Shown here: piece by piece, positions 1 to 64,000 of the stretch | Position numbering within the stretch: the stretch's first letter is position 1 | Layout: every line of letters starts with the position of its first letter | Source: a virus | IMG/VR virus record: IMGVR_UViG_3300045125_000031 | Location: 1-64,000 of that record | Length of the DNA: 64,000 bases | Strand: one strand, 5' to 3' | Position numbers and translations under genes: made by a program | The notes under the pieces: generated by a model | Database searches by the model: none | The model's input: only the letters and a program-made list of their open reading frames with translations | Told to the model about the DNA's origin: nothing

Positions 1-37
1 ATATCAGTATAGCAATAAAAAAATGCTTGTCATGCTA

Positions 38-683
38 TTACTTTACTTCTTGTCCACATGTTGGACAAGTTTGAGTTAGCTGGCTTAGGCTTAGGCTAGC
101 CTTGTTAGCAGTTGCTGTGGAATGCAGGTTTTTCTGCTGGCTTTACCGCCAAACTTTGGACGACCAAATCCTACAATAGAAATTTGTTCTCCAGCTTTAT
201 TTTTCTTAAATGCACGAAGTTTCTTGCAAGCTTCTCCACCATTTCTTTGGCTTCCCTTTTTAGTTCCTGAAGTATTTCCTTCAATGCACCAAACAGTTCC
301 ATCTTCATTATCTTCAATAACAATTCCTACATGAGAAATTCTATCAACACCATCTGATGGGAAATCAAAATAGGCTATATCTCCTGGCTCTGGATCTGCA
401 ACATCTCCATCAATCCATGCACCAGCCTTTTTAAATGCTGCTGCTCCTCCTGGAGTGTAAACTGTATTAGGAATCTTTACACCAGCTTCATTTGCACACC
501 AGTTAACAAATGATCCACACCATGGTTGGAAGTTTGCTTTTGTATAAGCGCCATATTTTGTTTCATTATCTTTTGGACCTTCAATATATCCAACTTGAGA
601 TTTAGCAATTTGAATCAAACGAGCAGCGCTACCTTTGGAGCTTTAGCAGTTTCTGCTGGTACTGGAAAATCATCTAGCGCCAT
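38..683 (-). CDS. CHAP-domain endolysin with Cys-knuckle tail
   Basis: Cell-wall hydrolase expected to cut host peptidoglycan at the end of infection. The core is a CHAP-type amidase/peptidase: catalytic Cys in QPWCGSFVNW, catalytic His in SHVGIV, then VWCIEGNT. I take the ATG at 683, not the internal one at 618, because AAGGAG lies just upstream; this needs one base restored near 631. A second lost base in the A5 run near 110 closes the frame at 91. Restoring it lets the protein run to a TAA at 38 and end in TCPTCGQEVK, a single CxxC knuckle. No signal peptide is visible, so release would depend on the holin-like protein encoded 10 bases upstream. The CHAP call is firm; which bond it cuts is not known. 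Confidence 0.85.
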
Positions 684-692
684 TTTTACTCC

Positions 693-1131
693 TTATCCCA
701 ATCTAGCATCTACTGGTTGTTCTGCTGGCATTGCACCATCTGGTTTTGCTGCTAAGTCTTGCTCTGACTGCATCAAGCTCTGCATCAACTTTTTTTCATG
801 CAATTGTTAATTCTGATTCAAGTTTTTTGTCTGCTTGTGTATTTTTAGCATCCATCTCTTTATTATCAAGTTGTGCCTTCATTATATCTTTAGCACCAGA
901 TTGACCAATTAATAGACCCGCTAATGTTCCTGTAATAAATGTTGCCACAGATCCAAGCACATTGAAAAACATTTTATCATTTTCTGATTGTGCTCCTACT
1001 GGTTGTGTAACAAACAATAGTCCGTATAAAATTCCCATTGCTGTAAAAAATAAAATTGATCCTAATGTGATTCCTAGAATAAACTTTAATCTAGCATCTA
1101 AATCTTGTGGTGTTAATCTTTCTTTAGCCAT
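693..1131 (-). CDS. Holin-like protein, two membrane segments
   Basis: Probable holin. Residues about 15-40 (FILGITLGSILFFTAMGILY) and 52-75 (FNVLGSVATFITGTLAGLLI) form two membrane helices, followed by a charged, coiled-coil-prone tail rich in Lys, Asp, Glu and Gln. The uninterrupted frame stops at 796, but the next frames continue as VDAELDAVR and EQDLAAKPDGAMPAEQPVD to a TAA at 693, ten bases before the endolysin start. I therefore read one gene of about 145 residues with indels near 760-800. The family call rests on topology and position beside the endolysin, not on a specific motif. Confidence 0.65.
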
Positions 1132-1134
1132 TTT

Positions 1135-1350
1135 TTACCCCTTATTATTTTGATATTCGTCCCATACTGTTTGACCAACTAAATCTCTTGAACATGTTCC
1201 AGATGGTTCACAAATTGGTAGGATTACATTCTGTCTTATCCCAATTTGCTGGATCTTGACATGGATAACGATACCCACCATCGTAGCCACAGCTACTAGT
1301 AATAGTAGTCCAAGTAAGGCAATTCCAGCTAGTCTTCTCATACCCACCAT
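1135..1350 (-). CDS. Small membrane-anchored lysis-region protein
   Basis: Intact 71-residue protein. An N-terminal hydrophobic segment (GIALLGLLLLVAVATMVGIV) follows two arginines, so it is either a signal anchor or an uncleaved signal peptide. The short outer part has two cysteines (CEPSGTC) that could form a disulfide. Its stop codon lies inside the ribosome-binding region of the holin-like gene, so the two are translationally coupled. Position suggests a role in lysis (spanin-like, antiholin or second holin), but I recognise no family. Confidence 0.6.
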   Translation of the reverse strand: MVGMRRLAGIALLGLLLLVAVATMVGIVIHVKIQQIGIRQNVILPICEPSGTCSRDLVGQTVWDEYQNNKG

Positions 1351-1359
1351 TATACCTAA

Positions 1360-1590
1360 TTATTCGTCTTTATCCTTAGAGCCTTTGGCCCCAAAATATC
1401 CACCAATAATACCTATTAGGCCTCCAAGGGCAGTTTGTACCAAGAGTCATAACCTCTGCAGAAACCTCTACAGGCTCACCAGTTTTGTAGATGTTTCAAG
1501 GCCGTGCAGTTACATAATCTCCAACAATTGCAGTAATAATTGCTAGTCCTACCACTAGCTGCATGAATATAAAATAACTTTATCTTTCAT
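1360..1590 (-). CDS. Small Gly-rich membrane protein
   Basis: ATG at 1590 follows GAGGAATAATA. The reconstructed product, about 75 residues, has an N-terminal hydrophobic stretch (LVVGLAIITAIVGDYV), a short polar region (TGEPVEVSAEV) and a C-terminal Gly-rich hydrophobic segment (TALGGLIGIIGGYFGAKGS) ending in KDKDE and a TAA at 1360. Two or three indels break the frame between 1430 and 1570. The Gly-rich final segment resembles small phage holins, but the assignment is only by size, topology and neighbours. Confidence 0.45.
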
Positions 1591-1797
1591 TATTATTCCT
1601 CTTTCTTCACGCAGTGGTATTGTAACAAGCCATAGAATTGTAGCAAATACTGTAGCTAATCCTACTACTTGTTGGGCTGTACCAGTAAGTGTAAGCCATG
1701 CAATAAAAAATCCAAGAATAGTCCATACTTGGGCGATACTTTCCTTTAATATGCCTCCCATATCCAATTAAAGATAATTGCCTTTAATTATTTTCAT
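1591..1797 (-). CDS. Small two-helix membrane protein
   Basis: A strong site (GGAGGATAATA) precedes the ATG at 1797. Nine codons later there is an in-frame TAA, then the frame reopens as MDMGGILKES with two hydrophobic segments (VWTILGFFIAWLTLTG and VVGLATVFATILWLVTIPL). I read one gene with an error at the TAA; alternatively translation starts at 1767. No stop separates it from the next gene, whose ATG at 1590 is in the same frame, so either a base is missing near 1590 or the two are one protein. Holin-like by topology only. Confidence 0.4.
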
Positions 1798-1811
1798 TAT
1801 TATCCTCCTTG

Positions 1812-3903
1812 TCATGGCTGACTGCCAACAATATTACTTGCAATAATTACAGGAATAACTACTTCCTGTGCTTTTTCTCTCTGGTCATCTGTCATATCTT
1901 TGCCCCACTCTGATGGACTTAAAATCTTTAGATTAAATCTATATGATATAACTGCACCTATTGGATCCGCCAAAAATGCTTCTGTTTGTACTTCTGTAGT
2001 AGCATCTGCTAATGTATATGGCATTGGTGCATTCAACAGTTTCTTCTGCTCTATCTTCAAATTCTACAAGTGCTGTTGCTAATTGCTGGATTATTCTTCA
2101 GCTGATTCTGCAACTATTAGCAACTTCATCGCTTTAATTCCTAAGATCTTTGCCACCTCTGCTTTTTGCTCTCAGATGTTAATGCTAGTTAATGTCTGAC
2201 TTACAGCAGCAATTTGTTCTTTAGATAGTACTACTAGCTTATTATCTTTGCTTGTTAGATTTGCTATAACTCCAGACAGATCTTCTGAAGTTCCAGTCCC
2301 TTTTTCTGGAATTAATTCTTTTAATTCTTCATCAATTATGGTATTATCTTCTGTGATTCTTCAACAGGTACATCGGAGTTGAGCTCTGGTTCAGGAGTTG
2401 GGCTCTGGATCTATATCCGATGGCTCGAGGTGAAGGCTCTGGTGAAGGCTCAACAGTAGGCTCAGGCTCAGGACTTGGACTTGGTTCTGCCGAAGGTGTT
2501 GTTTCAGGCGTTGGCTCTGGAGTGGGATCGGTTGGTTTTGTTTGCTCAGTCGTTGGCTCTGGAGTTGGCTCAACAGTAGGTTCTAGCGAAGGTTCTGGCG
2601 TTGGATCTACAATAATTGTTGGTTCTGGCGTTGGTTGTGGTTGATTTGCTATAGCTATAGCAATTGCTGCAGCAACCCTTTGTTTTTCTTCAAAATCCCA
2701 TTGTTTATTATATTCTGTTTGTGCATCAACAATTGCTGCTTGCATTTCTATTATTGCAGTATTATAGTTATTTGTAGCAGTTGTTAGGTTTTGCTGAGCA
2801 GTTAGTTAGGTTTTGATTGAGCAGTTGTTAGGTTTTGCTCAGCAGTTGTTAGGTTTTGATTATATTCAATTAATAAATCATTTTCTGTATTGTATGTAGA
2901 TAAAGCATTGTTATAATTTGTTTGAGCTTGCTTGCTGTGCCGATACAGCTTGATTATATGCATTTATAACTTATTGACTGTGATGCCCTGATCCATAAGA
3001 TAGATATGCCCCTGGAATTCCAGTCCAAATTCCATTATATCCCCAACCAATAGTCATAATTCCTGGACCACCACCGTTATACCACCAAACTTCTAGCTCT
3101 AAAGTTTTATCTGTTGAGGTATTAAAATGTCTTGTATACGGGTCCCCATGTTCCACCTTGTTCTACCCATTGAGATGATTCAAGAACTCCATCTACATAT
3201 AATCTTAGACCCGTCATCTGTGTATGCTGCAAAATATACGTCATTAATTCCATGCTGGAACTGTAAGAGTTGCATTAAATATACCAATAATATTTTGAGA
3301 TGATCCACATATTGCACCATCTCCAGCATACTGTATAAAAATATGGAAGTGCACCCTGGCACATTAACTCCAGCATACTGGGATAAATAGGCAGTAGTTT
3401 CCATTTCTTAGATAGTGGATAATATTCTGAAATGATACGCCATTGTTAGTAGCACTTTGATGTTGTACTGATGCTATCTGACAAGTTAATATTTGCTATA
3501 TCTAAAGCATCTTGTTTGTTTTGAAGGTTTATGTAGGCAGAATCTCTAACTGATTGTTGAGTATCTACTGCTGACTGTAGCATTGTTTTTTGCTGTAGTT
3601 GCTGTTGCCTCGTCTGATACTGCAGTATCGTATGCTATTTGATTGTTATCCATTATAGACTTTTATTGTCCATATCTTGTTTAGCAGCAAACTGCAGTAT
3701 TATATTTTGATATTTGCTACATCTAATAATTCTTGTGTTTTGGCTTTGTTTTTTGTTAGGTTATTTTTATATCTGTCTGTAACTCGTTGTATGTCGTGAT
3801 ATGCTTGAACTAAAGGATCTGTACTTGCTTGAGATGTTGCCGAAAGCATCCATCCAAATGCAAATAATCCTGAAAGTATTACTCTGAATAAATTAGTTTT
3901 AAT
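1812..3903 (-). CDS. Secreted multidomain protein: PA14-like domain and Pro/Glu/Thr repeats
   Basis: Large broken gene, about 690 codons. The N-terminus is a classic signal peptide (FRVILSGLFAFGWMLSATSQA), then coiled-coil-like sequence. A PA14-like beta domain lies at about 3410-2990, with DDGSK and ELEVWWYNGGGPGIMTIGW. After it come heptad repeats (2870-2780), a PT/PEPT linker (2640-2390) and a helical C-terminus with LSGVIANLTSKD and VLSKEQIAAVSQTL. About a dozen indels interrupt it. No ATG is visible where the signal peptide begins; a base was probably lost in TTAAAACT near 3900. PA14 domains commonly bind carbohydrate, so a role in binding or masking the infected host's surface is possible; this is inference. 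It could also be a virion fibre. Confidence 0.5.
2395..2640 (-). repeat. Coding repeat: Pro-Glu-Pro-Thr/Ser linker
   Basis: Degenerate short tandem repeats of the type ggctctgg(a/c)gttgg on the plus strand encode PTPEP, PSPEP and TPEPT units on the minus strand. Composition shifts to C/G-rich codons compared with the surrounding AT-rich gene. This is a typical extended, rigid, surface-protein linker. Confidence 0.85.
2780..2870 (-). repeat. 21-base tandem repeat encoding a heptad coiled coil
   Basis: About four copies of a 21-base unit (gttaggttttgatt or its variant, plus gagcagtt) encode TTAEQNL, TTAQSNL, TTAQQNL and TTATNNY. The seven-residue period fits a coiled coil. One copy carries a four-base duplication (gttagttagg) that shifts the frame. 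Confidence 0.8.
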
Positions 3904-3940
3904 CTCCTCTCCCGTTGTGCTATAGGGAGATTATATCATT
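3899..3940 (-). promoter_or_regulatory. Extended -10 promoter with inverted repeat over -10 and Shine-Dalgarno
   Basis: Minus strand TGATATAAT (TATAAT at 3935-3930) precedes the secreted PA14-like gene. A perfect 7-base inverted repeat, aatctcc (3901-3907) and ggagatt (3926-3932), overlaps the -10 box on one side and the GAGGAG ribosome site on the other. It could act as an operator or hide the ribosome site. A TTGACA at about 3970 is too far away for a normal -35. Confidence 0.4.
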
Positions 3941-3981
3941 TTATTGTAAATATTTGGTATTAAGGTTGTCAATTATAAGGC

Positions 3982-4219
3982 CTAGTCTTGGGCCACAACG
4001 CCCCAAACCTTGTGTTCTGTTTCAGTAGGTAGATAAACTATATCTCCGGTTTTAGTTCATAAGTTTCTTTTTGATCTACTTCCCATAAAGATGTTCCAAG
4101 TATCTGCCAAAAATTGCATCGACAGTATCTGCATGATAGCCTGTAAGCCTGTCAGTCATTGATATTCTTATTCCTTGCAGAGTGCCAGTCGCTGTTACAG
4201 TTGCATGGTTTGCTTTCAT
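3982..4219 (-). CDS. Small cupin-like protein
   Basis: About 78 codons from the ATG at 4219. Visible segments are ATVTATGTLQGIRISMTDR, TSLWEVDQKETYEL and GDIVYLPTETEHKVWGV, ending VAQD and TAG at 3982. The last segment fits the second cupin motif (G-D-x3-P-x4-H). Two indels near 4075-4100 break the frame. It is shorter than a typical cupin, so it may be only a half-barrel, and the metal ligands of motif 1 are not visible. Function unknown. Confidence 0.35.
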
Positions 4220-4291
4220 AATAATCACAATTGGTATTGTCTATAGATTTATTTAATTTATATAATAATTCAGTTACACCCTTGAAAATGA

Positions 4292-4525
4292 TTAAATATT
4301 GATTTTCTTGCCTTGAGGAGCAAACCATAGGCCTGATTGAATTTCAACATTACCTCTAAAGGAACCACCTTGATTTAAAATTCTATCCTTAAGAATTTCA
4401 TTTGGTATAAGAGACTCACTATATAAAAATTTTGCTACGTCTTCCCATGTGATTTCTCCAGTATGATACTGTTCAACAGGTTAGAACTTTACTATTTTGT
4501 TTTGCTTTTCCATTAAATCAAACAT
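4292..4525 (-). CDS. Small hypothetical protein
   Basis: Starts MFDLMEKQNKIVKF, meets an in-frame TAA at about 4483, then continues without break as VEQYHTGEITWEDVAKFLYS and ends SGLWFAPQGKKINI at 4292 (about 78 codons). The acidic/aromatic helix ITWEDVAKFLY is the only notable feature. I do not recognise it. The in-frame TAA lies in an odd trinucleotide (ttctaacc) that looks inserted, so I treat the gene as whole. It lies 67 bases after the S-layer-like gene, beyond a terminator. Confidence 0.4.
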
Positions 4526-4540
4526 ACTAATTATATCACC

Positions 4541-4574
4541 TAAAAGAAAAGAGGAGCATGTTTCCCACTCCCCT
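4541..4574 (-). terminator. Rho-independent terminator
   Basis: Minus strand reads AGGGGAG, an 11-base loop, CTCCTCT, then TTTTCTTTT. The 7-bp stem has one G-U pair. It sits just after the S-layer-like gene and before the next small gene. Confidence 0.55.
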
Positions 4575-4590
4575 AATTGTTATGTTAGTA

Positions 4591-5771
4591 TTACTTAACT
4601 AGTGCAACCTTGGCCTTTGGATTAGCTTTGCATTCCACTTTGCAGCAAGTGCATTGAATGCCTTCTTCATTGCAGCGATAGATGCAGCAGCGTTATCTGC
4701 CTTAACCTTATCAAGTTCTGCCTTAGCAGCAGCCTGCATCAGCAAGAGCCTTATCTGCAGCAGCCTTAGCAGTTACAGCATTAGCCTTCTAAAGTTGCAA
4801 TTTCAGCAGCAGCAGTAATAGCAGCAGCATCAGCAGGCAGCCTTAGCAGTGCTGCATAGCAGCAGCATCTGCATACAGCCTTTGCAGCATCAGCAGCATC
4901 TGCACACGAGCCTTTACAATGCAGCATCTGCAGCCTTTGCAGCAAGTGCTGCATACTAGATCACGATACTGTCAGATTGCTCTGATAAAGCTACGCTGCA
5001 AGTCTACTAAGTAGTTGAAGACTCGATACTACAGCTGCGAAGTTGCATCAGATGAATTTGGAGCAGAACAACAAGGGTTGCATGAACCAGTTGTTGGAAG
5101 TGCACTAAACTTTGCAATCTGCTAAAATCTGTCAAAGTGTAGCAGCCAGTTGTAGCTGTAGTTCTAGTGTTGCAGTTGCACCAACAACGGGTGCAGTTAG
5201 GCCTTACCTGAAACCTTGTTACCAAATACGTCTGTTAGCATTGTAGCTGTTACAACACTTGATGTGCCAGCAGCATCATGTAGCAGGATGAAAGCTGCAA
5301 GATTATTAATCTTGCCAGCAGTACCCTGAACATAATATGTTAGTGTTGTTCCGCTGATTTGTATACAGCAACTGTACCAATTGCTGTTGTCTTTGTATAG
5401 ACATAAAACGTTGCAGTTGTTCCTGTTCCAGTTGCAATTGTCAAAGATGATGATCCTGACGATGCTGTTACTGGTGCAGCAGATGTGCTAGATGCAGAAA
5501 CGATTGTTGCGTTAGTTGCAACTACTGAAACAGATGTTCCTGTGTCTACTGTTGCAACAAACTTAAGTGCATCAGCATGCGTCAACTGTGTTGTCTGCTG
5601 GTACTGGCAATGCAGCTAGGTGTAGCAATTGCGGATGCTGTTGTATTAGCAGTTCCATCAAGAGTTACATGCGACTGTCATTACGGCAGCACTTGCAGGT
5701 GTTGCTACTGATTGTTGCCCGGTAGTCATGGCTGCAACCACGGCAAGAGCGATTTTCTTAAATGAATTCAT
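4591..5771 (-). CDS. Secreted S-layer-like / beta-strand protein with Ala-rich coiled C-terminus
   Basis: About 390 codons from the ATG at 5771 (AGGAG six bases upstream). MNSFKKIALAVVAAMTT is a signal peptide, with a cleavage-like ASA about 28 residues in. The next 200 residues are Thr/Ser/Val/Ala-rich beta sequence typical of S-layer or Ig-like repeats (ATVDTGTSVSVVATN, TATFYVYTKTTAIGTV). The last third is almost only Ala, Asp and Lys with heptad-like spacing (AKAADAA units), ending FNALAAKWNAKANPKAKVAL. Frameshifts are dense in the Ala-rich part, often in GCAGC runs. A phage gene with a host-type signal peptide implies export from the infected cell. Surface modification or superinfection exclusion is possible; no enzymatic motif is seen. 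Confidence 0.55.
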
Positions 5772-5858
5772 TTTTCTCCTTTTATTATTCATTTTATTAT
5801 TTATATTCGTTTTTAGTCTATCCAGATATGTCTTTAATATCTTCTACTTGGCTAGGTT

Positions 5859-7603
5859 CTATATTGTATCACGTTCTGCGTGATGCGTGTCAACTCTGAC
5901 AGGTTGTCCTCTAAATGTATGGACCTCAATCTCAAGGTTTAGAGTCTCTTACTTGTATGCGAGATATGGCACCAAATATCGCCCCACAAACAGCATCTGC
6001 TAAGGTCCTTAGATTTTTTGCGTGGGTGATCAACACTATTATTTTTCATAATCTTAAGCTCGCGTCATTTCTTCTAGAATAAAGGAATCATAGGCATTGC
6101 AATTCTTTCTTCATATATCATCATAGCCAGGTCTTCATAATGCTTTTTAGCAACAGAAACAGTATCAGTTCTCATTCCTACCGCTTTCAGCTCCTGCTGA
6201 ATATCAAATGATTGCCAACGGTCAAATGAAACTGTTCCAATATTAAATCCTTCTCTACGAAGATTTATGTATCCATTTTTTAACTTCAGAAAGATCAACT
6301 GGTCCTTCAACCTTTGGCTCCCACCAAGCAACGGCATCAACTACAACAATAGGTGCAACTTGCTCATAATCTTTAATTACTTGAATATTAACCCAACTTC
6401 TCAACATGTGCAATTGCTACATGCACATTTATCATGCTTTTGTGCAAGGTCAGCATGTACATAATAAACTTTATCTGGATCTGGCTTAAAGCTTGGATCA
6501 AATCTTCTATGAATTATCCATAGGATTTCTAAGTGTCATACACTTTCTAATTTATCTTTTTGCTTAAAAAAAGCATCTGATGAATATGTTGGGGTACACA
6601 AGCAAAGCGCATCATTGCATCTCCAAGATCAGTCAAGAAATGCAATCTTAAAATCATCTATCTTTCTAGTGGGATTTACTTCCCATGTAGGTCTTTTAAT
6701 TGCAAACATTCTAGGATATTTATAGGATTTAATGTGATCTTCTTCCCAGTGCAATCTCAAATTCATTATCTGGATCTCTTCTGGTAATTCTTCATTAATA
6801 ATAAATTTATGTCTGCGTTCTACTACATCTTTTTCCATAATTACATCTTCATACCGTTTTGAAATAAAGTCTCCATTATAACGAGGAAATGAAAGAAGAA
6901 CTACTTTACCAAGATCAGGAAAACGAGAATCTACAGTACCACGAAATGCTTTGTAAATATTGTCTGCAGTTTTACCTTGCTCATTTCCAGTTCCAACTTC
7001 TGATGGCAAAATCCAGAAATCTCATCAAGCACTGCCATAAATAAGTTAAGACCCTCATGAGATTCACGTTCTGAGTGTCCAGAGTAAACAGTAATAGATT
7101 TATCAAAATCAATAGAGTTTACTTTGGGATCATACTTTCCTGCAAACCACGGTGACTTTTCAATCTTTGTTTTAAAACCTTTAAAGAAAACATTTTTAGC
7201 CTGTTGAGCGTTGATAGCAACGTTAATAATATCAATAGCATCTCCAGATGGTTTACCAAAATACCTTGCAGGATCTTTTAAGACATAATAGTTTATATAC
7301 AACATATGCGCATGCTACTGTAGATGCAAAGTCTTTTCCAGCTACCCTTGCCAAGTTGCAAAATAATTTCATTTTTTGTATATTTCGTAATAATGTCTAT
7401 CGCCTTCTTCTGTCTCCCATAATAGTTCATTGAAGATCTTCTTTACGATAAATTTGACTCATAGCTTCTACAATGTCATATTGAATATCAGATAATGGTG
7501 GCTGTCCAAGATAGTCTGGAGACTCAACAAATGTCTTTGCATCTACTGGTGTCTTCTTCAAAATGATTATCTGCTTAAATACTTCAAGAAAATCATTGAA
7601 CAT
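5859..7603 (-). CDS. terL: Terminase large subunit
   Basis: DNA-packaging ATPase/nuclease, about 580 codons. The ATPase has Walker A LGKGSGKDFAST (with one base removed near 7343), Walker B LFMAVLDEI and FPDLGKVVLLSFPR. The RNase H-like nuclease has acidic residues in YYVHADLAQKHD, VSFDRWQSFD and near the C-terminus in SVDHPRK. It begins at the ATG at 7603, which overlaps the small-subunit stop, and ends THHAERDTI at 5859. Six or more indels split the frame (about 7343, 7015, 6630-6500, 6450, 6075, 6020). It is unusual in following the replication block instead of preceding the portal. Confidence 0.88.
5863..5893 (-). promoter_or_regulatory. Promoter with palindromic operator inside the end of terL
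   Basis: Minus strand TTGACA (5893-5888), a 19-base spacer and TACAAT (5868-5863) lie about 90 bases upstream of the secreted S-layer-like gene. The spacer contains a 6+6 palindrome, atcacg-ttctg-cgtgat (5868-5884), which is what a dimeric repressor site looks like. The same bases encode the last residues of terL, which weakens but does not exclude the reading. Confidence 0.45.
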
Positions 7604-8134
7604 CGTGGACAACTGTAATCACCTCTCCTTCTCTAGCAATAGCAGATAGTCTTTGCATAATAATCATCACGAACCTCTGGATGCTCAGATGCAATATCTC
7701 TAAGAATGCCATCAAAACTTCTTGTCTTCTTTCAATCTCAACCATTTCTTCTGCAAGTTCTTTATTCTCAAGAAGTCCTGCTTTTTGTAGCATATCAATT
7801 CTTCTTGATTCAATATCCATAACAAGTTTAATTGCTGCAGTCTTTGCATCCAAGATTATTAGTCATGGATGCCTCATCAATAACTTCATATGACTTTGCT
7901 AATTAGTTTGCTATAATGTGTATCTGCAACTGCAAGTGCTTCTTTAGCACGAGCACGGATAGCATCATTGGCAGATGCCATAACCTTCCACTCATTTATA
8001 TGCTGATACAACACGAGTTCTTGGTAATTGAAAGATCTTTAGAAATCTTTGTTGGATCATTTCCCTTTAAGATATTCTCCAACAACATTATTAACTTCAT
8101 CAAGATGCTTAATTAAATCTTCTTCAGTTGACAA
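7593..8134 (-). CDS. terS: Terminase small subunit
   Basis: About 178 codons. Likely start is TTG at 8134 after GGGGGAC (LSTEEDLIKHLDEVNN). An N-terminal HTH-like stretch (EYLKGNDPTKISKDLSIT) would bind DNA. The long helical centre (AAIKLVMDIESRRIDMLQKA and ELAEEMVEIERRQEVLM) resembles the oligomerising helices of small terminases, and the C-terminus is SAIAREGEVITVVHDVQ. The stop at 7593 overlaps the terL start. Indels lie near 8010, 7915, 7855 and 7650. Assignment rests on size, HTH-plus-helices layout and direct coupling to terL. Confidence 0.65.
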
Positions 8135-8178
8135 GTTTATAGTCCCCCTGAGTTCCTAAATCATTTGATTTTGCTATT

Positions 8179-8486
8179 TTAAACAACACTCAAATATCCT
8201 ATTAAGTCATCAATATCATTATCTCCTGGATATTCTGTACCCTTCATAGTCTATTTAACTTATCATCTATGCGAACATGAAGTTGCTCTCTTGGTCCCGC
8301 CTTTGAAAATATACGTACAGGTTCAAGGGCTGAGTTACCATAAGCAATATTCTTTTTTACTAACATGTGTGCAATTTCATGGCAGGTCTCTAATATTTCT
8401 TTTCCAGCCTCTGTTCCTACTGTAAGTAAATATAAATCCTCACACTTAAAATGTTTTGAATCTTGAAATACTGGCTCTAATCTCAT
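8179..8486 (-). CDS. Nmad1-like (DUF1599-type) small helical protein
   Basis: About 102 codons. The centre has MLVKKNIAYGNSALEPVRIF followed by EQLHVRIDDKLNRL, close to the 'K-x-YGNS ... R-x-x-DKLxRL' pattern I associate with the nucleotide-modification-associated domain 1 family. With one base restored at 8250 it continues EYPGDNDIDDLIGYLSVV to a stop at 8179. The start ATG overlaps the stop of the small HTH gene (ATGA). Families of this type are linked to modified nucleotide metabolism, but no catalytic function is established here. A general MazG-like helical fold is the alternative. Confidence 0.45.
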
Positions 8487-8638
8487 CTCTTTGACTTCCT
8501 TAATCCAAACTTAGCAAGATATACATAAATAGTTTCCACGCTTACCCCACATTCTTTTGCTATAGCCTCTGGAGATTTCTTATCAATGTGATATCTCTTT
8601 TTAAGCCATAATTCACTTGTATATAGTTTAGCACTCAT
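8483..8638 (-). CDS. 51-residue helix-turn-helix protein
   Basis: Intact frame from ATG at 8638 to TGA at 8483, overlapping both neighbours by four bases (ATGA). Sequence around residues 19-45 (KSPEAIAKECGVSVETIYVY) is a canonical helix-turn-helix: an E-A-I-A-K helix, a C-G-V turn and a V-E-T-I-Y-V-Y recognition helix, followed by a basic tail (LRKSKR). Probably a small DNA-binding regulator or terminase/replication accessory protein. Confidence 0.65.
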   Translation of the reverse strand: MSAKLYTSELWLKKRYHIDKKSPEAIAKECGVSVETIYVYLAKFGLRKSKR

Positions 8639-9255
8639 GATTCATCCTTGTCAAAACCAATAGCCTTATTCCAGTTATTTATTGACCAATGACCAATTCC
8701 ACATGCATCTAGCAACATCGTTATCTGTTATTTTTTATCATAAATAACATCTAATAGTTTTATTGTTCTTTGTTTCCTGAACTCACGTTCATAAGATTTA
8801 TACCATGAATCTGATTTTCCAGGATTTAAAGATCTAATTTTAATCTGCTCTTCTTTAGTTAATCTTTTGTTTCCTAAATAATTTTGCCAAGTAATTGGAG
8901 AAACCTTACCGATAATCTGAATACCAGATAAACCAGCACCACCCAGGATCCCACCCTGTATTAATGCAAGGTCTGCTGCAGTTTTTGGACTATTCATAAA
9001 TACTGTATGTTCAATAACAATGGCTTCAACCAAGTTGTAATGATCAAACAATGCTTTAGACTTTTTACATGCATCAGTTATCTTCTCGTATATATCTCTA
9101 CCATTAAATGTTATTTTTCCATAACAATCTAATTTTTTATATGAATATATCGCAAAAGCAAGATTATTAGTACTGGCATCTATAGAGCAAATTACTCCAG
9201 GCATTTTACCGTAACTGCCTTCTAGATATCTATCTGTTTCTTTTGCCTTTGTCAT
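8635..9255 (-). CDS. RuvC-like Holliday junction resolvase
   Basis: RNase H-fold nuclease expected to resolve branched recombination or replication intermediates before packaging. Motifs: VICSIDASTNNLAFAIY (first catalytic Asp), VEAIVIEHTVFMNS (catalytic Glu), TAADLALIQGGIL (the helix after strand 4 in RuvC) and LNPGKSD, where a late acid could be the last ligand. The open frame stops at 8728, but restoring one A in the AAAAAATAA run continues it as GIGHWSINNWNKAIGFDKD to a TGA at 8635 that overlaps the HTH gene. Its start overlaps the upstream zinc-finger gene by 26 bases. Confidence 0.72.
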
Positions 9256-9526
9256 TTGACAATCCCTTTACTTGTTTTAAAACTTTTTTAACATCTATTG
9301 GATTAATTACACATTGATTACATAACGGCTCATCGTTGTATATAGATAATTTCTCTCCACACTGTTTACAAATTCTATTCTTACCCTTACGTTTTTGTCG
9401 TCTAGTCTGGATATATCTTTGTGCAATTTTTTCTTTAGTGGCTTGCTCTCTGCATTTTTCTGAACAATATATCTGATAGGATATATCGGATTCAAATGTA
9501 TGATCGCACCATCTACAACTTTTCAT
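9230..9526 (-). CDS. Two-zinc-finger protein
   Basis: Intact 98-residue basic protein. The first cluster is CRWCDHTF-x10-YCSEKCRE, the second CKQCGEK-x11-CNQC. Both are four-cysteine zinc ribbons, joined by a Lys/Arg-rich linker. It overlaps the Cas4-like gene by 14 bases and the RuvC-like gene by 26. It is probably a nucleic-acid-binding accessory of the recombination operon; no enzymatic motif. Confidence 0.6.
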   Translation of the reverse strand: MKSCRWCDHTFESDISYQIYCSEKCREQATKEKIAQRYIQTRRQKRKGKNRICKQCGEKLSIYNDEPLCNQCVINPIDVKKVLKQVKGLSNDKGKRNR

Positions 9527-10371
9527 CTTCTAGCAACTCCAGAGGTTTAATTTTAATTACCCCTGCCTCTGCTTCAGCACATGCTTTTTGGATTGGGCAC
9601 ACTTTACAAATTTTAGAATTAGATCGATAAGGTTTTTGTGGCAACTCTCGATCTTTCCAAGACTTGTGTACTGTTCTCATCCAATCAAATGCCTGGTCTA
9701 CCCACCGACGGTAATGATCGCTTACTACTACTGGTAAAGTCAACAACTCATGATTATTTTTATTTTCATAAATCATTACACCCTTGCCGACTTTCCAAAC
9801 TTTCATATAGATTAGTAATTGCATAAGATGACCCATCTTAGGCTTTCTACTATTTTTTTTGTATTCAAAACCTTCATTCATTATTGTTTTAATTTCACCA
9901 ATAATTCTTTCACCATTATGCTTAAGCATGACATCTCCATACACCATCAAAAGGTGGATCGTCTAATTTAACTCGAAATTCCATTGCTGGATGAGTTTGC
10001 TTATTATATTTTCTTTCAATTGGATCAAATTCCATATCTGTATCTAGCAGTCCTGAAGCCTCAATTGCTTCTTGAATTCTTTCATGGCCAAGAGTTCCGT
10101 TAGTTCTATTTGCAACACCAAATGCGTCAGAGTTATCATAATGAACCTGACCATCAAATGCAAGGTACCAGTATCTAGGACATTCTCCAGCGCCATAAGT
10201 TAAAGCGGATGCTGAAAAGTTTGTCTTCTTGCTGAATCTTGGCTTTGTTTTTGTCATATAGCCAGATTCTATTTCTTCTATTATTCCATCGATAAAACTT
10301 GTATCCTCTTTAGATTCAGTCTTTTTGTCTGGACTCTTTATCATTACTTGCTTCAATAAATTTTTAGTCAT
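9513..10371 (-). CDS. Cas4/RecB-like PD-(D/E)XK exonuclease with Fe-S cysteines
   Basis: About 285 codons with one frameshift near 9945. Features follow the Cas4 family: an early Cys in GAGECPRYWYLAFDG, a His in GTLGHERIQEAIE, an Asp in FDGVYGDVML, the E-x-K core in IIGEIKT, then Tyr/Gln in HLMQLLIYMK, and a C-terminal cysteine trio KICKVCPIQKAC. One early plus three late cysteines is the 4Fe-4S arrangement of Cas4/AddB nucleases. It likely processes DNA ends in recombination with RecA, since no CRISPR array is present. A promoter lies directly upstream. Confidence 0.78.
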
Positions 10372-10392
10372 TGTTATCCTTTGTTTGTATTA

Positions 10393-10401
10393 ATTATAGC
10401 A
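10393..10401 (-). promoter_or_regulatory. Extended -10 promoter for the nuclease/resolvase operon
   Basis: Minus strand TGCTATAAT, about 22 bases before the Cas4-like ATG at 10371, which has AAAGGATAACA in front. It sits in the only real gap (72 bases) of this gene block. No convincing -35. Confidence 0.5.
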
Positions 10402-10442
10402 GATATCACTTAATTATGTATTTGAGAGCAGCACGGGACCAT

Positions 10443-10912
10443 CTATTGATCTTGCTTAATTTCCTCTATTGAAACTGTGCCATCCATATACCCATGCAGC
10501 CCTGAATGGCCTGCGGTCTAACTAACTTCAGTCCGCCTCCACTCTTCTGGATATCTGGCATTCGCAAATATCCTTTCAGCCCACATGTATCAGATGTTAA
10601 GCCCTCATATCCTAGCCATGTACTATCATTCCAATCACCAACCTGCTCAGGTAGTTCTAACTTCGTATTCATGGCAAGTCTGACCTTCTTGTTTCCCTCG
10701 CCAATTACAACGATAATGGCTGGATCTCCGTTATTCTTAATAGCATCCGTTGTTGCCTTTGCCCATACATCCTGATTAAGAGTAAATGATTTTCCCACCT
10801 CTTTAAAATCTACAGTAAAGTTATGCCAAGTAGCATCACCTTTCTTAGTATTTCTACCAGAATTTTTGTGCTGCCTGGCACCTATTCTTTTACTCTCGCC
10901 TCTTTCACTCAT
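10443..10912 (-). CDS. Hjc-like Holliday-junction endonuclease candidate
   Basis: About 157 codons. N-terminal Arg/Lys-rich region (IGARQHKNSGRNTKKGDA), then VDFKEVGKSFTLNQDVWAKA and DPAIIVVIGEGNKKVRLAM. The run G-D-A ... V-D-F-K-E ... K-S-F-x7-W fits the archaeal Hjc/PD-(D/E)XK pattern of KGD, E/D-x-K and a following Trp helix, so a junction endonuclease is my best reading. The frame is broken near 10470; the next frame adds GYMDGTVSIEEIKQDQ to a stop at 10443. With the RuvC-like protein this would give the phage two resolvases, so one of the two calls may be wrong. Confidence 0.42.
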
Positions 10913-11081
10913 CTCTTTTTACTTTCTTATATCCAACTTTAAATAACTGTACTTCTGATAAATGCTTTTCAGAGCACATCCAGGATGCCATCCCAGTTGA
11001 AATATATACTCTAATAGTTTTTACTTCTTTTTTACAAGTTTTGCAAGGAAACTTTCCTTCAAATATTGTGTACTTATCCAC
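10905..11081 (-). CDS. 58-residue zinc-binding protein
   Basis: GTG start at 11081, overlapping the end of recA by 8 bases. The product has GKFPCKTCKKEVKTIRV and later MASWMCSEKHL: a CxxC knuckle and a Cys-x3-His that could complete a zinc site. The basic C-terminus (KKVKRDE) overlaps the start of the next gene. Small treble-clef or ribbon proteins like this are common accessories in phage replication operons; function unknown. Confidence 0.55.
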   Translation of the reverse strand: MDKYTIFEGKFPCKTCKKEVKTIRVYISTGMASWMCSEKHLSEVQLFKVGYKKVKRDE

Positions 11082-12091
11082 TGATCTTAGTCTTAATCAT
11101 TTCTTGTAGATCAAGATCCTCTCTTACTCTATTAACAAATCCATCTCTACCTTGAACCTTTGAACCATCTGGAAGAACATACCAGGCTCCAGTTCTTTCT
11201 ACTATGCCCAAAGATTCAGCAGTGTCAACAAGATCAGCGACAGAGTCAATGCCCAAAGTATCGCCTCTAAAATAGAAATCATACTCACCAGACTGGAAAG
11301 CAGCACTAGTTTTTGAAAACTGGAGTTCCCATCTAACCTTTCTACCAATCTTTTCTTCAATGAGCCTTGTCACCAACATATATCTTTCCTTTCAATGCTT
11401 GATTGTCTGATTCTGATGAAAATAGTTTAATAACAGTAGAAGAATAAAACTTAGTAGCTTGTCCACCAGTTGGCTGTTGGCTTGTATACATTGCATTAAT
11501 ATTATTTCTTGATTGACTAATTAATATAAACAATGTTGGCTTAACTTTATTATTGGCATAGTTAATCATCTTCCACGCATTACTAAAGTCACGAGACTCT
11601 GCACCAATTTGTTTTGTGTTTTCTAATTGCTTAAGTTCGTCAGAATCTTTTTCAAAATAAATAGCAGGTAGCAAGAGATGTAATAGAATCTACAACAATT
11701 AAATCTACTCCAGCCTCCATAAGATTTACACCTACATCAACCATTTCGTTAATTGTTCTAGCCTGTGAAACAATTAGTTTTGATGTATCTACACCTAAGC
11801 TTCTCTGCCCATGACTTTATCATATGACATTTCAGCATCAATCCAAGCACAGATCTTGCCTTCTTGTTGCGCTAAGGCAATTGTCTGTAAACATAGTGAT
11901 GATTTAGCAGATGATTTTGATCCCCATATCAATACCTGTCTACCGTACGGTAGACCACCATTCAGGGCACGATTGAGTCCATAACTGGGTGTTGCTGCAT
12001 ACTCAGTCTTTGGAACTTCATCTCCTACTAATATGCTTTTTCTTAACTTAGGGTTTAACTGTGCTAATACATCTTCAATGCTAACCGACAT
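11074..12091 (-). CDS. recA: RecA recombinase
   Basis: Strand-exchange ATPase, about 340 codons, the normal RecA length. Recognisable order: VLAQLNPKLRKSI; substrate-binding TPSYGLNRALNGGLPYGRQV; P-loop GSKSSAKSS; CAWIDAEMSYD; Walker B DLIVVDSITSL; loop region EKDSDELKQLENTKQIGAES; ILISQSRNNI; TGGQATKFYSS; and a core domain ending SLGIVERTGAWYVLPDG. The P-loop has Ala where the second glycine of GxxxxGK is normal. Frameshifts lie near 11800, 11670 and 11375. It begins inside the end of dnaE (11-base overlap) and ends inside the small zinc gene. No LexA-like gene is seen. Confidence 0.85.
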
Positions 12092-15000
12092 TTACATCCT
12101 CCAATATTACGGTACCATCTTTGGTTTTACCAAATTCAAATTTATATGCCTGTCCTTCTTCTATTTTCATATATGCCTTAGCAAATGCTGTAGGGAATAC
12201 TGTTACAGAATGTAACTCTCTAGAGGTATCTGCTAGAGTAAGTGATGCCATTTTTTTACCTGCTTTTGTTATTCTTGGTTTAAAAGATACAACAAATAAC
12301 TCATCATCTTTATATGGAAGCATTCTATAATTTAAAAACTTAATAAGCGCTGCTTCAGACCCTTTTAATTCGTCCACAGGAACAGCACTAACAATTCTAT
12401 TATCAGTTGCAAGAGTGCAATATAACTTCGTCCAGCCTCAATAGTAGTTTGCTCTTCATCAAATACTACCTATGCTTCCAGTCTTATCCAATAATCTCAA
12501 CTCTTGACCACCCCTTGCCACGCTTAATAGCCTTTAACCATTCCCATCAAAATAAAAGAACCCTTTTCTTCAAAGTCCTCTATCTCATTTATAAATGCAT
12601 AATAATGTGATGGAACTAGTTATATTAAATTCTGGAAGATTTAAATACTCATAAAGATTTTCTTTAATCTCATGCATCATTTCTTGGATTATCTGGGAAT
12701 GTATGCAGCACCAATAACTCTCATAGCCTGTAGTGCACGACTGTTTACTCCATTACCTTTTGTAAAAGTAAATTCTTCAACTTCCTCATAAGACTTAAAT
12801 GGTCGTGCTGCAATATATCTTTCTGCAATCTTATCAGAGATAAACTTAATCCTGACAGTCCAAACCGAATACCTTTACCCTCAATTTTAAAATCAATATC
12901 CGAATCATTAATGTGAGGTAGCTTTAATGCTAATACCCATTCTTTTTGCTTCAATAAGATATTCAGTTCTCGCATCTTTATCCTTTTCATTTTTAAGTAA
13001 TGCAATACATAAACTCAAGTGGATAATAATACTTTAACCATGCCGTCCAATACGAGAGCGTAGAGTAAGCAACCGCATGAGATTTGTTGAACGAATAGCC
13101 TGCATGCGCTTCAAAGTCATGCCATAAGATCAAGAGCCTCGATTAGGACTAATAAACTTAGAAGCACCACTAACAAACCTATCACTTGAAATACATCAAA
13201 TTCTCTAGCATCCTTTTTCTTACCAATGATCTTTCTAACCTTATCTGCTTCCGACATGGACATACCGCCAAGTTGTACGCATGCCTGCATAACCTGTTCC
13301 TGATATAGAATACAGCCATAATGTATCTTCCGTAAATGGTTTCATTATTTGGTGTAAATAGTTTACTGCTTGTCTACCATGCTTTACGAGCAATATAGTC
13401 CTTGCCAATTGTATTCATAGCACCTGGACGAACTAAGAGCATTTGATGCAGCAAGCTCTTCTAGATTTTTTACACCCATTTTAACTAAGTAGATTTGTAT
13501 ATGGTGTTGCTTCGCACTGAAATACACCCTTTGTATATCCATCTGAAAGCATTTGATAAACGTTTGTATCATCCATATCAATGTCTAATAGATCTAATAT
13601 CTTGTTCCATGATCTTTCTTTAATCATATTAAGAGTATCCTTAATAACACTCAGTGTTTTTAGACCAAGTGCATCAATCTTAATAAGACCAATTCTTTCA
13701 GCCTCTTCCATATCAACTGCCACAACAGGAATACGCTCATCGGCTACCAGTAGACATTACGTGTCTCCATTGGTGCATACTTAAAGATAGGATCTTTACT
13801 AGTGACAACACCAGCAGCGTGAATACCAGTACCTCTAATACGACCACGTAGTTGTTCTCCATATATTTCCACTTCTGGATATTTCTCTCTGAACCATGCA
13901 GTAGTTTTTGATGTACAGTACTCATCCCAAGTATCTACTAGTCTTTAAAACTTTATTAACATCTGACTAATGGAATATTTAATGCTCGTGCAACATCTCG
14001 TACAACACCTTTATCTTTAAACTCTAAAAATGTTGCAATAGATGCAACATGTCGATACTGTCTAACTAAGATAATCTTTAACTTCATCACGACGAGAATC
14101 CTGAATATCTGTATCAATATCAGGAAAATCATTACGCTCTGGGTTAATAAATCGGAAGAACAATAGTCCATGCTTGAATAGGATCAATATCTGTGATTCC
14201 AAGTGCATAGCAAAGCAAAGATCCAGCAGATGATCCACGACCTGGACCAACCATAATTCCTTCTTTTTTGCCCAAGTTAATCATATTACGAACAACAAGA
14301 AAGTATGGACCAAACTTTTTATCCTGAATAATCTGTTAACTCTTCATCAAGTCTATCTAGATATTCTTGGTTATGTATCAAGACCACGCTCTGCTTAAGC
14401 CTTCCATAGCCAGTTCTTTAATTCTTATCTGGATTTTTATACTGAACTGGTAAGCAGATTTAGATCCATCTTGAATATCATAGTCTTCAATCTTAGTATG
14501 CAATATCAATTGTAGTTACATAAATATCTTCTTCATGATCAATACCTTGCTTTTGCCATAGCCTCTTTCATTTCTTCATATGATAACAAATGAATGTCAA
14601 ACTTATTAAACGACATTTGACGTATCTGCACCATATAAATAATCAAGGCGCTTCATCATGATCACTCTGTTTTTTAGACTTTTCATATGTAACATCTTTT
14701 TGCAATCTTTAGCATGTAGGTATTAAGAATTAACTTTAATTCTTGAATTTCTTTTTGCTGATGGATCAACATGATGGCAGTCTGGAGTTACTACAATCTT
14801 AACCCTAAACTCATCTGCTAATTCAATATATTTCTATTGATTGATTCGTCGGATTGTGTGGCATTACCTCAATATAATAGTCATCGCCAAACTGTTCTTT
14901 AAACCACTTTATATATTTCTTAGCCATGCCAAGTTCGCCTAGTTCGATTGCCTTAGCAATAATACCGCTAGGGCAAGCAGAAGATACAATAATTCCTTCT

Positions 15001-15404
15001 TTATATTTTGCAAGAACTTCAAAGTCAATATCGTGGCTTTCTGTAATAACCTTCTGTCCAAGCAATTTCATTTAGTCTTGTTTAGGTTTTCTAAACCTAG
15101 CCTTATTCTTGGCTAGAAGAACTATATGGTTATAAACCATATCTAATTGATCGGTCTCGTTCTGCCTTTATCTCTTTGATCAAAGCGATCTTCACACATA
15201 TAACCTTCTATGCCAAGAATAGGCTTGATGCCACTTGCTTTAGCAATACGATACATTTCACTGTGCCCAGATAGAGAGCCATGGTCTGTAATAGCAATTG
15301 CTGGCATACCCAACTCTACTAGCACGATCTACGTATTCTGATGGAGTAGCAATACCATCCAATAATGAATAGTGAGTATGTACGTGTAGTGGTACGTAGT
15401 TCAT
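12081..15404 (-). CDS. dnaE: DNA polymerase III alpha subunit (DnaE type), broken into many frames
   Basis: Full-length replicative polymerase, about 1,107 codons. PHP domain: [15 protein letters not shown] and [18 protein letters not shown]. Finger/palm: [18 protein letters not shown] (15 kb end of the centre), then the catalytic acids in [18 protein letters not shown]. Later: [18 protein letters not shown], the Y-x-x-Q-V-M-Q-x-A region near 13300, and a C-terminal OB fold with [16 protein letters not shown]. Start ATG at 15404 shares ATGA with the upstream gene; the stop overlaps recA. There are 20 or more indels, the densest broken gene in the window. The intact order of domains argues against a true pseudogene. 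Phages more often carry family A polymerases. Confidence 0.85.
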
Positions 15405-16063
15405 CTACTACCAGTCAATATTCGTACGCTGATGTAGATGGAGTGATCAAAACCTAAGATAGAATGCTTCTTGCTCCGCATATGGAATTCGACGCAATGC
15501 CTTCTCTAGAGCGATATGGTTCAACACCTTCCCAGTTAAATGGCTCCGTATCTGGTGCAGCAGGAATCAAAGTGTATGATGTTTCAGTTCCCTGACCATT
15601 ACGCTTTAACTTCCAAACAACGTTTGAGATGCTTCCTGTTTCAAGTGCATACTCACGAATTGTATTAAATGATGATTGCTTGCTGATACCCATTGACCAG
15701 ATTGCAACATATGGTCTTCGATGCCATCGTCAACAAGAACGTTGCAATAAAAACGAAGACTGGCCTCTCCAGCCAGCTCCTTTGGATCCTTGCGGTACAT
15801 TTCTTCAGCCCAGTCACGACCTTCTGTTTCTAGTGTGTCTACAGCCTTGCGCTTGTAATCCTTTGGATTTGTGTGTTCCTTAACAACGAATGCAAGTCCA
15901 CGCTTTTCGTTATAGTTTGCAGAGTCTTCGTCTAACTCTTCAATAAATCTAATCTTTACTGCCTGTCCATCAGCTAACTTTAGCCAGCGAACCTTGGACC
16001 ATTTTCGTCTGTCTTCTTATCTAGTAAAGCATTTATGTTTTTAAGTCCTACTATTTTATTCAT
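15401..16063 (-). CDS. Single-stranded DNA-binding-like replication protein
   Basis: About 218 codons, from ATG at 16063 (AAGGAG upstream) to a TGA overlapping the dnaE start. Starts MNKIVGLKNINALLDKKTDE, then GQAVKIRFIEELDEDSANY, FVVKEHTNPKDYKRKAVDTL and WKLKRNGQGTETSYTLIPAA. A beta-rich, Lys/aromatic-rich core with repeated 'flat' acidic segments, located between primase and dnaE and driven by its own promoter, fits a phage-type ssDNA-binding protein. I see no classic SSB OB signature or acidic C-terminal tip, so the call leans on context. Frameshifts near 16010, 15690, 15520 and 15450. Confidence 0.5.
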
Positions 16064-16083
16064 TATTTCTCCTTGTTTTTTCT

Positions 16084-16113
16084 ATTGTAGCATAGACAAT
16101 ATTGATTTGTCAA
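16084..16113 (-). promoter_or_regulatory. Sigma-70-type promoter for SSB-like/dnaE/recA operon
   Basis: TTGACA (16113-16108), 18-base spacer ending TGC, TACAAT (16089-16084) on the minus strand. It lies in the short gap between primase and the SSB-like gene; the -35 overlaps the primase TGA. The clearest promoter in the window. Confidence 0.7.
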
Positions 16114-16960
16114 ATTGGTATTCCAATTCTTTTATTGACTTGATCGTCCATGTCGCCTATATCTTTGTATTGTTTATCTAAGTTAATCACAGATAACATT
16201 TCCATTTAGTCTTTCAACTATCTTTTCTTTCATGTTACCGCCTGCCTCATCATTATCAGCAATAATAATTATATCACTAAAGTATATTTTTGAAGCAAAT
16301 CTATTTGCTTGGATGATACGTTAGCACCCAATGTAGCAACGGCTGGAAATCCAACCTGGTCTAACCTAATGGCATCAAAAGATGACTCCACAACATATAA
16401 CCTTAGATGCAATTTTACTCTATTTAGAGTTAAATAATATTTTAGTCTTTGGAAGTCCTGGTGTATTCTTAAAGTCTTTACCCTCAATAGATCTTCCAAC
16501 AAACCCTACAGCACAGTCCATCTGCTATTTTGTATTGGAATGGTTACCATGTCTTGGTTTTCAGAATAACCTAAATTCAAATTTTAGTAACAGATTCTTT
16601 AGTAATCTTTACGATTTTAACAAAATAGTCTTTTGCTCTTTGCTGAATTAAGTGCCTGTTCATGAAGCCTTATTAACATACAGTACATGTCAAACTCTGT
16701 CACATTCTGTGCTTTTCGATTAACTTACTATTAACCTCAGACAGAATATCTGTCTCAACCTCTTTACTCTTAATAAATCTAACAGATTCAAAATATGTTC
16801 TATCAGACAAATGCATTACTAAGTTCTATTAGGTCTGCTGTTTTCTGCATGAAAAACAAAAAGAACAATCCAGTATCTTTATTTATTTCTCCTGCAGGTG
16901 GTTCTATGATTTGAATGGAATGGGCAAAATACTATGTATTCGAGACTCTGCTCTTTTCAC
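16110..16960 (-). CDS. dnaG: DnaG-type primase
   Basis: Primase, about 284 codons, so much shorter than bacterial DnaG. The N-terminal zinc ribbon is CPFHSN ... GLFFCFSCRKTADLIELV (CHC2 type: Cys, His, Cys, Cys). The TOPRIM domain has the catalytic Glu in YVVESSFDAIRLDQVGFPAV and the acidic pair in IIIIADNDEAGGN. It ends DQVNKRIGIPI at 16110. I choose GTG at 16960, which gives KEQSLEYIVF in front of the zinc site if AAAA is read as AAA. With that correction the frame also joins the upstream small gene, so a fusion cannot be excluded. Indels near 16950, 16905, 16660 and 16275. It follows the helicase, as expected for a primosome pair. Confidence 0.78.
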
Positions 16961-17301
16961 AGTTACGCCAGATCCTGCGATGTACTCTTTTGATTTGATT
17001 GGCTGTGTATATACTGGCTTGGTTCCGTCTATCCCTAGTATCCATTCTGATTTCTTTCTCCTATATATATTCCGTATACGCTTAATTTAAATTCAAAATA
17101 ATTTTTGTTTTCGTTTATATGTATAATGTAAATTCTGGATTGATGTCAATTCTTGGAGCATAGCCAGATAGTCTGCATCTCTGATACCAGTAGCCTGATA
17201 TACTCTTGCTGTAATCTGCTATATGGCAGAGTCATCATTGATGACCCCCGTCCAAAGCAAACCTTTTTATGGGTTTGTGCTGAAATGTCTCCATGGAGCA
17301 T
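16961..17301 (-). CDS. Small hypothetical protein between helicase and primase
   Basis: About 110 codons in pieces. Starts MLHGDISAQTHKKVCFGRGS (17301), continues GYAPRIDINPEFTLYI, NYFEFKLSVYGIYIG and WILGIDGTKPVYTQPIKSKE. The middle is a beta-sheet pattern with a conserved-looking PRIDINPEF. Proteins with this layout occur next to replication genes of actinobacterial phages as I remember them, but no function is known to me. At least three indels (17235, 17130, 17045). Its end is not resolved and may run into the primase. Confidence 0.4.
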
Positions 17302-17302
17302 A

Positions 17303-18863
17303 TTATACTGACTTATCTTCATAATCTTTGTACCTATAATATCCCTTGTCAAAGTCTACCTGTACTAAGAAGTCTCCCATAAATCCGTTACGATTCTTTC
17401 TAAATGCACACTCAATAATATCACTATTGGTTACCACGACCAAGTGCTAAAACCCAGTCAGCATCGTAGGCAATCTGTCTTGACCATGCTGTTTGTCCAA
17501 GTGTTGGGACTGTTGACAAATCTTTCACATCATCAGGTGTAGCAGATGAGATAGCAATAATTAGGTACCTCTTCACTAATAGCCATTAAGTTTAAGTTCA
17601 CGAGAAAGATTCTTCATTCGTACAGTTTCATTATCAGACTTTTGGTTTGGTGCCATCAAGTTGTAGGTAGTCAACAATAACAAAGTCTGGTTTGTACTGA
17701 TCAATCTTTCCACGAAGTACCGATTGGATTAATTTCTCCACCAGTATCGTTTGATATGATATGAAACTCTGGTCTACCCTGAACAGTTTTTGTGCATGCC
17801 AATACTTTAAGCATATCAATTTCAACTATCACCATTGAACTAACTTTCTATGTGACCAAAGACCCTCGCCCATAATTGCAAATACACGATTACGAACTTC
17901 CGTCTTCAGACATTTCAAGACTGATAATCATAGGGGCTACGACCCTGCTTCCAAGCCTGTACAGCAAAGTAGAGAGCCAACCAAGACTTTCCTATACCTG
18001 GGTATGCAAGAAATACTCCTAGTTGCCCTGGCATAATTCCTGAAGGTAAGTAGTTATCGAAGCCTGGCAAACCTGTTTTAATTCCAACGCTCCAAGATTC
18101 CTGTTGCTTCTTTAACATTTTCAAAATATGCAACTGCAGAATCTAGATCTGTAACATCAATATCACGAATGGCTGCTGTATTTTTTTTAAGTTCTGATGT
18201 TTTAGTAATTAGATGATTCTAGTGCATCTAATCCTATGACCACCTTGTACATCAGTATGCTGCAGATCGTAATAATATCTTTTAAACTATCATGTTAAGT
18301 ATTCTGTCTGTAATTCTTCAAGGTGATGCTTTGTAGAACCAACACCGTTAATTGGATCAAAATCTCTAAACTTTTCTACAACTAAAGATGCTGGAGGAAC
18401 TGATGCCATTATTTTCATGAATACTTTCTAATAAAGTTGCCAGACATCTAAGTGTGTTCTTAGTATATGTTTCTACATTTGCCTGCAACAAAACATGCAC
18501 TTGCTTGTCTTGAAGAACTGCTGAGATTAGCTTTAGACTCTGTATTATTCACTCAACCACTCCTTTGCTAATTTTTTACGTTGTCTCACGATCACGTAAG
18601 TCTTTTCTGATTCAGTCTTTGCCTTTTAGTATATCATCTGCAATGTATAAGCAAATGATTCCAAGTTGGATTATCTGCAACTTCAAAATAGTATTCTAGC
18701 AAAGCATAGCAAGTTTCTAATGCGTATAGGACTCAACAAGAATTTCTGCTGACCCACTGCTCTACCACTTAAATTATGTGTTGGAGCATAACCTCATCTT
18801 GAAACTTATAGTGCTTGTCAAAACGACTAAGCAATGCCCATTCGATCTTTGCTTGTCAGTCAT
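17303..18863 (-). CDS. dnaB: DnaB-like replicative helicase
   Basis: About 520 codons. N-terminal helical domain starts MTDKQRIEWALLSRFDKHYK with KFQDEVMLQH. A linker region carries ASVPPASLVVEKFRDFDPIN. The RecA-like motor starts GIKTGLPGFDNYLPSGIMPG with Walker A LAYPGIGKSWLAL, Walker B KPDFVIVDYLQLDG, and the C-terminal ECAFRKNRNGFMGDF typical of DnaB family ends. It closes KDYEDKSV at 17303. Interrupted at 15 or more places between 17400 and 18800. It probably unwinds ahead of the phage DnaE with the primase encoded just downstream. Confidence 0.75.
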
Positions 18864-18864
18864 A

Positions 18865-19213
18865 CTAGTTGCTTTCTTCTAGTTCAGACCTTTGCTTCTG
18901 ATATCTTTTCTGAGAGTTTATCTTCAACAAACTTATACACACGCTCAAAAGCCTGGTCTGTAGTTTCTCCATCACGTCTTGACTATCAACAACACCAAGA
19001 TCAAGTCTTAGTGATTGAAAGTTTCCAAGGTTTAGCGTATATCCTAATTGTTACTGATACCTTTGTATCTTCGTTTTCCATTTCATACCCTTCTAGTTAT
19101 ATTGATTCAGACCAAATTGGTATAAATCTTCCATCTTCAGTTCTTCGTATATGTAAGTATACCATCACCCATTCTGCGAGTCAACTCTTGCCTTTGTTGG
19201 TGTGATATCGTTT
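18865..19213 (-). CDS. Small hypothetical protein upstream of helicase
   Basis: About 115 codons in fragments: MGDGILTYIRRTEDGRFIPI, an in-frame TAA after SESI (near 19093), then MENEDTKVSVTIRIYAKPWK, a gap, and RDGETTDQAFERVYKFVEDK with KLSEKISEAK, ending LEESN at 18865. Beta strands followed by an amphipathic helix. I read one protein because the pieces abut, but two small genes (19172-19093 and 19081-18865) are possible. Start uncertain; no clear ribosome site. Function unknown. Confidence 0.35.
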
Positions 19214-19222
19214 GTTATTAAG

Positions 19223-19642
19223 TTATCTTTTCTTGGTTCTACCAATATGGTATGTAGCCAGTATATCACGAATCTCTCTTACTTGCGATTCTGAGTAATA
19301 AGATCTTACTTGCCATCCACGTTCACCACCTTTTTGTGATCCTGTTGGAAATGGAATAATCCCACGTTTCATTAATGATGGCATATACTTTTTATGCCTA
19401 TTAACAAGATCAGCAGTCTCTCCTACAGTGTAAGCACGTTCTCTTTTAGTTTTAAAATCATTAATCAAACAACTTTCTAATCTATCTTTGTTAATATTAT
19501 ATATTGACATAATGCCGTTTGATCTGTTATAATGCACGATCCTAACAAGATCTTTATTTAAAAACCAAACCTTTTTATTTCCAGGTATTACAGGAGCGCC
19601 ATTGTACTCTTCGCTCGTTCTATTTCCTTTTTTAGTAGCCAT
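19223..19642 (-). CDS. MerR-like winged-helix DNA-binding protein
   Basis: Intact 139-residue protein. The C-terminal half has AYTVGETADLVNRHKKYMPS followed by GWQVRSYYSESQVREIRDIL: an E-T-A-x-L-V-x-R HTH, a wing, then 'Y-Y-S-E-S-Q-V-R-E-I', the pattern of MerR/excisionase-type domains. The N-terminal half (NKKVWFLNKDLVRIVHYNRS) is a small beta module that MerR regulators lack. Probably a phage transcription or replication-initiation regulator. Its start overlaps the zinc-ribbon gene by 55 bases, and it opens the replication operon. Confidence 0.65.
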   Translation of the reverse strand: MATKKGNRTSEEYNGAPVIPGNKKVWFLNKDLVRIVHYNRSNGIMSIYNINKDRLESCLINDFKTKRERAYTVGETADLVNRHKKYMPSLMKRGIIPFPTGSQKGGERGWQVRSYYSESQVREIRDILATYHIGRTKKR

Positions 19643-19779
19643 CGACCTTCCTCCGAATCAGATGGTGGATGGAAAAATCTTCTTGATCCACAAGTCAAAC
19701 AATATATCTCTAAATGTGAGACTGAGTTGTATACCCTGTCTATTAACATTTTGCGAAAACATTTCTTACAACTTATCAT
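19588..19779 (-). CDS. 63-residue zinc-ribbon protein
   Basis: MISCKKCFRKMLIDRVYN ... EIYCLTCGSRRFFHPPSD: two CxxC knuckles 22 residues apart form a zinc ribbon. The ATG overlaps the stop of the preceding structural gene (TAATG). Small ribbon proteins at operon junctions often bind nucleic acids, but nothing more specific is visible. Confidence 0.6.
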   Translation of the reverse strand: MISCKKCFRKMLIDRVYNSVSHLEIYCLTCGSRRFFHPPSDSEEGRWLLKKEIERAKSTMALL

Positions 19780-20222
19780 TAAAGAGGTATGCCAACGACC
19801 AATATATTTACGGATACAGATAAGTTTCCAGTTTCATTAAATCGAACTAGGCCCTCCACACGTGAAGTTCCTACACTTTTTAAAACTACGGTTACATTTT
19901 CTCCAGCATTGGTCTGGCCTATGTTAACTGGAGTAGCAGTTGCTACTGGTTTAAATTTAAACTCTGCTGGAAACACATATTCAAAGGTTTCCTCATCGCC
20001 AATATTTTTTGATGAGTTAGTTACAACAACTTTCTCTGTTCCAATAATTCTTGCCTCAGAAGCCTTAACAGACCTTGGCCCATCTCCTGGGATATCAATC
20101 GTTACATACTTTGAAGATGATGGTGATATTTGCTTAGACAACTCATTTACTGCATTAACTATACTATAAATATAGTTTACGTCTAAAGGTTGTCCTCGTT
20201 CTGGTGGTGATATTTGTGCCAT
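19779..20222 (-). CDS. Minor structural protein, last gene of tail module
   Basis: Intact, 147 residues. N-terminal helix with SPPERGQPLDVNYIYSIVNA, then a beta-rich domain (KVVVTNSSKNIGDEETFEYV, NVTVVLKSVGTSRVEGLVRF) ending SVNILVVGIPL. The alternating strands without charged active-site residues suggest a virion adaptor or fibre-attachment protein. It follows three other beta-rich tail genes with short gaps. I do not recognise a family. Confidence 0.5.
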   Translation of the reverse strand: MAQISPPERGQPLDVNYIYSIVNAVNELSKQISPSSSKYVTIDIPGDGPRSVKASEARIIGTEKVVVTNSSKNIGDEETFEYVFPAEFKFKPVATATPVNIGQTNAGENVTVVLKSVGTSRVEGLVRFNETGNLSVSVNILVVGIPL

Positions 20223-20238
20223 AATTCCTCCTGTATAA

Positions 20239-20660
20239 TTATACCAAACTTAAAGTTCCAGTATAGATAGTATTACTATCTCTTCTTTCTTTGAATATAC
20301 CGCCTATTTGTACCGCTATATCTATGCTTGTTCCACCCTGACTAATGATAGAATAGTTATTTGAGGTAGCGGTTCCATGGTATGTATATTCTGTTTCATT
20401 ATTATATTTTGTAAAAATATCATAAGATGATATGTTAGGTACAGAATCCCAGGCAACTACTATGATAGAGTTAACCCTTTCAATTCTGCCACTCACTATC
20501 TGTAGGCTTTTGCCAATAACTTTATGAATTAAAGACCAGTGTGAGTATCTATTTTTATCTTGTGACGCTATTCTGTATCGAACCAGATACTCTCCGTCCT
20601 TGCCTGCTGGTGGCAAAGACGACCTTGGAATAATTATTTTTTAATACCTTGATCAGCCAT
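20239..20660 (-). CDS. Fibronectin type III-like tail protein
   Basis: About 141 codons. Starts MADQGIKK; one A is missing from an A-run near 20641, after which the frame continues IPRSSLPPAGKDGEYLVRYR and SQDKNRYSHWSLIHKV. A second half (NSIIVVAWDSVPNISSYDIF, TYHGTATSNNYSII) shows the W-x-S-V-P / Y-D-I-F pattern of fibronectin type III. Likely a tail-tip accessory domain protein. Start overlaps the preceding stop by 8 bases. Confidence 0.55.
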
Positions 20661-21809
20661 TATTAATATTCATCCCAAATCTAAATTCAATATAACTTGT
20701 TGTGTTTGATTCTTTAATTACAGTTGCAGAGTCTATGTTTTTAATTACAGAGTATCCAACTAAACCATACAAAGGGTTTATAGATGTAACATTTTCTAAT
20801 CTAACAGCATCTAAACAAATATAGAAATCATCAGAAAGAACATCGTTTTCAATAAATACTGAAGTGTAAACCTTTATAGTGTTTACAGAGTCCCAGTTAA
20901 ACCCTGTACTGCTTTTTCTTAGTTCTTGTAATTGTTTGGTGCTAACAATATATCTGTTATTTGCAAAATCATAGTCTTCTATTATTGCTTCAAATCTTGC
21001 CCACTGACCTTCTCCGTAAACATCTGTGTCTGAAAACTCAATTAATATATAAACCTTGTCTGGATTAATTGGTGAAACATTATTTGCATTTTTATTTACA
21101 ACTGAAAAGGCAAGCCTTATTTCATCCGTAGGAGCATTTTTGCTTAAGTTTAATGCTGTTCCAGTTAACCCTACATAATTACTTCCAGCGTTTGCGTTAA
21201 GTCTTTTTACTCCACTTACCATTTCTGTTGATAGATTTGACATTGATCCATTTGTAATTACAATATTATTTAAAAATCTACATCTCTCGTACCGCTCTAC
21301 TCTTTCAGGGTTTGTAAAAATTCTATTATTTGCATTTGTAGTAAATGCCATTAAGTCTGCCCCATTGTCTTTAATATGTATTTCTCCGCTAGATCCAGTA
21401 GAGTCTAGTGGTTCATATTTGGTATTAATGCAATTTGATTGTTATATTCCCAACCTTCGGACTCAGAAAATGAAAATAATGTTTTGCTATCATAAGCACC
21501 AGCAGTCGGGTTTGCACCAGCAGAATAAACTCCAATTTCAGAAATCTCATATCTTTCTTCTGTTGGAAGTTCTGCGGTAAGCACAACCTTAGCAGTCCCA
21601 TCGTCATCTTTTATATATCCTCTAGATGTAATTGGAACACGAAACATTTCAAAGTCCAGTGATGTTTGGTTAGAATAATCTCCAAATGGAACTTCTGGAT
21701 CTGGGTCTAATGGCTTTGCTCCACAGCCTACCGCAATGTAGGAAGCATACGCTGGGGACTGACCCACAAGGTATTTAGCAATTATATTTTTTCCATTATT
21801 AGTTATCAT
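20653..21809 (-). CDS. Tail-tip/baseplate-like structural protein
   Basis: About 385 codons with one frameshift near 21415. N-terminal domain starts MITNNGKNIIAKYLVGQSPA with ASYIAVGCGAKPLDPD and ERYEISEIGVYSAGANP; this arrangement (fixed N-terminus, 'YIAVG-G', 'ISEIG-YS') is what tail-fibre-base proteins show. The C-terminal part (MAFTTNANNRIFTNPERVER, FYICLDAVRLENVTSINPLY) is a beta-sandwich resembling carbohydrate-binding modules. Probably host recognition or fibre attachment. Confidence 0.55.
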
Positions 21810-21836
21810 AGTTATTCCACCTCGTATATTGTATCA

Positions 21837-22343
21837 CTAAGAACAATCCCCTGCTGAAGGATTTGAACCTCTACTCTGCTCTTCCTTACCCATATTAATA
21901 ACATTGATTATAATATCTCCAGTTATTGGATCTGTATATACTATTTTACAGTTTTCTATCTGCTTAGTAGGATCAATGCTGTCAAGCGTATATCCCGTAC
22001 CACATTCTGGGATCCTATCGCTAAGTTTAATTGGGAAATTTTTAAAATATGAATCTGCAGTTTTTTGTAAAGCAAGAATATTTTGAGGGTTATATTGAAA
22101 AAATATAGAACTTAGGTTTTTAATAGGACTATAAACTACGTTTTCTCCATTAATTAAATCACTTCTAGATATAGTAATGATTTCATGACCACCTATATCT
22201 TCAAATATTAAGTCAGTCATTATCTCAATAGGAACAGTGTCAGGCGGAGTAATTATTAAATCTGGTGTTGCTGGTTTAACTGCCTGTGGTCTAGCAATGC
22301 TTGGACTTGATTGTGGAATTTGTGGTGTCGAATTAGTTGCCAT
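21837..22343 (-). CDS. Minor tail protein of unknown family
   Basis: Intact, 168 residues, preceded by GAGGTAAGGTA. A low-complexity Ser/Pro/Gln/Ala head (NSTPQIPQSSPSIARPQAVK) is followed by a mixed domain (DIGGHEIITISRSDLINGEN, SSIFFQYNPQNILALQKTAD) with two cysteines in IPECGTGY and QIENCKIVYTD that could pair. ILALQKTADSYFKNFPIKLS looks helical. Position between two large tail proteins implies a virion role. Confidence 0.5.
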   Translation of the reverse strand: MATNSTPQIPQSSPSIARPQAVKPATPDLIITPPDTVPIEIMTDLIFEDIGGHEIITISRSDLINGENVVYSPIKNLSSIFFQYNPQNILALQKTADSYFKNFPIKLSDRIPECGTGYTLDSIDPTKQIENCKIVYTDPITGDIIINVINMGKEEQSRGSNPSAGDCS

Positions 22344-22352
22344 TACCTTACC

Positions 22353-25300
22353 TCACTTAAAGTATACTGTCATGTCTGGACCTTCTGGCCCTTTACTATA
22401 TTCAATATAATATACAACATATCTGTCGTTTGCAATTTTTGAATATTGTCTTTTGTGTATTTAACAGAAACAATATCCCCTAACTGAATTGTAGAGTTAG
22501 CAAAAATCTTAACACCAACAGATTTTCTTGGTTTTATTATTTTTGATAACAACCATTTCATTAAACTATTTGCTTGATCTTGAGTTTGAATATATGCAGT
22601 TTGAATAGAAAAATCTTTTTTACCATAAGTCATTCTGCTTAACTTAATATCCTCATACTCTTTATTTAATTTTAAAAGGAGACACAACAACATTAGATCC
22701 TGTACTATAATTGGATCAGACAAAGAACTATTTTTAGAATAATATTCGTCTACAGTTAACTCTCCATTAGATTCTTGAGTAAAGGTTACTCCCTTGAATT
22801 CTCAAATAGTTTCCAGTTGTTTCATCTAAACTTAATCGCAGTGTCAGTTGCATTAAAGATCATAAATTCGCACCATAGGATCCTGCCCTAAATCCAGACA
22901 CAGCATAGCCTTTTATCTTATTAAACGTTGGAGATATTTTTGCAGTAAAGTGCAGGATAGGCTTTATCATATTTAATATTAAATATGTGCAGCTTCTCTC
23001 ATGATAGTTCCAAACTCTTCAAAATAAATGCTGTACTTATTAGGTGTCTGAACTGCTAATTCCAGATAAATACGTTCCTTGAATCAATACCGCTCATAGC
23101 ATACTTTCTAAATGATTCATGTAGCATTATATCTCATCATCAAAAATGCTGATGTAACTGGTGTGTCCAAAGCAAACACTGCATTTTGTGCTATAGTTAT
23201 TTGACAGTGCATATATATTTTCAAACATTACTCTTGACGAACCTCTTGAACAAAAAGTGCCATGTTATTATATACTGGTAGTGGGTCTTGTATCTACAAC
23301 TGTTGTTAACAATGACCCATTCAATATATAAATGAAAACCTTCTTGCATTCTCCTAATAGCCTCGATACTCAACTGCCAATATCATAAACTGTTACATTT
23401 TGCTTCAGCAAGCCATTCTGTATTGACCAGTAAACTTACCATCATCTACAATAATATTTCACTAAGCCCTCCCAAAGTTTTACTGGTATTGCATCAGAAG
23501 AAGCATGAGTCTGTTTTTAATTTTATAAAAATATAACATTGTGCACATTTTGTCTTTCAAGAGTTGATATATTAGAACTTCCAAGGGCACTCAACTTCTA
23601 AATAATATCCATTATTTGTTTCTGGATTTACCATTATGGCAAGACCTCCACCACCTCCAGAAATAGTTATGTCTCTATCTGGAGTTAGGCCTGGTACAGT
23701 ATAATAGTTTGTACTGCCGTTTGCTGTTTGCCCACGCTGCATTGTTCTCTATCTTTCCTACAATTCTCATTCTGGTTCCAAAATGTTTAAATTTACTGCT
23801 AAGTGGTTTATATACATATGAAACAAAATCTCTTGGCTTACCTGTTACTGGTATCGATGGTCCTTGCATAACAAAAGCAGAAGATTGAATAGTTCCAGAT
23901 TGATTGGGGTTGTAAAAGTATTTACGTCTGATTCAGAATTAAAAGTAGCAGACATAAAATTTTTATAATTCCATTTCTTGTTGTTTTTTTAGCAAGTTCA
24001 TTATTAATTCCAGCAGCACCCTCACAGTATTTGGTACTTGAGTATTGTCTTCAAATAAATACTTTGACTGCATAGTAGCATCCTCTAATATTTGCGTCAT
24101 CTCTCCAATAAGAGTTCAATCCTGCATAGTGTTCTACAATAGAAGTTCCAAACTGCCCTCTGCCATGTTTTGCAACCGCTCCATTTTTTAATTTTAATTA
24201 CTCCATTGACCTCTTCATAATTAGGTTCAGTGTATATTCTTACAAGCCCAGTTGGGTACATCTTTCCGTTAAACGGTAACTGTGAAAAATAATATTCATA
24301 TTCTCTGGGCGCTGCTAATCCAAACGTTGCCAAAATTAGCAACATTAAATTGTGCAGCATCATATTTAATTATTTCACCATTTGAATAAAAGTATCCATT
24401 ATATCTTGCTATCCAATAAATTCCTTCACCAAAGTCTATAATGTTATTTGTTAATTCTCTATTTACAACTGTAGGTATTTGATTTGATAAATTAGAGTTA
24501 AGTGGTATAGCGCTTAAGAGATATGAAGATTGCATACCTGTTTCATTATTAACAGATTTAGTGTTTTCTGTTCCAGCAACCTCCCATAAAAGGACTGGTT
24601 TATAAATCCAATTTCTATCCATGTCAATAAGGCTTGCCTGTTTAATAGTTCCTACAGATCTTTGAATATATTTTTCAGAATAATTAATTTTGCCATCATT
24701 AAATACTTGGTTTTCTTCTGATGCAATTTCAATAATATTTGGAAGAATATTTAAATTTGAATCAGGTTCGTTTCCAGATAAATAAATATCTATAGGTCTT
24801 TGATCTGCTGTTGGCATTATATAGTCTTTGCTCATCATAACAAAATTATTATACTCATCAAAGAACATTGCTGATTGAGACGAGATTGCCAATTGCTCTA
24901 AAACTTCTGCAACACTAACGTCTGGCTCTACATAAAAATATGGAATTATTAACTCTGTTTCATTTGCTACTCTTTTAAAAGTATAGTTAGCAAATCCAAC
25001 AGAATCTAATAAAAATGCTACCGCAGAACTAAGTGATACATTTGTCATTAAAATTTGTGGGGCTGTTAAACTTTCAAAATAAAAAAACAAATCTCGTAAC
25101 TCTAACTCTACTGTTTGATCTGACTTATTGCTTTTTGGGAATCCATCTGAATATAATGTTTTGACTGGAATATAATAATCCCATCCATCTACATTAAAAA
25201 CAACATCATAAAACTTAATCTGTATATGTCTATTAATATAATTTTTAATTATACTTTGTGTATTGTTTTCATTAAAAGCATCATCGTAATCAAATATAGA

Positions 25301-26625
25301 AAGAGATCCAGTTGATGCGAGAAGTTGTCCAACTGGCATTCCACTAACACCTAAATCTGAGGCACTCTTTTTTACAGAAAAATCTAAAGTCTTGTCTGAT
25401 ATATCTGCTGTTAATCTAGGAGACATTTCAATAAGATCAAAAGTACAGTTTGATTTGTTCATTGTATCAACGACAACTCTAAGTCCTTTAATATTATCAA
25501 ACTCTCTATAAACCTCAGCGCCACCAGCGTTTATATATTTTGTAGGGTTTGTCATATCTGTTACAAAGTTTGTTAGTCTATCTACTTCTGACTCTTCTAA
25601 ATACCACCCATATTGTGGTGTAAAACCTTGTAGTCATTAATTTCATCTATCCAAATATGAAATTCACCTATGTCATTTTCATTAGTACAAACTAAATAGG
25701 CATAACCATTGACAGACTTTTCTGGAAGTAATGTAATAGAACTATATTTTTCTGCATATACAAATATATCCCTGTACGGCTGTGGAACCTTTAACCCATA
25801 AGCCAACTCAACATAACCGTCACTTTTTATAATAGGGGTTCCATCTTTTCTAACAGATGATTGGTTAAAGGATAATAAATCAACCCATGAATTATTTTTT
25901 AAAGCCTGGACCTTCCATCTAACTGGAGTTGCCCTCTTTGAGTCTCCGTAGAACGGATCAGATATTGATGATGATGCAGAAGTAAAAGTTCCAAGGTCTA
26001 CACTGCCAACGTGTGTTTGCATTTTAACAACAACTCTATTTGCAGATACAGTATCTTTATACACAATAAATGGCGCTGTATCCTCAATAGCAAACTCTCC
26101 ATTTTTAGAAAGTGATATGCCATACTCTATATCCATCCTCAGTTCTAAACGATGTCCAGTATTTAAAGAATCTTTAACATCTGGCATGTAATATCTAGGA
26201 CGGCTTGCCATATTGATGTTAGGAGTGATGTAAATAATTTCCTGGTAAATATACTGCTTTATTAATTCCTGATCTTGGTCTAAATTGCTTAAAGCAATCT
26301 TCTAATGAATAAATCATTTTTAATTTTTCTTTATTGGCCTTCAGAGTTACTGGAACACCATCATCTGTATAGCCTCCATCAATAATTACATCTGCATCTG
26401 TTGCACCATAGTAAAATGGTATAGATGTTTCTTTAGTCTCTGATGGGTCAAAGTTGCTTGGAATAATTTTATATACTGAGTCTTGTCTAGTTGGTCTATA
26501 TCTATAGTTACCAATCTTTAAAATGTTGGTTGGAGAGTTCAAATTCCATTCAGCAATGACAGCGCTTTTAGTTTTAACTACAGAAGATGTCTCTAAATGT
26601 TTTTTAAATCTTCATTATAAAACAT
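22353..26625 (-). CDS. Very large minor tail protein (about 1,420 residues)
   Basis: Start ATG at 26625 overlaps the previous stop (TAATG). The uninterrupted pieces join at about 26560, 26225 and 25605 (each one base) to give a contiguous N-terminal 750 residues: NILKIGNYRYRPTRQDSVYK, GHRLELRMDIEYGISLSKNG, VVVDTMNKSNCTFDLIEMSP, then RHIQIKFYDVVFNVDGWDYY and SVAEVLEQLAISSQSAMFFD. From 24300 to 22730 the frame is badly broken. The C-terminal 110 residues (GDIVSVKYTKDNIQ) end GPEGPDMTVYFK at 22353. The size and place after the distal tail protein match the large tail-tip protein of actinobacterial siphoviruses, which closes the tail and carries receptor-facing beta domains. Confidence 0.65.
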
Positions 26626-27278
26626 TATGCCTCTTCCAAGCCTATGGATATATTCCAAAAATCAAACTTAGGTCCTCTTCTATTTACTGTATAAGAAAAG
26701 TCAGTAAAGAAAACTTCTACTAGTTCGTTATACTGTGGAAGGTGTGCATAAGCAGAATCATCTTTCCCAAATACAGAATACTTATCGTATGATAGATAAC
26801 ACCAAAAAGATCCTTGATGATTTTCATACCAATCTAGTAATTCTACTCCTCCAGCACCTCCATCGGTTGTATACTGTGCATCTGGAGAATTGGGTAATCC
26901 AGATTGTCCAGTCATTTCTGATTGTCCATTAGAATCAAAATCTGGACTCAAGGCAAAAGATCTTGAAGGCAAATTAGTATAACTAAGGCTTATTGTTCTT
27001 TTATCTGCTACATGATAAGATCTCATTCTTCCATTTATCATACGTTCACGATTTTCAATTCTTATTTTTCCAAAATCTATTGGAGATCTATTATCATCTG
27101 ATAAAATTAAAAATTGATCAATGTTATTTGGATCTACTTCAGATCCTGGGTTAGAATTAATTTCAAGACCATTGGGTATATACAAACCATTTTCTAGTTT
27201 GCCAGAATTTTCAGACCACAACATAGCCTGTGGTCTACCATATTTTTTACGACCATTCATATATGTGTTAGTTGCCAT
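26625..27278 (-). CDS. Distal tail protein (Dit-like)
   Basis: Intact, 217 residues, directly after the tape measure gene with coupled stop and start. Visible: MATNTYMNGRKKYGRPQAML, DNRSPIDFGKIRIENRERMI, DKRTISLSYTNLPSRSFALS, QGSFWCYLSYDKYSVFGKDD and RRGPKFDFWNISIGLEEA. The 'W-x-I-S-I-G-L-E-E' end and the 'R-T-I-S-L-S-Y-T-N-L-P-S' strand are features of actinophage distal tail proteins. It would form the ring joining the tail tube to the tip. Confidence 0.62.
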   Translation of the reverse strand: MATNTYMNGRKKYGRPQAMLWSENSGKLENGLYIPNGLEINSNPGSEVDPNNIDQFLILSDDNRSPIDFGKIRIENRERMINGRMRSYHVADKRTISLSYTNLPSRSFALSPDFDSNGQSEMTGQSGLPNSPDAQYTTDGGAGGVELLDWYENHQGSFWCYLSYDKYSVFGKDDSAYAHLPQYNELVEVFFTDFSYTVNRRGPKFDFWNISIGLEEA

Positions 27279-30200
27279 TATATCCTAACGCTCCTTAACT
27301 TCTGAGAATTTACTCTCTTTATGTTTGTCATTACAGCCTGTGCGATTTCTTCTGGATTTGCATCAGACTTAACATTTACATTAATACTATAATTATACAC
27401 TGAGTCACCAACTGACTCTCCACTATTAATAGCCTTCATCTTATCCACACCGAACGATTCAACAGCATATCTACTCATTACAAATTCTCCAGGAGTTAAC
27501 ATTGATGGAATAACATCTGTTCCTATTATTGGGCCACCCTTAGCAAATCTTTGTATTAGGCCACCAGCATAGTTATTCTTTCCCCAGTTAGCAAATGAAT
27601 TGGCTGCTGAAGCATTACCGCCAAACTTCTTAAGGTCTGCTGCTCTCTTTGCTGCTGCTGCCTTGTCTGCTGCTGCTTTCTGTGCTGCCTCTGCTTTTTT
27701 CTTTGCTGCTTCAGGTCCATCATATTTTTTAGCAAGTGCAGCAGCATTTGCCATTCTATTAAGATCTGCAAGATGTTGTCCAGCAACAGATCCAGCATTT
27801 TCTGTTGCTTTCTTTTCTGCAATTTTTTGTGCAAACAGTGCAGAGTTTTCTGCAATATTAGATGATATATTTGCTTCTAAACTCTTGACATGTGCTTGTG
27901 CTGTTGGATCAGTAATACTCTTGTATGTAGATTTATATGGTGTTGGTATTGTTGCTGGATTAACTCCTGACACAGTTGTCTTACCAGTAGAACCAGTATT
28001 GCTTCCACTAGAATTGCCATTTCCAGTATTGCCATTTCCAGTATTGCCATTTCCAGTATTGCCGTTTCCAGTATCTCCTGTATCGCCTGTGTCTCCTGTG
28101 TCGCCTGTATCTCCATCAGGATTTCCACTAGTCACATACTTAACTGTAATTGTTACAGTCTTATCTTTAATAGAATCATAAAGATCCTTAATTCTCTTCC
28201 AGATCTCTTCTGCTGTACCGCTTTGACCATTGAAAGCATCTAATGCATCTTTTAATTCTTTTCTAAGTTTTTCATCCATAAGGGTCATTTGGGTTAACAT
28301 CTCTTCCCATTGATCTCTTGTCTGTCCTGCAACTATTCTATTTCTGTCATTTGCAGCAATAATGTTTCCAAGAACCACTAACTGATATTCTAAAGCAAGA
28401 TTCTTTGTTGTCTCTAGATTAATTGCATTTTGTAAAGGAAGAATCTTTTCTTGTTCAATTTTATAAATTCTTTCTTCATGTGCTCTAATAGCAAGTAGTT
28501 TAACTTCTCTTGCTTCTTCTATTGCATATATTGCATCCTTAGTTTCCTGTATACTCTTTTGAAGAGCAAGTCTTGCTGGATCATTTTCAAGTGCATATAT
28601 CTGTTGTGATATTTCCCAACGTCTTTCTTCAATTTGATCTCGTGTTAATCCATTAGCATTTGTTAATCCATTAATTTCATTTTCTCTTGATTGCTGTAAT
28701 GCATCGCTTTGGCTAGTAGCAAAATCTGCTGCGTTGCCAGCCCTCATTGCCTGAGCAGCACGGGCAGCAGCAGAAATATCTCCTTGAGTTAAGGCATCGG
28801 CCAAATCAAGTTGCTGTTCTTGTTGACGAATAATAGATTCATTAACCTTTTGGACCTCTGCTAATGCCTCTGCCTGCTTGTCATACTTATCATTAATCTT
28901 TCCTGCTTGGTAATCCATAACTTCTAGGTCATGAGAAAGGACATTAGATTCATCCTGAAGCGTCTTGATAGGACGCTCATACTTCATTTCTATTTCTCTT
29001 TCCCAGTCGTCAATCTTTTCCTTAAGATCTTCTAGTACATACTTTAATTTACCAGTGACCTTCTGTCCGTCTATAGTAAGATTTAAATCCTTAACATCCA
29101 TATTTTCAATATCAGATTCAATCTTTGCAATCTCGTCACGAATCATAGAAATTTGATGTTCATAAATTGCAAGTTCAGCATTCATTGCTGACAATGCTTC
29201 GTCGCTTTCTGTCTTTGTTCTGCTCAACTGCTTAAATGTTTTTCCACCAAGTTCTGGTGTTACTGAATTTTTGGAGCCTTTAACGTATACTCATCCATAG
29301 TCTTATAGGCATCAAAAATCTTCATTGCTGCATCGTAAGCCTTTTGGAACTTTTCAAGAGGTGTTAATAGATTTTTTCAAGATCCTTTGATGCTTCAGAA
29401 CTAGCAATAAGATCAAATAGTTGCTTCATGCCATCTTTAGCGTCTATCGTTCCAGCCTTAATAGCATCCATTACTGCAACCATTGCAATTAAATCTTCTG
29501 GGTCCTGTATAGCATCATATATGGACGTAATAGAAAGTGCAACTTCCTTGCCTTCTGCATCTAATGTTTTAAAGGCAGATAAGAAGTTGATTAGTTCTGG
29601 GGCTTTATTTAAAGCATCAATTCTTGTTTGATTAGTTTTTGTTTTATCAACTAACCCATTTATTTGTTCTCTTAATACAGCCTGCTTAGTTAAAGCATTG
29701 TTTGTCTTTAATTCTTGTGCAGTTATTTGTCCAGTTGCTATGGCTGTAACATATGCTTGATTTTCCATAGCCTTTTCTATTTCTAAATTAGATAGGCCAG
29801 CAGCCTTTAATTTAACATATGCCTTATTTTGTTCGTCTATATTTTTTGAGTACATTCTGTTGTTCTATCTGGAATTCTCCTACAACGGCCTTGTCCATTC
29901 CTTGACGCATTGCGTTTCCTTGATCAGTTAATACAAAATCTCCCTTTTTGTATTTCTGAGTTCTGGTTTTCATCTTTCCAGTTTTATAATCATACTCTTT
30001 ATACTTCTTAGTTCCAGCCTTTGTAGCGGTACTTCCAAATTGCTTTTGTTCTTCTGGATCCATCTGTGTTATAAAATCAATAAAGTCTTGGCTATAACCC
30101 TTCTTCATTAATTGCTGCTCTACACCAACAAACTTATTTGCGACAGACTTGCTGCCTGCTGCCTCCATTGCCTTTTGTAATTCTTTAAAGCCACCAGCAG

Positions 30201-33200
30201 CATTTAAAGCAGCATTTCTAACATTCTTAAGACGCTTCATTACGTCTGCAAATGGATCTGCCTTGCTTCCACCCTTATCTTTAGGAGTAAGATTTCCAGC
30301 CTTAGCGCTTGCAATGTCTTGATTTACTGCCTGCATTGTTCTTTGTCCAGCAAGGTCTCGTCTTACTGCTTCTTTGCCAGCCTCTGTGGCGTAGTAATCT
30401 GCTACAGTACCTGCACCACCAGCAGCCTTTACTCTTCTTGCAACTTCAGCATTTACGTCACCATCTGTAATTGTCTTATAAACAGTAACATACTCTTGCA
30501 ATATTGTTTTTTTAGTTTCATCTGGAAGGTTTGCCCATTGATCCCATAAAGGAAGAAGACCTTCTAAGTTAACCCCTCCAATTTCTTTCATTTCCATTAA
30601 TGCTGTTTTTGTTATTGGGGTATCTATTTTTTCTATTTCTTCCAATGCCTTTTGTAAATCCGTAAGATTTGCTAGTGCATTTTCTGAAGAAAAGAATGCC
30701 TGAATATTAACTTCCTTGCCAGCCATCTTTTGAACCAATGCTATTGCAGAGGCAGTCTTTTCAAACTCTTGTGGATTCTTTTTTAAAACATCTACAAGAA
30801 TTTTTTTGGCTACTTCATCTTCTACTCCGCCGAGACTATTGATTAATTGTGTTACTGCTCCTGGATCGTGTTTTGTTAGTGCTAAATTTAAATTTTTTTC
30901 TAATCCCTCTTCATCACTACCAAATATTTCTATAAGTCTTTGACCAGATTCAACATTAAGGTCTCCTGATGCAACGACTGTTTTAATCTTTACTTCAAGT
31001 TCTTCTGATTTTAAGTCTTTTGCTTTATCAAGGAATGTTTTTGCAAATGGGTTTCCTTCATATTTAGTGGTTACTTGAGAGTTTAATGAATTTAAAAATG
31101 CGTCTTTAGTTTGATCATTTTTAGATGCAGTTCTAAATGATTTAATTTGATCATTTAAAATCGCTCTATTCTTTTTTCTTAATGCATCAAGTCCTGATTG
31201 TTTACGACCTTCAAGATTTAATATTTCATCATCGATCTTTTTTTGTTTTGCTTTATCTGTAGTTGATGCTTTTTGCGCTTGTAATTTTTTGATTTCAGTA
31301 TCATATTGTTTTGATAAAGAATCTTGTTGCGCTAAGTTTAGTTCTAGACTATTGGCATTAAGTGCTGCTACCTGTGCTGCTGTCTTTTCTTCATCAGTTT
31401 CAGTAAGGAAAGGCTTAAATGTTTCGTCCCACGCTTTTTTAGGATTAAACAATCTTTTATATCTTTCAATAATAGACTCTTCAGTACTTGGCAAATTTTT
31501 ATCTATTTCTTTTGATAGATTTCTACTTGCAGTAGTAGATAAGGATCGTTGTTCTGCAACTAAATTCATTCTAACATTTAGTGGATCTTTAGTTAAGTCT
31601 TGTCCTTCTGGACCTATTAGATCTAATAGTTGTCCGCTAATTTGTGAGATCAATGTTGTGTTATTTAATTCAATACCGATTTGTGAAGCAACGCTATGTG
31701 CTTGTTCAGCAGTCATAACTCCATCTGAAACATAGGCTGCTAATTGAACTGATATTGCTTTAACGGCATCCATTCCGCCAGCAGTCATGTTTTGTTTAAA
31801 TGATTCAAATATTGACTTACCAACTTCGCTTTCTATAAATGTTTCACCAAACTGTTGCTTACCTCTTTCAAAACCAGTAGTATATCTATCTGCAGCACCA
31901 GCCTGTCTCTTTCTTGCATAAATTTCACTAGCACCTACAGTATTAGTTAACTGTCCTACCTGTGACATCTTTTCTGTAGTTGCTGTAATTGAGTCAACAT
32001 ACTTAGACTGTGATTGTGCTGCTTTCTTTTGCTGCCTGGTCAGTTATTACAAATGCTGCAGCAGCAGCAGTTAAACCAGTAACAGCCCAACCAAGAGGAC
32101 CCATTCCAGCAAGCATAGGGGCCATTCCAGCAACTGCAGATGCACCCATTGCAACCATACCCGCAGTTTGCTGTCCAGCCATCATTAAGCCCATGCCAGC
32201 AGTTCCAAGAGCCATAGAGGCTCCGCCAGAAAAATCTATTTACTTTTCTTGACGAACCATCTTGCGCTGGTTTCTTTGTTCTTTTGTGTTTGTTTAAGAT
32301 TTTTTAAATTTCTCTTTTGATCTTCTTTTACTGCATCATCATAATATCTTGCTTGTGCAGCATTAAGTTGTGCTCTACGCTCAGACTCTAAAAATCTTTT
32401 TCTTGCAGTTTCAGTTTGTCGTTTTTGAATTCCTGCTTGTTCTTTTTGTCTTGCTGCCTCAGTTCTTGCTACTTTTTCTGCTGCTGCAACTTGAGTTTCT
32501 TTAATTCTTAATTCACTCTTTGCAAGTTTTCTTAATGCCTTGTCAATTTCTGATTGACTATACCCCTTCTTACGTAAGTCTGATGCAATCTCACCTTGAC
32601 GTACTGTAGGATTAGTAATCCCTCTACCACCTAAAGTTTTATCTCCGTCCTCAAAACCAGGAAGCATCCTAAGCCTTCCAGCCTGTGATGCAGTTGCAAT
32701 TGACTGACCCTGTCTTCTTCTAACAACTACATTGTCAGAGGTACGCTTACCTCTTTCATTTACGCCAACTGTTCCCTTTGGCATAGGAGAACTGTTACTG
32801 CTATTAATCTTTTCTTTAGCCGTCAAGTCTCTATTAACAATACTCTCACCTCTTTTTGCAGCAACAAGTACTTCATCTGCTGACTGGGCAGCAAGATTTA
32901 TTAGTTTGCCTGGCTGGAATTGAGGATCTGATAATAAGGTAAGTAGCATTTTTGGTGTTCTTAAATCTGCTGGTAAGAACTTACCTGCTACCTTCCCACC
33001 ATTTGCTTGATAGTCTATAACACGTTGATCTAGTTGTGCTGCTTTTGCAAGCAACATTCTTTCTTGTGGATTTTTTGGATGGCTTCCTCTTGCCATAAAT
33101 TCTGCTGCTTTTCTATATTCTCTGTTTTCTGTTTCTGATAAACCAAGTACATTATCTTTATTAAAGATATCGAAGTATGTTTAATCCTCTTCTCTTTGCA

Positions 33201-36200
33201 TTCATGTAGTTGTTTAAAATTCTAGCGTCATATAATGCTTCGCCAGTTTTCATCTTTATTGCGCCTTGGCGACCTGTGACTTCTTGTTTTATATGTGAAA
33301 GATTTTCTTTTAATAAATCTCTAACTTCATCTGGAGTATATCCAGCAGCCAACATGGCTCTTCCTGTTTTGGTTGTAAGAGGATTACCAATTCTTGCATT
33401 ATATTCTTGAATTTCTTTTGTGGCAAATGGCTTTACGATATTTGATATATTTGCTTTTCCGCCACCAGCCTGCTTGCCAGTTGATCTTAATGCTGTTACA
33501 AAAGGTTCAATGCTTGCAAACCTTCCCTGGAATTTTCCTCCAGAAACAAGTCTTCCCTTATCGTTTGGAATAACACCCATTCGATACAACATCATGTCTG
33601 TAACTTGTCTTGCTGATCTAGAATATTTTGCTCTTCCATCTGGGTCTGCTAAAAATGCATCTAGGTCTTGCTTATGAATATATCTTACTTCACCATTTAC
33701 CATGACTGGATGCATCTTGCTAAGTTCATTCATAAATTGTGTTTGTCTTGGAGAGGTGAAAGATTGCTCTCTGCCCAGATGGTGGTACTGCTGCTACACC
33801 ACCCTTCCACGCTGCATCGATAACTGCTCTTCTTTGAGGATCAACTTTGCTTAGTTCTTTTATAAACTCATTATTTGCAGTTCTCTTTAGTTCTTCTATT
33901 AAAGTTTTTTCTTGTGTTCCTGGTGGAAGAAGATGCTTTTAAGTTGATCTTCTGCAATTGAACTTGTTGCTTTTGGATCTATGCCATCAATTGCTTTTAT
34001 AACTCCATTGCCTGCACGAGCATGAACAGATTGAAGTGCTTGACCAATCTGTCTTTGCGCCATCCTTAAGTCTCTTAAGCATGTCGTTATAAACAACTTG
34101 CTCATCTGGTGCCAAATCCCAAGACTTAAGCACTCTTTCTAATCTTGGAATAGATTTATTTATTTCTGCTTTTATAGCAGCATCATATTGTGCTGGTGTC
34201 ATGTTTGCAGCAAGACCTGATGTTTCTTGTGCAAAGAACTTTTTGCACCACCCTTTACACCAAGTAAGTTGACAACGCTTGCTGCTCCATGCTTGGCAAT
34301 CCCTTAGAGAAATCTCTAAAACCAGACGCTCTATCAAATACTCCAGCAGTTCCAACATCTGCTAAAACATTACCAGAAAGATTTGCCTTTTGTAAATCTT
34401 TATCGCCTCTTAGTGTTGATGCAACAAGTTGCTTTATCATGTCAGATTGAGAGAACTTGCCATCCATTGCTGCTATTCTTGGATCATATGGAGACTCAAT
34501 AACAATAAACTTTCTTTGACCTGAAGGATCTGTTGGGTCAATCATAGTCTTAATGCTTTGTTTTGGAGATATCAAGCCATGCACTTCTCTGGCAATCTGT
34601 GTAGCACGAACTTCTGCTAATGCTGTCTTCTCATCTATTGTTGGTTTTACTACTACAATCTTGCCATTAGGCTTTCTATATACCCCGCCAACTCCTCTGA
34701 CAGGGAAACTTCTTCCAGAGAATGGCTGAAGTAATGTACCAAAATCAGTAGGAGGAACATTTCCAATATTTTCCAGTGCTTAGCATACTTTTGCTAATCT
34801 TCTCAACTATTTCTCTAGACTGTGATGCCTCTTTAGCAGACTTAGGCATACCAACAAAGTAGCACCTGACTGTCTATCAGGATGTGGTTCATTGTATCCT
34901 TGACGAGCATCATCTCTTCTTCTGTTTCTTGCCTGTTGCGCTTTTCTAACTGCTTCTGGTCCATGAAGAAAGAGGCAAACCCCTACCTGGTCCACCTGGA
35001 AGCCTTCCAGCCATAAATCCTGGTACCTTGTCCTGGAACATGGCAGTAATCAAACCTCTATACTTATCTGTAGTTTCTGTAGGTATAACTGCTTCTCCTG
35101 GAGAAAGCATTGCTGGAACAACGTCTCCCTGCACCCTTTGGTCCTGGAACACTAAGAATTCCATCAGCATATTTTCTTGCTGGTGGTAACTTGGCTACTG
35201 CACGTTTTGCTCCGCCAACACCTCCAGTAAACAATGCTGGGTTTTGTGCTGCCATAGATCTCATTTGAGAACTTAATGAGGAATACGCTGATGCTAACTG
35301 CATTTGCTGCTGCTTTTTCAATATTAAATATCTCAGTTAATCTAGTATGAGTATTGTGTAATGCTTGTCCTGCTGCTTGCTGCTCTAATTGTTCTTAATG
35401 TTACATAATTAAATCCTGCACCTAAAACATTTGTTTGACCATTTAACTTTGCAATTCCGCCTCTTAATTGTTGCAAAAAGTTTAATTAGGTTTGCTAAAC
35501 CATTGGCTAAAAGACCGAATGTCATAAGAACAACTGGTCCTATACCAGCAACAACTCCAACTATGGTGGTTATTACTTTTTTAGTTTGATCACTAAGCCC
35601 ATTAAACTTTTCAAAATAAACTTCCAAAGAACTTTACTATTGGAGTTACTGCTTCAAGAAATGCCTTGCCAAGTGGCATAATATCTTGCTTAAATTGTTC
35701 TAAAGCAGCCTGGAACTTAACACCAACAGACTCTTCTATCTTCTTCATTTCTCGTTCAGATAGAATTGCTAACTCTTCAACAGATGCTCCAGTTAACTGA
35801 AATGCTCTTGCAGCCTGTGTTCCATCCTTAGATAACGTTCTGGAATAATGTAGATAAACGAGCAAACTGGAATTTACCAAACAATTGCTCAATTGCACGA
35901 GCACGATTAAGTGGATCTAGTGTCATCTAATGCTCTGAGCAAAGCCTACAACAGTTCCTTTAATATCTCCCTTATTTGCTTCAACAATTCCTTTAATATT
36001 AATACCCATATTCATCAAGCAACTTTGCTGCTTTTTTAGCTAGGATTAATTAATGAAGCAAGACCAGACTTAAGTGCGTTAGCACCTTCTGATGCATTGA
36101 TTCCACCTTCTTTCATTGCAGTCAAGAAGAATGCAAGATCTTCTACATCTCCACCAAGTTGTTTAATAACTGGTGCAGCCTTTGGAATTGCAATTGTTAA

Positions 36201-37252
36201 ATCTTCAATAGATACAACGGTTTGGTTTTCAACTGCGTTTAGAAAGTTAATTTTTCTGCTAGTTGATCTACTTGATCAATACCAAAAGCATTCTGTTAAT
36301 GATATTGTTGTTTCTAAGTGCTTGCTGTTGTTCAACTCCACCAAGAACTGCAAGTCTTAGTTGCTTCTGTCAACTTGTGCTAGTTAAGTCTGCCCACTTG
36401 AATTACCTGCTGCTGCTGCATCTGCAGCCATCTCCATTGTGTCTGTAACTGCAACTCCATACTTAGTAAATTCTTTTGCAAGTTTTCAATATTTTCTAAT
36501 GCTTGATTTGTTTCTGCAGTTGTTGTAAACATATCACCATAAACACGTTTAAATCTTAATTACTTGATGCTTCAATATCCATAAATGTTTTTGATGCATG
36601 TGTTCCAAGCATTGTAAGTGGAATAGTAAAACCAACCATCAACTGACGACCAGCCCACTGTGTATTCTTACCAAAATTTAAAAGGTTTAGTAGATCCTTG
36701 TTTTAACTAATTGATTAAATAATTGCTTGTCTTTGTGCAGCACATTGACTGTCTTGTAGCATAGTTCTGTAATATTACATGCCATTTGTAGAGTTGGCAT
36801 AACATGCATTGCATTCAATAATGCCACCTTGGGCATCACGACCCATCTTGAATGTATTGAGTCTGTAATGTCTTTTACACGTCTATCTCTACGTGCACAA
36901 TTAATAGTGTCACATTCTTGAGCAAATAATTTGCCAAATGTTTTTGTATTGTAGCAGCAGCCATGCTGTATCTGAAGTACTCACGAAGAGATAGTTTATT
37001 TTTTTCTAATGCTGTCAGTAAACGCTAATGTACTTGATGCTACTTTTGCTTGACTTAGCTGCAAACTTACCAGTAGCACCTATTGCTTGAACTAGTTGAG
37101 CATTTAAACCTTTTTGTGCATTTGCAGCAGCCAGGTTTGCCTCAGCAAGTTGTTGATGAAACCTACTGAGGCCTGCCTGTAATCTGCTGTAATTCTGCTA
37201 AAGCATCGGCAGTATTAAAATTAATACTAATATTAGCATTTACATCTGCCAA
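27278..37252 (-). CDS. Tape measure protein, about 3,300 residues
   Basis: Sets tail length and sits in the tail lumen. Likely TTG start at 37252 (AAGAGGTGTTAAGGA upstream): ADVNANISINFNTADALAEL, AGLSRFHQQLAEANLAAANA. Middle: a membrane-like stretch VAMGASAVAGMAPMLAGMGP (about 32140), long Lys/Glu/Ala helices (32-33 kb; 31968-29824 is one 714-residue open frame) and coiled coils EHQISMIRDEIAKIESDIEN. A GDTG/NGNTG linker lies at 28110-28015 and the C-terminus is VNVKSDANPEEIAQAVM. Every join I checked from 34 to 27 kb reads through after one-base repairs (32003, 29830, 29365, 29230), so this is a single gene. The N-terminal 3 kb is heavily interrupted. Confidence 0.82.
28015..28115 (-). repeat. 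Tandem repeat encoding GDTG and NGNTG linker
   Basis: Two adjacent simple repeats inside the tape measure gene: about five 9-base GDT units (GDTGDTGDTG) and four 15-base units (ccagtattgccattt on the plus strand) encoding GNGNT. A flexible, collagen-like but proline-free linker. Copy number may be misassembled. Confidence 0.85.
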
Positions 37253-37267
37253 TTCCTTAACACCTCT

Positions 37268-37611
37268 TTATTTATTTATTTTACTAGTACCAGATACAAC
37301 TGAGCATCTGCATTCTGGATTAACCAGATGCTGCATCAATTATTTGATAAACTGTAGGAAGATCTAGAAGTATCCTCTAAGTTGATCTCTGTCTTCTGCC
37401 AATTCTGGCTTGTATTGTTTCATTGCAATTTGAACACAGTCCATTAAAATATCCATTGACTTTTCGTTGTCTTCTGCTACTGAAGTTAACTCATCGAACT
37501 TTAGCATGAATGGTCTTAAAAGAGATAATCTTCAAGTGCTCTTACTTGAATCTCTGTATTATCGATTAATGTAATTGATTTCTTATTTTCTTTATGGCTT
37601 GTCGTAGCCAT
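37268..37611 (-). CDS. Tail assembly chaperone paralogue B
   Basis: About 115 codons, ATG at 37611 after AAGGAGG. Readable pieces: MATTSHKENKKSITLIDNTE, NTEIQVRALEDYLF, MLKFDELTSVAEDNEKSMDI, DCVQIAMKQYKPELAEDRDQ and LEDTLDLPTVYQIIDAASG. The last piece matches EELEDNIDLPTIYKILDIAA in the gene just upstream, so the two are paralogues. Tail chaperones coat the tape measure before tube assembly, and the location directly before it supports this. Four indels; the exact stop (37268-37276) is unclear. Confidence 0.6.
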
Positions 37612-37636
37612 TTTTCCTCCTTAAGGTATTGAATTA

Positions 37637-37645
37637 ATTATACCA
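37637..37645 (-). promoter_or_regulatory. Extended -10 promoter before chaperone B and tape measure
   Basis: Minus strand TGGTATAAT, TATAAT at 37642-37637, about 26 bases before the ATG at 37611, with AAGGAGG in between. No good -35. Confidence 0.45.
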
Positions 37646-37655
37646 TAGTGAGCCT

Positions 37656-38365
37656 TTATTTTTGTGTAAGATCCTCGTAATCTAAGACCCATTCCAATTC
37701 CAAACCCTGCCTTTTGTGCATTTATATCCCTGTAATGCAGTAACATCGTTAGGGTCATTTGTTGCTACCTCTACTAAATACTCTAGCCTTCATCTCTTCC
37801 CACTCTATCTGACCTTTTATTGTTATTTGCTTTATCTAAATCTACACCCTGCATTGCAGCCAAGAACTTCTTTCTGGGAATAGTCTAAGTTCTCTACTTG
37901 TTTCTAATGTTGCCATTAATTCTGGCATTGATAATGATGATTCTAATTCTTGATAATCTTTCCAAATACCCAGCAAAAATACTTCTGACTCTAGTTTTGC
38001 TAAGATCTAATTCATCCCACTGTAGATCCGCTTTCTGTGCTTGATCTTTTACTGTTTCTTCTAGACTTTTTATTAATTTTAATTCCAGCAGCAATATCTA
38101 AAATTTTATATATTGTTGGCAAATCAATATTATCTTCTAACTCTTCTATAGTGTTGATATTTCTGGATAGTACTGCTTCATTGCTATATCTAGTACATTC
38201 TACAAAAGCATCTATAGCCTCATCATCGTTGGTTTGCAGTTTTAATATTTTGCAAATGCTTCCATAAATTCACGTAAGATACTTTATTTTAAGTGGATTA
38301 ATATCAGTTCTGTTACCATCTAATAAGTTCTAATATGTTTCACTTTTATATACAGTAGTTGCCAT
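37656..38365 (-). CDS. Tail assembly chaperone A (gpG/gpGT-like)
   Basis: About 237 codons from ATG at 38365. N-terminal domain: TDINPLKIKYL, LKLQTNDDEAIDAFVECTRY and EELEDNIDLPTIYKILDIAA, paralogous to chaperone B. C-terminal extension: QKADLQWDELDLSKTRVRSI, SSLSMPELMATLE, QGVDLDKAN, EWEEMKARVFSRG, QKAGFGIGMGLDYEDLTQK. That longer tail is the gpGT-type extension seen in actinophages, so one natural programmed frameshift may exist, but random indels here hide it. A terminator-promoter pair lies just upstream and no Shine-Dalgarno is visible. Confidence 0.65.
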
Positions 38366-38379
38366 AGCCTATTATATCT

Positions 38380-38388
38380 ATTATACCA
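38380..38388 (-). promoter_or_regulatory. Extended -10 promoter 15 bases before chaperone A
   Basis: Minus strand TGGTATAAT with TATAAT at 38385-38380. Transcription would begin near 38373, leaving a leader of only about 8 bases before ATG 38365, which has no ribosome site. It lies directly after the tail-tube terminator. Confidence 0.5.
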
Positions 38389-38389
38389 T

Positions 38390-38421
38390 AACAACAAAGC
38401 CCACCTCCGAAGAGATGGGCT
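38390..38421 (-). terminator. Strong Rho-independent terminator with TTCG loop
   Basis: Minus strand AGCCCATCTC-TTCG-GAGGTGGGCT followed by TTGTTGTT: a 10-bp stem (one G-U), a very stable tetraloop and a T-rich tail. It closes the tail-tube gene. Confidence 0.85.
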
Positions 38422-38442
38422 AAGTCGTATAATTATATTAAA

Positions 38443-39098
38443 TTATGATGCTGGTGTGAATGTACGATCTACGATCTTACCGTATGAACCAGATGTGTCC
38501 TCTGGAAGCAGACGGAATGAAACTTCAAACATTGATGCCTCATCACGCTTTGCAGATACTGTTACATTCTCAATTGAGAGTGCACGGTATGCTGTGTAAA
38601 CACGTTCTACTGTATGCAGAATCATACACAGTCACCTGTTCCTGGACCAACTGCAACGATACCACGCTCAACTGGACATTCTCCAATGTCACCTGCTGAA
38701 AGGTTAAGTGCTGCGTTACCTGCAGACTGTTGTACCAGATATCTTTGATCTTTGACTATGCCAAAGACAATAAGAAGATTTTCTAGTGTTGCTTCTGCAA
38801 ATGCAGTAGCAAGGTTTACCTGCATGCCCTGCTTGTAAAGTTTAGCAACGTCAAGAACCTGGTCAACCTGCAACTTCACCGAAGTCTGGCTGGAACTGTA
38901 GTTCCAAGACCATTCATTGTGTAACCTACGTTACGGATAACCTGCCTCATCGGAAAGAGTTGTCTTGTATGATACGACCTGCAGTTAGTATCCTAGAATG
39001 CTGTACACCTGCTTCTGGTAGAACACCATCTGTCGTATGTGAAGCAGTGCTGCTGCACCAACGATGATATTATTGCTAGTACCACGTGTATATGCCAT
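38443..39098 (-). CDS. Major tail tube protein
   Basis: About 218 codons from ATG 39098 (GAGGTGAAATAC upstream): MAYTRGTSNNIIVGAAAL, then NVGYTMNGLGTTVPA, LDVAKLYKQGMQVNLATAFA, TLENLLIVFG, RYLVQQSAGNAALNLSAGDI, YTAYRALSIENVTVSAKRDE and FEVSFRLLPEDTSGSYGKIV. Length, strand-rich pattern, tight terminator behind it (high-expression gene) and place before the chaperones all fit the tail tube subunit. Frameshifts near 39040, 38950, 38870, 38760 and 38630. Confidence 0.7.
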
Positions 39099-39149
39099 GT
39101 ATTTCACCTCTTCCTTGTATAGTAAATATAAAAGTTTGGCGATGTTTCC

Positions 39150-39951
39150 TCATTGATAATTATACAGCCTTTTTATTAGTTTATATGAGTCTATTACGTC
39201 TTGCATTTGATGGTAATCGTAGTCTATGATGATCTTGTTCCCCGCATAAGTTCGGGCTGTTGCCGAAGTCGACTATAGTCTCTTGCCTCTTCTAACTGAT
39301 AGACTTTAATAGTTATGGAAGTAGAACTTACACAACATGCCACCAATACCACCTGCGTCACTCTTGATTTGGCCCATGCGTGTTAACTCTTGAGCTGTTT
39401 CATCTCCACGATCTAAGTATCTCAGTACTATTTCTTGTAGTTATGTATCATTGTTTGGTACTGGATTAGCTGCCTGTGCATAAATAATAATATAAAACCT
39501 GTTCACATTTAATGATGTGGAAATGGCCTGTCTACGCATTCTAAATCATTCTGTCCCATTAACAGCCATGACTCTTGAGTTTCTGGAAATGATGTATTAG
39601 AAGTGCCTCAAGACTAGAAGGGCCTGTTGGGAATAATGGAAATATTAATAATGAGATTTCCTGTATTATCTGGATCTACAATCTGGCTTAAGTTTTTCTT
39701 GCAGGTATGTGTTAATCCATAGCACTGGTGTATTTAATACTGATGTATTGATTCTGTCATTTAATTGCCCACCGCATTATGCTACCCATCTGATATCCAG
39801 CCTTAAGTCCTACAGATGCTACCGCCACGCTTTCCTGCATTCTGAAGTTTTTTGCTATAAACCTTTGGATTACTTAAAGTATTGTCCAAGGCCACTTGAT
39901 CTCTAAGAATGATTGTCTAAAATATACTTCAAAGAAGTTCAGAAATAACAT
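39150..39951 (-). CDS. Neck/tail-terminator-region structural protein
   Basis: About 265 codons, heavily broken. Best pieces: DNTLSNPKVYSKKLQNAGKR, QLNDRINTSVLNT, NDTLQEIVLRYLDRGDETA, LTRMGQIKSDAGGIGGM, and the C-terminus IIIDYDYHQMQDVIDSYKL. It lies between the gp10-like protein and the tail tube, where siphoviruses usually encode the tail terminator, so that role is plausible, but it is longer than most. No motif-based support. Confidence 0.4.
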
Positions 39952-40447
39952 TTTGCAAAAGTGTCCCTCTGTCTGTCCTCCAGGATTCTTTACAGCTAAC
40001 TTCTCTTGAAGTAAATACTTCTTCTCCGTTTATTTCAAACCTTAGTGCCTAGTGCTTTTGTTGGTTTAATTGTTACGGCAATACCTATTTCCATAACTTC
40101 TTGCTTTATTATAAAATGGAACATTAGATCCATTGTTTAATTGATGTAGATTGTTTTAATGATGATCTAAATGTTAAACCAATATTACTAATTGTATAGT
40201 CAATATCAAATAATCTTGCTTCTGGACTTCCAGTTTTATGCCATTCATACACATGGTGCAATAACTCTGGAGATACTCTTGCGTTAGCATCTATAAACTG
40301 TCCTGCTAATTCTGATATCTGTGGTCCTAATGCTGTGTACATAGCCCTCTTGCCACGATTAACTCCTTCTATAAAGCCAGTGGAGTAGTTCATTATATTA
40401 TTCATTTCTTTTTCAAACTGTTTGCTATTAAATTTTACTCTTAACAT
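39929..40447 (-). CDS. HK97 gp10-like tail-completion protein
   Basis: About 173 codons. MLRVKFNSKQFEKEMNNIMN, YSTGFIEGVNRGKRAMYTAL, GQFIDANARVSPELLHHVYE and RLFDIDYTISNIGLTFRSSL are intact. After a lost base near 40135 it continues PFYNKAEVMEIGIAVTIKPT and EEVFTSREVSCKESWRTDRG to 39929. The start 'K-F-N-x-x-Q-F-E-K-E-M-x-N-I' followed by a helical part and strands resembles neck proteins of the HK97 gp10 type. Stop of the upstream gene overlaps the ATG. Confidence 0.55.
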
Positions 40448-40896
40448 TAAACATCTACCGCCTGATTTTCAGATCTACGAATAATCAATTTATAATATTC
40501 TACACTTCCAAACGGACCAGTGAATGGATCCTGTGCTGCTATTTCAAATATTGTAGATTTTCCTGCACGAGGACCTGAAGTTTCTAGATATATTTCGTTG
40601 CAATTTTTATCACGAATGTTTGTAATGATAACGTTAGTAATTGAATTACGAGCCTCTAAACTTGAAATTCTAATATCAGTTTTAGCACGTCCAAGCAATG
40701 TTTTATCTTGTGTTATATTTATATTTGGAATAACTTCTTCTTTAAATGCTGTACCTGCTGGAGCAAAAGAACATGCAATTGTTCTATCTAATATCCAAGT
40801 CTTTTTAACTTCTCCATAAATACCTTGCTCAACTATTGGATGATAAACATCTGCTTGCATTGGGAATGCGAAGTCTGTAGTTTCGCATATTGTCAT
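40447..40896 (-). CDS. Head-closure (stopper) protein candidate
   Basis: Intact, 149 residues, beta-rich: FAFPMQADVYHPIVEQGIYG, KKTWILDRTIACSFAPAGTA, NSITNVIITNIRDKNCNEIY, GPRAGKSTIFEIAAQDPFTG and YYKLIIRRSENQAVDV. The plan (short N-term, W-x-x-D-R-T/I-x-C, '...STIFEI.. DPFTG' and a C-terminal strand) and position between the connector and the gp10-like protein match head-closure proteins of actinophages. Coupled to both neighbours by single-base overlaps. Confidence 0.6.
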   Translation of the reverse strand: MTICETTDFAFPMQADVYHPIVEQGIYGEVKKTWILDRTIACSFAPAGTAFKEEVIPNINITQDKTLLGRAKTDIRISSLEARNSITNVIITNIRDKNCNEIYLETSGPRAGKSTIFEIAAQDPFTGPFGSVEYYKLIIRRSENQAVDV

Positions 40897-41778
40897 TATA
40901 GTACTCCGACAAAATTGATAGGCTTTTCATACTTAGAAAGTATCTTGTCTACAATTAAATTACCAGTTCCACTAAATAATGCTTTATCAAATTGAATTCT
41001 AAACTGATCTGTATTATATGAACCAATATATCTTTTATAATAATCTAATCTGCCACAATCAATATCGTGTATTAATAACTCTGTTGCTCTCTTAATATCT
41101 GATGGAACTTTATTATAACCAACTTCTAAAACTATTTGATAATTCCAACCCATTGGAAATCCTCTTTGAGAAAAATTAAAATCTATATAGTCTGTTGGGG
41201 ATCCAGGATATAGTATTGGTGCTGATTCATTCTTATTTATTAAACCTGCATATGTCATTGTCAATGCAGAACCGTCTCCAGTTATTTCAAATTTTACTAA
41301 AGAATTTTCTATATCATCAGCATCATACAACAAAACATTATTTTCATAAACTTTTAAAATATTTTTTGCATTAACCTATAGTGGGATGTAATCTAATCCT
41401 AAACCTGTTGTTTCAATTACCTTTTTCTTATAATAAAATTCTTGATCTGGCAAATATGCATCAATAATTGCTCTTGCCAATTCTTCATTTTTCTTATATG
41501 ACTCTATCTCTGTAGCAGTTGATCCATTATCATTTGGGTTTGAGTATGGTCTTACTACATCTACATATGTATCTTCTCCATCTACCGTGATTTTATATTG
41601 ATTATCATATTTTGAAGATAGTGGAATAGTTATTTTGCCTGATGCATTAGATGTAACTTCTCCTGTGAGTTTCTGAAGAGTCCGCCATATCAGTAATAGC
41701 GTATTCATACTCTGTAGTTGCTAAAGCAACATCAAGCATAACGCTTAAATTATATGGCGGAACTCTTAGAATTTCCAT
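40896..41778 (-). CDS. Head-tail connector (adaptor) protein
   Basis: About 294 codons. MEILRVPPYNLSVMLDVALA, ATTEYEYAITDMADSS, NASGKITIPLSSKYDNQYKI, KKNEELARAIIDAYLPDQEF, KKKVIETTGLGLDYIPL, then an in-frame TAG (41378-41376), then VNAKNILKVYENNVLLYDAD and a C-terminal domain with RATELLIHDIDCGRLDYYKR, ending YEKPINFVGVL. The stop stands where a Trp is expected in related proteins as I remember them (TGG to TAG), so it is likely a base error. One further indel near 41680. It attaches to the portal and starts the tail interface. Confidence 0.68.
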
Positions 41779-42239
41779 CTAGTTGCCAAACTCCTTGGCT
41801 ACTTCTTCTGGTGTAGCAAGTCTAACGTGGCTACGTGTTAACCACTTTTCAGCCTGATCTGGTGTAACGATGTTATATCCACGATATACCTTACCAACTG
41901 AACTCCAACTTACATTCTTTGTAGAATAGATTGCTACTGTCTTCTTTGGCTTCGCTGAAGAAGCTATTAACAACCTGCTTGACTGGACGTGGTGTTTCAG
42001 CAACACCAATAACGCCATTTTCTATTGATCCTACAGCCTGAACTGTATCACTTGAAGATGCGCTAAGATCTGCTGTTGTAATAGCATCAGAAGACTCTGG
42101 TACTTCAGAAACTGATGCCTCAACATTATTTTTCTTGAGCAACCGCTTCAACATTAGTTGATGGCTGATTGTTTTCTAACTTGTATTTTTCCCAAGCGTT
42201 TAATTCCTGGGGTTGTTCTGCATTATTGTTTTCTTCCAT
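41779..42239 (-). CDS. Acidic Ser/Ala-rich small structural protein
   Basis: About 150 codons from ATG 42239 (GGAGGTAAATA upstream). The N-terminal two thirds are low-complexity and acidic (NVEASVSEVPESSDAITTAD, DLSASSSDTVQAVG). The C-terminal domain is compact: YSTKNVSWSSVGKVYRGYNI, ITPDQAEKWLTRSHVRLATP, EEVAKEFGN. The last part resembles a small head-associated or DNA/portal-binding module. The tail-like acid region could serve as a linker. Frameshifts near 42140 and 41930. Confidence 0.55.
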
Positions 42240-42258
42240 TATTTACCTCCTTGTGACT

Positions 42259-42267
42259 ATTATAACA
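42259..42267 (-). promoter_or_regulatory. Extended -10 promoter for connector genes
   Basis: Minus strand TGTTATAAT with TATAAT at 42264-42259, about 20 bases before ATG 42239 and directly after the capsid terminator. The ribosome site AAGGAGG lies between. Confidence 0.5.
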
Positions 42268-42282
42268 GAATAATAAAAGTTA

Positions 42283-42315
42283 AGAGGGGGAGGAGAATTA
42301 ACCCCTTCCCCCTCT
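42283..42315 (-). terminator. Strong terminator after major capsid gene
   Basis: Minus strand AGAGGGGGA ... TCCCCCTCT, a perfect 9-bp GC-rich stem extended by three more pairs after one mismatch, followed by TAACTTTTATTATT. It begins some 20 bases after the capsid stop. Confidence 0.8.
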
Positions 42316-42335
42316 CAAAGGTTACTGCTTACAGA

Positions 42336-43474
42336 TTACTCTGCTGCAGAGTCTGCCCATGCGATTGCATCTTCTTCTTCCCATTGGATACCGAAGCGAA
42401 CGAATACAGTATATTCAATTGTATCCTTCTTCGCAACGTATTCACGGTTTACGATGATATCACGCTGGAAGCCCCAAACACGGTTCTGTGGGAATGTCAA
42501 GTCGACATAACCTGCAGGGTAGTAAGGAACTTCTTGGACATCGATACCTAGAACACGAGTTGTACGTGCTCCACCGAATGTCTGACCAGCACCGTCTAAG
42601 TAAGACTGTGTGTTGGCGTATGTATTACCATTCTTGCCAAGTGCTTCAGCGATAGCATCTGAAAGAGTACCGTTATTCTTAACGATACCTGCGAATGCAT
42701 CTGTACCTACATAGAACTTAAGATTATTCTTAAGTGCACGGTACTTGCGTGGCATAGCGAGAATGATGTCCTGCATTACTGCAGGTGTCCAAGCATTGTC
42801 AGCAACAGTGATTGCTGCTTCATGCGAGTCTCCATTATCCTTGTGCTTCTTGATGAAGCCAGGCATAATTGAAAGGAAGTGGCGCTGTTGCACCATCACC
42901 GTTGATAGCAAGATCTTCAATGTCATTTGCGAATGCATTTGTCATCAAGCGAACGAGATGATCTTCTAATGCACCACCTTCGACATTGTCTTCTAGTGCT
43001 TCAGCAGATACTTCCCAATCTAGACGAATCTTCTTGGTTGTAAGTTCTACCTTTGTAGAATGTCGCACCAGTGTTTGTATAGTTTCCAACTGCTTGAGCA
43101 GCAGCACGAATTACACGCTCACCAACGTTGATCTTCTCAAGTTCCATGGTGTTTGCTCTCATCGTCACACGACGACCATCTTGAGCGAGAACTGTAGCAT
43201 CCCAAACGTAGTCAATAAAACGACGTGCCTGTTCAGGGCGTAGGATTCCGCTTGCAGCATCACCCGAAGGGTTTACGGCATTAGGACCAGTGGTAACACC
43301 AAGGTTAGCGTTAGGAATATTTCCTAGTGCGCCACCATCAGTATAATTGCCAGGGATGTTTGATCCTGCTTCAGAACCTGATGCGAATGCACCTTGTCCC
43401 TGATATAAACCTGGTGTTGTTCCACCGAGTTGGCCTGATTCTCCTGGCTGGTTTTTCTTAATTTCTTCCGACAT
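42336..43474 (-). CDS. Major capsid protein (HK97-like)
   Basis: About 380 codons, ATG 43474 after AGGAGGTGACAAT. A Gly/Asn-rich leader (GQLGGTTPGLYQGQGAFASG), then RPEQARRFIDYVWDATVLAQ, TMRANTMELEKINVGERVIR, VELTTKKIRLDWEVSAEALE, NVEGGALEDHLVRLMTNAFA, DIEDLAINGD, ILAMPRKYRALKNNLKFYVG, LGIDVQEVPYYPAGYVDLTF and RDIIVNREYVAKKDTIEYTV. The E-loop/spine/P-domain order and the 'I-I-V-N-R-E-Y ... Y-T-V-F-V-R-F-G' end are standard for this fold. Frameshifts near 43060 and 42880. A strong ribosome site and a strong terminator fit high expression. Confidence 0.88.
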
Positions 43475-43502
43475 ATTGTCACCTCCTAAGTGATTCTGCT
43501 TA

Positions 43503-44838
43503 TTAATTACTAAATAAGTCGGCTGTTTTGAGGAAACGTCCGCCCCATAGGGATTTTTCAACCATTTCTGGTCGATCCTGTACGATCTCGCCTAGATCTC
43601 CAGACTTTCGGAAAGCAGTATCTGCTTCTACTGCATCTACTCTCTTTCCAAACTTATCAACATGTTCAACTGTTGCAGCAATGTCTTTGGCGACTGCATC
43701 AAGTGAACTCTTTACTGCTGCTGTATCGACCTTTGTAGACTTAAGCATTTCTACTTCTGCCTGCAAAGACTTTACAGTTTCAACTAAATCGCTAAAGGCT
43801 GATGTAATTGTACTCTTGATTTCTGCAACTGCTTCAACAATTGCTTCATCTGACTTAGATACTTCTGTTGCAACTTCTGCTGCTGGTGCTTCAACTGATT
43901 CTTCAGCCTTTGCAACTTCTTCTGCTGGAGTCTCTTCAGACTTTTCAACAGTATCTTCTGCTACTTCAACCTCTTCAGATTTTTCAGTAACTTCTGCAAC
44001 AGTAGTTTCAACTACGGCATCTGCCTCTGGAGCGATTTCTTCTGACTTAGTAACTTCGGTTTCTTCAACCTTTGTCTTTTTTGCCATAGGATTATCCTCC
44101 TTCTTAATCTTAGCATCAATGCCTTTAGCACTATCTACTAAGAATTTGACTATATCCATTTTTTCATTATCCGTTTTTTCAACGAACCCTATATTTTTCA
44201 TTTCATTTCCGTTAACTGGACTTGTTACAGATTCCTCTTCTGACACCATAACCAAACCAGACTCTTCATCATAAAAAACATTTTCTAATGCAACATCTTG
44301 TCCCTTAACAACATCTACTCCATCCACCTTTTCAACTTGCATAATGTTTGCAAACTGATTTGCTGGAGAATCAACTAATGACAACTCAACAAGATCATAA
44401 TCTTTAATAATTCTAATTGTGGAATCTGACTTCTCATCGTAACCGTCATCCCACTTATTCATACGACCACCAATAGAGAATCCTGTTAGTGTACCGTCCA
44501 AAACTTTTTCCCATGTATCTTGTGCACCCTTTGAAACATATGCTGAAACAAAAACACCAGAATAAAACTTTTTAGATTCTGGATCAAAGTATCTATCTTC
44601 TTTAAAATTAACCATTTTACCAACAGCAAGTGGCTGGTGCATTTCACGAATGTTTCCACGGAATTTTGAAAATGCTTTTAGTGATGCTTCTGCTGTAACT
44701 ATATCGTCCTTGCTTATCAACATTATCAAGAGATGCAAAACCAGAGACGATACGTCGCTCCTTATCAACCTTCGCAAATGGAAGGGAAAGTCTTACTGAG
44801 TCGCCAGTGGTATCCCAATGGGCTTTAGATATAGTCAT
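43503..44838 (-). CDS. XkdF-like capsid maturation protease fused to acidic scaffold
   Basis: About 445 codons. Starts MTISKAHWDTTGDSVRLSLP at 44838, with RRIVSGFASLDNVDKQGD; an extra base near 44705 breaks the frame. The protease core has GNIREMHQPLAVGKMVNF (the 'R-E-M-H-Q-P' catalytic His motif of XkdF/Peptidase S78_2), GTLTGFSIGGRMNKWDDGYD (catalytic Ser region) and DYDLVELSLVDSPANQFANI. After residue 240 it turns into Glu/Val/Ala-rich low-complexity sequence (VEETEVTKSEEIAPEADAVV), then coiled coil (VETVKSLQAEVEMLKSTKVD). This is the usual protease-plus-scaffold fusion that is cleaved off during head maturation. Confidence 0.8.
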
Positions 44839-44848
44839 ACTAGAATAT

Positions 44849-44877
44849 ATTATAGAGCCTTTTTTGCGATATCTCAA
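44849..44877 (-). promoter_or_regulatory. Promoter with near-leaderless start
   Basis: TTGAGA (44877-44872), 17-base spacer, TATAAT (44854-44849) on the minus strand, beginning just after the portal stop. Predicted transcription start is about 4 bases before the protease ATG at 44838, which has no ribosome site. Confidence 0.6.
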
Positions 44878-46493
44878 TTACTGAGATGATCGACCTTCAC
44901 CCTTTGGATTTCTTCCAGTAATTGTGGCTGACCCATCGGACTGATTATTTGTTCTTTCTGCATCCCGTGCTCTATCAGCATTATCGTTTGCTGCTTGCTC
45001 TGGCTTTAGGATTGAAATGGCTCATCTCCATCCTTCCCTTTGAGGAAGTCCTAGTGCAGTTCATTAGCTTCATTTGGAAGCATTACCTGAGTCTTTACAT
45101 ATCTTTCAAGAATCTGAGACTGAGCAATTTCATCTGTAAGAGTTAGTTCCTTAAACTTAAGTTCTAAAATATCAGTCTTTTCTTTAATTATCTTATTAAT
45201 TATTTTCTCAATTTCTTTTGTGCTGGTCTTGCTACCTGCTCTTTAAATGTACGATCTTGAGCAAGTGCTGCTGCAATTGAACCTGCATCTGCACCACCTA
45301 GTCTTTGAAAGTAGGAACTTGATGAGCAATCAAAATATCATCACGATTTTGCTTTACGATACTCTTTCAAATGAACCTTCTTGAATACCGTTTTCAATTG
45401 GCTCCATCTTAAATTCAACCTTGTTATTATCTGTATCTCCAGGAAGTGGGATATAAAGAGTTCTGTGTGATTGAGACTTTAAGACCTGTCTGTAAGAATC
45501 TAAACATTTTATCTTCTGCATCTAGCTGATAGTTGTAGCACCCTTTAGGGTCATAATATATCTTGGGACAGCCTTATTTTCAAAATAATCAATGTTATAT
45601 TGTGACGCTAAGCTGGTCTCCATGAGCAAGTTGGCATTGCCGACAATAATATCTGGAACACCATAAAATGTATTTAATGGAGAGTATTGTTTAAAGTGTA
45701 TTATTTCATTTGGTCTTGGATCCGCTGTAACTGGATTCGGATTTTTTGCACCAAAATTTCTAAAATAGACAACCTTATTTCCGATTATCTGAACGTAGCC
45801 ATCTCGCAATCTACGAACACGCATTGTAGTTGCTGGTATATGTCCTACATATCCAATCTCTCCACGAGTGGTTCGTCCAATTTCAAGATACCCGTTTCCA
45901 GTTGCTTGTACATCTGTGTAAACCTTCATCATTGTTGTTGTAAAAGAATCATCATCATTTAATGACTCTAGCCATTCATGCATTTCAATCTTTACACGTT
46001 CAATTCTATTTACGTGCTCTTGACACTTGATCCTGTATCATTATTTGATTCTAGCCTAAGCATTGTGCTTGGTGCAACTTCAAAATCGATAACCTAAACC
46101 AACAATGTTTTCTACCTTTGCATCAATGGCAGCATGGTTAGCAAAAGATGTATCGTAATAATTTGCAAGTTCATAAACATTGTATGGCGGTGTAATTACA
46201 TCAAACAGTCCATAGCCATTTCTGTATACTGTTCCAGGATTAATCTCTTTTGACTTTGCATCTCCAAGTCCGTGTTGCTCTGCTCTTGCGCTATCGATAT
46301 AACCTTGTCCTGGATCGTTTGCTGACTTTTCCATAAAACGTGATGTTCTTCTTTTAAAGTTATTATCCAAACCAGAGTATGACTTTAATTCTGTCCATGT
46401 CTTATTAAAAGGATCTGATGTTTTAAAAGAGTCAGTTGGCTCTATAATATTATCAATACTTGCTCTAAGAATATAATCTTGATCTTCTGACAT
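44878..46493 (-). CDS. Portal protein
   Basis: About 538 codons. MSEDQDYILRASIDNIIEPT, NVYELANYYDTSFANHAAID, VENIVGLGYRFEVAPSTMLR, SFTTTMMKVYTDVQATGNGY, LEIGRTTRGEIGYVGHIPAT, FGAKNPNPVTADPRPNEIIH, FKQYSPLNTFYGVPDIIVGN, RYRKQNRDDILIAHQVP and GRNPKGEGRSSQ. The series 'D-V-x-A-T-G-N-G-Y-L-E' and 'P-N-E-I-I-H-F-K-Q-Y-S-P-x-x-x-x-Y-G-V-P-D' is diagnostic of phage portals (A118/SPP1-like and PBSX XkdE). Frameshifts near 46070, 46015, 45520, 45370 and more below 45300. Starts on the stop of the upstream gene (TAATG). Confidence 0.85.
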
Positions 46494-46894
46494 TATTCTT
46501 CGTCTCCATACTTTGCAATAGTATCTTTTGCTGCTTGTACTGCTCCAAGGTCATTTAAGTTAGGAATTAATCCAGCCTTCATTCTATCTACTTGTTCACT
46601 GTACTCTTCGTCAGTAACTCTTCCCATACCCGCAAAAATATGGCTCCCCATCTGGCTCTCCATAATATGCTGCTGCTTGTTTTAATTCTGCAATTCTTGC
46701 AAGATCACCCTTCATTGATGGAATGTTTAATATGTTTCCATTTCCATCAGTAAACCACTTACCGTTAGACTTTTCCAAACATAGATACCCCAGTCATACT
46801 GCTTGTCGATTAGTGTAACCTTGGTTTCGCCTATCTGGCCAGGCATTCTTGGCTTGCCTTTTTTGTCAAAAAGTGGCTGATCTTTGTGTTTCAT
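46493..46894 (-). CDS. Small conserved pre-portal protein
   Basis: About 133 codons from ATG 46894. MKHKDQPLFDKKGKPRMPGQ, ETKVTLIDKQYDWGIYVWKK, DGNGNILNIPSMKGDLARIA, KQAAAYYGEPDG, RVTDEEYSEQVDRMKAGLIP and DLGAVQAAKDTIAKYGDEE. The start of portal overlaps its TAA. The middle looks like a small SH3-like beta module with a helical tail. Position suggests a portal or packaging accessory; I do not know a family name. Confidence 0.5.
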
Positions 46895-46912
46895 AACCAC
46901 CAGTATACCATA

Positions 46913-49900
46913 TCATACTGCAGATGAGGTAGACTGTTGCCATAAAACGTCTTGGTAGATATTGTACTCACATTCACCAATACCAAAAACCTTATCTGTA
47001 CCAGTTATTATTTTATTTGTTCCTACGTAACTCTTATATACATCTTCTGGGTCTACACCATAATAACTAATTGAAGACTGTACTAGAACACCGTTCCATA
47101 GGAAGAACTCTGGTACCCAATACTCCCAATCTAAGGTCAAAGGCCCAGATCTCTTTACCTGGAACCAAGGTCGCTTAGAAACCTTTTGAACTTCCTGTAA
47201 GTTGGTAGATTGATAATAAGATATATTGTTAAATAACAATGGTCCGTTTAATTTTATAGATCCAAATACTCCAGAAATATCAAGAAGGTTGAAGAAAAAG
47301 AAATACCAAGGAACGCCCACTGTTTAATGGTTAGGACTGGGTCCTTAACAATCTTGCCATTGAGATAAAATGCTATTCCATTTTCTATTCTTCCAGTTAA
47401 TGCATTAACTCCGTAGATCTTTCCTCTTCGTCCAGTTTGATCATTTGCAACTATATAAAATCTTAATGTATGAATTTTTGCTTCGTGATTTCAAATATTT
47501 GTTGAGGCGCATATGGGAAGTAGTCTTCATCAAATCTAACTGCAAGTTGCATAGCCATAATCTTATCGAAGTCTGAAGTTTGATTTTCATTTATTGGAAT
47601 CAGCAAACCTCTATTGATTAAAGGATCTTGCTTACCTCTAATTTGAATACCACTTGTTCTTGTCATATATAAATATGGCGATGTATTTTTATAAATACTG
47701 TAAGGATTTTTTCCTTTGTAGTTATAATAAATGCCAGATTTTTTATACGGATACATCTTTACATAAGGACTTGTTCCTATAGGGTTGCTATTATTATTAA
47801 AAGCCTGAGAACAATATTCTAGTTTCTTAAGTTTAACTTTTGTTTCTTAAAATATTTTTTACTTTAAATTCTAGGTGAGTAACCAAAGAAAAGTTCATTA
47901 AAGTCTACGTTAGAGGGAGGATAAATAATCATATTATCTATAACTTCGTACTTACTACTTACCCAGTTGTTTCCTGGTTCTACAGTTCCTTCTTTTGCTG
48001 CTGGTTCAATATGTGTAAAGAAAGAACTGCTTTGAGTTGCTCCTGCCTTAGTGTATTGAAAACTTACAAAAGATCTTACAAGAGATTCACTAGTGTCATA
48101 TTTATATGTTCTGGTTACATTATATTGTAAATCTTCATAATCTCGATATCCAGTAAACAAAAAATTATCCAAAGAGTCGTATGTTCTTTTTTTAGGATAA
48201 TTAAACTTATTATAAAGTTCTGCATAACTCCATTCTGTTGGGTCTGTTTCTATTTCAAAAAACTTAGATGGTGCTGGATAGTTTATGTTAAACTGCAAGA
48301 AGTCTAGGTCATATACCCTGTCTCCTTCTGCATCATCAACAAATTGTGCATAATATGTTAGTGGTTGATAATCTTCCCAATATCCAACTGTATCTATATC
48401 AAGTTGATATTCATCAAAATATCGTGAAGCAACTAATGTATAACTAGCAGTATGATCTAATATTTTATCAAAAGCATTAATCCAGCAGTACCGCCATCCA
48501 AAATATAATCCCAGAGTTGTTGATTGTACAGCCCACCGTCCAAAGTAATAGAATGTATATAATCTTCAATTGTGTCATAATCTGATGGAAGTCCATCTGC
48601 ACCAAATGCTGGTGCAATTAAAGAATGATTCCTGGCATTTGAAAGTCCAACCTTATAAATATTCCCATCAAACCATGAAGCAAAATTTTCATCATTTCCA
48701 ATGTAAAGTTTGCACTGTGAAATATTTCCAAGGATCGCTGCTACCTCTCCTCCATACCATCTAATTAAATTTTCAATATGGAATCCAGCATAAAACTTTT
48801 CACCAGTTATTATTTCTATACTTTCATGCTCAATTTCTGTAGGTAGATTATCTCCAAACTTTTACAACATATGTAATCTTTTTTGCATCTTGATAAAGAT
48901 ATATGAAAATAATTTGATTAGGATCTATAACTTTAAATAAAGTCATAGGCTGCTCAACACCATTAATATACTTGCAGATCCAGTTTTCTTGAAATACACC
49001 GTAGATACTTTTAACTTCTTGTGCTAAGAAATTTAAATTATTAAAATATAGTTGGGCACAGTAGTCAGAGTTTGGCCTTACCTTAAAATATTCATCTCCT
49101 AATTCTGAAGGTAACTGAGAGTTTATGGATAGCCAGTCGTTATAATATAAACTACTATTTGCTCCTTGATAATTAATTAAAAACTCTGAAGGTTATAGTC
49201 TGGCGTAGAAAGCATATTATTTTCATAATTTAAATTATCATTTATTCCTTGATTCCAATTTCCTATATCTGGATAAGAATAGTTATTTGAATAGTCAGCA
49301 AATGCATAATCAATAAGCAAAGACTGTCCACTATATGCTGTATTTATATTATCTGGTGCTTGAACACCCTGTCCAAAAACTAGTCTTCTTTGGCTACAAT
49401 ATTAGAAACTTTATATGGGTATATCCCCACACAATCTATTTCTATTGGTGACACATCTTCGTATGACCAGAACCCAAGCCATTCTTTTGTAGAGTTAAAC
49501 TCTAAATCAGCAGTTTTATATGATAAAGACAATACCTCTTCGCCATTTATATAAAGTTTTGAAGAGTTGTCTAAATATAAAATATGAACAAGCATTGGTC
49601 TTGTCCACTCCCAATGTAATGTGATGCTGACTTATTACCTATCTTTAAAACTAAAAATGGACCATCTACATATAAACCGCTGTCATTTACTAAACTTCCA
49701 AATATCTTTTTAGGTTCTGTAGCATTACAATTTATTCTTAGCCACATTTCAACTGTATATGTTCTATACTTTCCATTATCATTTAAAAATCCTTCAGATG
49801 GAAGAATTAAAGATGGTTTGCCATCGTTTGGAGTTATAACTGTACAATTTTCTGTTCCATAAACCATTGGCGCTCCAACATTTTTAGCAACAAGAGAATT

Positions 49901-50610
49901 TTTCTTAATAAGATAGTACCCAGTGTTTTCTTCTAATCCATAAGATCTTGCTGGATATCCGTACTCGGTTTCATCAAATATTCCAGTAGGTATTTGTACT
50001 GGAGTAATTCCTAAAGATGTTGACGCAAACTCTTCTGACCATTGTCCAAGTGTTAAACCATTTACTAAAATTGTGTTTTCTTCAGAATCAGAATACCCGC
50101 CAAGAAAGTTTGCTTTAAATACTAATCTCATTTCACCACTAATATTCGGTACAGTAAATGAATTAGAAAGGAACATCCACTTTTCCATTATTGTTGTATT
50201 AAATATTTTTGTCTTTTTACCCAGTCACCTAGTGGTACATCGTAATATTCATAACCAATTTCATAACTAGTTATATAAGCACTATTTGAATAGACATAAA
50301 CACCTATACAAAAAGTTCCTAAATCTTTATTAATATCAGAGAAATCTAAAATGCTTGAACTAACGCATGAGAAAGAACCGCTATCAGATGATATTACATT
50401 ACCAGATATTTTAGTTACACTAGAATTTGTAAAAGGTTCTCCAATTATCCCTAATGCTTCTTCAATTGAACATCCTTCTGTAGCAACTATAAATGTTTCT
50501 ATCAGCGTCAGATATTAATGATAAATAGTCTGCGCTATCATCTAAAGACCAAAGAGCGATTGATGAATTGCGAATGCTTTTTCTGCATATAGGTTAGATT
50601 GGATAGACAT
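46913..50610 (-). CDS. Large LamG/concanavalin-domain structural protein
   Basis: About 1,230 codons from ATG 50610. The clearest domain (50190-49380) is a LamG-type lectin fold: GEMRLVFKANFLGGYSDSEE, YTVEMWLRINCNATEPKKIF, YVDGPFLVLKIGNKSASHYI, then LYLDNSSKLYINGEEVLSLS and TKEWLGFWSYEDVSPIEIDC. Later beta domains include YRDYEDLQYNVTRTYKYDTS (48.2 kb), KYEVIDNMIIYPPSNVDFNE, QLAVRFDEDYFPYAPQQIFE and DWEYWVPEFFLWNG. It ends QQSTSSAV at 46913. More than 15 indels. All visible domains are sugar-binding-type beta sheets, so it may be a head fibre or decoration. Placement before the portal is odd for a tail fibre. Confidence 0.55.
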
Positions 50611-50630
50611 TATGAGTCTATTTTATCACA

Positions 50631-52680
50631 CTACGAGATTTTTATTTCGCAAGCATCTGTAGTACAGTACATTTCTCCCTGTGCCTCGAGATTTTCCGCT
50701 CCGTCATAAATAGCAGACCAGTCAATCTTTTTGATATTGCTCCAATATAACTGAGTCATATTCTTCTTTAGTAATTTGAGTGTATGGCTGTTGAGGATAT
50801 GTATGATTTCCCATTGGCAAGAATGAAACAGCCTTTAGTTGTCCTTCGTACATATGAAGTGCTGGAGCAACATGCTTTGACTCAGTTTCTTTGTCAAATG
50901 AAAGCGTTACAGAAACACCATTATCAGACCAGTATTTTTGAGCAGTAGCAGCAAGCGCAATCTTCTCAAATAATGTTACATCCTTTTCAGATCTTGGATG
51001 TCCAGAATGAACTGGGAAATAAACTACAGATGTATTTGCAGATACGAGGTCTGCTTCAATCTTATATCCCGCTGCTTTAAACAAATGCAATCATTGGATC
51101 TGTATTCCCAAAACGAATTGCACGCAAGAAATAATCTCCTCCTGGTGCCCAGTGAACTCCTGGGGTTGCACCAGAAAGAATTGATACTGATCCTGATGGC
51201 TTAACAGTTGTTACACGAATTGATTCACGAACACATAGCCATTCAGAATATGAGTGATCATATTTACGAATAGTTTTATATCCTTCATCCATCCATTCAC
51301 GAACTACTGGCAAGCCATATTTATCTGCAGAATGATGCAATACCTGTAAGAGATGTTCCAATACGACGATTACGTTGCATGATTCCATTTGTCTGTTGCC
51401 AATGTGTTGGAATTAATGTAACAGTCTTTCCATAAAGATAAGCAAACTTGAGTGTCTGCAGGAAGTCCTCCTTAGATTCATGACGATTCAAATGTACTTC
51501 GACTAGAGTACATAATTCGTATGACTTCTAATGGCTGCTCCGCACATGGATTGAAGCCCATAACACGATAATCTTTGCCATCTGCTGGATCTGCAAGACG
51601 ACCATAATTACGAGCAACATCAAGCCAGATAAATCCTGGCTCTCCGTTATCTACAATTAGATCTACATAGTCTTCATACTTTGTGCCTACTGTTGCAGAA
51701 ATAGAATTATTAGACATCCATGCCCAACCTGGATTTTCTGGATCATATGAATTACGCTCTGGAAATACTTCTGCATTCTTTAAGATTAATAAAATCTTCA
51801 TCTCCTGCAGCACCCAAGTGCAAGGGTGGCAGAACGACGAACATTTCCTGAAACAACACAGGTACCAATAAGATTTACGATATCTACAATTGCTCGTGAA
51901 TCAAGTGTTTCTCCTGCTCTACCGCCAATTACAGTCACGAATGCGTGTATGTGAAGGTCAATAAGTGGCTGCTGGACCGCTTGCAACGCCTCCAAAGCCC
52001 TTAATAGGGGCTCCTAGAGGACGGATAAGGTCATAGTTAAACTCTTGAATTGCTTGATTTGGCTTTAAGTATGAATTAATAACATTCTTACAGACTCTAC
52101 CCAACCTTCACGAGTATCTGGAATTTCATAAATAGATGCTGGTTCTGTTGGAGCATAAATAGGCAAATTGCTTTTCTTGTCCAACAGTATCAAATCCAAC
52201 TCCAATACCAAGCATTAATGCATCCATAACCCAAGCAAATAGTGCTCCTGGATCATTTTTGATCAATGATCTCTTGTAGATACCATTGCACAATTTTGAA
52301 GGGCAGCAGAATTTTTCTTCTCCATAGTCATAGGAGTACCAAATGCCCACAGGCCACGTCCTGGTGGAGTCCACTTTAAATTCAAACATTCTTTGAAATG
52401 CTTCTTGTGCAGATTTCTGAGCCTTATTGTCATTCCATGGTAGACGATTTTCTTTAGCATGATTCTTCTGTACTGAGTACATACCCTCGATTACACGACT
52501 GACAAACCTCATGCCAGCGTTCTTTAGTTCCATCTTCCTTCACACGAGAGTAGGTACGAATAAATGTAATCTCTCCCAAGTGAATTGCCTCCAGCATCCG
52601 TAAATCCGAATGGTGGCTCTTTGTCTTTATACTTATTTACGAACTCTTCTAGACAAACGAAAACTAAAAAAATCAGACAC
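50631..52680 (-). CDS. nrdJ: Class II (B12-dependent) ribonucleoside-triphosphate reductase
   Basis: Makes deoxynucleotides without oxygen requirement, using adenosylcobalamin. GTG start at 52680 after AAGGAG. About 683 codons, near the monomeric Lactobacillus-type enzyme. Readable motifs: RMFEFKWTPPGRGLWAFGTP, ALMLGIGVGFDTVG, VIGGRAGETLDSRAIVDIVN, VVSGNVRRSATLALG, the catalytic loop MGFNPCAEQPLESYELCTLV (Cys and Glu of NPCAEQ), TVTLIPTHW, RESIRVTTVKPSGSVSILSG, and the C-terminal redox pair in MYCTTDACEIKIS. Both the active-site and shuttle cysteines are present, so the enzyme should be functional once the dozen indels are repaired. It needs cobalamin from the host. Confidence 0.85.
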
Positions 52681-52712
52681 TGTTATTCTCCTTAAGAAAC
52701 TGTAATTATTAA

Positions 52713-52740
52713 AGTATACCAGAGTTTTTAATTTTGACAA
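52713..52740 (-). promoter_or_regulatory. Promoter for nrdJ
   Basis: TTGTCA (52740-52735), 16-base spacer ending TGG, TATACT (52718-52713) on the minus strand, about 33 bases before the GTG at 52680 with AAGGAG between. No B12 riboswitch-like structure is apparent in the short leader. Confidence 0.6.
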
Positions 52741-52768
52741 ACTCTAATGCTATTATTTAGGTTGATAG

Positions 52769-53350
52769 TTATAGAGTTTGCCAATGTAGGTATTCTCTAA
52801 AATATCCATGCTGCATTACTGTTGGGTCTACCCACCAATCTTCATTGTAAGATCTTTGAACAAGGGCATATCCAAATGAATCAAGTATCTCTCTTTGTAC
52901 ATCTCTAATTTTACTATTTCTCCAATACATGTCCGAATCGTGTTCAAATGTAATTACGCTAAATCTGTATGTATTTAATGGCATTGCTATAAGACCTTGC
53001 AGCGTCAAATGACTATTCCCAACTGGCCTTCCTGCCATATCATATCCAGCGTCTATGTCTAATTGCAAATAGTCTATTTGTTTTGGAAAGTTATTTTTTT
53101 CAAAATAATCCATATAGTTAAATGATAGGGCATCTCCCATGCATGGATTCTTTCTATTAGCATTAAACTCTTCTTTCATAGAGTCTATTATTTCAAAAGA
53201 TACTCCAGTCCAATCATACTCATTTTCTAGCAAGTATGTATTATTACCATTGCTGTAGTGTGCTGCCCCAAGTTCTACATAGTATCCATTCTTTTTACCA
53301 TTTAAAATATTAATAATAAATTCTTCTTGCTTTGTAGTCATGTGTGTCAT
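52769..53350 (-). CDS. FkbM-family-like SAM-dependent methyltransferase
   Basis: Intact. I start at ATG 53350 (AAGGAGATTTATTTCA upstream), not 53395, giving 193 residues. The SAM-binding motif is GYYVELGAAHYSNGNNTYLL (motif I, V-E-L-G-A), followed by WTGVSFEIIDSM, NPCMGDALSFNYMDYF and PKQIDYLQLDIDAGYDMAG, which gives the D-x-L-Q-L-D-I-D strand 4 of FkbM proteins, and YRFSVITFEHDSDMYW. FkbM-type enzymes O-methylate hydroxyl groups, often on sugars or hydroxylated metabolites. It is the last gene of the oxygenase cassette, so methylation of hydroxyls installed by the neighbours is a natural guess. Confidence 0.65.
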   Translation of the reverse strand: MTHMTTKQEEFIINILNGKKNGYYVELGAAHYSNGNNTYLLENEYDWTGVSFEIIDSMKEEFNANRKNPCMGDALSFNYMDYFEKNNFPKQIDYLQLDIDAGYDMAGRPVGNSHLTLQGLIAMPLNTYRFSVITFEHDSDMYWRNSKIRDVQREILDSFGYALVQRSYNEDWWVDPTVMQHGYFREYLHWQTL

Positions 53351-53366
53351 TGAAATAAATCTCCTT

Positions 53367-53911
53367 TTAGTCTTGTCGGTTTTTTTCTGTTCCATGGATA
53401 AAAACGGTAGAGAAGTATCTTATTGTATCATCTAAAACTGGAAGAGATCCGTGAACAATGTGCCCTCCATGTATATATAAAGAATTAGATTTTGGCTTAA
53501 CCGTAATATTAATATCTGGATAGTCTAACTCTCCACCAGTATATTCATCATTATAATATAAACAAAAGCCATATCCAATATAATAGTCTATATCTGTTCT
53601 CCATTGATCTGCATGATGCGTTATAAAATCTCCTTTTTTATATCTCTGTAAATGCAGTTTATCTGGATAATAAGAATATGACTCAAATAAATTTTTCATT
53701 TTTTCATTTATATCGTCAAAAATATTTTTGTCTTTAAAGCATAAAGTTTTTCCAAACCAAAAATCTGGAATATTTTGTTCTTTTTTCATTTCTTCATCAA
53801 GCCATTTATCTTCTGAAGTATTTTTATAATTTTATTAACTTCAAACATTTCTTCATCAGTAAGAAAGTTATTAATTTCATACACATCATCATATAGTTTA
53901 TTAATTTTCAT
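53367..53911 (-). CDS. 2OG-Fe(II) oxygenase 8 (prolyl 4-hydroxylase type)
   Basis: About 181 codons. ATG 53911; one A lost near 53830 splits the first 40 residues (MKINKLYDDVYEINNFLTDE) from the intact rest. Iron site: His and Asp in ITHHADQW, distal His in HGGHIVHGSLPV, and the 2-oxoglutarate-binding Arg in DDTIRYFSTVF. The family's strand signature is YYNDEYTGGELDYPD. Prolyl 4-hydroxylase-type enzymes hydroxylate C-H bonds using O2 and 2-oxoglutarate. Shortest of the eight; overlaps the start of nothing and sits between the dehydrogenase and the methyltransferase. Confidence 0.82.
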
Positions 53912-53916
53912 TTTAG

Positions 53917-54586
53917 TTACATATACTTATTGTTAAATATATGACTTACCTCCAAGTGATTTATATTCATATGTTTTGGCAATGAGGCCACCCACCTAAT
54001 TGTTTCAGCCATGTCGTTAGCAGTAAGGGCATTATCTTTTTTCTATTTGTGTGTCAATTGTCCCTGGACATATTTCTGTTATCTTTATTCCATATTCAGG
54101 AAATTCCATACGCATTGTATCTATTAACGCCATTTGATCCTCGTTTGGCATTACTATAATTGCCTCCGCCTCTAAATGGAACTTTTCCACATAAAGATGT
54201 TATAAAGATAATTGTTGCAGACTCTGATTTTTTCATAGATGGAGCAAATAACTGAGACAAGTACATTGGCCCAGAAACATTAATATCATATGCTATTCTA
54301 AAATTTTCCATAGTTTCATTAATAATATGTGTTGGTCCAGAACCTCCGCCAGCATTATTAACTAATAAGTCTAATGTTATGTTTTTATATTTTTCAAAAA
54401 AAGTATTTAATTTCATTCTCTTTTGTTATATCTAATTTATAAATTTCTACCATTATCAGATAATAATCCAGACATTTTATCAACATCTCTCGAAACAGCA
54501 ATAACCTTATATCCGTTTTCAGATAAAAGTTTAACGGTTGCATAACCTACACCTTTACTTGCACCAGTAACGATGGCTGTTTTCAC
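53917..54586 (-). CDS. Short-chain dehydrogenase/reductase
   Basis: NAD(P)-dependent oxidoreductase, about 223 codons, GTG start at 54586 inside the previous stop. Cofactor motif TAIVTGASKGVGYATVKLLS; LDLLVNNAGGGSGP; catalytic Ser in ATIIFITSLCGKVPF; and Tyr/Lys in GGGNYSNAKRGSNG (Y-x3-K). The C-terminus PEYGIKITEICPGTIDTQIE is also typical. The complete N-S-Y-K set is present, so it should be active. Frameshifts near 54465, 54420, 54140 and 54040. In this setting it could oxidise a hydroxyl made by an oxygenase to a keto group, or process a sugar. Confidence 0.82.
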
Positions 54587-55317
54587 TACATGCCTTGCTG
54601 CTGGTTAAGTTGCATATTGTTATGTATCCAATGACCTGGGACCATATACTTAACACCAGACTTTACTGTATGTGCCGTATGAAAATATGGCGCTTCTGCT
54701 GGGAAAATAATAACGCTATTTGCTTTTGGTTTTATTCCGAAATCTATTGCATTGTTTGCAACAGCATCATCATAATCTAAATTAACTGGTGGAGCACCAT
54801 GAACCCATCCATCTTTGCTATTCCATCCACCATCATAATTTTTTAATTGAAAGGATATCTCTCCACCATCGCAGTCATCATTTAAATACATGACTAGAGA
54901 GTATCTCAAAGTCTTATCGCCATCTAATTGATCGAAGTGTGCACCCATTGCCATTCCAGTATAATATTTCTTAATATTAAATGTTGGGAATAGCCTTGGC
55001 TCGTCAAAATCACCTAGTGACTCTGCATAATCCTTACATACATTATATAGGGTTGTCATGACTGAATCATAAATATATTTGCTTTTTTCTCCAACTATAC
55101 CGCCAGACTTTGAGATGGCATCTATATCAAAAGTCTTTGTTTCTCCATAAATAAAATCTTTGTCATTAGAAGATGTCCACTTTTGCCAAAGATTAACCTT
55201 TGTATCATCATAAAACTCCATGGTATCTAACTCACTTAAAGTTTTTAAAAACACATCAAAGTTATCTATTGCGTCTGTATAATAATATACTTTTGGATCA
55301 AGAATTTCTCTATTCAT
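54586..55317 (-). CDS. 2OG-Fe(II) oxygenase 7, intact
   Basis: 243 residues, no frameshift. Iron ligands: GAHFDQLDGDK (H-x-D) and AEAPYFHTAHTV (distal His). Basic 2-oxoglutarate residue: Lys in SGVKYMVPGHW. Central signature LVMYLNDDCDGGEISFQ. Larger than its neighbours because of an insert KNYDGGWNSKDGWVHGAPPV between the signature strand and the GIKPKANSVIIFPA strand. Starts 2 bases after the preceding gene ends and shares its stop with the GTG start of the dehydrogenase. Confidence 0.86.
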   Translation of the reverse strand: MNREILDPKVYYYTDAIDNFDVFLKTLSELDTMEFYDDTKVNLWQKWTSSNDKDFIYGETKTFDIDAISKSGGIVGEKSKYIYDSVMTTLYNVCKDYAESLGDFDEPRLFPTFNIKKYYTGMAMGAHFDQLDGDKTLRYSLVMYLNDDCDGGEISFQLKNYDGGWNSKDGWVHGAPPVNLDYDDAVANNAIDFGIKPKANSVIIFPAEAPYFHTAHTVKSGVKYMVPGHWIHNNMQLNQQQGM

Positions 55318-55318
55318 T

Positions 55319-55977
55319 TTAATACCTATTTCTTTCGTAATGACCTATTTCTTTTATAAAGCCGACTATAACATATCTTATTGGCCCATCCCCTACATGC
55401 TTTACACCATGCTCTATACTCTTCATTTCCTGGAAAAAACAATAAGTCTCCTGGTTTTGGCCTCAATGATATATCTTTATTTGGAAAGAATAATTCTCCA
55501 TCTACGTAGTCATCATTAATGTATATTATTGTTGCATAGTGTATAGATGGATCTGTATGCTGATCAGTATGTGATTTCAGTTCTACTCCCTTTTGCATTC
55601 TTTGAATAGTGGCAAGCCCACTAAGTTCAAGTCCTGGGAAAGAAGGGTGAATTATATTTGCTAGTCTTCCGTAAAAACATTTTGTTCTGGGTGATGCTTA
55701 ATATTTAAATTTTTATCTACCCAATTTTGAGTAATTTCAAATTTCCCTTCAGCGACTAAGTTGTCAACATCTTCTCTGCCAAACTTTTCTAAACAAAATC
55801 TTTTTAGATTTCCCATATACTCTACTTCCCAATCTTCTTGAGACGCACCATTAATTATATTCCAAATAAAATCTAATTCTTCTTTTGTCAAAAAGTCTTT
55901 AATCCAAAGTAGTTCTGGAGTTACTTCTTCAAACTCTAAGTTATTATTTTTAAATTTTCTTTCAAAGAATCCATCAT
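55319..55977 (-). CDS. 2OG-Fe(II) oxygenase 6
   Basis: About 219 codons. ATG 55977, immediately after the preceding stop. MMDSLKENLK, then one A restored near 55950 gives LEFEEVTPELLWIKDFLTKE, DEFIWNIIN-type helix, and another join near 55655. Iron site: ELKSHTDQHTD (H-x-D), distal His in NEEYEHGVKHVG after repair near 55400, Arg in DGPIRYVIVGF. Signature YINDDYVDGELFFP; strand ISLRPKPGDLLFFPG. The short signature has V for G ('YVDGEL'), a small departure from 'Y-D-G-G-E-L'. Confidence 0.8.
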
Positions 55978-55978
55978 A

Positions 55979-56731
55979 TTAAACAGCATCTCCTTTAAAT
56001 AGATATTTATTGCCATCTTCATCTATTTTATATCCATCTTTTAGAAGTTCTTGCCATTCTGCTCTTTCAACTTCTTGCTTGGCTCTAGTCTCTTTCATTT
56101 CTTGCGCCCAAGCGTCTCTTAGTTCCTGTGGATATGCATCTTCTTCACGATCATCCCAGAATGAACCTATTGTATATCTAACTCCACTAGTTATAAGAGT
56201 TACCTCATGCATATTGTTGAATCCCCCGTCAAAAGCAGCAAGCATTCCAACTTTAGGCTTTATGCTTATTTGTTGATCTGGGAAATGCAAAAGTCCTCCA
56301 TCAAAGTTATCATTCAAATATAAAAATGCAGCATATCTACTTCTAGTAAATGCTCCAGAGTTTCCGTGTTCATCTGTATTATCAGAATGCTTTCTAGCAT
56401 AAGCCCCTGGTTCCCATTTCTGAGTATGATATCCAATTTGAGATATTATCTTTGAATCTAAATCATGAACGCTGGCAACTGCTTCTACAATACCCTTTTT
56501 AATTGTGTAAAAATATCAGAAGGTAAACCTTCGGCAATTACATGCTCGTCGTTATCTTGTGGCAAAACAGAAGAATAAGATTCATAAAACGATATAGGCA
56601 TCCAACTAATGGTCCCTATTTCTGCATGTTTATCTAAAACTTTTATAAGTTTATCGGCAGTTTTCAGAATCAATAAAGTTTTCATAAACAACTATATCTT
56701 TTGTTAGTCTAACTTTATTTTCTAAGTTCAT
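55979..56731 (-). CDS. 2OG-Fe(II) oxygenase 5
   Basis: About 250 codons, ATG 56731 (GGAGTTAGAATTAG upstream; overlaps the previous stop). N-terminus VRLTKDIVVYENFIDSENC and ISWMPISFYESYSSVLPQDN. Iron site: YARKHSDNTDEHG (H-x-D), distal His in GFNNMHEVTL. Arg in SGVRYTIGSFWDD. Signature LYLNDNFDGGLLHFPDQ. A charged C-terminal extension (WAQEMKETRAKQEVERAEWQ, DGYKIDEDGNKYLFKGDAV) is absent from the other seven except the one upstream. Frameshifts near 56660, 56490 and 56320. Confidence 0.82.
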
Positions 56732-57604
56732 CTAATTCTAACTCCTTCGATTGAATCTTTATTTGCAGCATATTTGCCTATCATCTCTTTATGTAATTTA
56801 GACCAACTTTCAGTACCAAGTTCTTTTTCTTTATCAAACCACTCCTGATCACCTATCTCCATATTTTTTCAAATAGTTTCTTATTAAGTATTTTTCTGTT
56901 TTAAAAGATGGGAAAACGCCATGTAAGTAAGGTTGATTATTTTTATTTAAAACATCTGGGTGTCCACTAGGGAAAACTACCCAATCACCTGCAACTGGTT
57001 TATACTTTATTAGATTACCATCTATATAAAAGTCAAGTTCTCCTCCATCATAATCATCATTAAAATAATAATTAGCAGTTATTGCAAACTTATAGCCTGG
57101 ACTTTTTACTGGCTCTCTTACATAATCAGAATGATATCGCATTGACATTACAGTATCTATATTTTTATTATATCTGCATATAGAAGGTCCTTCTTTTTTC
57201 CATAAAGGCAAATAATTTCCATCATGGTCTTTTGTTATTTCTTCTTCATTATAATTAAACATGTCTTTATATTTAGAAATATATGCGTCCATAGTTTTAT
57301 TAAAACCATTACTTATTTCTAACAAAAGATATTTTTGATCTTCTTGTATTTTACTATTAGTTTTTAAGTCATTTATCAATTGAGAATTAAATTCAGCAGG
57401 CTTTCCTGTTTTTGGATTTAATTTAGAAAGTTCTGGAAAAGCAGTCTGAATATAACGACCAAAACCTTGCCAATCAGACCATTCTCCTAAAATTCTATCT
57501 GAATTATTGTTAGCAGATTCTTTAACTATCTCATATAATCTTTCTGGTTGATCATTAACATTTTTATATATCATTATGTTTTCATATAATTCTATCTCTT
57601 CCAT
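56728..57604 (-). CDS. 2OG-Fe(II) oxygenase 4
   Basis: About 292 codons, ATG 57604 after GGAGATAATA. A long N-terminal helical part (NDLKTNSKIQEDQKYLLLEI) precedes the fold. Iron site: SMRYHSDYVRE (H-x-D), distal His in NQPYLHGVFPSF; Lys in KTEKYLIRNYLKK. Signature NYYFNDDYDGGELDFYID. The open frame ends at 56849, but one A removed from the A-run continues it as MEIGDQEWFDKEKELGTESW to a TGA at 56728 that overlaps the next ATG. I read the longer form; a separate 45-codon gene is the alternative. Confidence 0.82.
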
Positions 57605-57606
57605 TA

Positions 57607-58364
57607 TTATCTCCTTATTCCTTTTTTTGGATCCCAAGACTTTACTTCTTCTTCTGTAGGAAAAATTCTATGGTACTTTGTATTTGGGTCTGGTTTTACA
57701 TCTCCAGTATGCTCTAAAATTTCCCAGAAAAACGGACATGTATATCTTAAAGATTTTGTGACTTCTGTTACTCCATGTACATAGTTCATGTCTCCTGGGA
57801 AAAAATATGCCGAACCACGTTTTGGTTTAAATTGAACTTTTTGATATGGAAAGTATAACTCTCCACCCTCATAATCATCATTGATGTAAAATAAACTTGA
57901 AATATCATAATATGGAAAATCGTTTGGTAATCCAGCATCTGATCCAAAATGCAATTCTTTGTCTGCGTGAGGCATTTGGAACTGTCCTGGATTCCACTTA
58001 ACAATTGTTTGTCCTGTAGACTGTACTTTGACCTTAAAAAAATCTTCAATAATTGGTTGAAGTCTACTAAATAATCCTACTAAAACTGGAAGAATTTTTG
58101 GATCATTTGCATTTAAAGATGGCGCAGTTGCAACTCTATCTTTCCAATAACTTGAATCATAAATAACAGTTCCATTTTTCATTTATATGGCTTTGAGTAA
58201 CATCCCAGATAGTTATGTTTCTTGCTGCTTTTTCTAAAAAATCAACTTCTTCTTCAGTCATAAAATTTTTCTAACTCAACTATATTTTCAGCACCATAGC
58301 CAAAAAACCCAGATGGGGTGATTGATGGATGTCTTATTACTTTTACTGCATCTTCTGGTATCAT
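57607..58364 (-). CDS. 2OG-Fe(II) oxygenase 3
   Basis: About 252 codons. ATG 58364: MIPEDAVKVIRHPSITPSGF, FFGYGAENIVELE; frame joined near 58265 to MTEEEVDFLEKAARNITIWD and near 58190 to the intact 191-residue remainder. Iron site: FQMPHADKELH (H-x-D), distal His in MNYVHGVTEV; Arg in KSLRYTCPFFWE. Signature LFYINDDYEGGELYFPYQ. The C-terminus (HTGDVKPDPNTKYHRIFPTE) is a Pro/Lys-rich tail. An extended -10 box lies directly before the ATG and there is no ribosome site. Confidence 0.83.
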
Positions 58365-58370
58365 ATTATT

Positions 58371-58379
58371 ATTATATCA
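58371..58379 (-). promoter_or_regulatory. Extended -10 promoter, near-leaderless
   Basis: Minus strand TGATATAAT, TATAAT at 58376-58371. The predicted start falls at or within a base or two of ATG 58364. No Shine-Dalgarno and no -35 are seen. The region is AT-rich, so chance is possible. Confidence 0.4.
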
Positions 58380-59083
58380 TCCTATAGTATTATCTTTTAC
58401 GTATAATTTTAGGGTTTTTACTTCATGAGACCCTACAGATTCATTCTTTTCATTTACCGCATTTCTATACCAATCGGTCCAGTTGCCAGATGAATTAAGC
58501 ACTTGTGCTGCTTCTCCGTAGGCAATGTTTGCATTTGTTCTAGAACGATCTACATCTTTATATTCTACAATCTCAATTGATGTATTATTTAAATTTGTTA
58601 AAGATATTGGAATAATTGTTGCAATAGGAGTTCCTGCTTTTATAATAGTTTCTACGTTAGCCTTTTTGCCTTAAGAGCAAGAGGCAACGGGTTATCATAA
58701 AATGAAGTACTTATTACACTAGACATAGTTTCAAAGTCATCATTAAAATAATTAACTGGATGTATTGTCCAAATACTAACATCTGGATCTGTTCTAAAAA
58801 CCAAAGAAGTGTTTAAACTTATTGAAGATTGACCTCTTCCAGAGTATGAACCTGATGGACTTACAATCTTTATATGCTGGTCTGTCTGATCATTTATTCC
58901 ATCCCACGTAAAAACTATATCTTCTGAACATGAAAGATACCAACCTATAACATTTGACTGAGTTACTGGAAAACATCTATATGCGTGGTTTTCAGACGTT
59001 AAGTCCATCCAATCTCTTTTAATTGACATTGGTTCGATGTTAAAAATACATCCCTGCATTTTTTCAACAGTAATATTAAACAT
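58377..59083 (-). CDS. DUF6065-like protein, second copy
   Basis: About 235 codons with one frameshift near 58660. MSIKRDWMDLTSENHAYRCF followed by TQSNVIGWYLSCSEDIVFTW matches the 'R-D-W-M-D-A-T ... A-Y-R-C-x-P ... N-x-x-G-W' opening I associate with DUF6065. Later: SLNTSLVFRTDPDVSIWTIH, IKAGTPIATIIPISLTNL, DRSRTNANIAYGEAAQVL and WTDWYRNAVNEKN. DUF6065 genes often lie beside 2OG-Fe(II) oxygenases and sugar or peptide modification genes as I recall; the biochemical role is not known to me. Its start overlaps the stop of oxygenase 2. Confidence 0.6.
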
Positions 59084-59766
59084 TATTCATTTGCCCACTT
59101 TGGATCATACATATCTGGTGTATGATATTTTTACCTGTAATCTAACATTGTTACAATTGAATATTTAGTTCCAGAGTGTACTGGCATTGCTTGATGTGGA
59201 TACATAAAATTTGACGGGAAAACATATAGATCTCCAGCCTTTGGTTTTATATTTAGATTTTGCAGTCTAAAGTATAACTCTCCACCATCGTAGTCGTCAT
59301 TAATATAGGCAACTAAGGAAACGGTACAGTTATAAGAGAATCCATGGTCATGGTGTTCTTTGAAGTGTTGGCCTGGTCCATACTTGATAAAGTTAAGGCT
59401 TCCCAATATTTTAACGGCATAATGTTGTAATCTCTACGATAATCATCTACTGCTGCTGCCTGTGCATCATATACATCTTGCCAAATTCCCTGAAGCAATA
59501 AAGAGTCCTTGCTTGGATCTGATTCAATATCAGTTTTCTTAAACTTAAAGTCATAGCAGTCACGATAGTCTGGCATTAATTGTTGATATCCTACATATGC
59601 TGGTAGCCAGTGATAAGGCTTACCCTCTGGAGATAATTCCGCCCCATGGTGCTGGAGAACCCAAAATATTTTCTAATCTTTCTATAATATTTAGTTCTGG
59701 CTTAATGACACCTCTATAGCAAGTAATTCCAAACCCTAATGTTTCTTTTTCTGTCCAAGTTGACAT
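59083..59766 (-). CDS. 2OG-Fe(II) oxygenase 2
   Basis: About 227 codons, ATG 59766 after AAAAGGAGATATC. N-terminus MSTWTEKETLGFGITCYRGV, then DFKFKKTDIESDPSKDSLLL. Iron site: HFKEHHDHGFSYN (H-x-D), distal His in NFMYPHQAMPVH; Lys in SGTKYSIVTMLDY. Signature LVAYINDDYDGGELYFRLQN. An in-frame TAA after MLDYR (59133-59131) is followed in the same frame by YHTPDMYDPKWANE and a stop at 59083 that abuts the next ATG (TAATG), so I place the true end there. Frameshifts near 59640 and 59400. Closest in motif to oxygenase 1. Confidence 0.82.
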
Positions 59767-59777
59767 GATATCTCCTT

Positions 59778-60554
59778 TTACCTATACTCTCTTCTTGTCC
59801 AAACTTTATCTTTATATACCCCGCCATCTGGTTGACGATAAATATTTGCGTTATCTACTATTTTAGCATATACCGTTGATGAATCAAGAATATCAAGTTC
59901 GTGTCTCCCAATTTTCTCTTTTAAATGGGAGTATCTGCAAGTATGGTGTTCCTGCTGGTATAGTTCCCTCCCAACCTTCAATAATAAAAATGGAAAACTA
60001 CCTAATAATTCAACTTTATCTGAATCTACTACGCCAGTAGTATTCATAAAAGGTAGATCAAACCTATTCATAGGTGTCATAAATAATGCACTATAGCCTT
60101 CTGGTAACTTCATGCCCCAGTCTGGCATCCAGGCAAAATGATCTTTGTAATATCCTTGAGGATGTTCAAATTGTGCCATTGGTGGTCTAGATGTACAAAA
60201 ATCTCGATACATTTGATTTCTATTTTAAAATCTAAAGATCCTTTATTATTTTTAGTAAATGTAATGTCAGTTGAGTTCTAAATACATATCCAGTTATAAA
60301 GGCATCCATGATTGCTGGACATGCTTTCTCATGTAGGAATCATTCCATAATCATCTGTAGTTCCAGATTTTGGAAATGGACAAACCTCTTTGGGGCCTTA
60401 TAGTATTCTCCATTAATTGGATTTTTAGCAAACCTATCAGCATCCTTATACCATTGAGGTATTTCTTTTTGTGTAGGAGTTGGGGCAGATTTGCTTTCTT
60501 TGTTAGCCAAGGACGGTATGTCTTAAAAGAGACACTTTTTATATCATCGGACAT
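59778..60554 (-). CDS. DUF6065-like conserved phage protein, first copy
   Basis: About 259 codons. MSDDIKSVSFKTYRPW, then after indels YKDADRFAKNPINGEYYKAP, IPTWKACPAIMDAFITGYVF, MYRDFCTSRPPMAQFEHPQG, HFAWMPDWGMKLPEGYSALF, MTPMNRFDLPFMNTTGVVDS, GTIPAGTPYLQILPFKRE. The plan 'A-C-P-A-x-x-D-x-x-x-x-G-Y', 'L-P-E-G-Y-S-A-L-F-x-x-P-x-N', 'G-x-V-D-x-D' and 'I-P-A-G-T-P-x-x-Q' parallels DUF6065 and its gene context. It is a conserved hypothetical next to hydroxylases in other phages as I remember. Starts inside the end of oxygenase 1. Confidence 0.5.
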
Positions 60555-61267
60555 GCTGATGACCTAACTCATTAATATCAGTCATGATTACGACACAATA
60601 CTTTGTACCGCTCTTCATAGGAAGAGACGCATGCTCATAAATGTAGTTAGATGGGAATACAGCAATATCTCCAACCTTTGGTGTAAGAGTATAGCCGTCT
60701 AATCTTGGAAATTGTATTTCTCCGCCTTCGTAGTCATCATTGATATAGATAACAGCAGAGACAGTTGCATTATATGCTGGACCATGATCTGCGTGAATAT
60801 TAAAGTGTTTTCCTTCGCCTTCATATTTTACAAAATTAAATGCTTCATAATAAATAACATTAATTCCCCAATAACGTGCATAATCATCTATACAAAACTT
60901 TAATTTTTGATAAATTTCTTCATGTAGGTCATAAGTTCTCCATTAAATCTCATCTCTGGGGCCAAGATTTTCTTGCTTGTATTTAAAATCTACAGCATCT
61001 CTTGCTCTTTTAATTGGTGTTGTAGAGTTTGTAACCTGTGCTTCTGACCATTTGTATCTTTTTGTTCCATCTAAATTTGATTCAAGTATTTTAATATATC
61101 TGTCAGCATCATCTTTACTAAAAACATTTCTATAGACGTTTAACCCAAGTCCAGGATTTTCTACAACTATACCATTTGGTAAAGTTTTTGTTGGATATCT
61201 TGTTTGATGCAGTTTCTGAACGATCTTTAGTAAACCAAGGATTCTGGTTTTCATCATAAATTTCCAT
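60544..61267 (-). CDS. 2OG-Fe(II) oxygenase 1
   Basis: About 241 codons from ATG 61267. First part: VENPGLGLNVYRNVFSKDDA, ADRYIKILESNLDGTKRYKW, RARDAVDFKYKQENLGPRDE; second: YARYWGINVIYYEAFNFVKY. Iron site: HFNIHADHGPAYN (H-x-D), distal His in NYIYEHASLPMK; Lys in SGTKYCVVIMTDIN. Signature AVIYINDDYEGGEIQFPRL. Frameshifts near 61210 and 60945. First of the eight in transcription order, and like oxygenase 2 followed by a DUF6065-like gene. Confidence 0.84.
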
Positions 61268-61292
61268 ACTGACTAACCTTTCAAAGTTAAAG

Positions 61293-61731
61293 TTATGCTA
61301 CTGTGCTAAAAGAGGTTCCGTCCCTGTTGTATGTTTGTCCAACATATACAGTTTGTCTTTCTGGAATCTTTGCTAAGATCATACCTGCAGCATTTGCAGC
61401 AGCAAACATCTCTGCCTTTGGACCTTCTGACGGTACTGCCATTCTTGCAACAACAACATTGTTAGATAAGAATGCATACAAATTAAAAGAATCTAATTGC
61501 TCTTGTGTAGCATTTAATAGATTAGGGACCTGCAGTTCCTCCAGAAAATGATGAGCCATTGAAAGTTGCTCCATGAAGTGCTGTTTGCTTATATGCACTT
61601 GCATCAATTGCTGAAATAGTTGCTCCAGTTTCATAAACTGTATCAAGATTATCCATTACCTCTGGCTTATTGCTTGAATATATTCCAATAACATCATAAG
61701 CATCATTGTTTTCTACTAATATTGCGTACAT
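61293..61731 (-). CDS. Small Ala/Ser-rich structural protein
   Basis: About 146 codons, ATG 61731 after AAAGGAGATTATTA; one indel near 61530. MYAILVENNDAYDVIGIYSS, ETGATISAIDASAYKQTALH, LNATQEQLDSFNLYAFLSNN and KIPERQTVYVGQTYNRDGTS. Beta-strand pattern with a Q-T-V-Y-V-G-Q-T-Y end. Has its own promoter. Could be a small virion or fibre-associated protein; no recognised family. Confidence 0.5.
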
Positions 61732-61754
61732 TAATAATCTCCTTTAGTACTTTT

Positions 61755-61763
61755 ATTATAGCA
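61755..61763 (-). promoter_or_regulatory. Extended -10 promoter heading the oxygenase cassette
   Basis: Minus strand TGCTATAAT with TATAAT at 61760-61755, about 24 bases before ATG 61731. It follows a strong hairpin and is the only promoter-like site before the run of oxygenase genes, so it may drive all of them. Confidence 0.55.
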
Positions 61764-61771
61764 TATGTTAT

Positions 61772-61805
61772 TTAGTAGGGGCATATCTTCATATACCCCC
61801 ACTAA
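61772..61805 (-). terminator. 15-bp hairpin after the Phe-Phe-Pro protein
   Basis: Minus strand TTAGTGGGGGTATAT-GAAG-ATATGCCCCTACTAA. All 15 pairs form on the minus transcript, two of them G-U; on the plus strand the same two would be A-C mismatches, so the hairpin is tuned to the minus transcript. No T-run follows, so it is either a U-less terminator or an RNA-stability element. Confidence 0.6.
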
Positions 61806-61807
61806 TT

Positions 61808-62780
61808 TTAACAACCGCATGATCTTCCTGGACAGCATACGCTACATCTCCAACAATATCCACAGAAGCAACTTCCGCCTCCGCCACCAGATGGTGGTGG
61901 TGAGAAACTTGGTGGGAAGAATGGGAAGAACGGGAAGAATGGGAAGAACGGTGGGAAGAATGGGAAGTAAGGGAAGTAAGGGAAGAACGGTGGGAAGAAT
62001 GGGAAGTAAGGGAAGAATGGGAAGAACGGTGGGAAGAACGGGAAGAATGGGAAGAATGGGAAGAATGGTGGGAAGAATGGGAAGAACGGAAAGAATGGAA
62101 GAATGGTGGGAAGAATGGGAAGAACGGGAAGAATGGGAAAAACGGCGGGAAGAACGGGAAGAATGGTGGCGTGGTATTAACACTATTTGTAGTTACACCA
62201 GTTGACTCTCCACATGCATTTGTAAGATAAATTGTATAAGTTTGAGAACCTGGGATACTCCAGGGTCGTTAGCAGTATATGATGTGCAGAACCAGATATA
62301 CCAGTATAACTTGATCCATCCGAACCAGTGATTCTGATTGATGTTGATTGCAGTACCTCCAGTTGCTGATCCTGCTGGAAGAGTCCATGATATTGTGTTT
62401 GTGTTAGCAGATGTAGCAGATGCTGAAACACCTGTAGGATTGTTTGGTCTTGTTGTAACTGTTACGGAAGATGAAGCAGATGATGCTGCTGATGTTCCAG
62501 AAGCATTAGTTGCTGTTACTGTAAAAGTAGGTGTTGTTCCTGCAGCAATTCCAGTCACAGTAATTGGAGATGATGCTCCAGTTCCTGTTTGACCAGTGCT
62601 TGCTGTAACTGTATAAGATGTTGCTGGAGGAGAACCTGCGGTAATTCAAATGGCAACTGACACAGCACCATCGTTGTATGCTCTACCACTACATGTTTGT
62701 TGGAACAACACTTAATTGGTGGCTTTGGCTCCAAGAAGTCATTTGCTGCTGTGACTTTCTACCTACTTTTTAGTTGCCAT
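61808..62780 (-). CDS. Fibronectin-type protein with (FFP)n repeat and Cys-rich tail
   Basis: About 322 codons from ATG 62780: MATKK, VTAANDFLEPKPPI, then fibronectin type III-like sequence SPPATSYTVTASTGQTGTGA, AGTTPTFTVTATNASGTSAA, TISWTLPAGSATGGTA, SQTYTIYLTNACGESTG. From 62169 to 61911 six 13-residue units P-(F/Y-F-P)x4 and a partial one follow (about 26 F/Y-F-P triplets). The end is PPSGGGGGS and then CFCGYCWRCSVCCPGRSCGC: eight cysteines in the last 20 residues, TAA at 61808. Frameshifts near 62760-62640, 62370, 62255 and 62100. Probably a virion fibre or tail protein; the aromatic-proline rod may be a binding or polymerising surface and the Cys tail could be cross-linked or bind metal. 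Confidence 0.6.
61911..62169 (-). repeat. 39-base tandem repeat encoding PFFPFFPFFPFFP
   Basis: On the plus strand the run of gggaagaat/gggaagaac triplets with ggtggg every 39 bases. On the minus strand each unit is P plus four F-F-P triplets; two units replace Phe by Tyr (YFP), and one base is missing near 62100. Seven units counting the short first one. Confidence 0.88.
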
Positions 62781-62803
62781 TATTTATTCCCCTTTACTGT
62801 AAA

Positions 62804-64000
62804 TTACTTAAGATCTCCGTAAACAATCCAGGTATTTGCTGCTCTCTTCAATAGAGTTGCAGATGACCATTGTGTACGTAGAGTTAATCCTGGAGTAGCA
62901 TTTACAGTTACTCCTGCGCCTGCTGCAATTGCAACTGCGCCTGTATTTGTCTGAAGAACATCTGATAGAAGTTCCTATTGGGAAATTCGAGGTCGACTGC
63001 AGGAATTGTAACGTTTACTGCTGAACCACCAGTGTGAGAAACCTCAATAAGTGAATCTCTTTCGAGTAATGCTCGCAAGAGTACTACGCTGTTTTTCTGA
63101 ATAATTGGTGTTCGTGAAGGTACACCTTCCTTTGTTTGTGTTCCGTCTCGTAAATGCAACACCGCTTGCTGCAACGGTTACTGTTCCAGTAAATGTTGGT
63201 TTTGCAAGTGGTGCTTTTGCTGCAAGAGAAGTTGTTGCAGTTGTAGCAAAGTTTGCATCGTCACCAAGTGCTGCTGCAAGTTCATCAAGAGTGTTGAGTG
63301 CTGCTGGAGCAGATGCGATTACTGCATTTATTGAGATGTTGCATCTGCAATTGCTTCTACTTTGCAGTTGCGATTGCTGTTGACTTGTGCTATTGATACT
63401 GGCTTATTTGGCATCTGATGTGTTGTCAACATTGCCAAGACCTACCATTGACTTTGTAACACCAGATACTGTTCCAGTAAATGTTGGTGATTCAAGATCT
63501 GCCTTTGCAGCAAAGACTTGTTGAAAGTCCATCAATCTTGACTGTGCAATTGCTGCTGAAGCATTAATATCAGCATTTACAATTGTGTCCGTTTTCAATC
63601 TTTGCAGATGTAACGGCTCCATCAACAATCTTTGATGTTGTTCACAGAGTCTCCGCAAGTTTGTCTGCGGTTACGTTGGAGTCAACAATCTTTGCAGTTG
63701 TAACTGTATTATCTGTTGGTGTTCTTGTATCTGATAAACGAGCATCGTCTGTAAGCACAAGATCTGCAGTATCTAAAATTCCATGTATGTTTGTTGTGTC
63801 TGCTCTGTATGATCTTCAATTTCTGAAGACAAGGCCAATGCTGATGTATCGTCAATTCCATGTACATTAGTTGTATATGATCCATGTGTTGAAATAGCAT
63901 CAGTTACATAAGATTCTGTTGCAAGTTCACCTGTATCTAAAATTCCGTGAACATTTTGTGTAAGTAAGTTATGAGTTCCTACTTCACCAACTGCTGCGGT
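62804..64000 (-). CDS. Tail fibre protein, 5' part beyond the window
   Basis: C-terminal 398 codons or so of a tail fibre; the start is outside the window. Repeats of the type NVHGILDTGELAT and NVHGIDDTSALAL occur three times (63950-63770). Then VTTAKIVDSNVTADKLAE, INASAAIAQSRL, TFTGTVSGVTKSMVGLGNVD, NTSDAK, LDELAAALGDDANFATTATT, GVPSRTPIIQKNSVVLLRAL, and a C-terminal beta module ending ANTWIVYGDLK at 62804. The 'T-F-T-G-T-V ... G-L-G-N-V-D-N-T-S-D' segment is a hallmark of phage side-tail-fibre shafts. Frameshifts near 63650, 63540, 63400, 63330 and 63150. Confidence 0.78.

Follow-up and report, generated by a model that had tools for sequence, protein, structure and literature searches.

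The window, a stretch of 64,000 nucleotides at the start of a 101-kb virus record (G000; IMG/VR IMGVR_UViG_3300045125_000031), carries a minus-strand gene whose product has two fibronectin type III (fn3) domains, followed by an (FFP)4P rod and, at the C-terminus, the tail CFCGYCWRCSVCCPGRSCGC (Table 1). Translated from about 62122 to 61808, its end reads ...PFFPFFPFFPPFFP...PPSFSPPPSGGGGGS-CFCGYCWRCSVCCPGRSCGC-stop, with a glycine hinge between rod and tail and a stable hairpin directly after the stop. The first-pass annotation, made from the sequence alone, had already described the rod, hinge, tail, and hairpin, and its observation of a Phe-Phe-Pro rod with a Cys tail is real; it had missed that the protein has fn3 domains, that tips are swapped between phages, that a second protein has a matching tip, and that a cluster of prolyl-hydroxylase-like genes lies nearby. 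Genes upstream of the rod gene match the tail fibre and minor tail families of PHROGs (the rod protein itself has no PHROG), and downstream the usual order is rod gene, a gene for a 145-amino-acid protein, and then a row of oxygenase genes.

Table 1. Features at and around the rod gene (positions within the window)
Feature	Position	Strand	Basis
Upstream tail-fibre gene, 3' part	62800..64000	-	Relative L008:1857-4070 matches Mtd_N (PF18454) and PHROGs minor tail / tail fibre
fn3-rod-tip gene	61808..62780	-	Translation; start ATG by comparison with L008/L012/L047
Two fn3 domains	62175..62720	-	Pfam fn3; AlphaFold/Foldseek on L047 relative
(FFP)4P rod, 39-base repeat, base missing near 62090	61906..62170	-	Tandem Repeats Finder (TRF), translation, family comparison
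Gly5 hinge	61876..61890	-	Translation
Cys tip CFCGYCWRCSVCCPGRSCGC	61811..61870	-	Translation, relatives
Terminator-like hairpin 3' of stop	61772..61805	-	Fold -25.5 kcal/mol, z -5.6
145-aa protein (MYAxx), next gene, frameshifted here	61293..61731	-	Intact as L008:5149-5586; no Pfam match; weak phrog_14370
2OG-Fe(II) oxygenase domain, first of cluster	60589..60837	-	PF13640, 46.6 bits
2OG-Fe(II) oxygenase domain	59152..59394	-	PF13640, 60.1 bits; nearest solved structures of L008 relative are prolyl 4-hydroxylases
DUF6065 protein within oxygenase cluster	58652..59083	-	Relative L008:7797-8504 matches PF19541, E 2e-26
2OG-Fe(II) oxygenase	57607..58182	-	Relative L008:8517-9272 matches PF13640
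2OG-Fe(II) oxygenase domain	56162..56422	-	PF13640, 40.2 bits
2OG-Fe(II) oxygenase domain	54637..54975	-	PF13640, 38.9 bits

In G000 itself, the frame of this gene is broken; a single base has been lost near 62090, placing the first repeat units in another frame, and additional frameshifts lie in the fn3 part. Uninterrupted homologues are ca. 325 amino acids long and begin MA(N/T)KKVGKKS.... Ten of the 18 loci returned by the viral-contig search, all on other IMG/VR contigs and some near-identical to each other, have intact ORFs of 313 to 345 codons in which the MA(N/T)KK... start is followed by two fn3-like domains, the rod, and the same tail. Given these intact ORFs, the frame breaks in G000 look like record errors. 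The frame originally proposed was thus right, and the intact relatives settle it, although it is not continuous in the record from which it was read. Several single-base frameshifts fall between 61000 and 62790 of the window, in genes that are uninterrupted in relatives, and the record as a whole looks error-rich.

The base of the protein was recognized as a tandem of fn3 domains by two routes: the Pfam fn3 profile scored 26.1 bits (cut-off, 25) on the window fragment, although only 19.7 bits on the L008 relative, and AlphaFold predicted two confident beta-sandwich domains (pLDDT >90) for the L047 relative, the top Foldseek match of this model in the PDB being a tandem fn3 pair (E 4e-11). Structure prediction had been proposed as a check on the rod and tail. 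In practice it was informative for the fn3 part only; in the same monomer model, the rod has no defined structure (pLDDT ca. 43), and the tip reaches a pLDDT of ca. 60 to 73.

Over the rod (61911-62163), Tandem Repeats Finder counted 6.5 copies of a 39-base repeat (90% matches), corresponding to a unit of 13 residues in which the first place of the triplet is sometimes Tyr. The strict period claimed at the outset holds for this locus but not for the family, in which mostly one to four FFP triplets stand between PP pairs. Among 72 distinct rod ORFs, Tyr occupies the first aromatic position 180 times and the second position never, and a purine (A or G) is the last base of 88% of the Pro codons, which argues that the rod is not selected as a DNA polypyrimidine tract. 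The pN/pS of the rods is 0.06, a figure in which only F/Y changes are countable because F and Y were treated as one residue when the rods were grouped. The repeat is not collagen-like: its triplet is (F/Y)-F-P, and Gly makes up 33 of 6854 rod residues. It might be argued that the repeat is a DNA artefact or mis-assembly without protein meaning, given the noise in G000 and the frameshift within its repeat, but the rod pattern occurs in at least 120 viral stretches (2.9 million viral contigs searched), with intact ORFs, synonymous variation, and the Tyr position rule. The intact relatives refute such an artefact, and its probability is in our view vanishingly small.

The first-pass annotation had suggested a search with the repeat and tail, and this placed both patterns in viral stretches only; neither the exact rod pattern nor the exact tail pattern occurs in 84,980 prokaryote genomes, and a host-derived protein was rejected on this ground. 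Pfam returned no match for rod plus tail, and blastn of the region against known isolated phages returned none either. With tblastn, three fn3-rod head types found no relative in 50,697 phage records, a search in which the low-complexity filter hides the rod itself. A fourth, intein-tipped query matched Erwinia phage tail proteins in its intein-like part only, and there was one weak, unannotated head match. The Phe-Phe-Pro rod protein is real, widespread, and, within the reach of the searches, undescribed.

The 20-residue tail with its eight cysteines, read in the translation here, is conserved in relatives. A pattern scan of viral contigs found it in 26 stretches, and the same Cys pattern is encoded by 18 distinct tail DNA sequences (pN/pS, 0.21); the search pattern fixed six of the eight cysteines and left the last two free, yet these are invariant. 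Chance or a DNA-level repeat was rejected on the basis of this pN/pS, the two invariant cysteines, and the 180:0 distribution of Tyr. Across the family, the rod ends include 27 Cys-spacing patterns, intein-like domains and their degenerate forms, and short peptides (e.g., PYFTLPGVV and KWDPQLG). The number of cysteines is even in all 27 spacing patterns and in 58 of 58 distinct Cys tips, which are not fully independent observations. When whole proteins were counted, three (L058, L061, and L096) had an odd number (seven) if read stop-to-stop and six once Met-trimmed.

Since closed pairing predicts an even number, these counts point to disulfides. Of the three ideas put forward initially for the tail (a covalent cross-linked knot, a metal cluster, or a membrane-insertion tip), disulfides are the best supported, although intramolecular closure would fit better than the cross-linking then envisaged; for a cystine knot or knottin, the even count is necessary but not sufficient. 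Membrane insertion is without support, and in sister proteins this site bears either an intein-like domain or a short charged peptide. Some tips lack Cys altogether, so the role would not depend on disulfides in all phages. A metal-thiolate cluster of the metallothionein type would suit a tail that is 40% Cys with CxC, CxxC, and CC motifs, and even Cys numbers are compatible with tetrathiolate sites. However, the same place is also taken by tips with two or four cysteines that are spaced quite differently. There was no Pfam match up to E 1 (the shortness of the segment limits sensitivity), in line with the original remark that the tail resembles no known zinc ribbon, the PDB sequence search gave only a chance rubredoxin fragment (E 0.74), and neither search yielded a metallothionein. 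We consider a metal cluster very unlikely.

Some of the alternative tips resemble HINT/intein domains. They match Hint models and the Intein_splicing profile (E 2e-8; 34.6 bits, just below the cut-off of 35.8) and share with inteins an N-terminal Cys and a C-terminal HN, but most are without the block-B histidine and some without the Cys; among seven aligned, only L078 keeps Cys1, the TxxH block, and the C-terminal HN together. Because of these losses, many intein-like tips probably serve in binding and not in splicing. Intein/Hint-like C-termini, with the block-B His mostly lost, were seen on the rod proteins L078, L114, L060, L154, L159, L053, and L126. In Erwinia phage Y3 (KY984068), the annotation of a related tail protein mentions an intein domain. 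The rod proteins L075, L100, and L108 end in YSS(K/E)RFK.., which by eye resembles the start of the peptidase S74 chaperone domain.

The rod end is a cassette site at which tips are interchangeable between phages. Unrelated tips sit on heads that are 90 to 96% identical (e.g., L067/L056, L160/L095, and L136/L056), and all three kinds (Cys-rich, intein-like, and short peptide) are swapped on near-identical heads. Within one genome, by contrast, the tips of different proteins match. G000 encodes a second, intact protein (L198) that has no fn3 domains and bears the same 8-Cys tip at 74736-74770 (ca. 74.7 kb, outside the window); it has a tail-protein-like N-terminus, (VAPSPAAP)n rods, and small Cys modules and then ends in CTCGYCWRCNVCCPGQTCAC. 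Its relative in G001 matches the minor tail family phrog_8780. Matching tips on two proteins of one phage were found in eight records, four of which are related. The 8-Cys tip is on both proteins in G001, G003, G016, and G000 (61.8 and 74.7 kb), G006 and G018 each have similar intein-like ends on two proteins, and both proteins end in PYFT[IL]PG in G007 and in PYFAF[EG]ATRR in G019. No clear mismatch was seen among the records with two tip proteins, G005 being ambiguous. The tip DNA of the two G001 genes has many synonymous differences, and the match is therefore not just the result of recent copying. The second rod protein of G006 (L175:7355-8335) has, by eye, a PASTA-like N-terminal segment instead of fn3.

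We infer from this matching that all appendages of a virion are under a single constraint, set probably by the host or by a partner that they share. Alternatively, the tips could be assembly signals rather than receptor binders, docking tip to tip or onto a virion component that they have in common, with the Cys tips cross-linking appendages by intermolecular disulfides; the match across otherwise unrelated proteins of one genome would then be expected, and the CxC and CC pairs would be suited to cross-linking. Yet wholesale swapping on near-identical heads is typical of host-recognition parts and not of virion docking, the strictly even Cys number fits closed intramolecular pairing better than cross-linking, and non-Cys and intein-like tips take the same place. 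We regard assembly signals as unlikely and favor host recognition.

Behind the rod gene, and in the records examined nearly always on the same strand, lies the oxygenase cluster. In the window it occupies 53000-61300 of the minus strand, interspersed with DUF6065/phrog_7084 proteins, and its order is conserved across several phages examined. The 145-amino-acid protein encoded between rod gene and oxygenases was not seen in L023, which has the PYFTLPGVV tip. PF13640 scored over its cut-off in all 24 rod records (6 to 14 genes each) and in none of 12 random viral records, the controls being fewer than the rod records and mostly shorter. Of the 177 oxygenase genes in 22 records, 149 sit no more than 10 kb downstream from the rod gene, where 37 would be expected under a uniform distribution (counts are from a home-made profile, with G006 counted from its second rod gene, as the first is cut by the stretch boundary). 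In L008, PF13640 exceeds its cut-off in three genes, and the HxD...H motif with the basic 2OG-binding residue can be read directly in four proteins; the nearest solved structures of the cluster oxygenases in the PDB are prolyl 4-hydroxylases (P4H). The 2OG-FeII_Oxy_3 domain and the motif place these neighbors with the P4H enzymes, with prolyl hydroxylation as their putative activity. WhiB genes occur in 8 of the 24 rod records, which suggests actinobacterial hosts for those eight.

The cluster may nonetheless be unrelated to the rod, serving metabolic or other modifying functions and merely lying beside a host-recognition module. Marine cyanophages carry one to five 2OG-Fe(II) oxygenase genes, and in one case 24, and in 2022 their viral roles had not been specifically investigated (PMC9602691); the enzymes here could have a different substrate or be the marker of a phage lineage. 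Against this, the genes adjoin the rod gene, nearly always on its strand, they are P4H-like, and Pro, a residue prone to hydroxylation, recurs throughout the rods. An unrelated cluster seems to us somewhat improbable.

Taken together, we favor, with slightly better than even confidence, a tail appendage that combines a proline-hydroxylated rod with a disulfide-locked, receptor-binding tip. The protein would be a tail-associated short fibre of a tailed phage, its base formed by the N-terminus and the two fn3 domains. The (FFP)nP segment, with Phe or Tyr in position 1, only Phe in position 2, and Pro in position 3, would form an extended, probably polyproline-like rod. The 20-residue tail would fold as a very small domain with four disulfides, formed once the virion leaves the reducing cytoplasm, and would bind the host surface; the 145-amino-acid protein might be a partner of some tips. 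Tips are exchanged between phages while base and rod stay constant, and the tips on different appendage proteins of one virion would match because all of these proteins act on one host. The P4H-like oxygenases encoded behind the gene may hydroxylate the prolines of the Phe-Phe-Pro rod, and also those in the second appendage, whose rods are (VAPSPAAP)n or (PT)n; both kinds of rod would thereby become stiffer and soluble.

A broader, albeit more speculative, possibility, to which we give somewhat less than an even chance, is a widespread class of appendage outside the known fibre folds, with a hydroxyproline Phe-Phe-Pro rod made by a row of viral hydroxylases dedicated to it and swappable, disulfide-locked host-recognition tips, one kind of tip per virion. 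As a structural repeat of proteins, (F/Y)FP would be new. Aquatic phages commonly encode 2OG-Fe(II) oxygenases, which are poorly understood, and a proline rod encoded directly before the cluster is a concrete, testable candidate substrate for them. The tips, if the proposed role is true, would be among the smallest host-recognition domains, swapped like cassettes, and could help to assign uncultivated phages to hosts.

Several known systems share single features with this one. Extensins, the hydroxyproline-rich wall proteins of plants, likewise combine Pro/aromatic repeats with prolyl-hydroxylation machinery; their repeat is Ser-Hyp4, whereas the present proteins are viral and use Phe, and we recognized no Tyr cross-link motif. 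Knottins and conotoxins are hypervariable peptides of 10 to 30 residues with an even number of cysteines, as are the tips, but here the peptide is the end of a putative virion rod and packs eight cysteines, with CxC and CC, into 20 residues; no sequence match to them was found. In viral collagen, a Pro-containing three-residue repeat is encoded close to prolyl/lysyl-hydroxylase-like genes. The rod gene and its neighbors resemble this arrangement and that of collagen-like phage proteins, but the rod has no Gly-X-Y, is shifted in register by an additional Pro that follows one to four triplets, and has aromatics at two of three positions. Isolated Planktophila phages are reported to have collagen-like genes near the tail fibre, in a text that nowhere mentions fibronectin, oxygenase, or proline (PMC10202952). 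The literature searched, mostly from outside subscription journals, held nothing on point about Cys-rich or Pro-rich phage fibre tips or about hydroxyproline in phage fibres. With phage tail fibres that have exchangeable receptor-binding C-termini, the rod proteins share a conserved N-terminal part, a variable C-terminal tip, and a site behind tail-fibre genes. Because virion location and function are both inferred, we class the rod proteins with these fibres as a variant. They differ from them in having a Phe-Phe-Pro rod rather than a beta-helix, coiled coil, or collagen, and in a tip that measures only ca. 10 to 30 residues, is often Cys-rich, and recurs on several unrelated proteins of the same genome.
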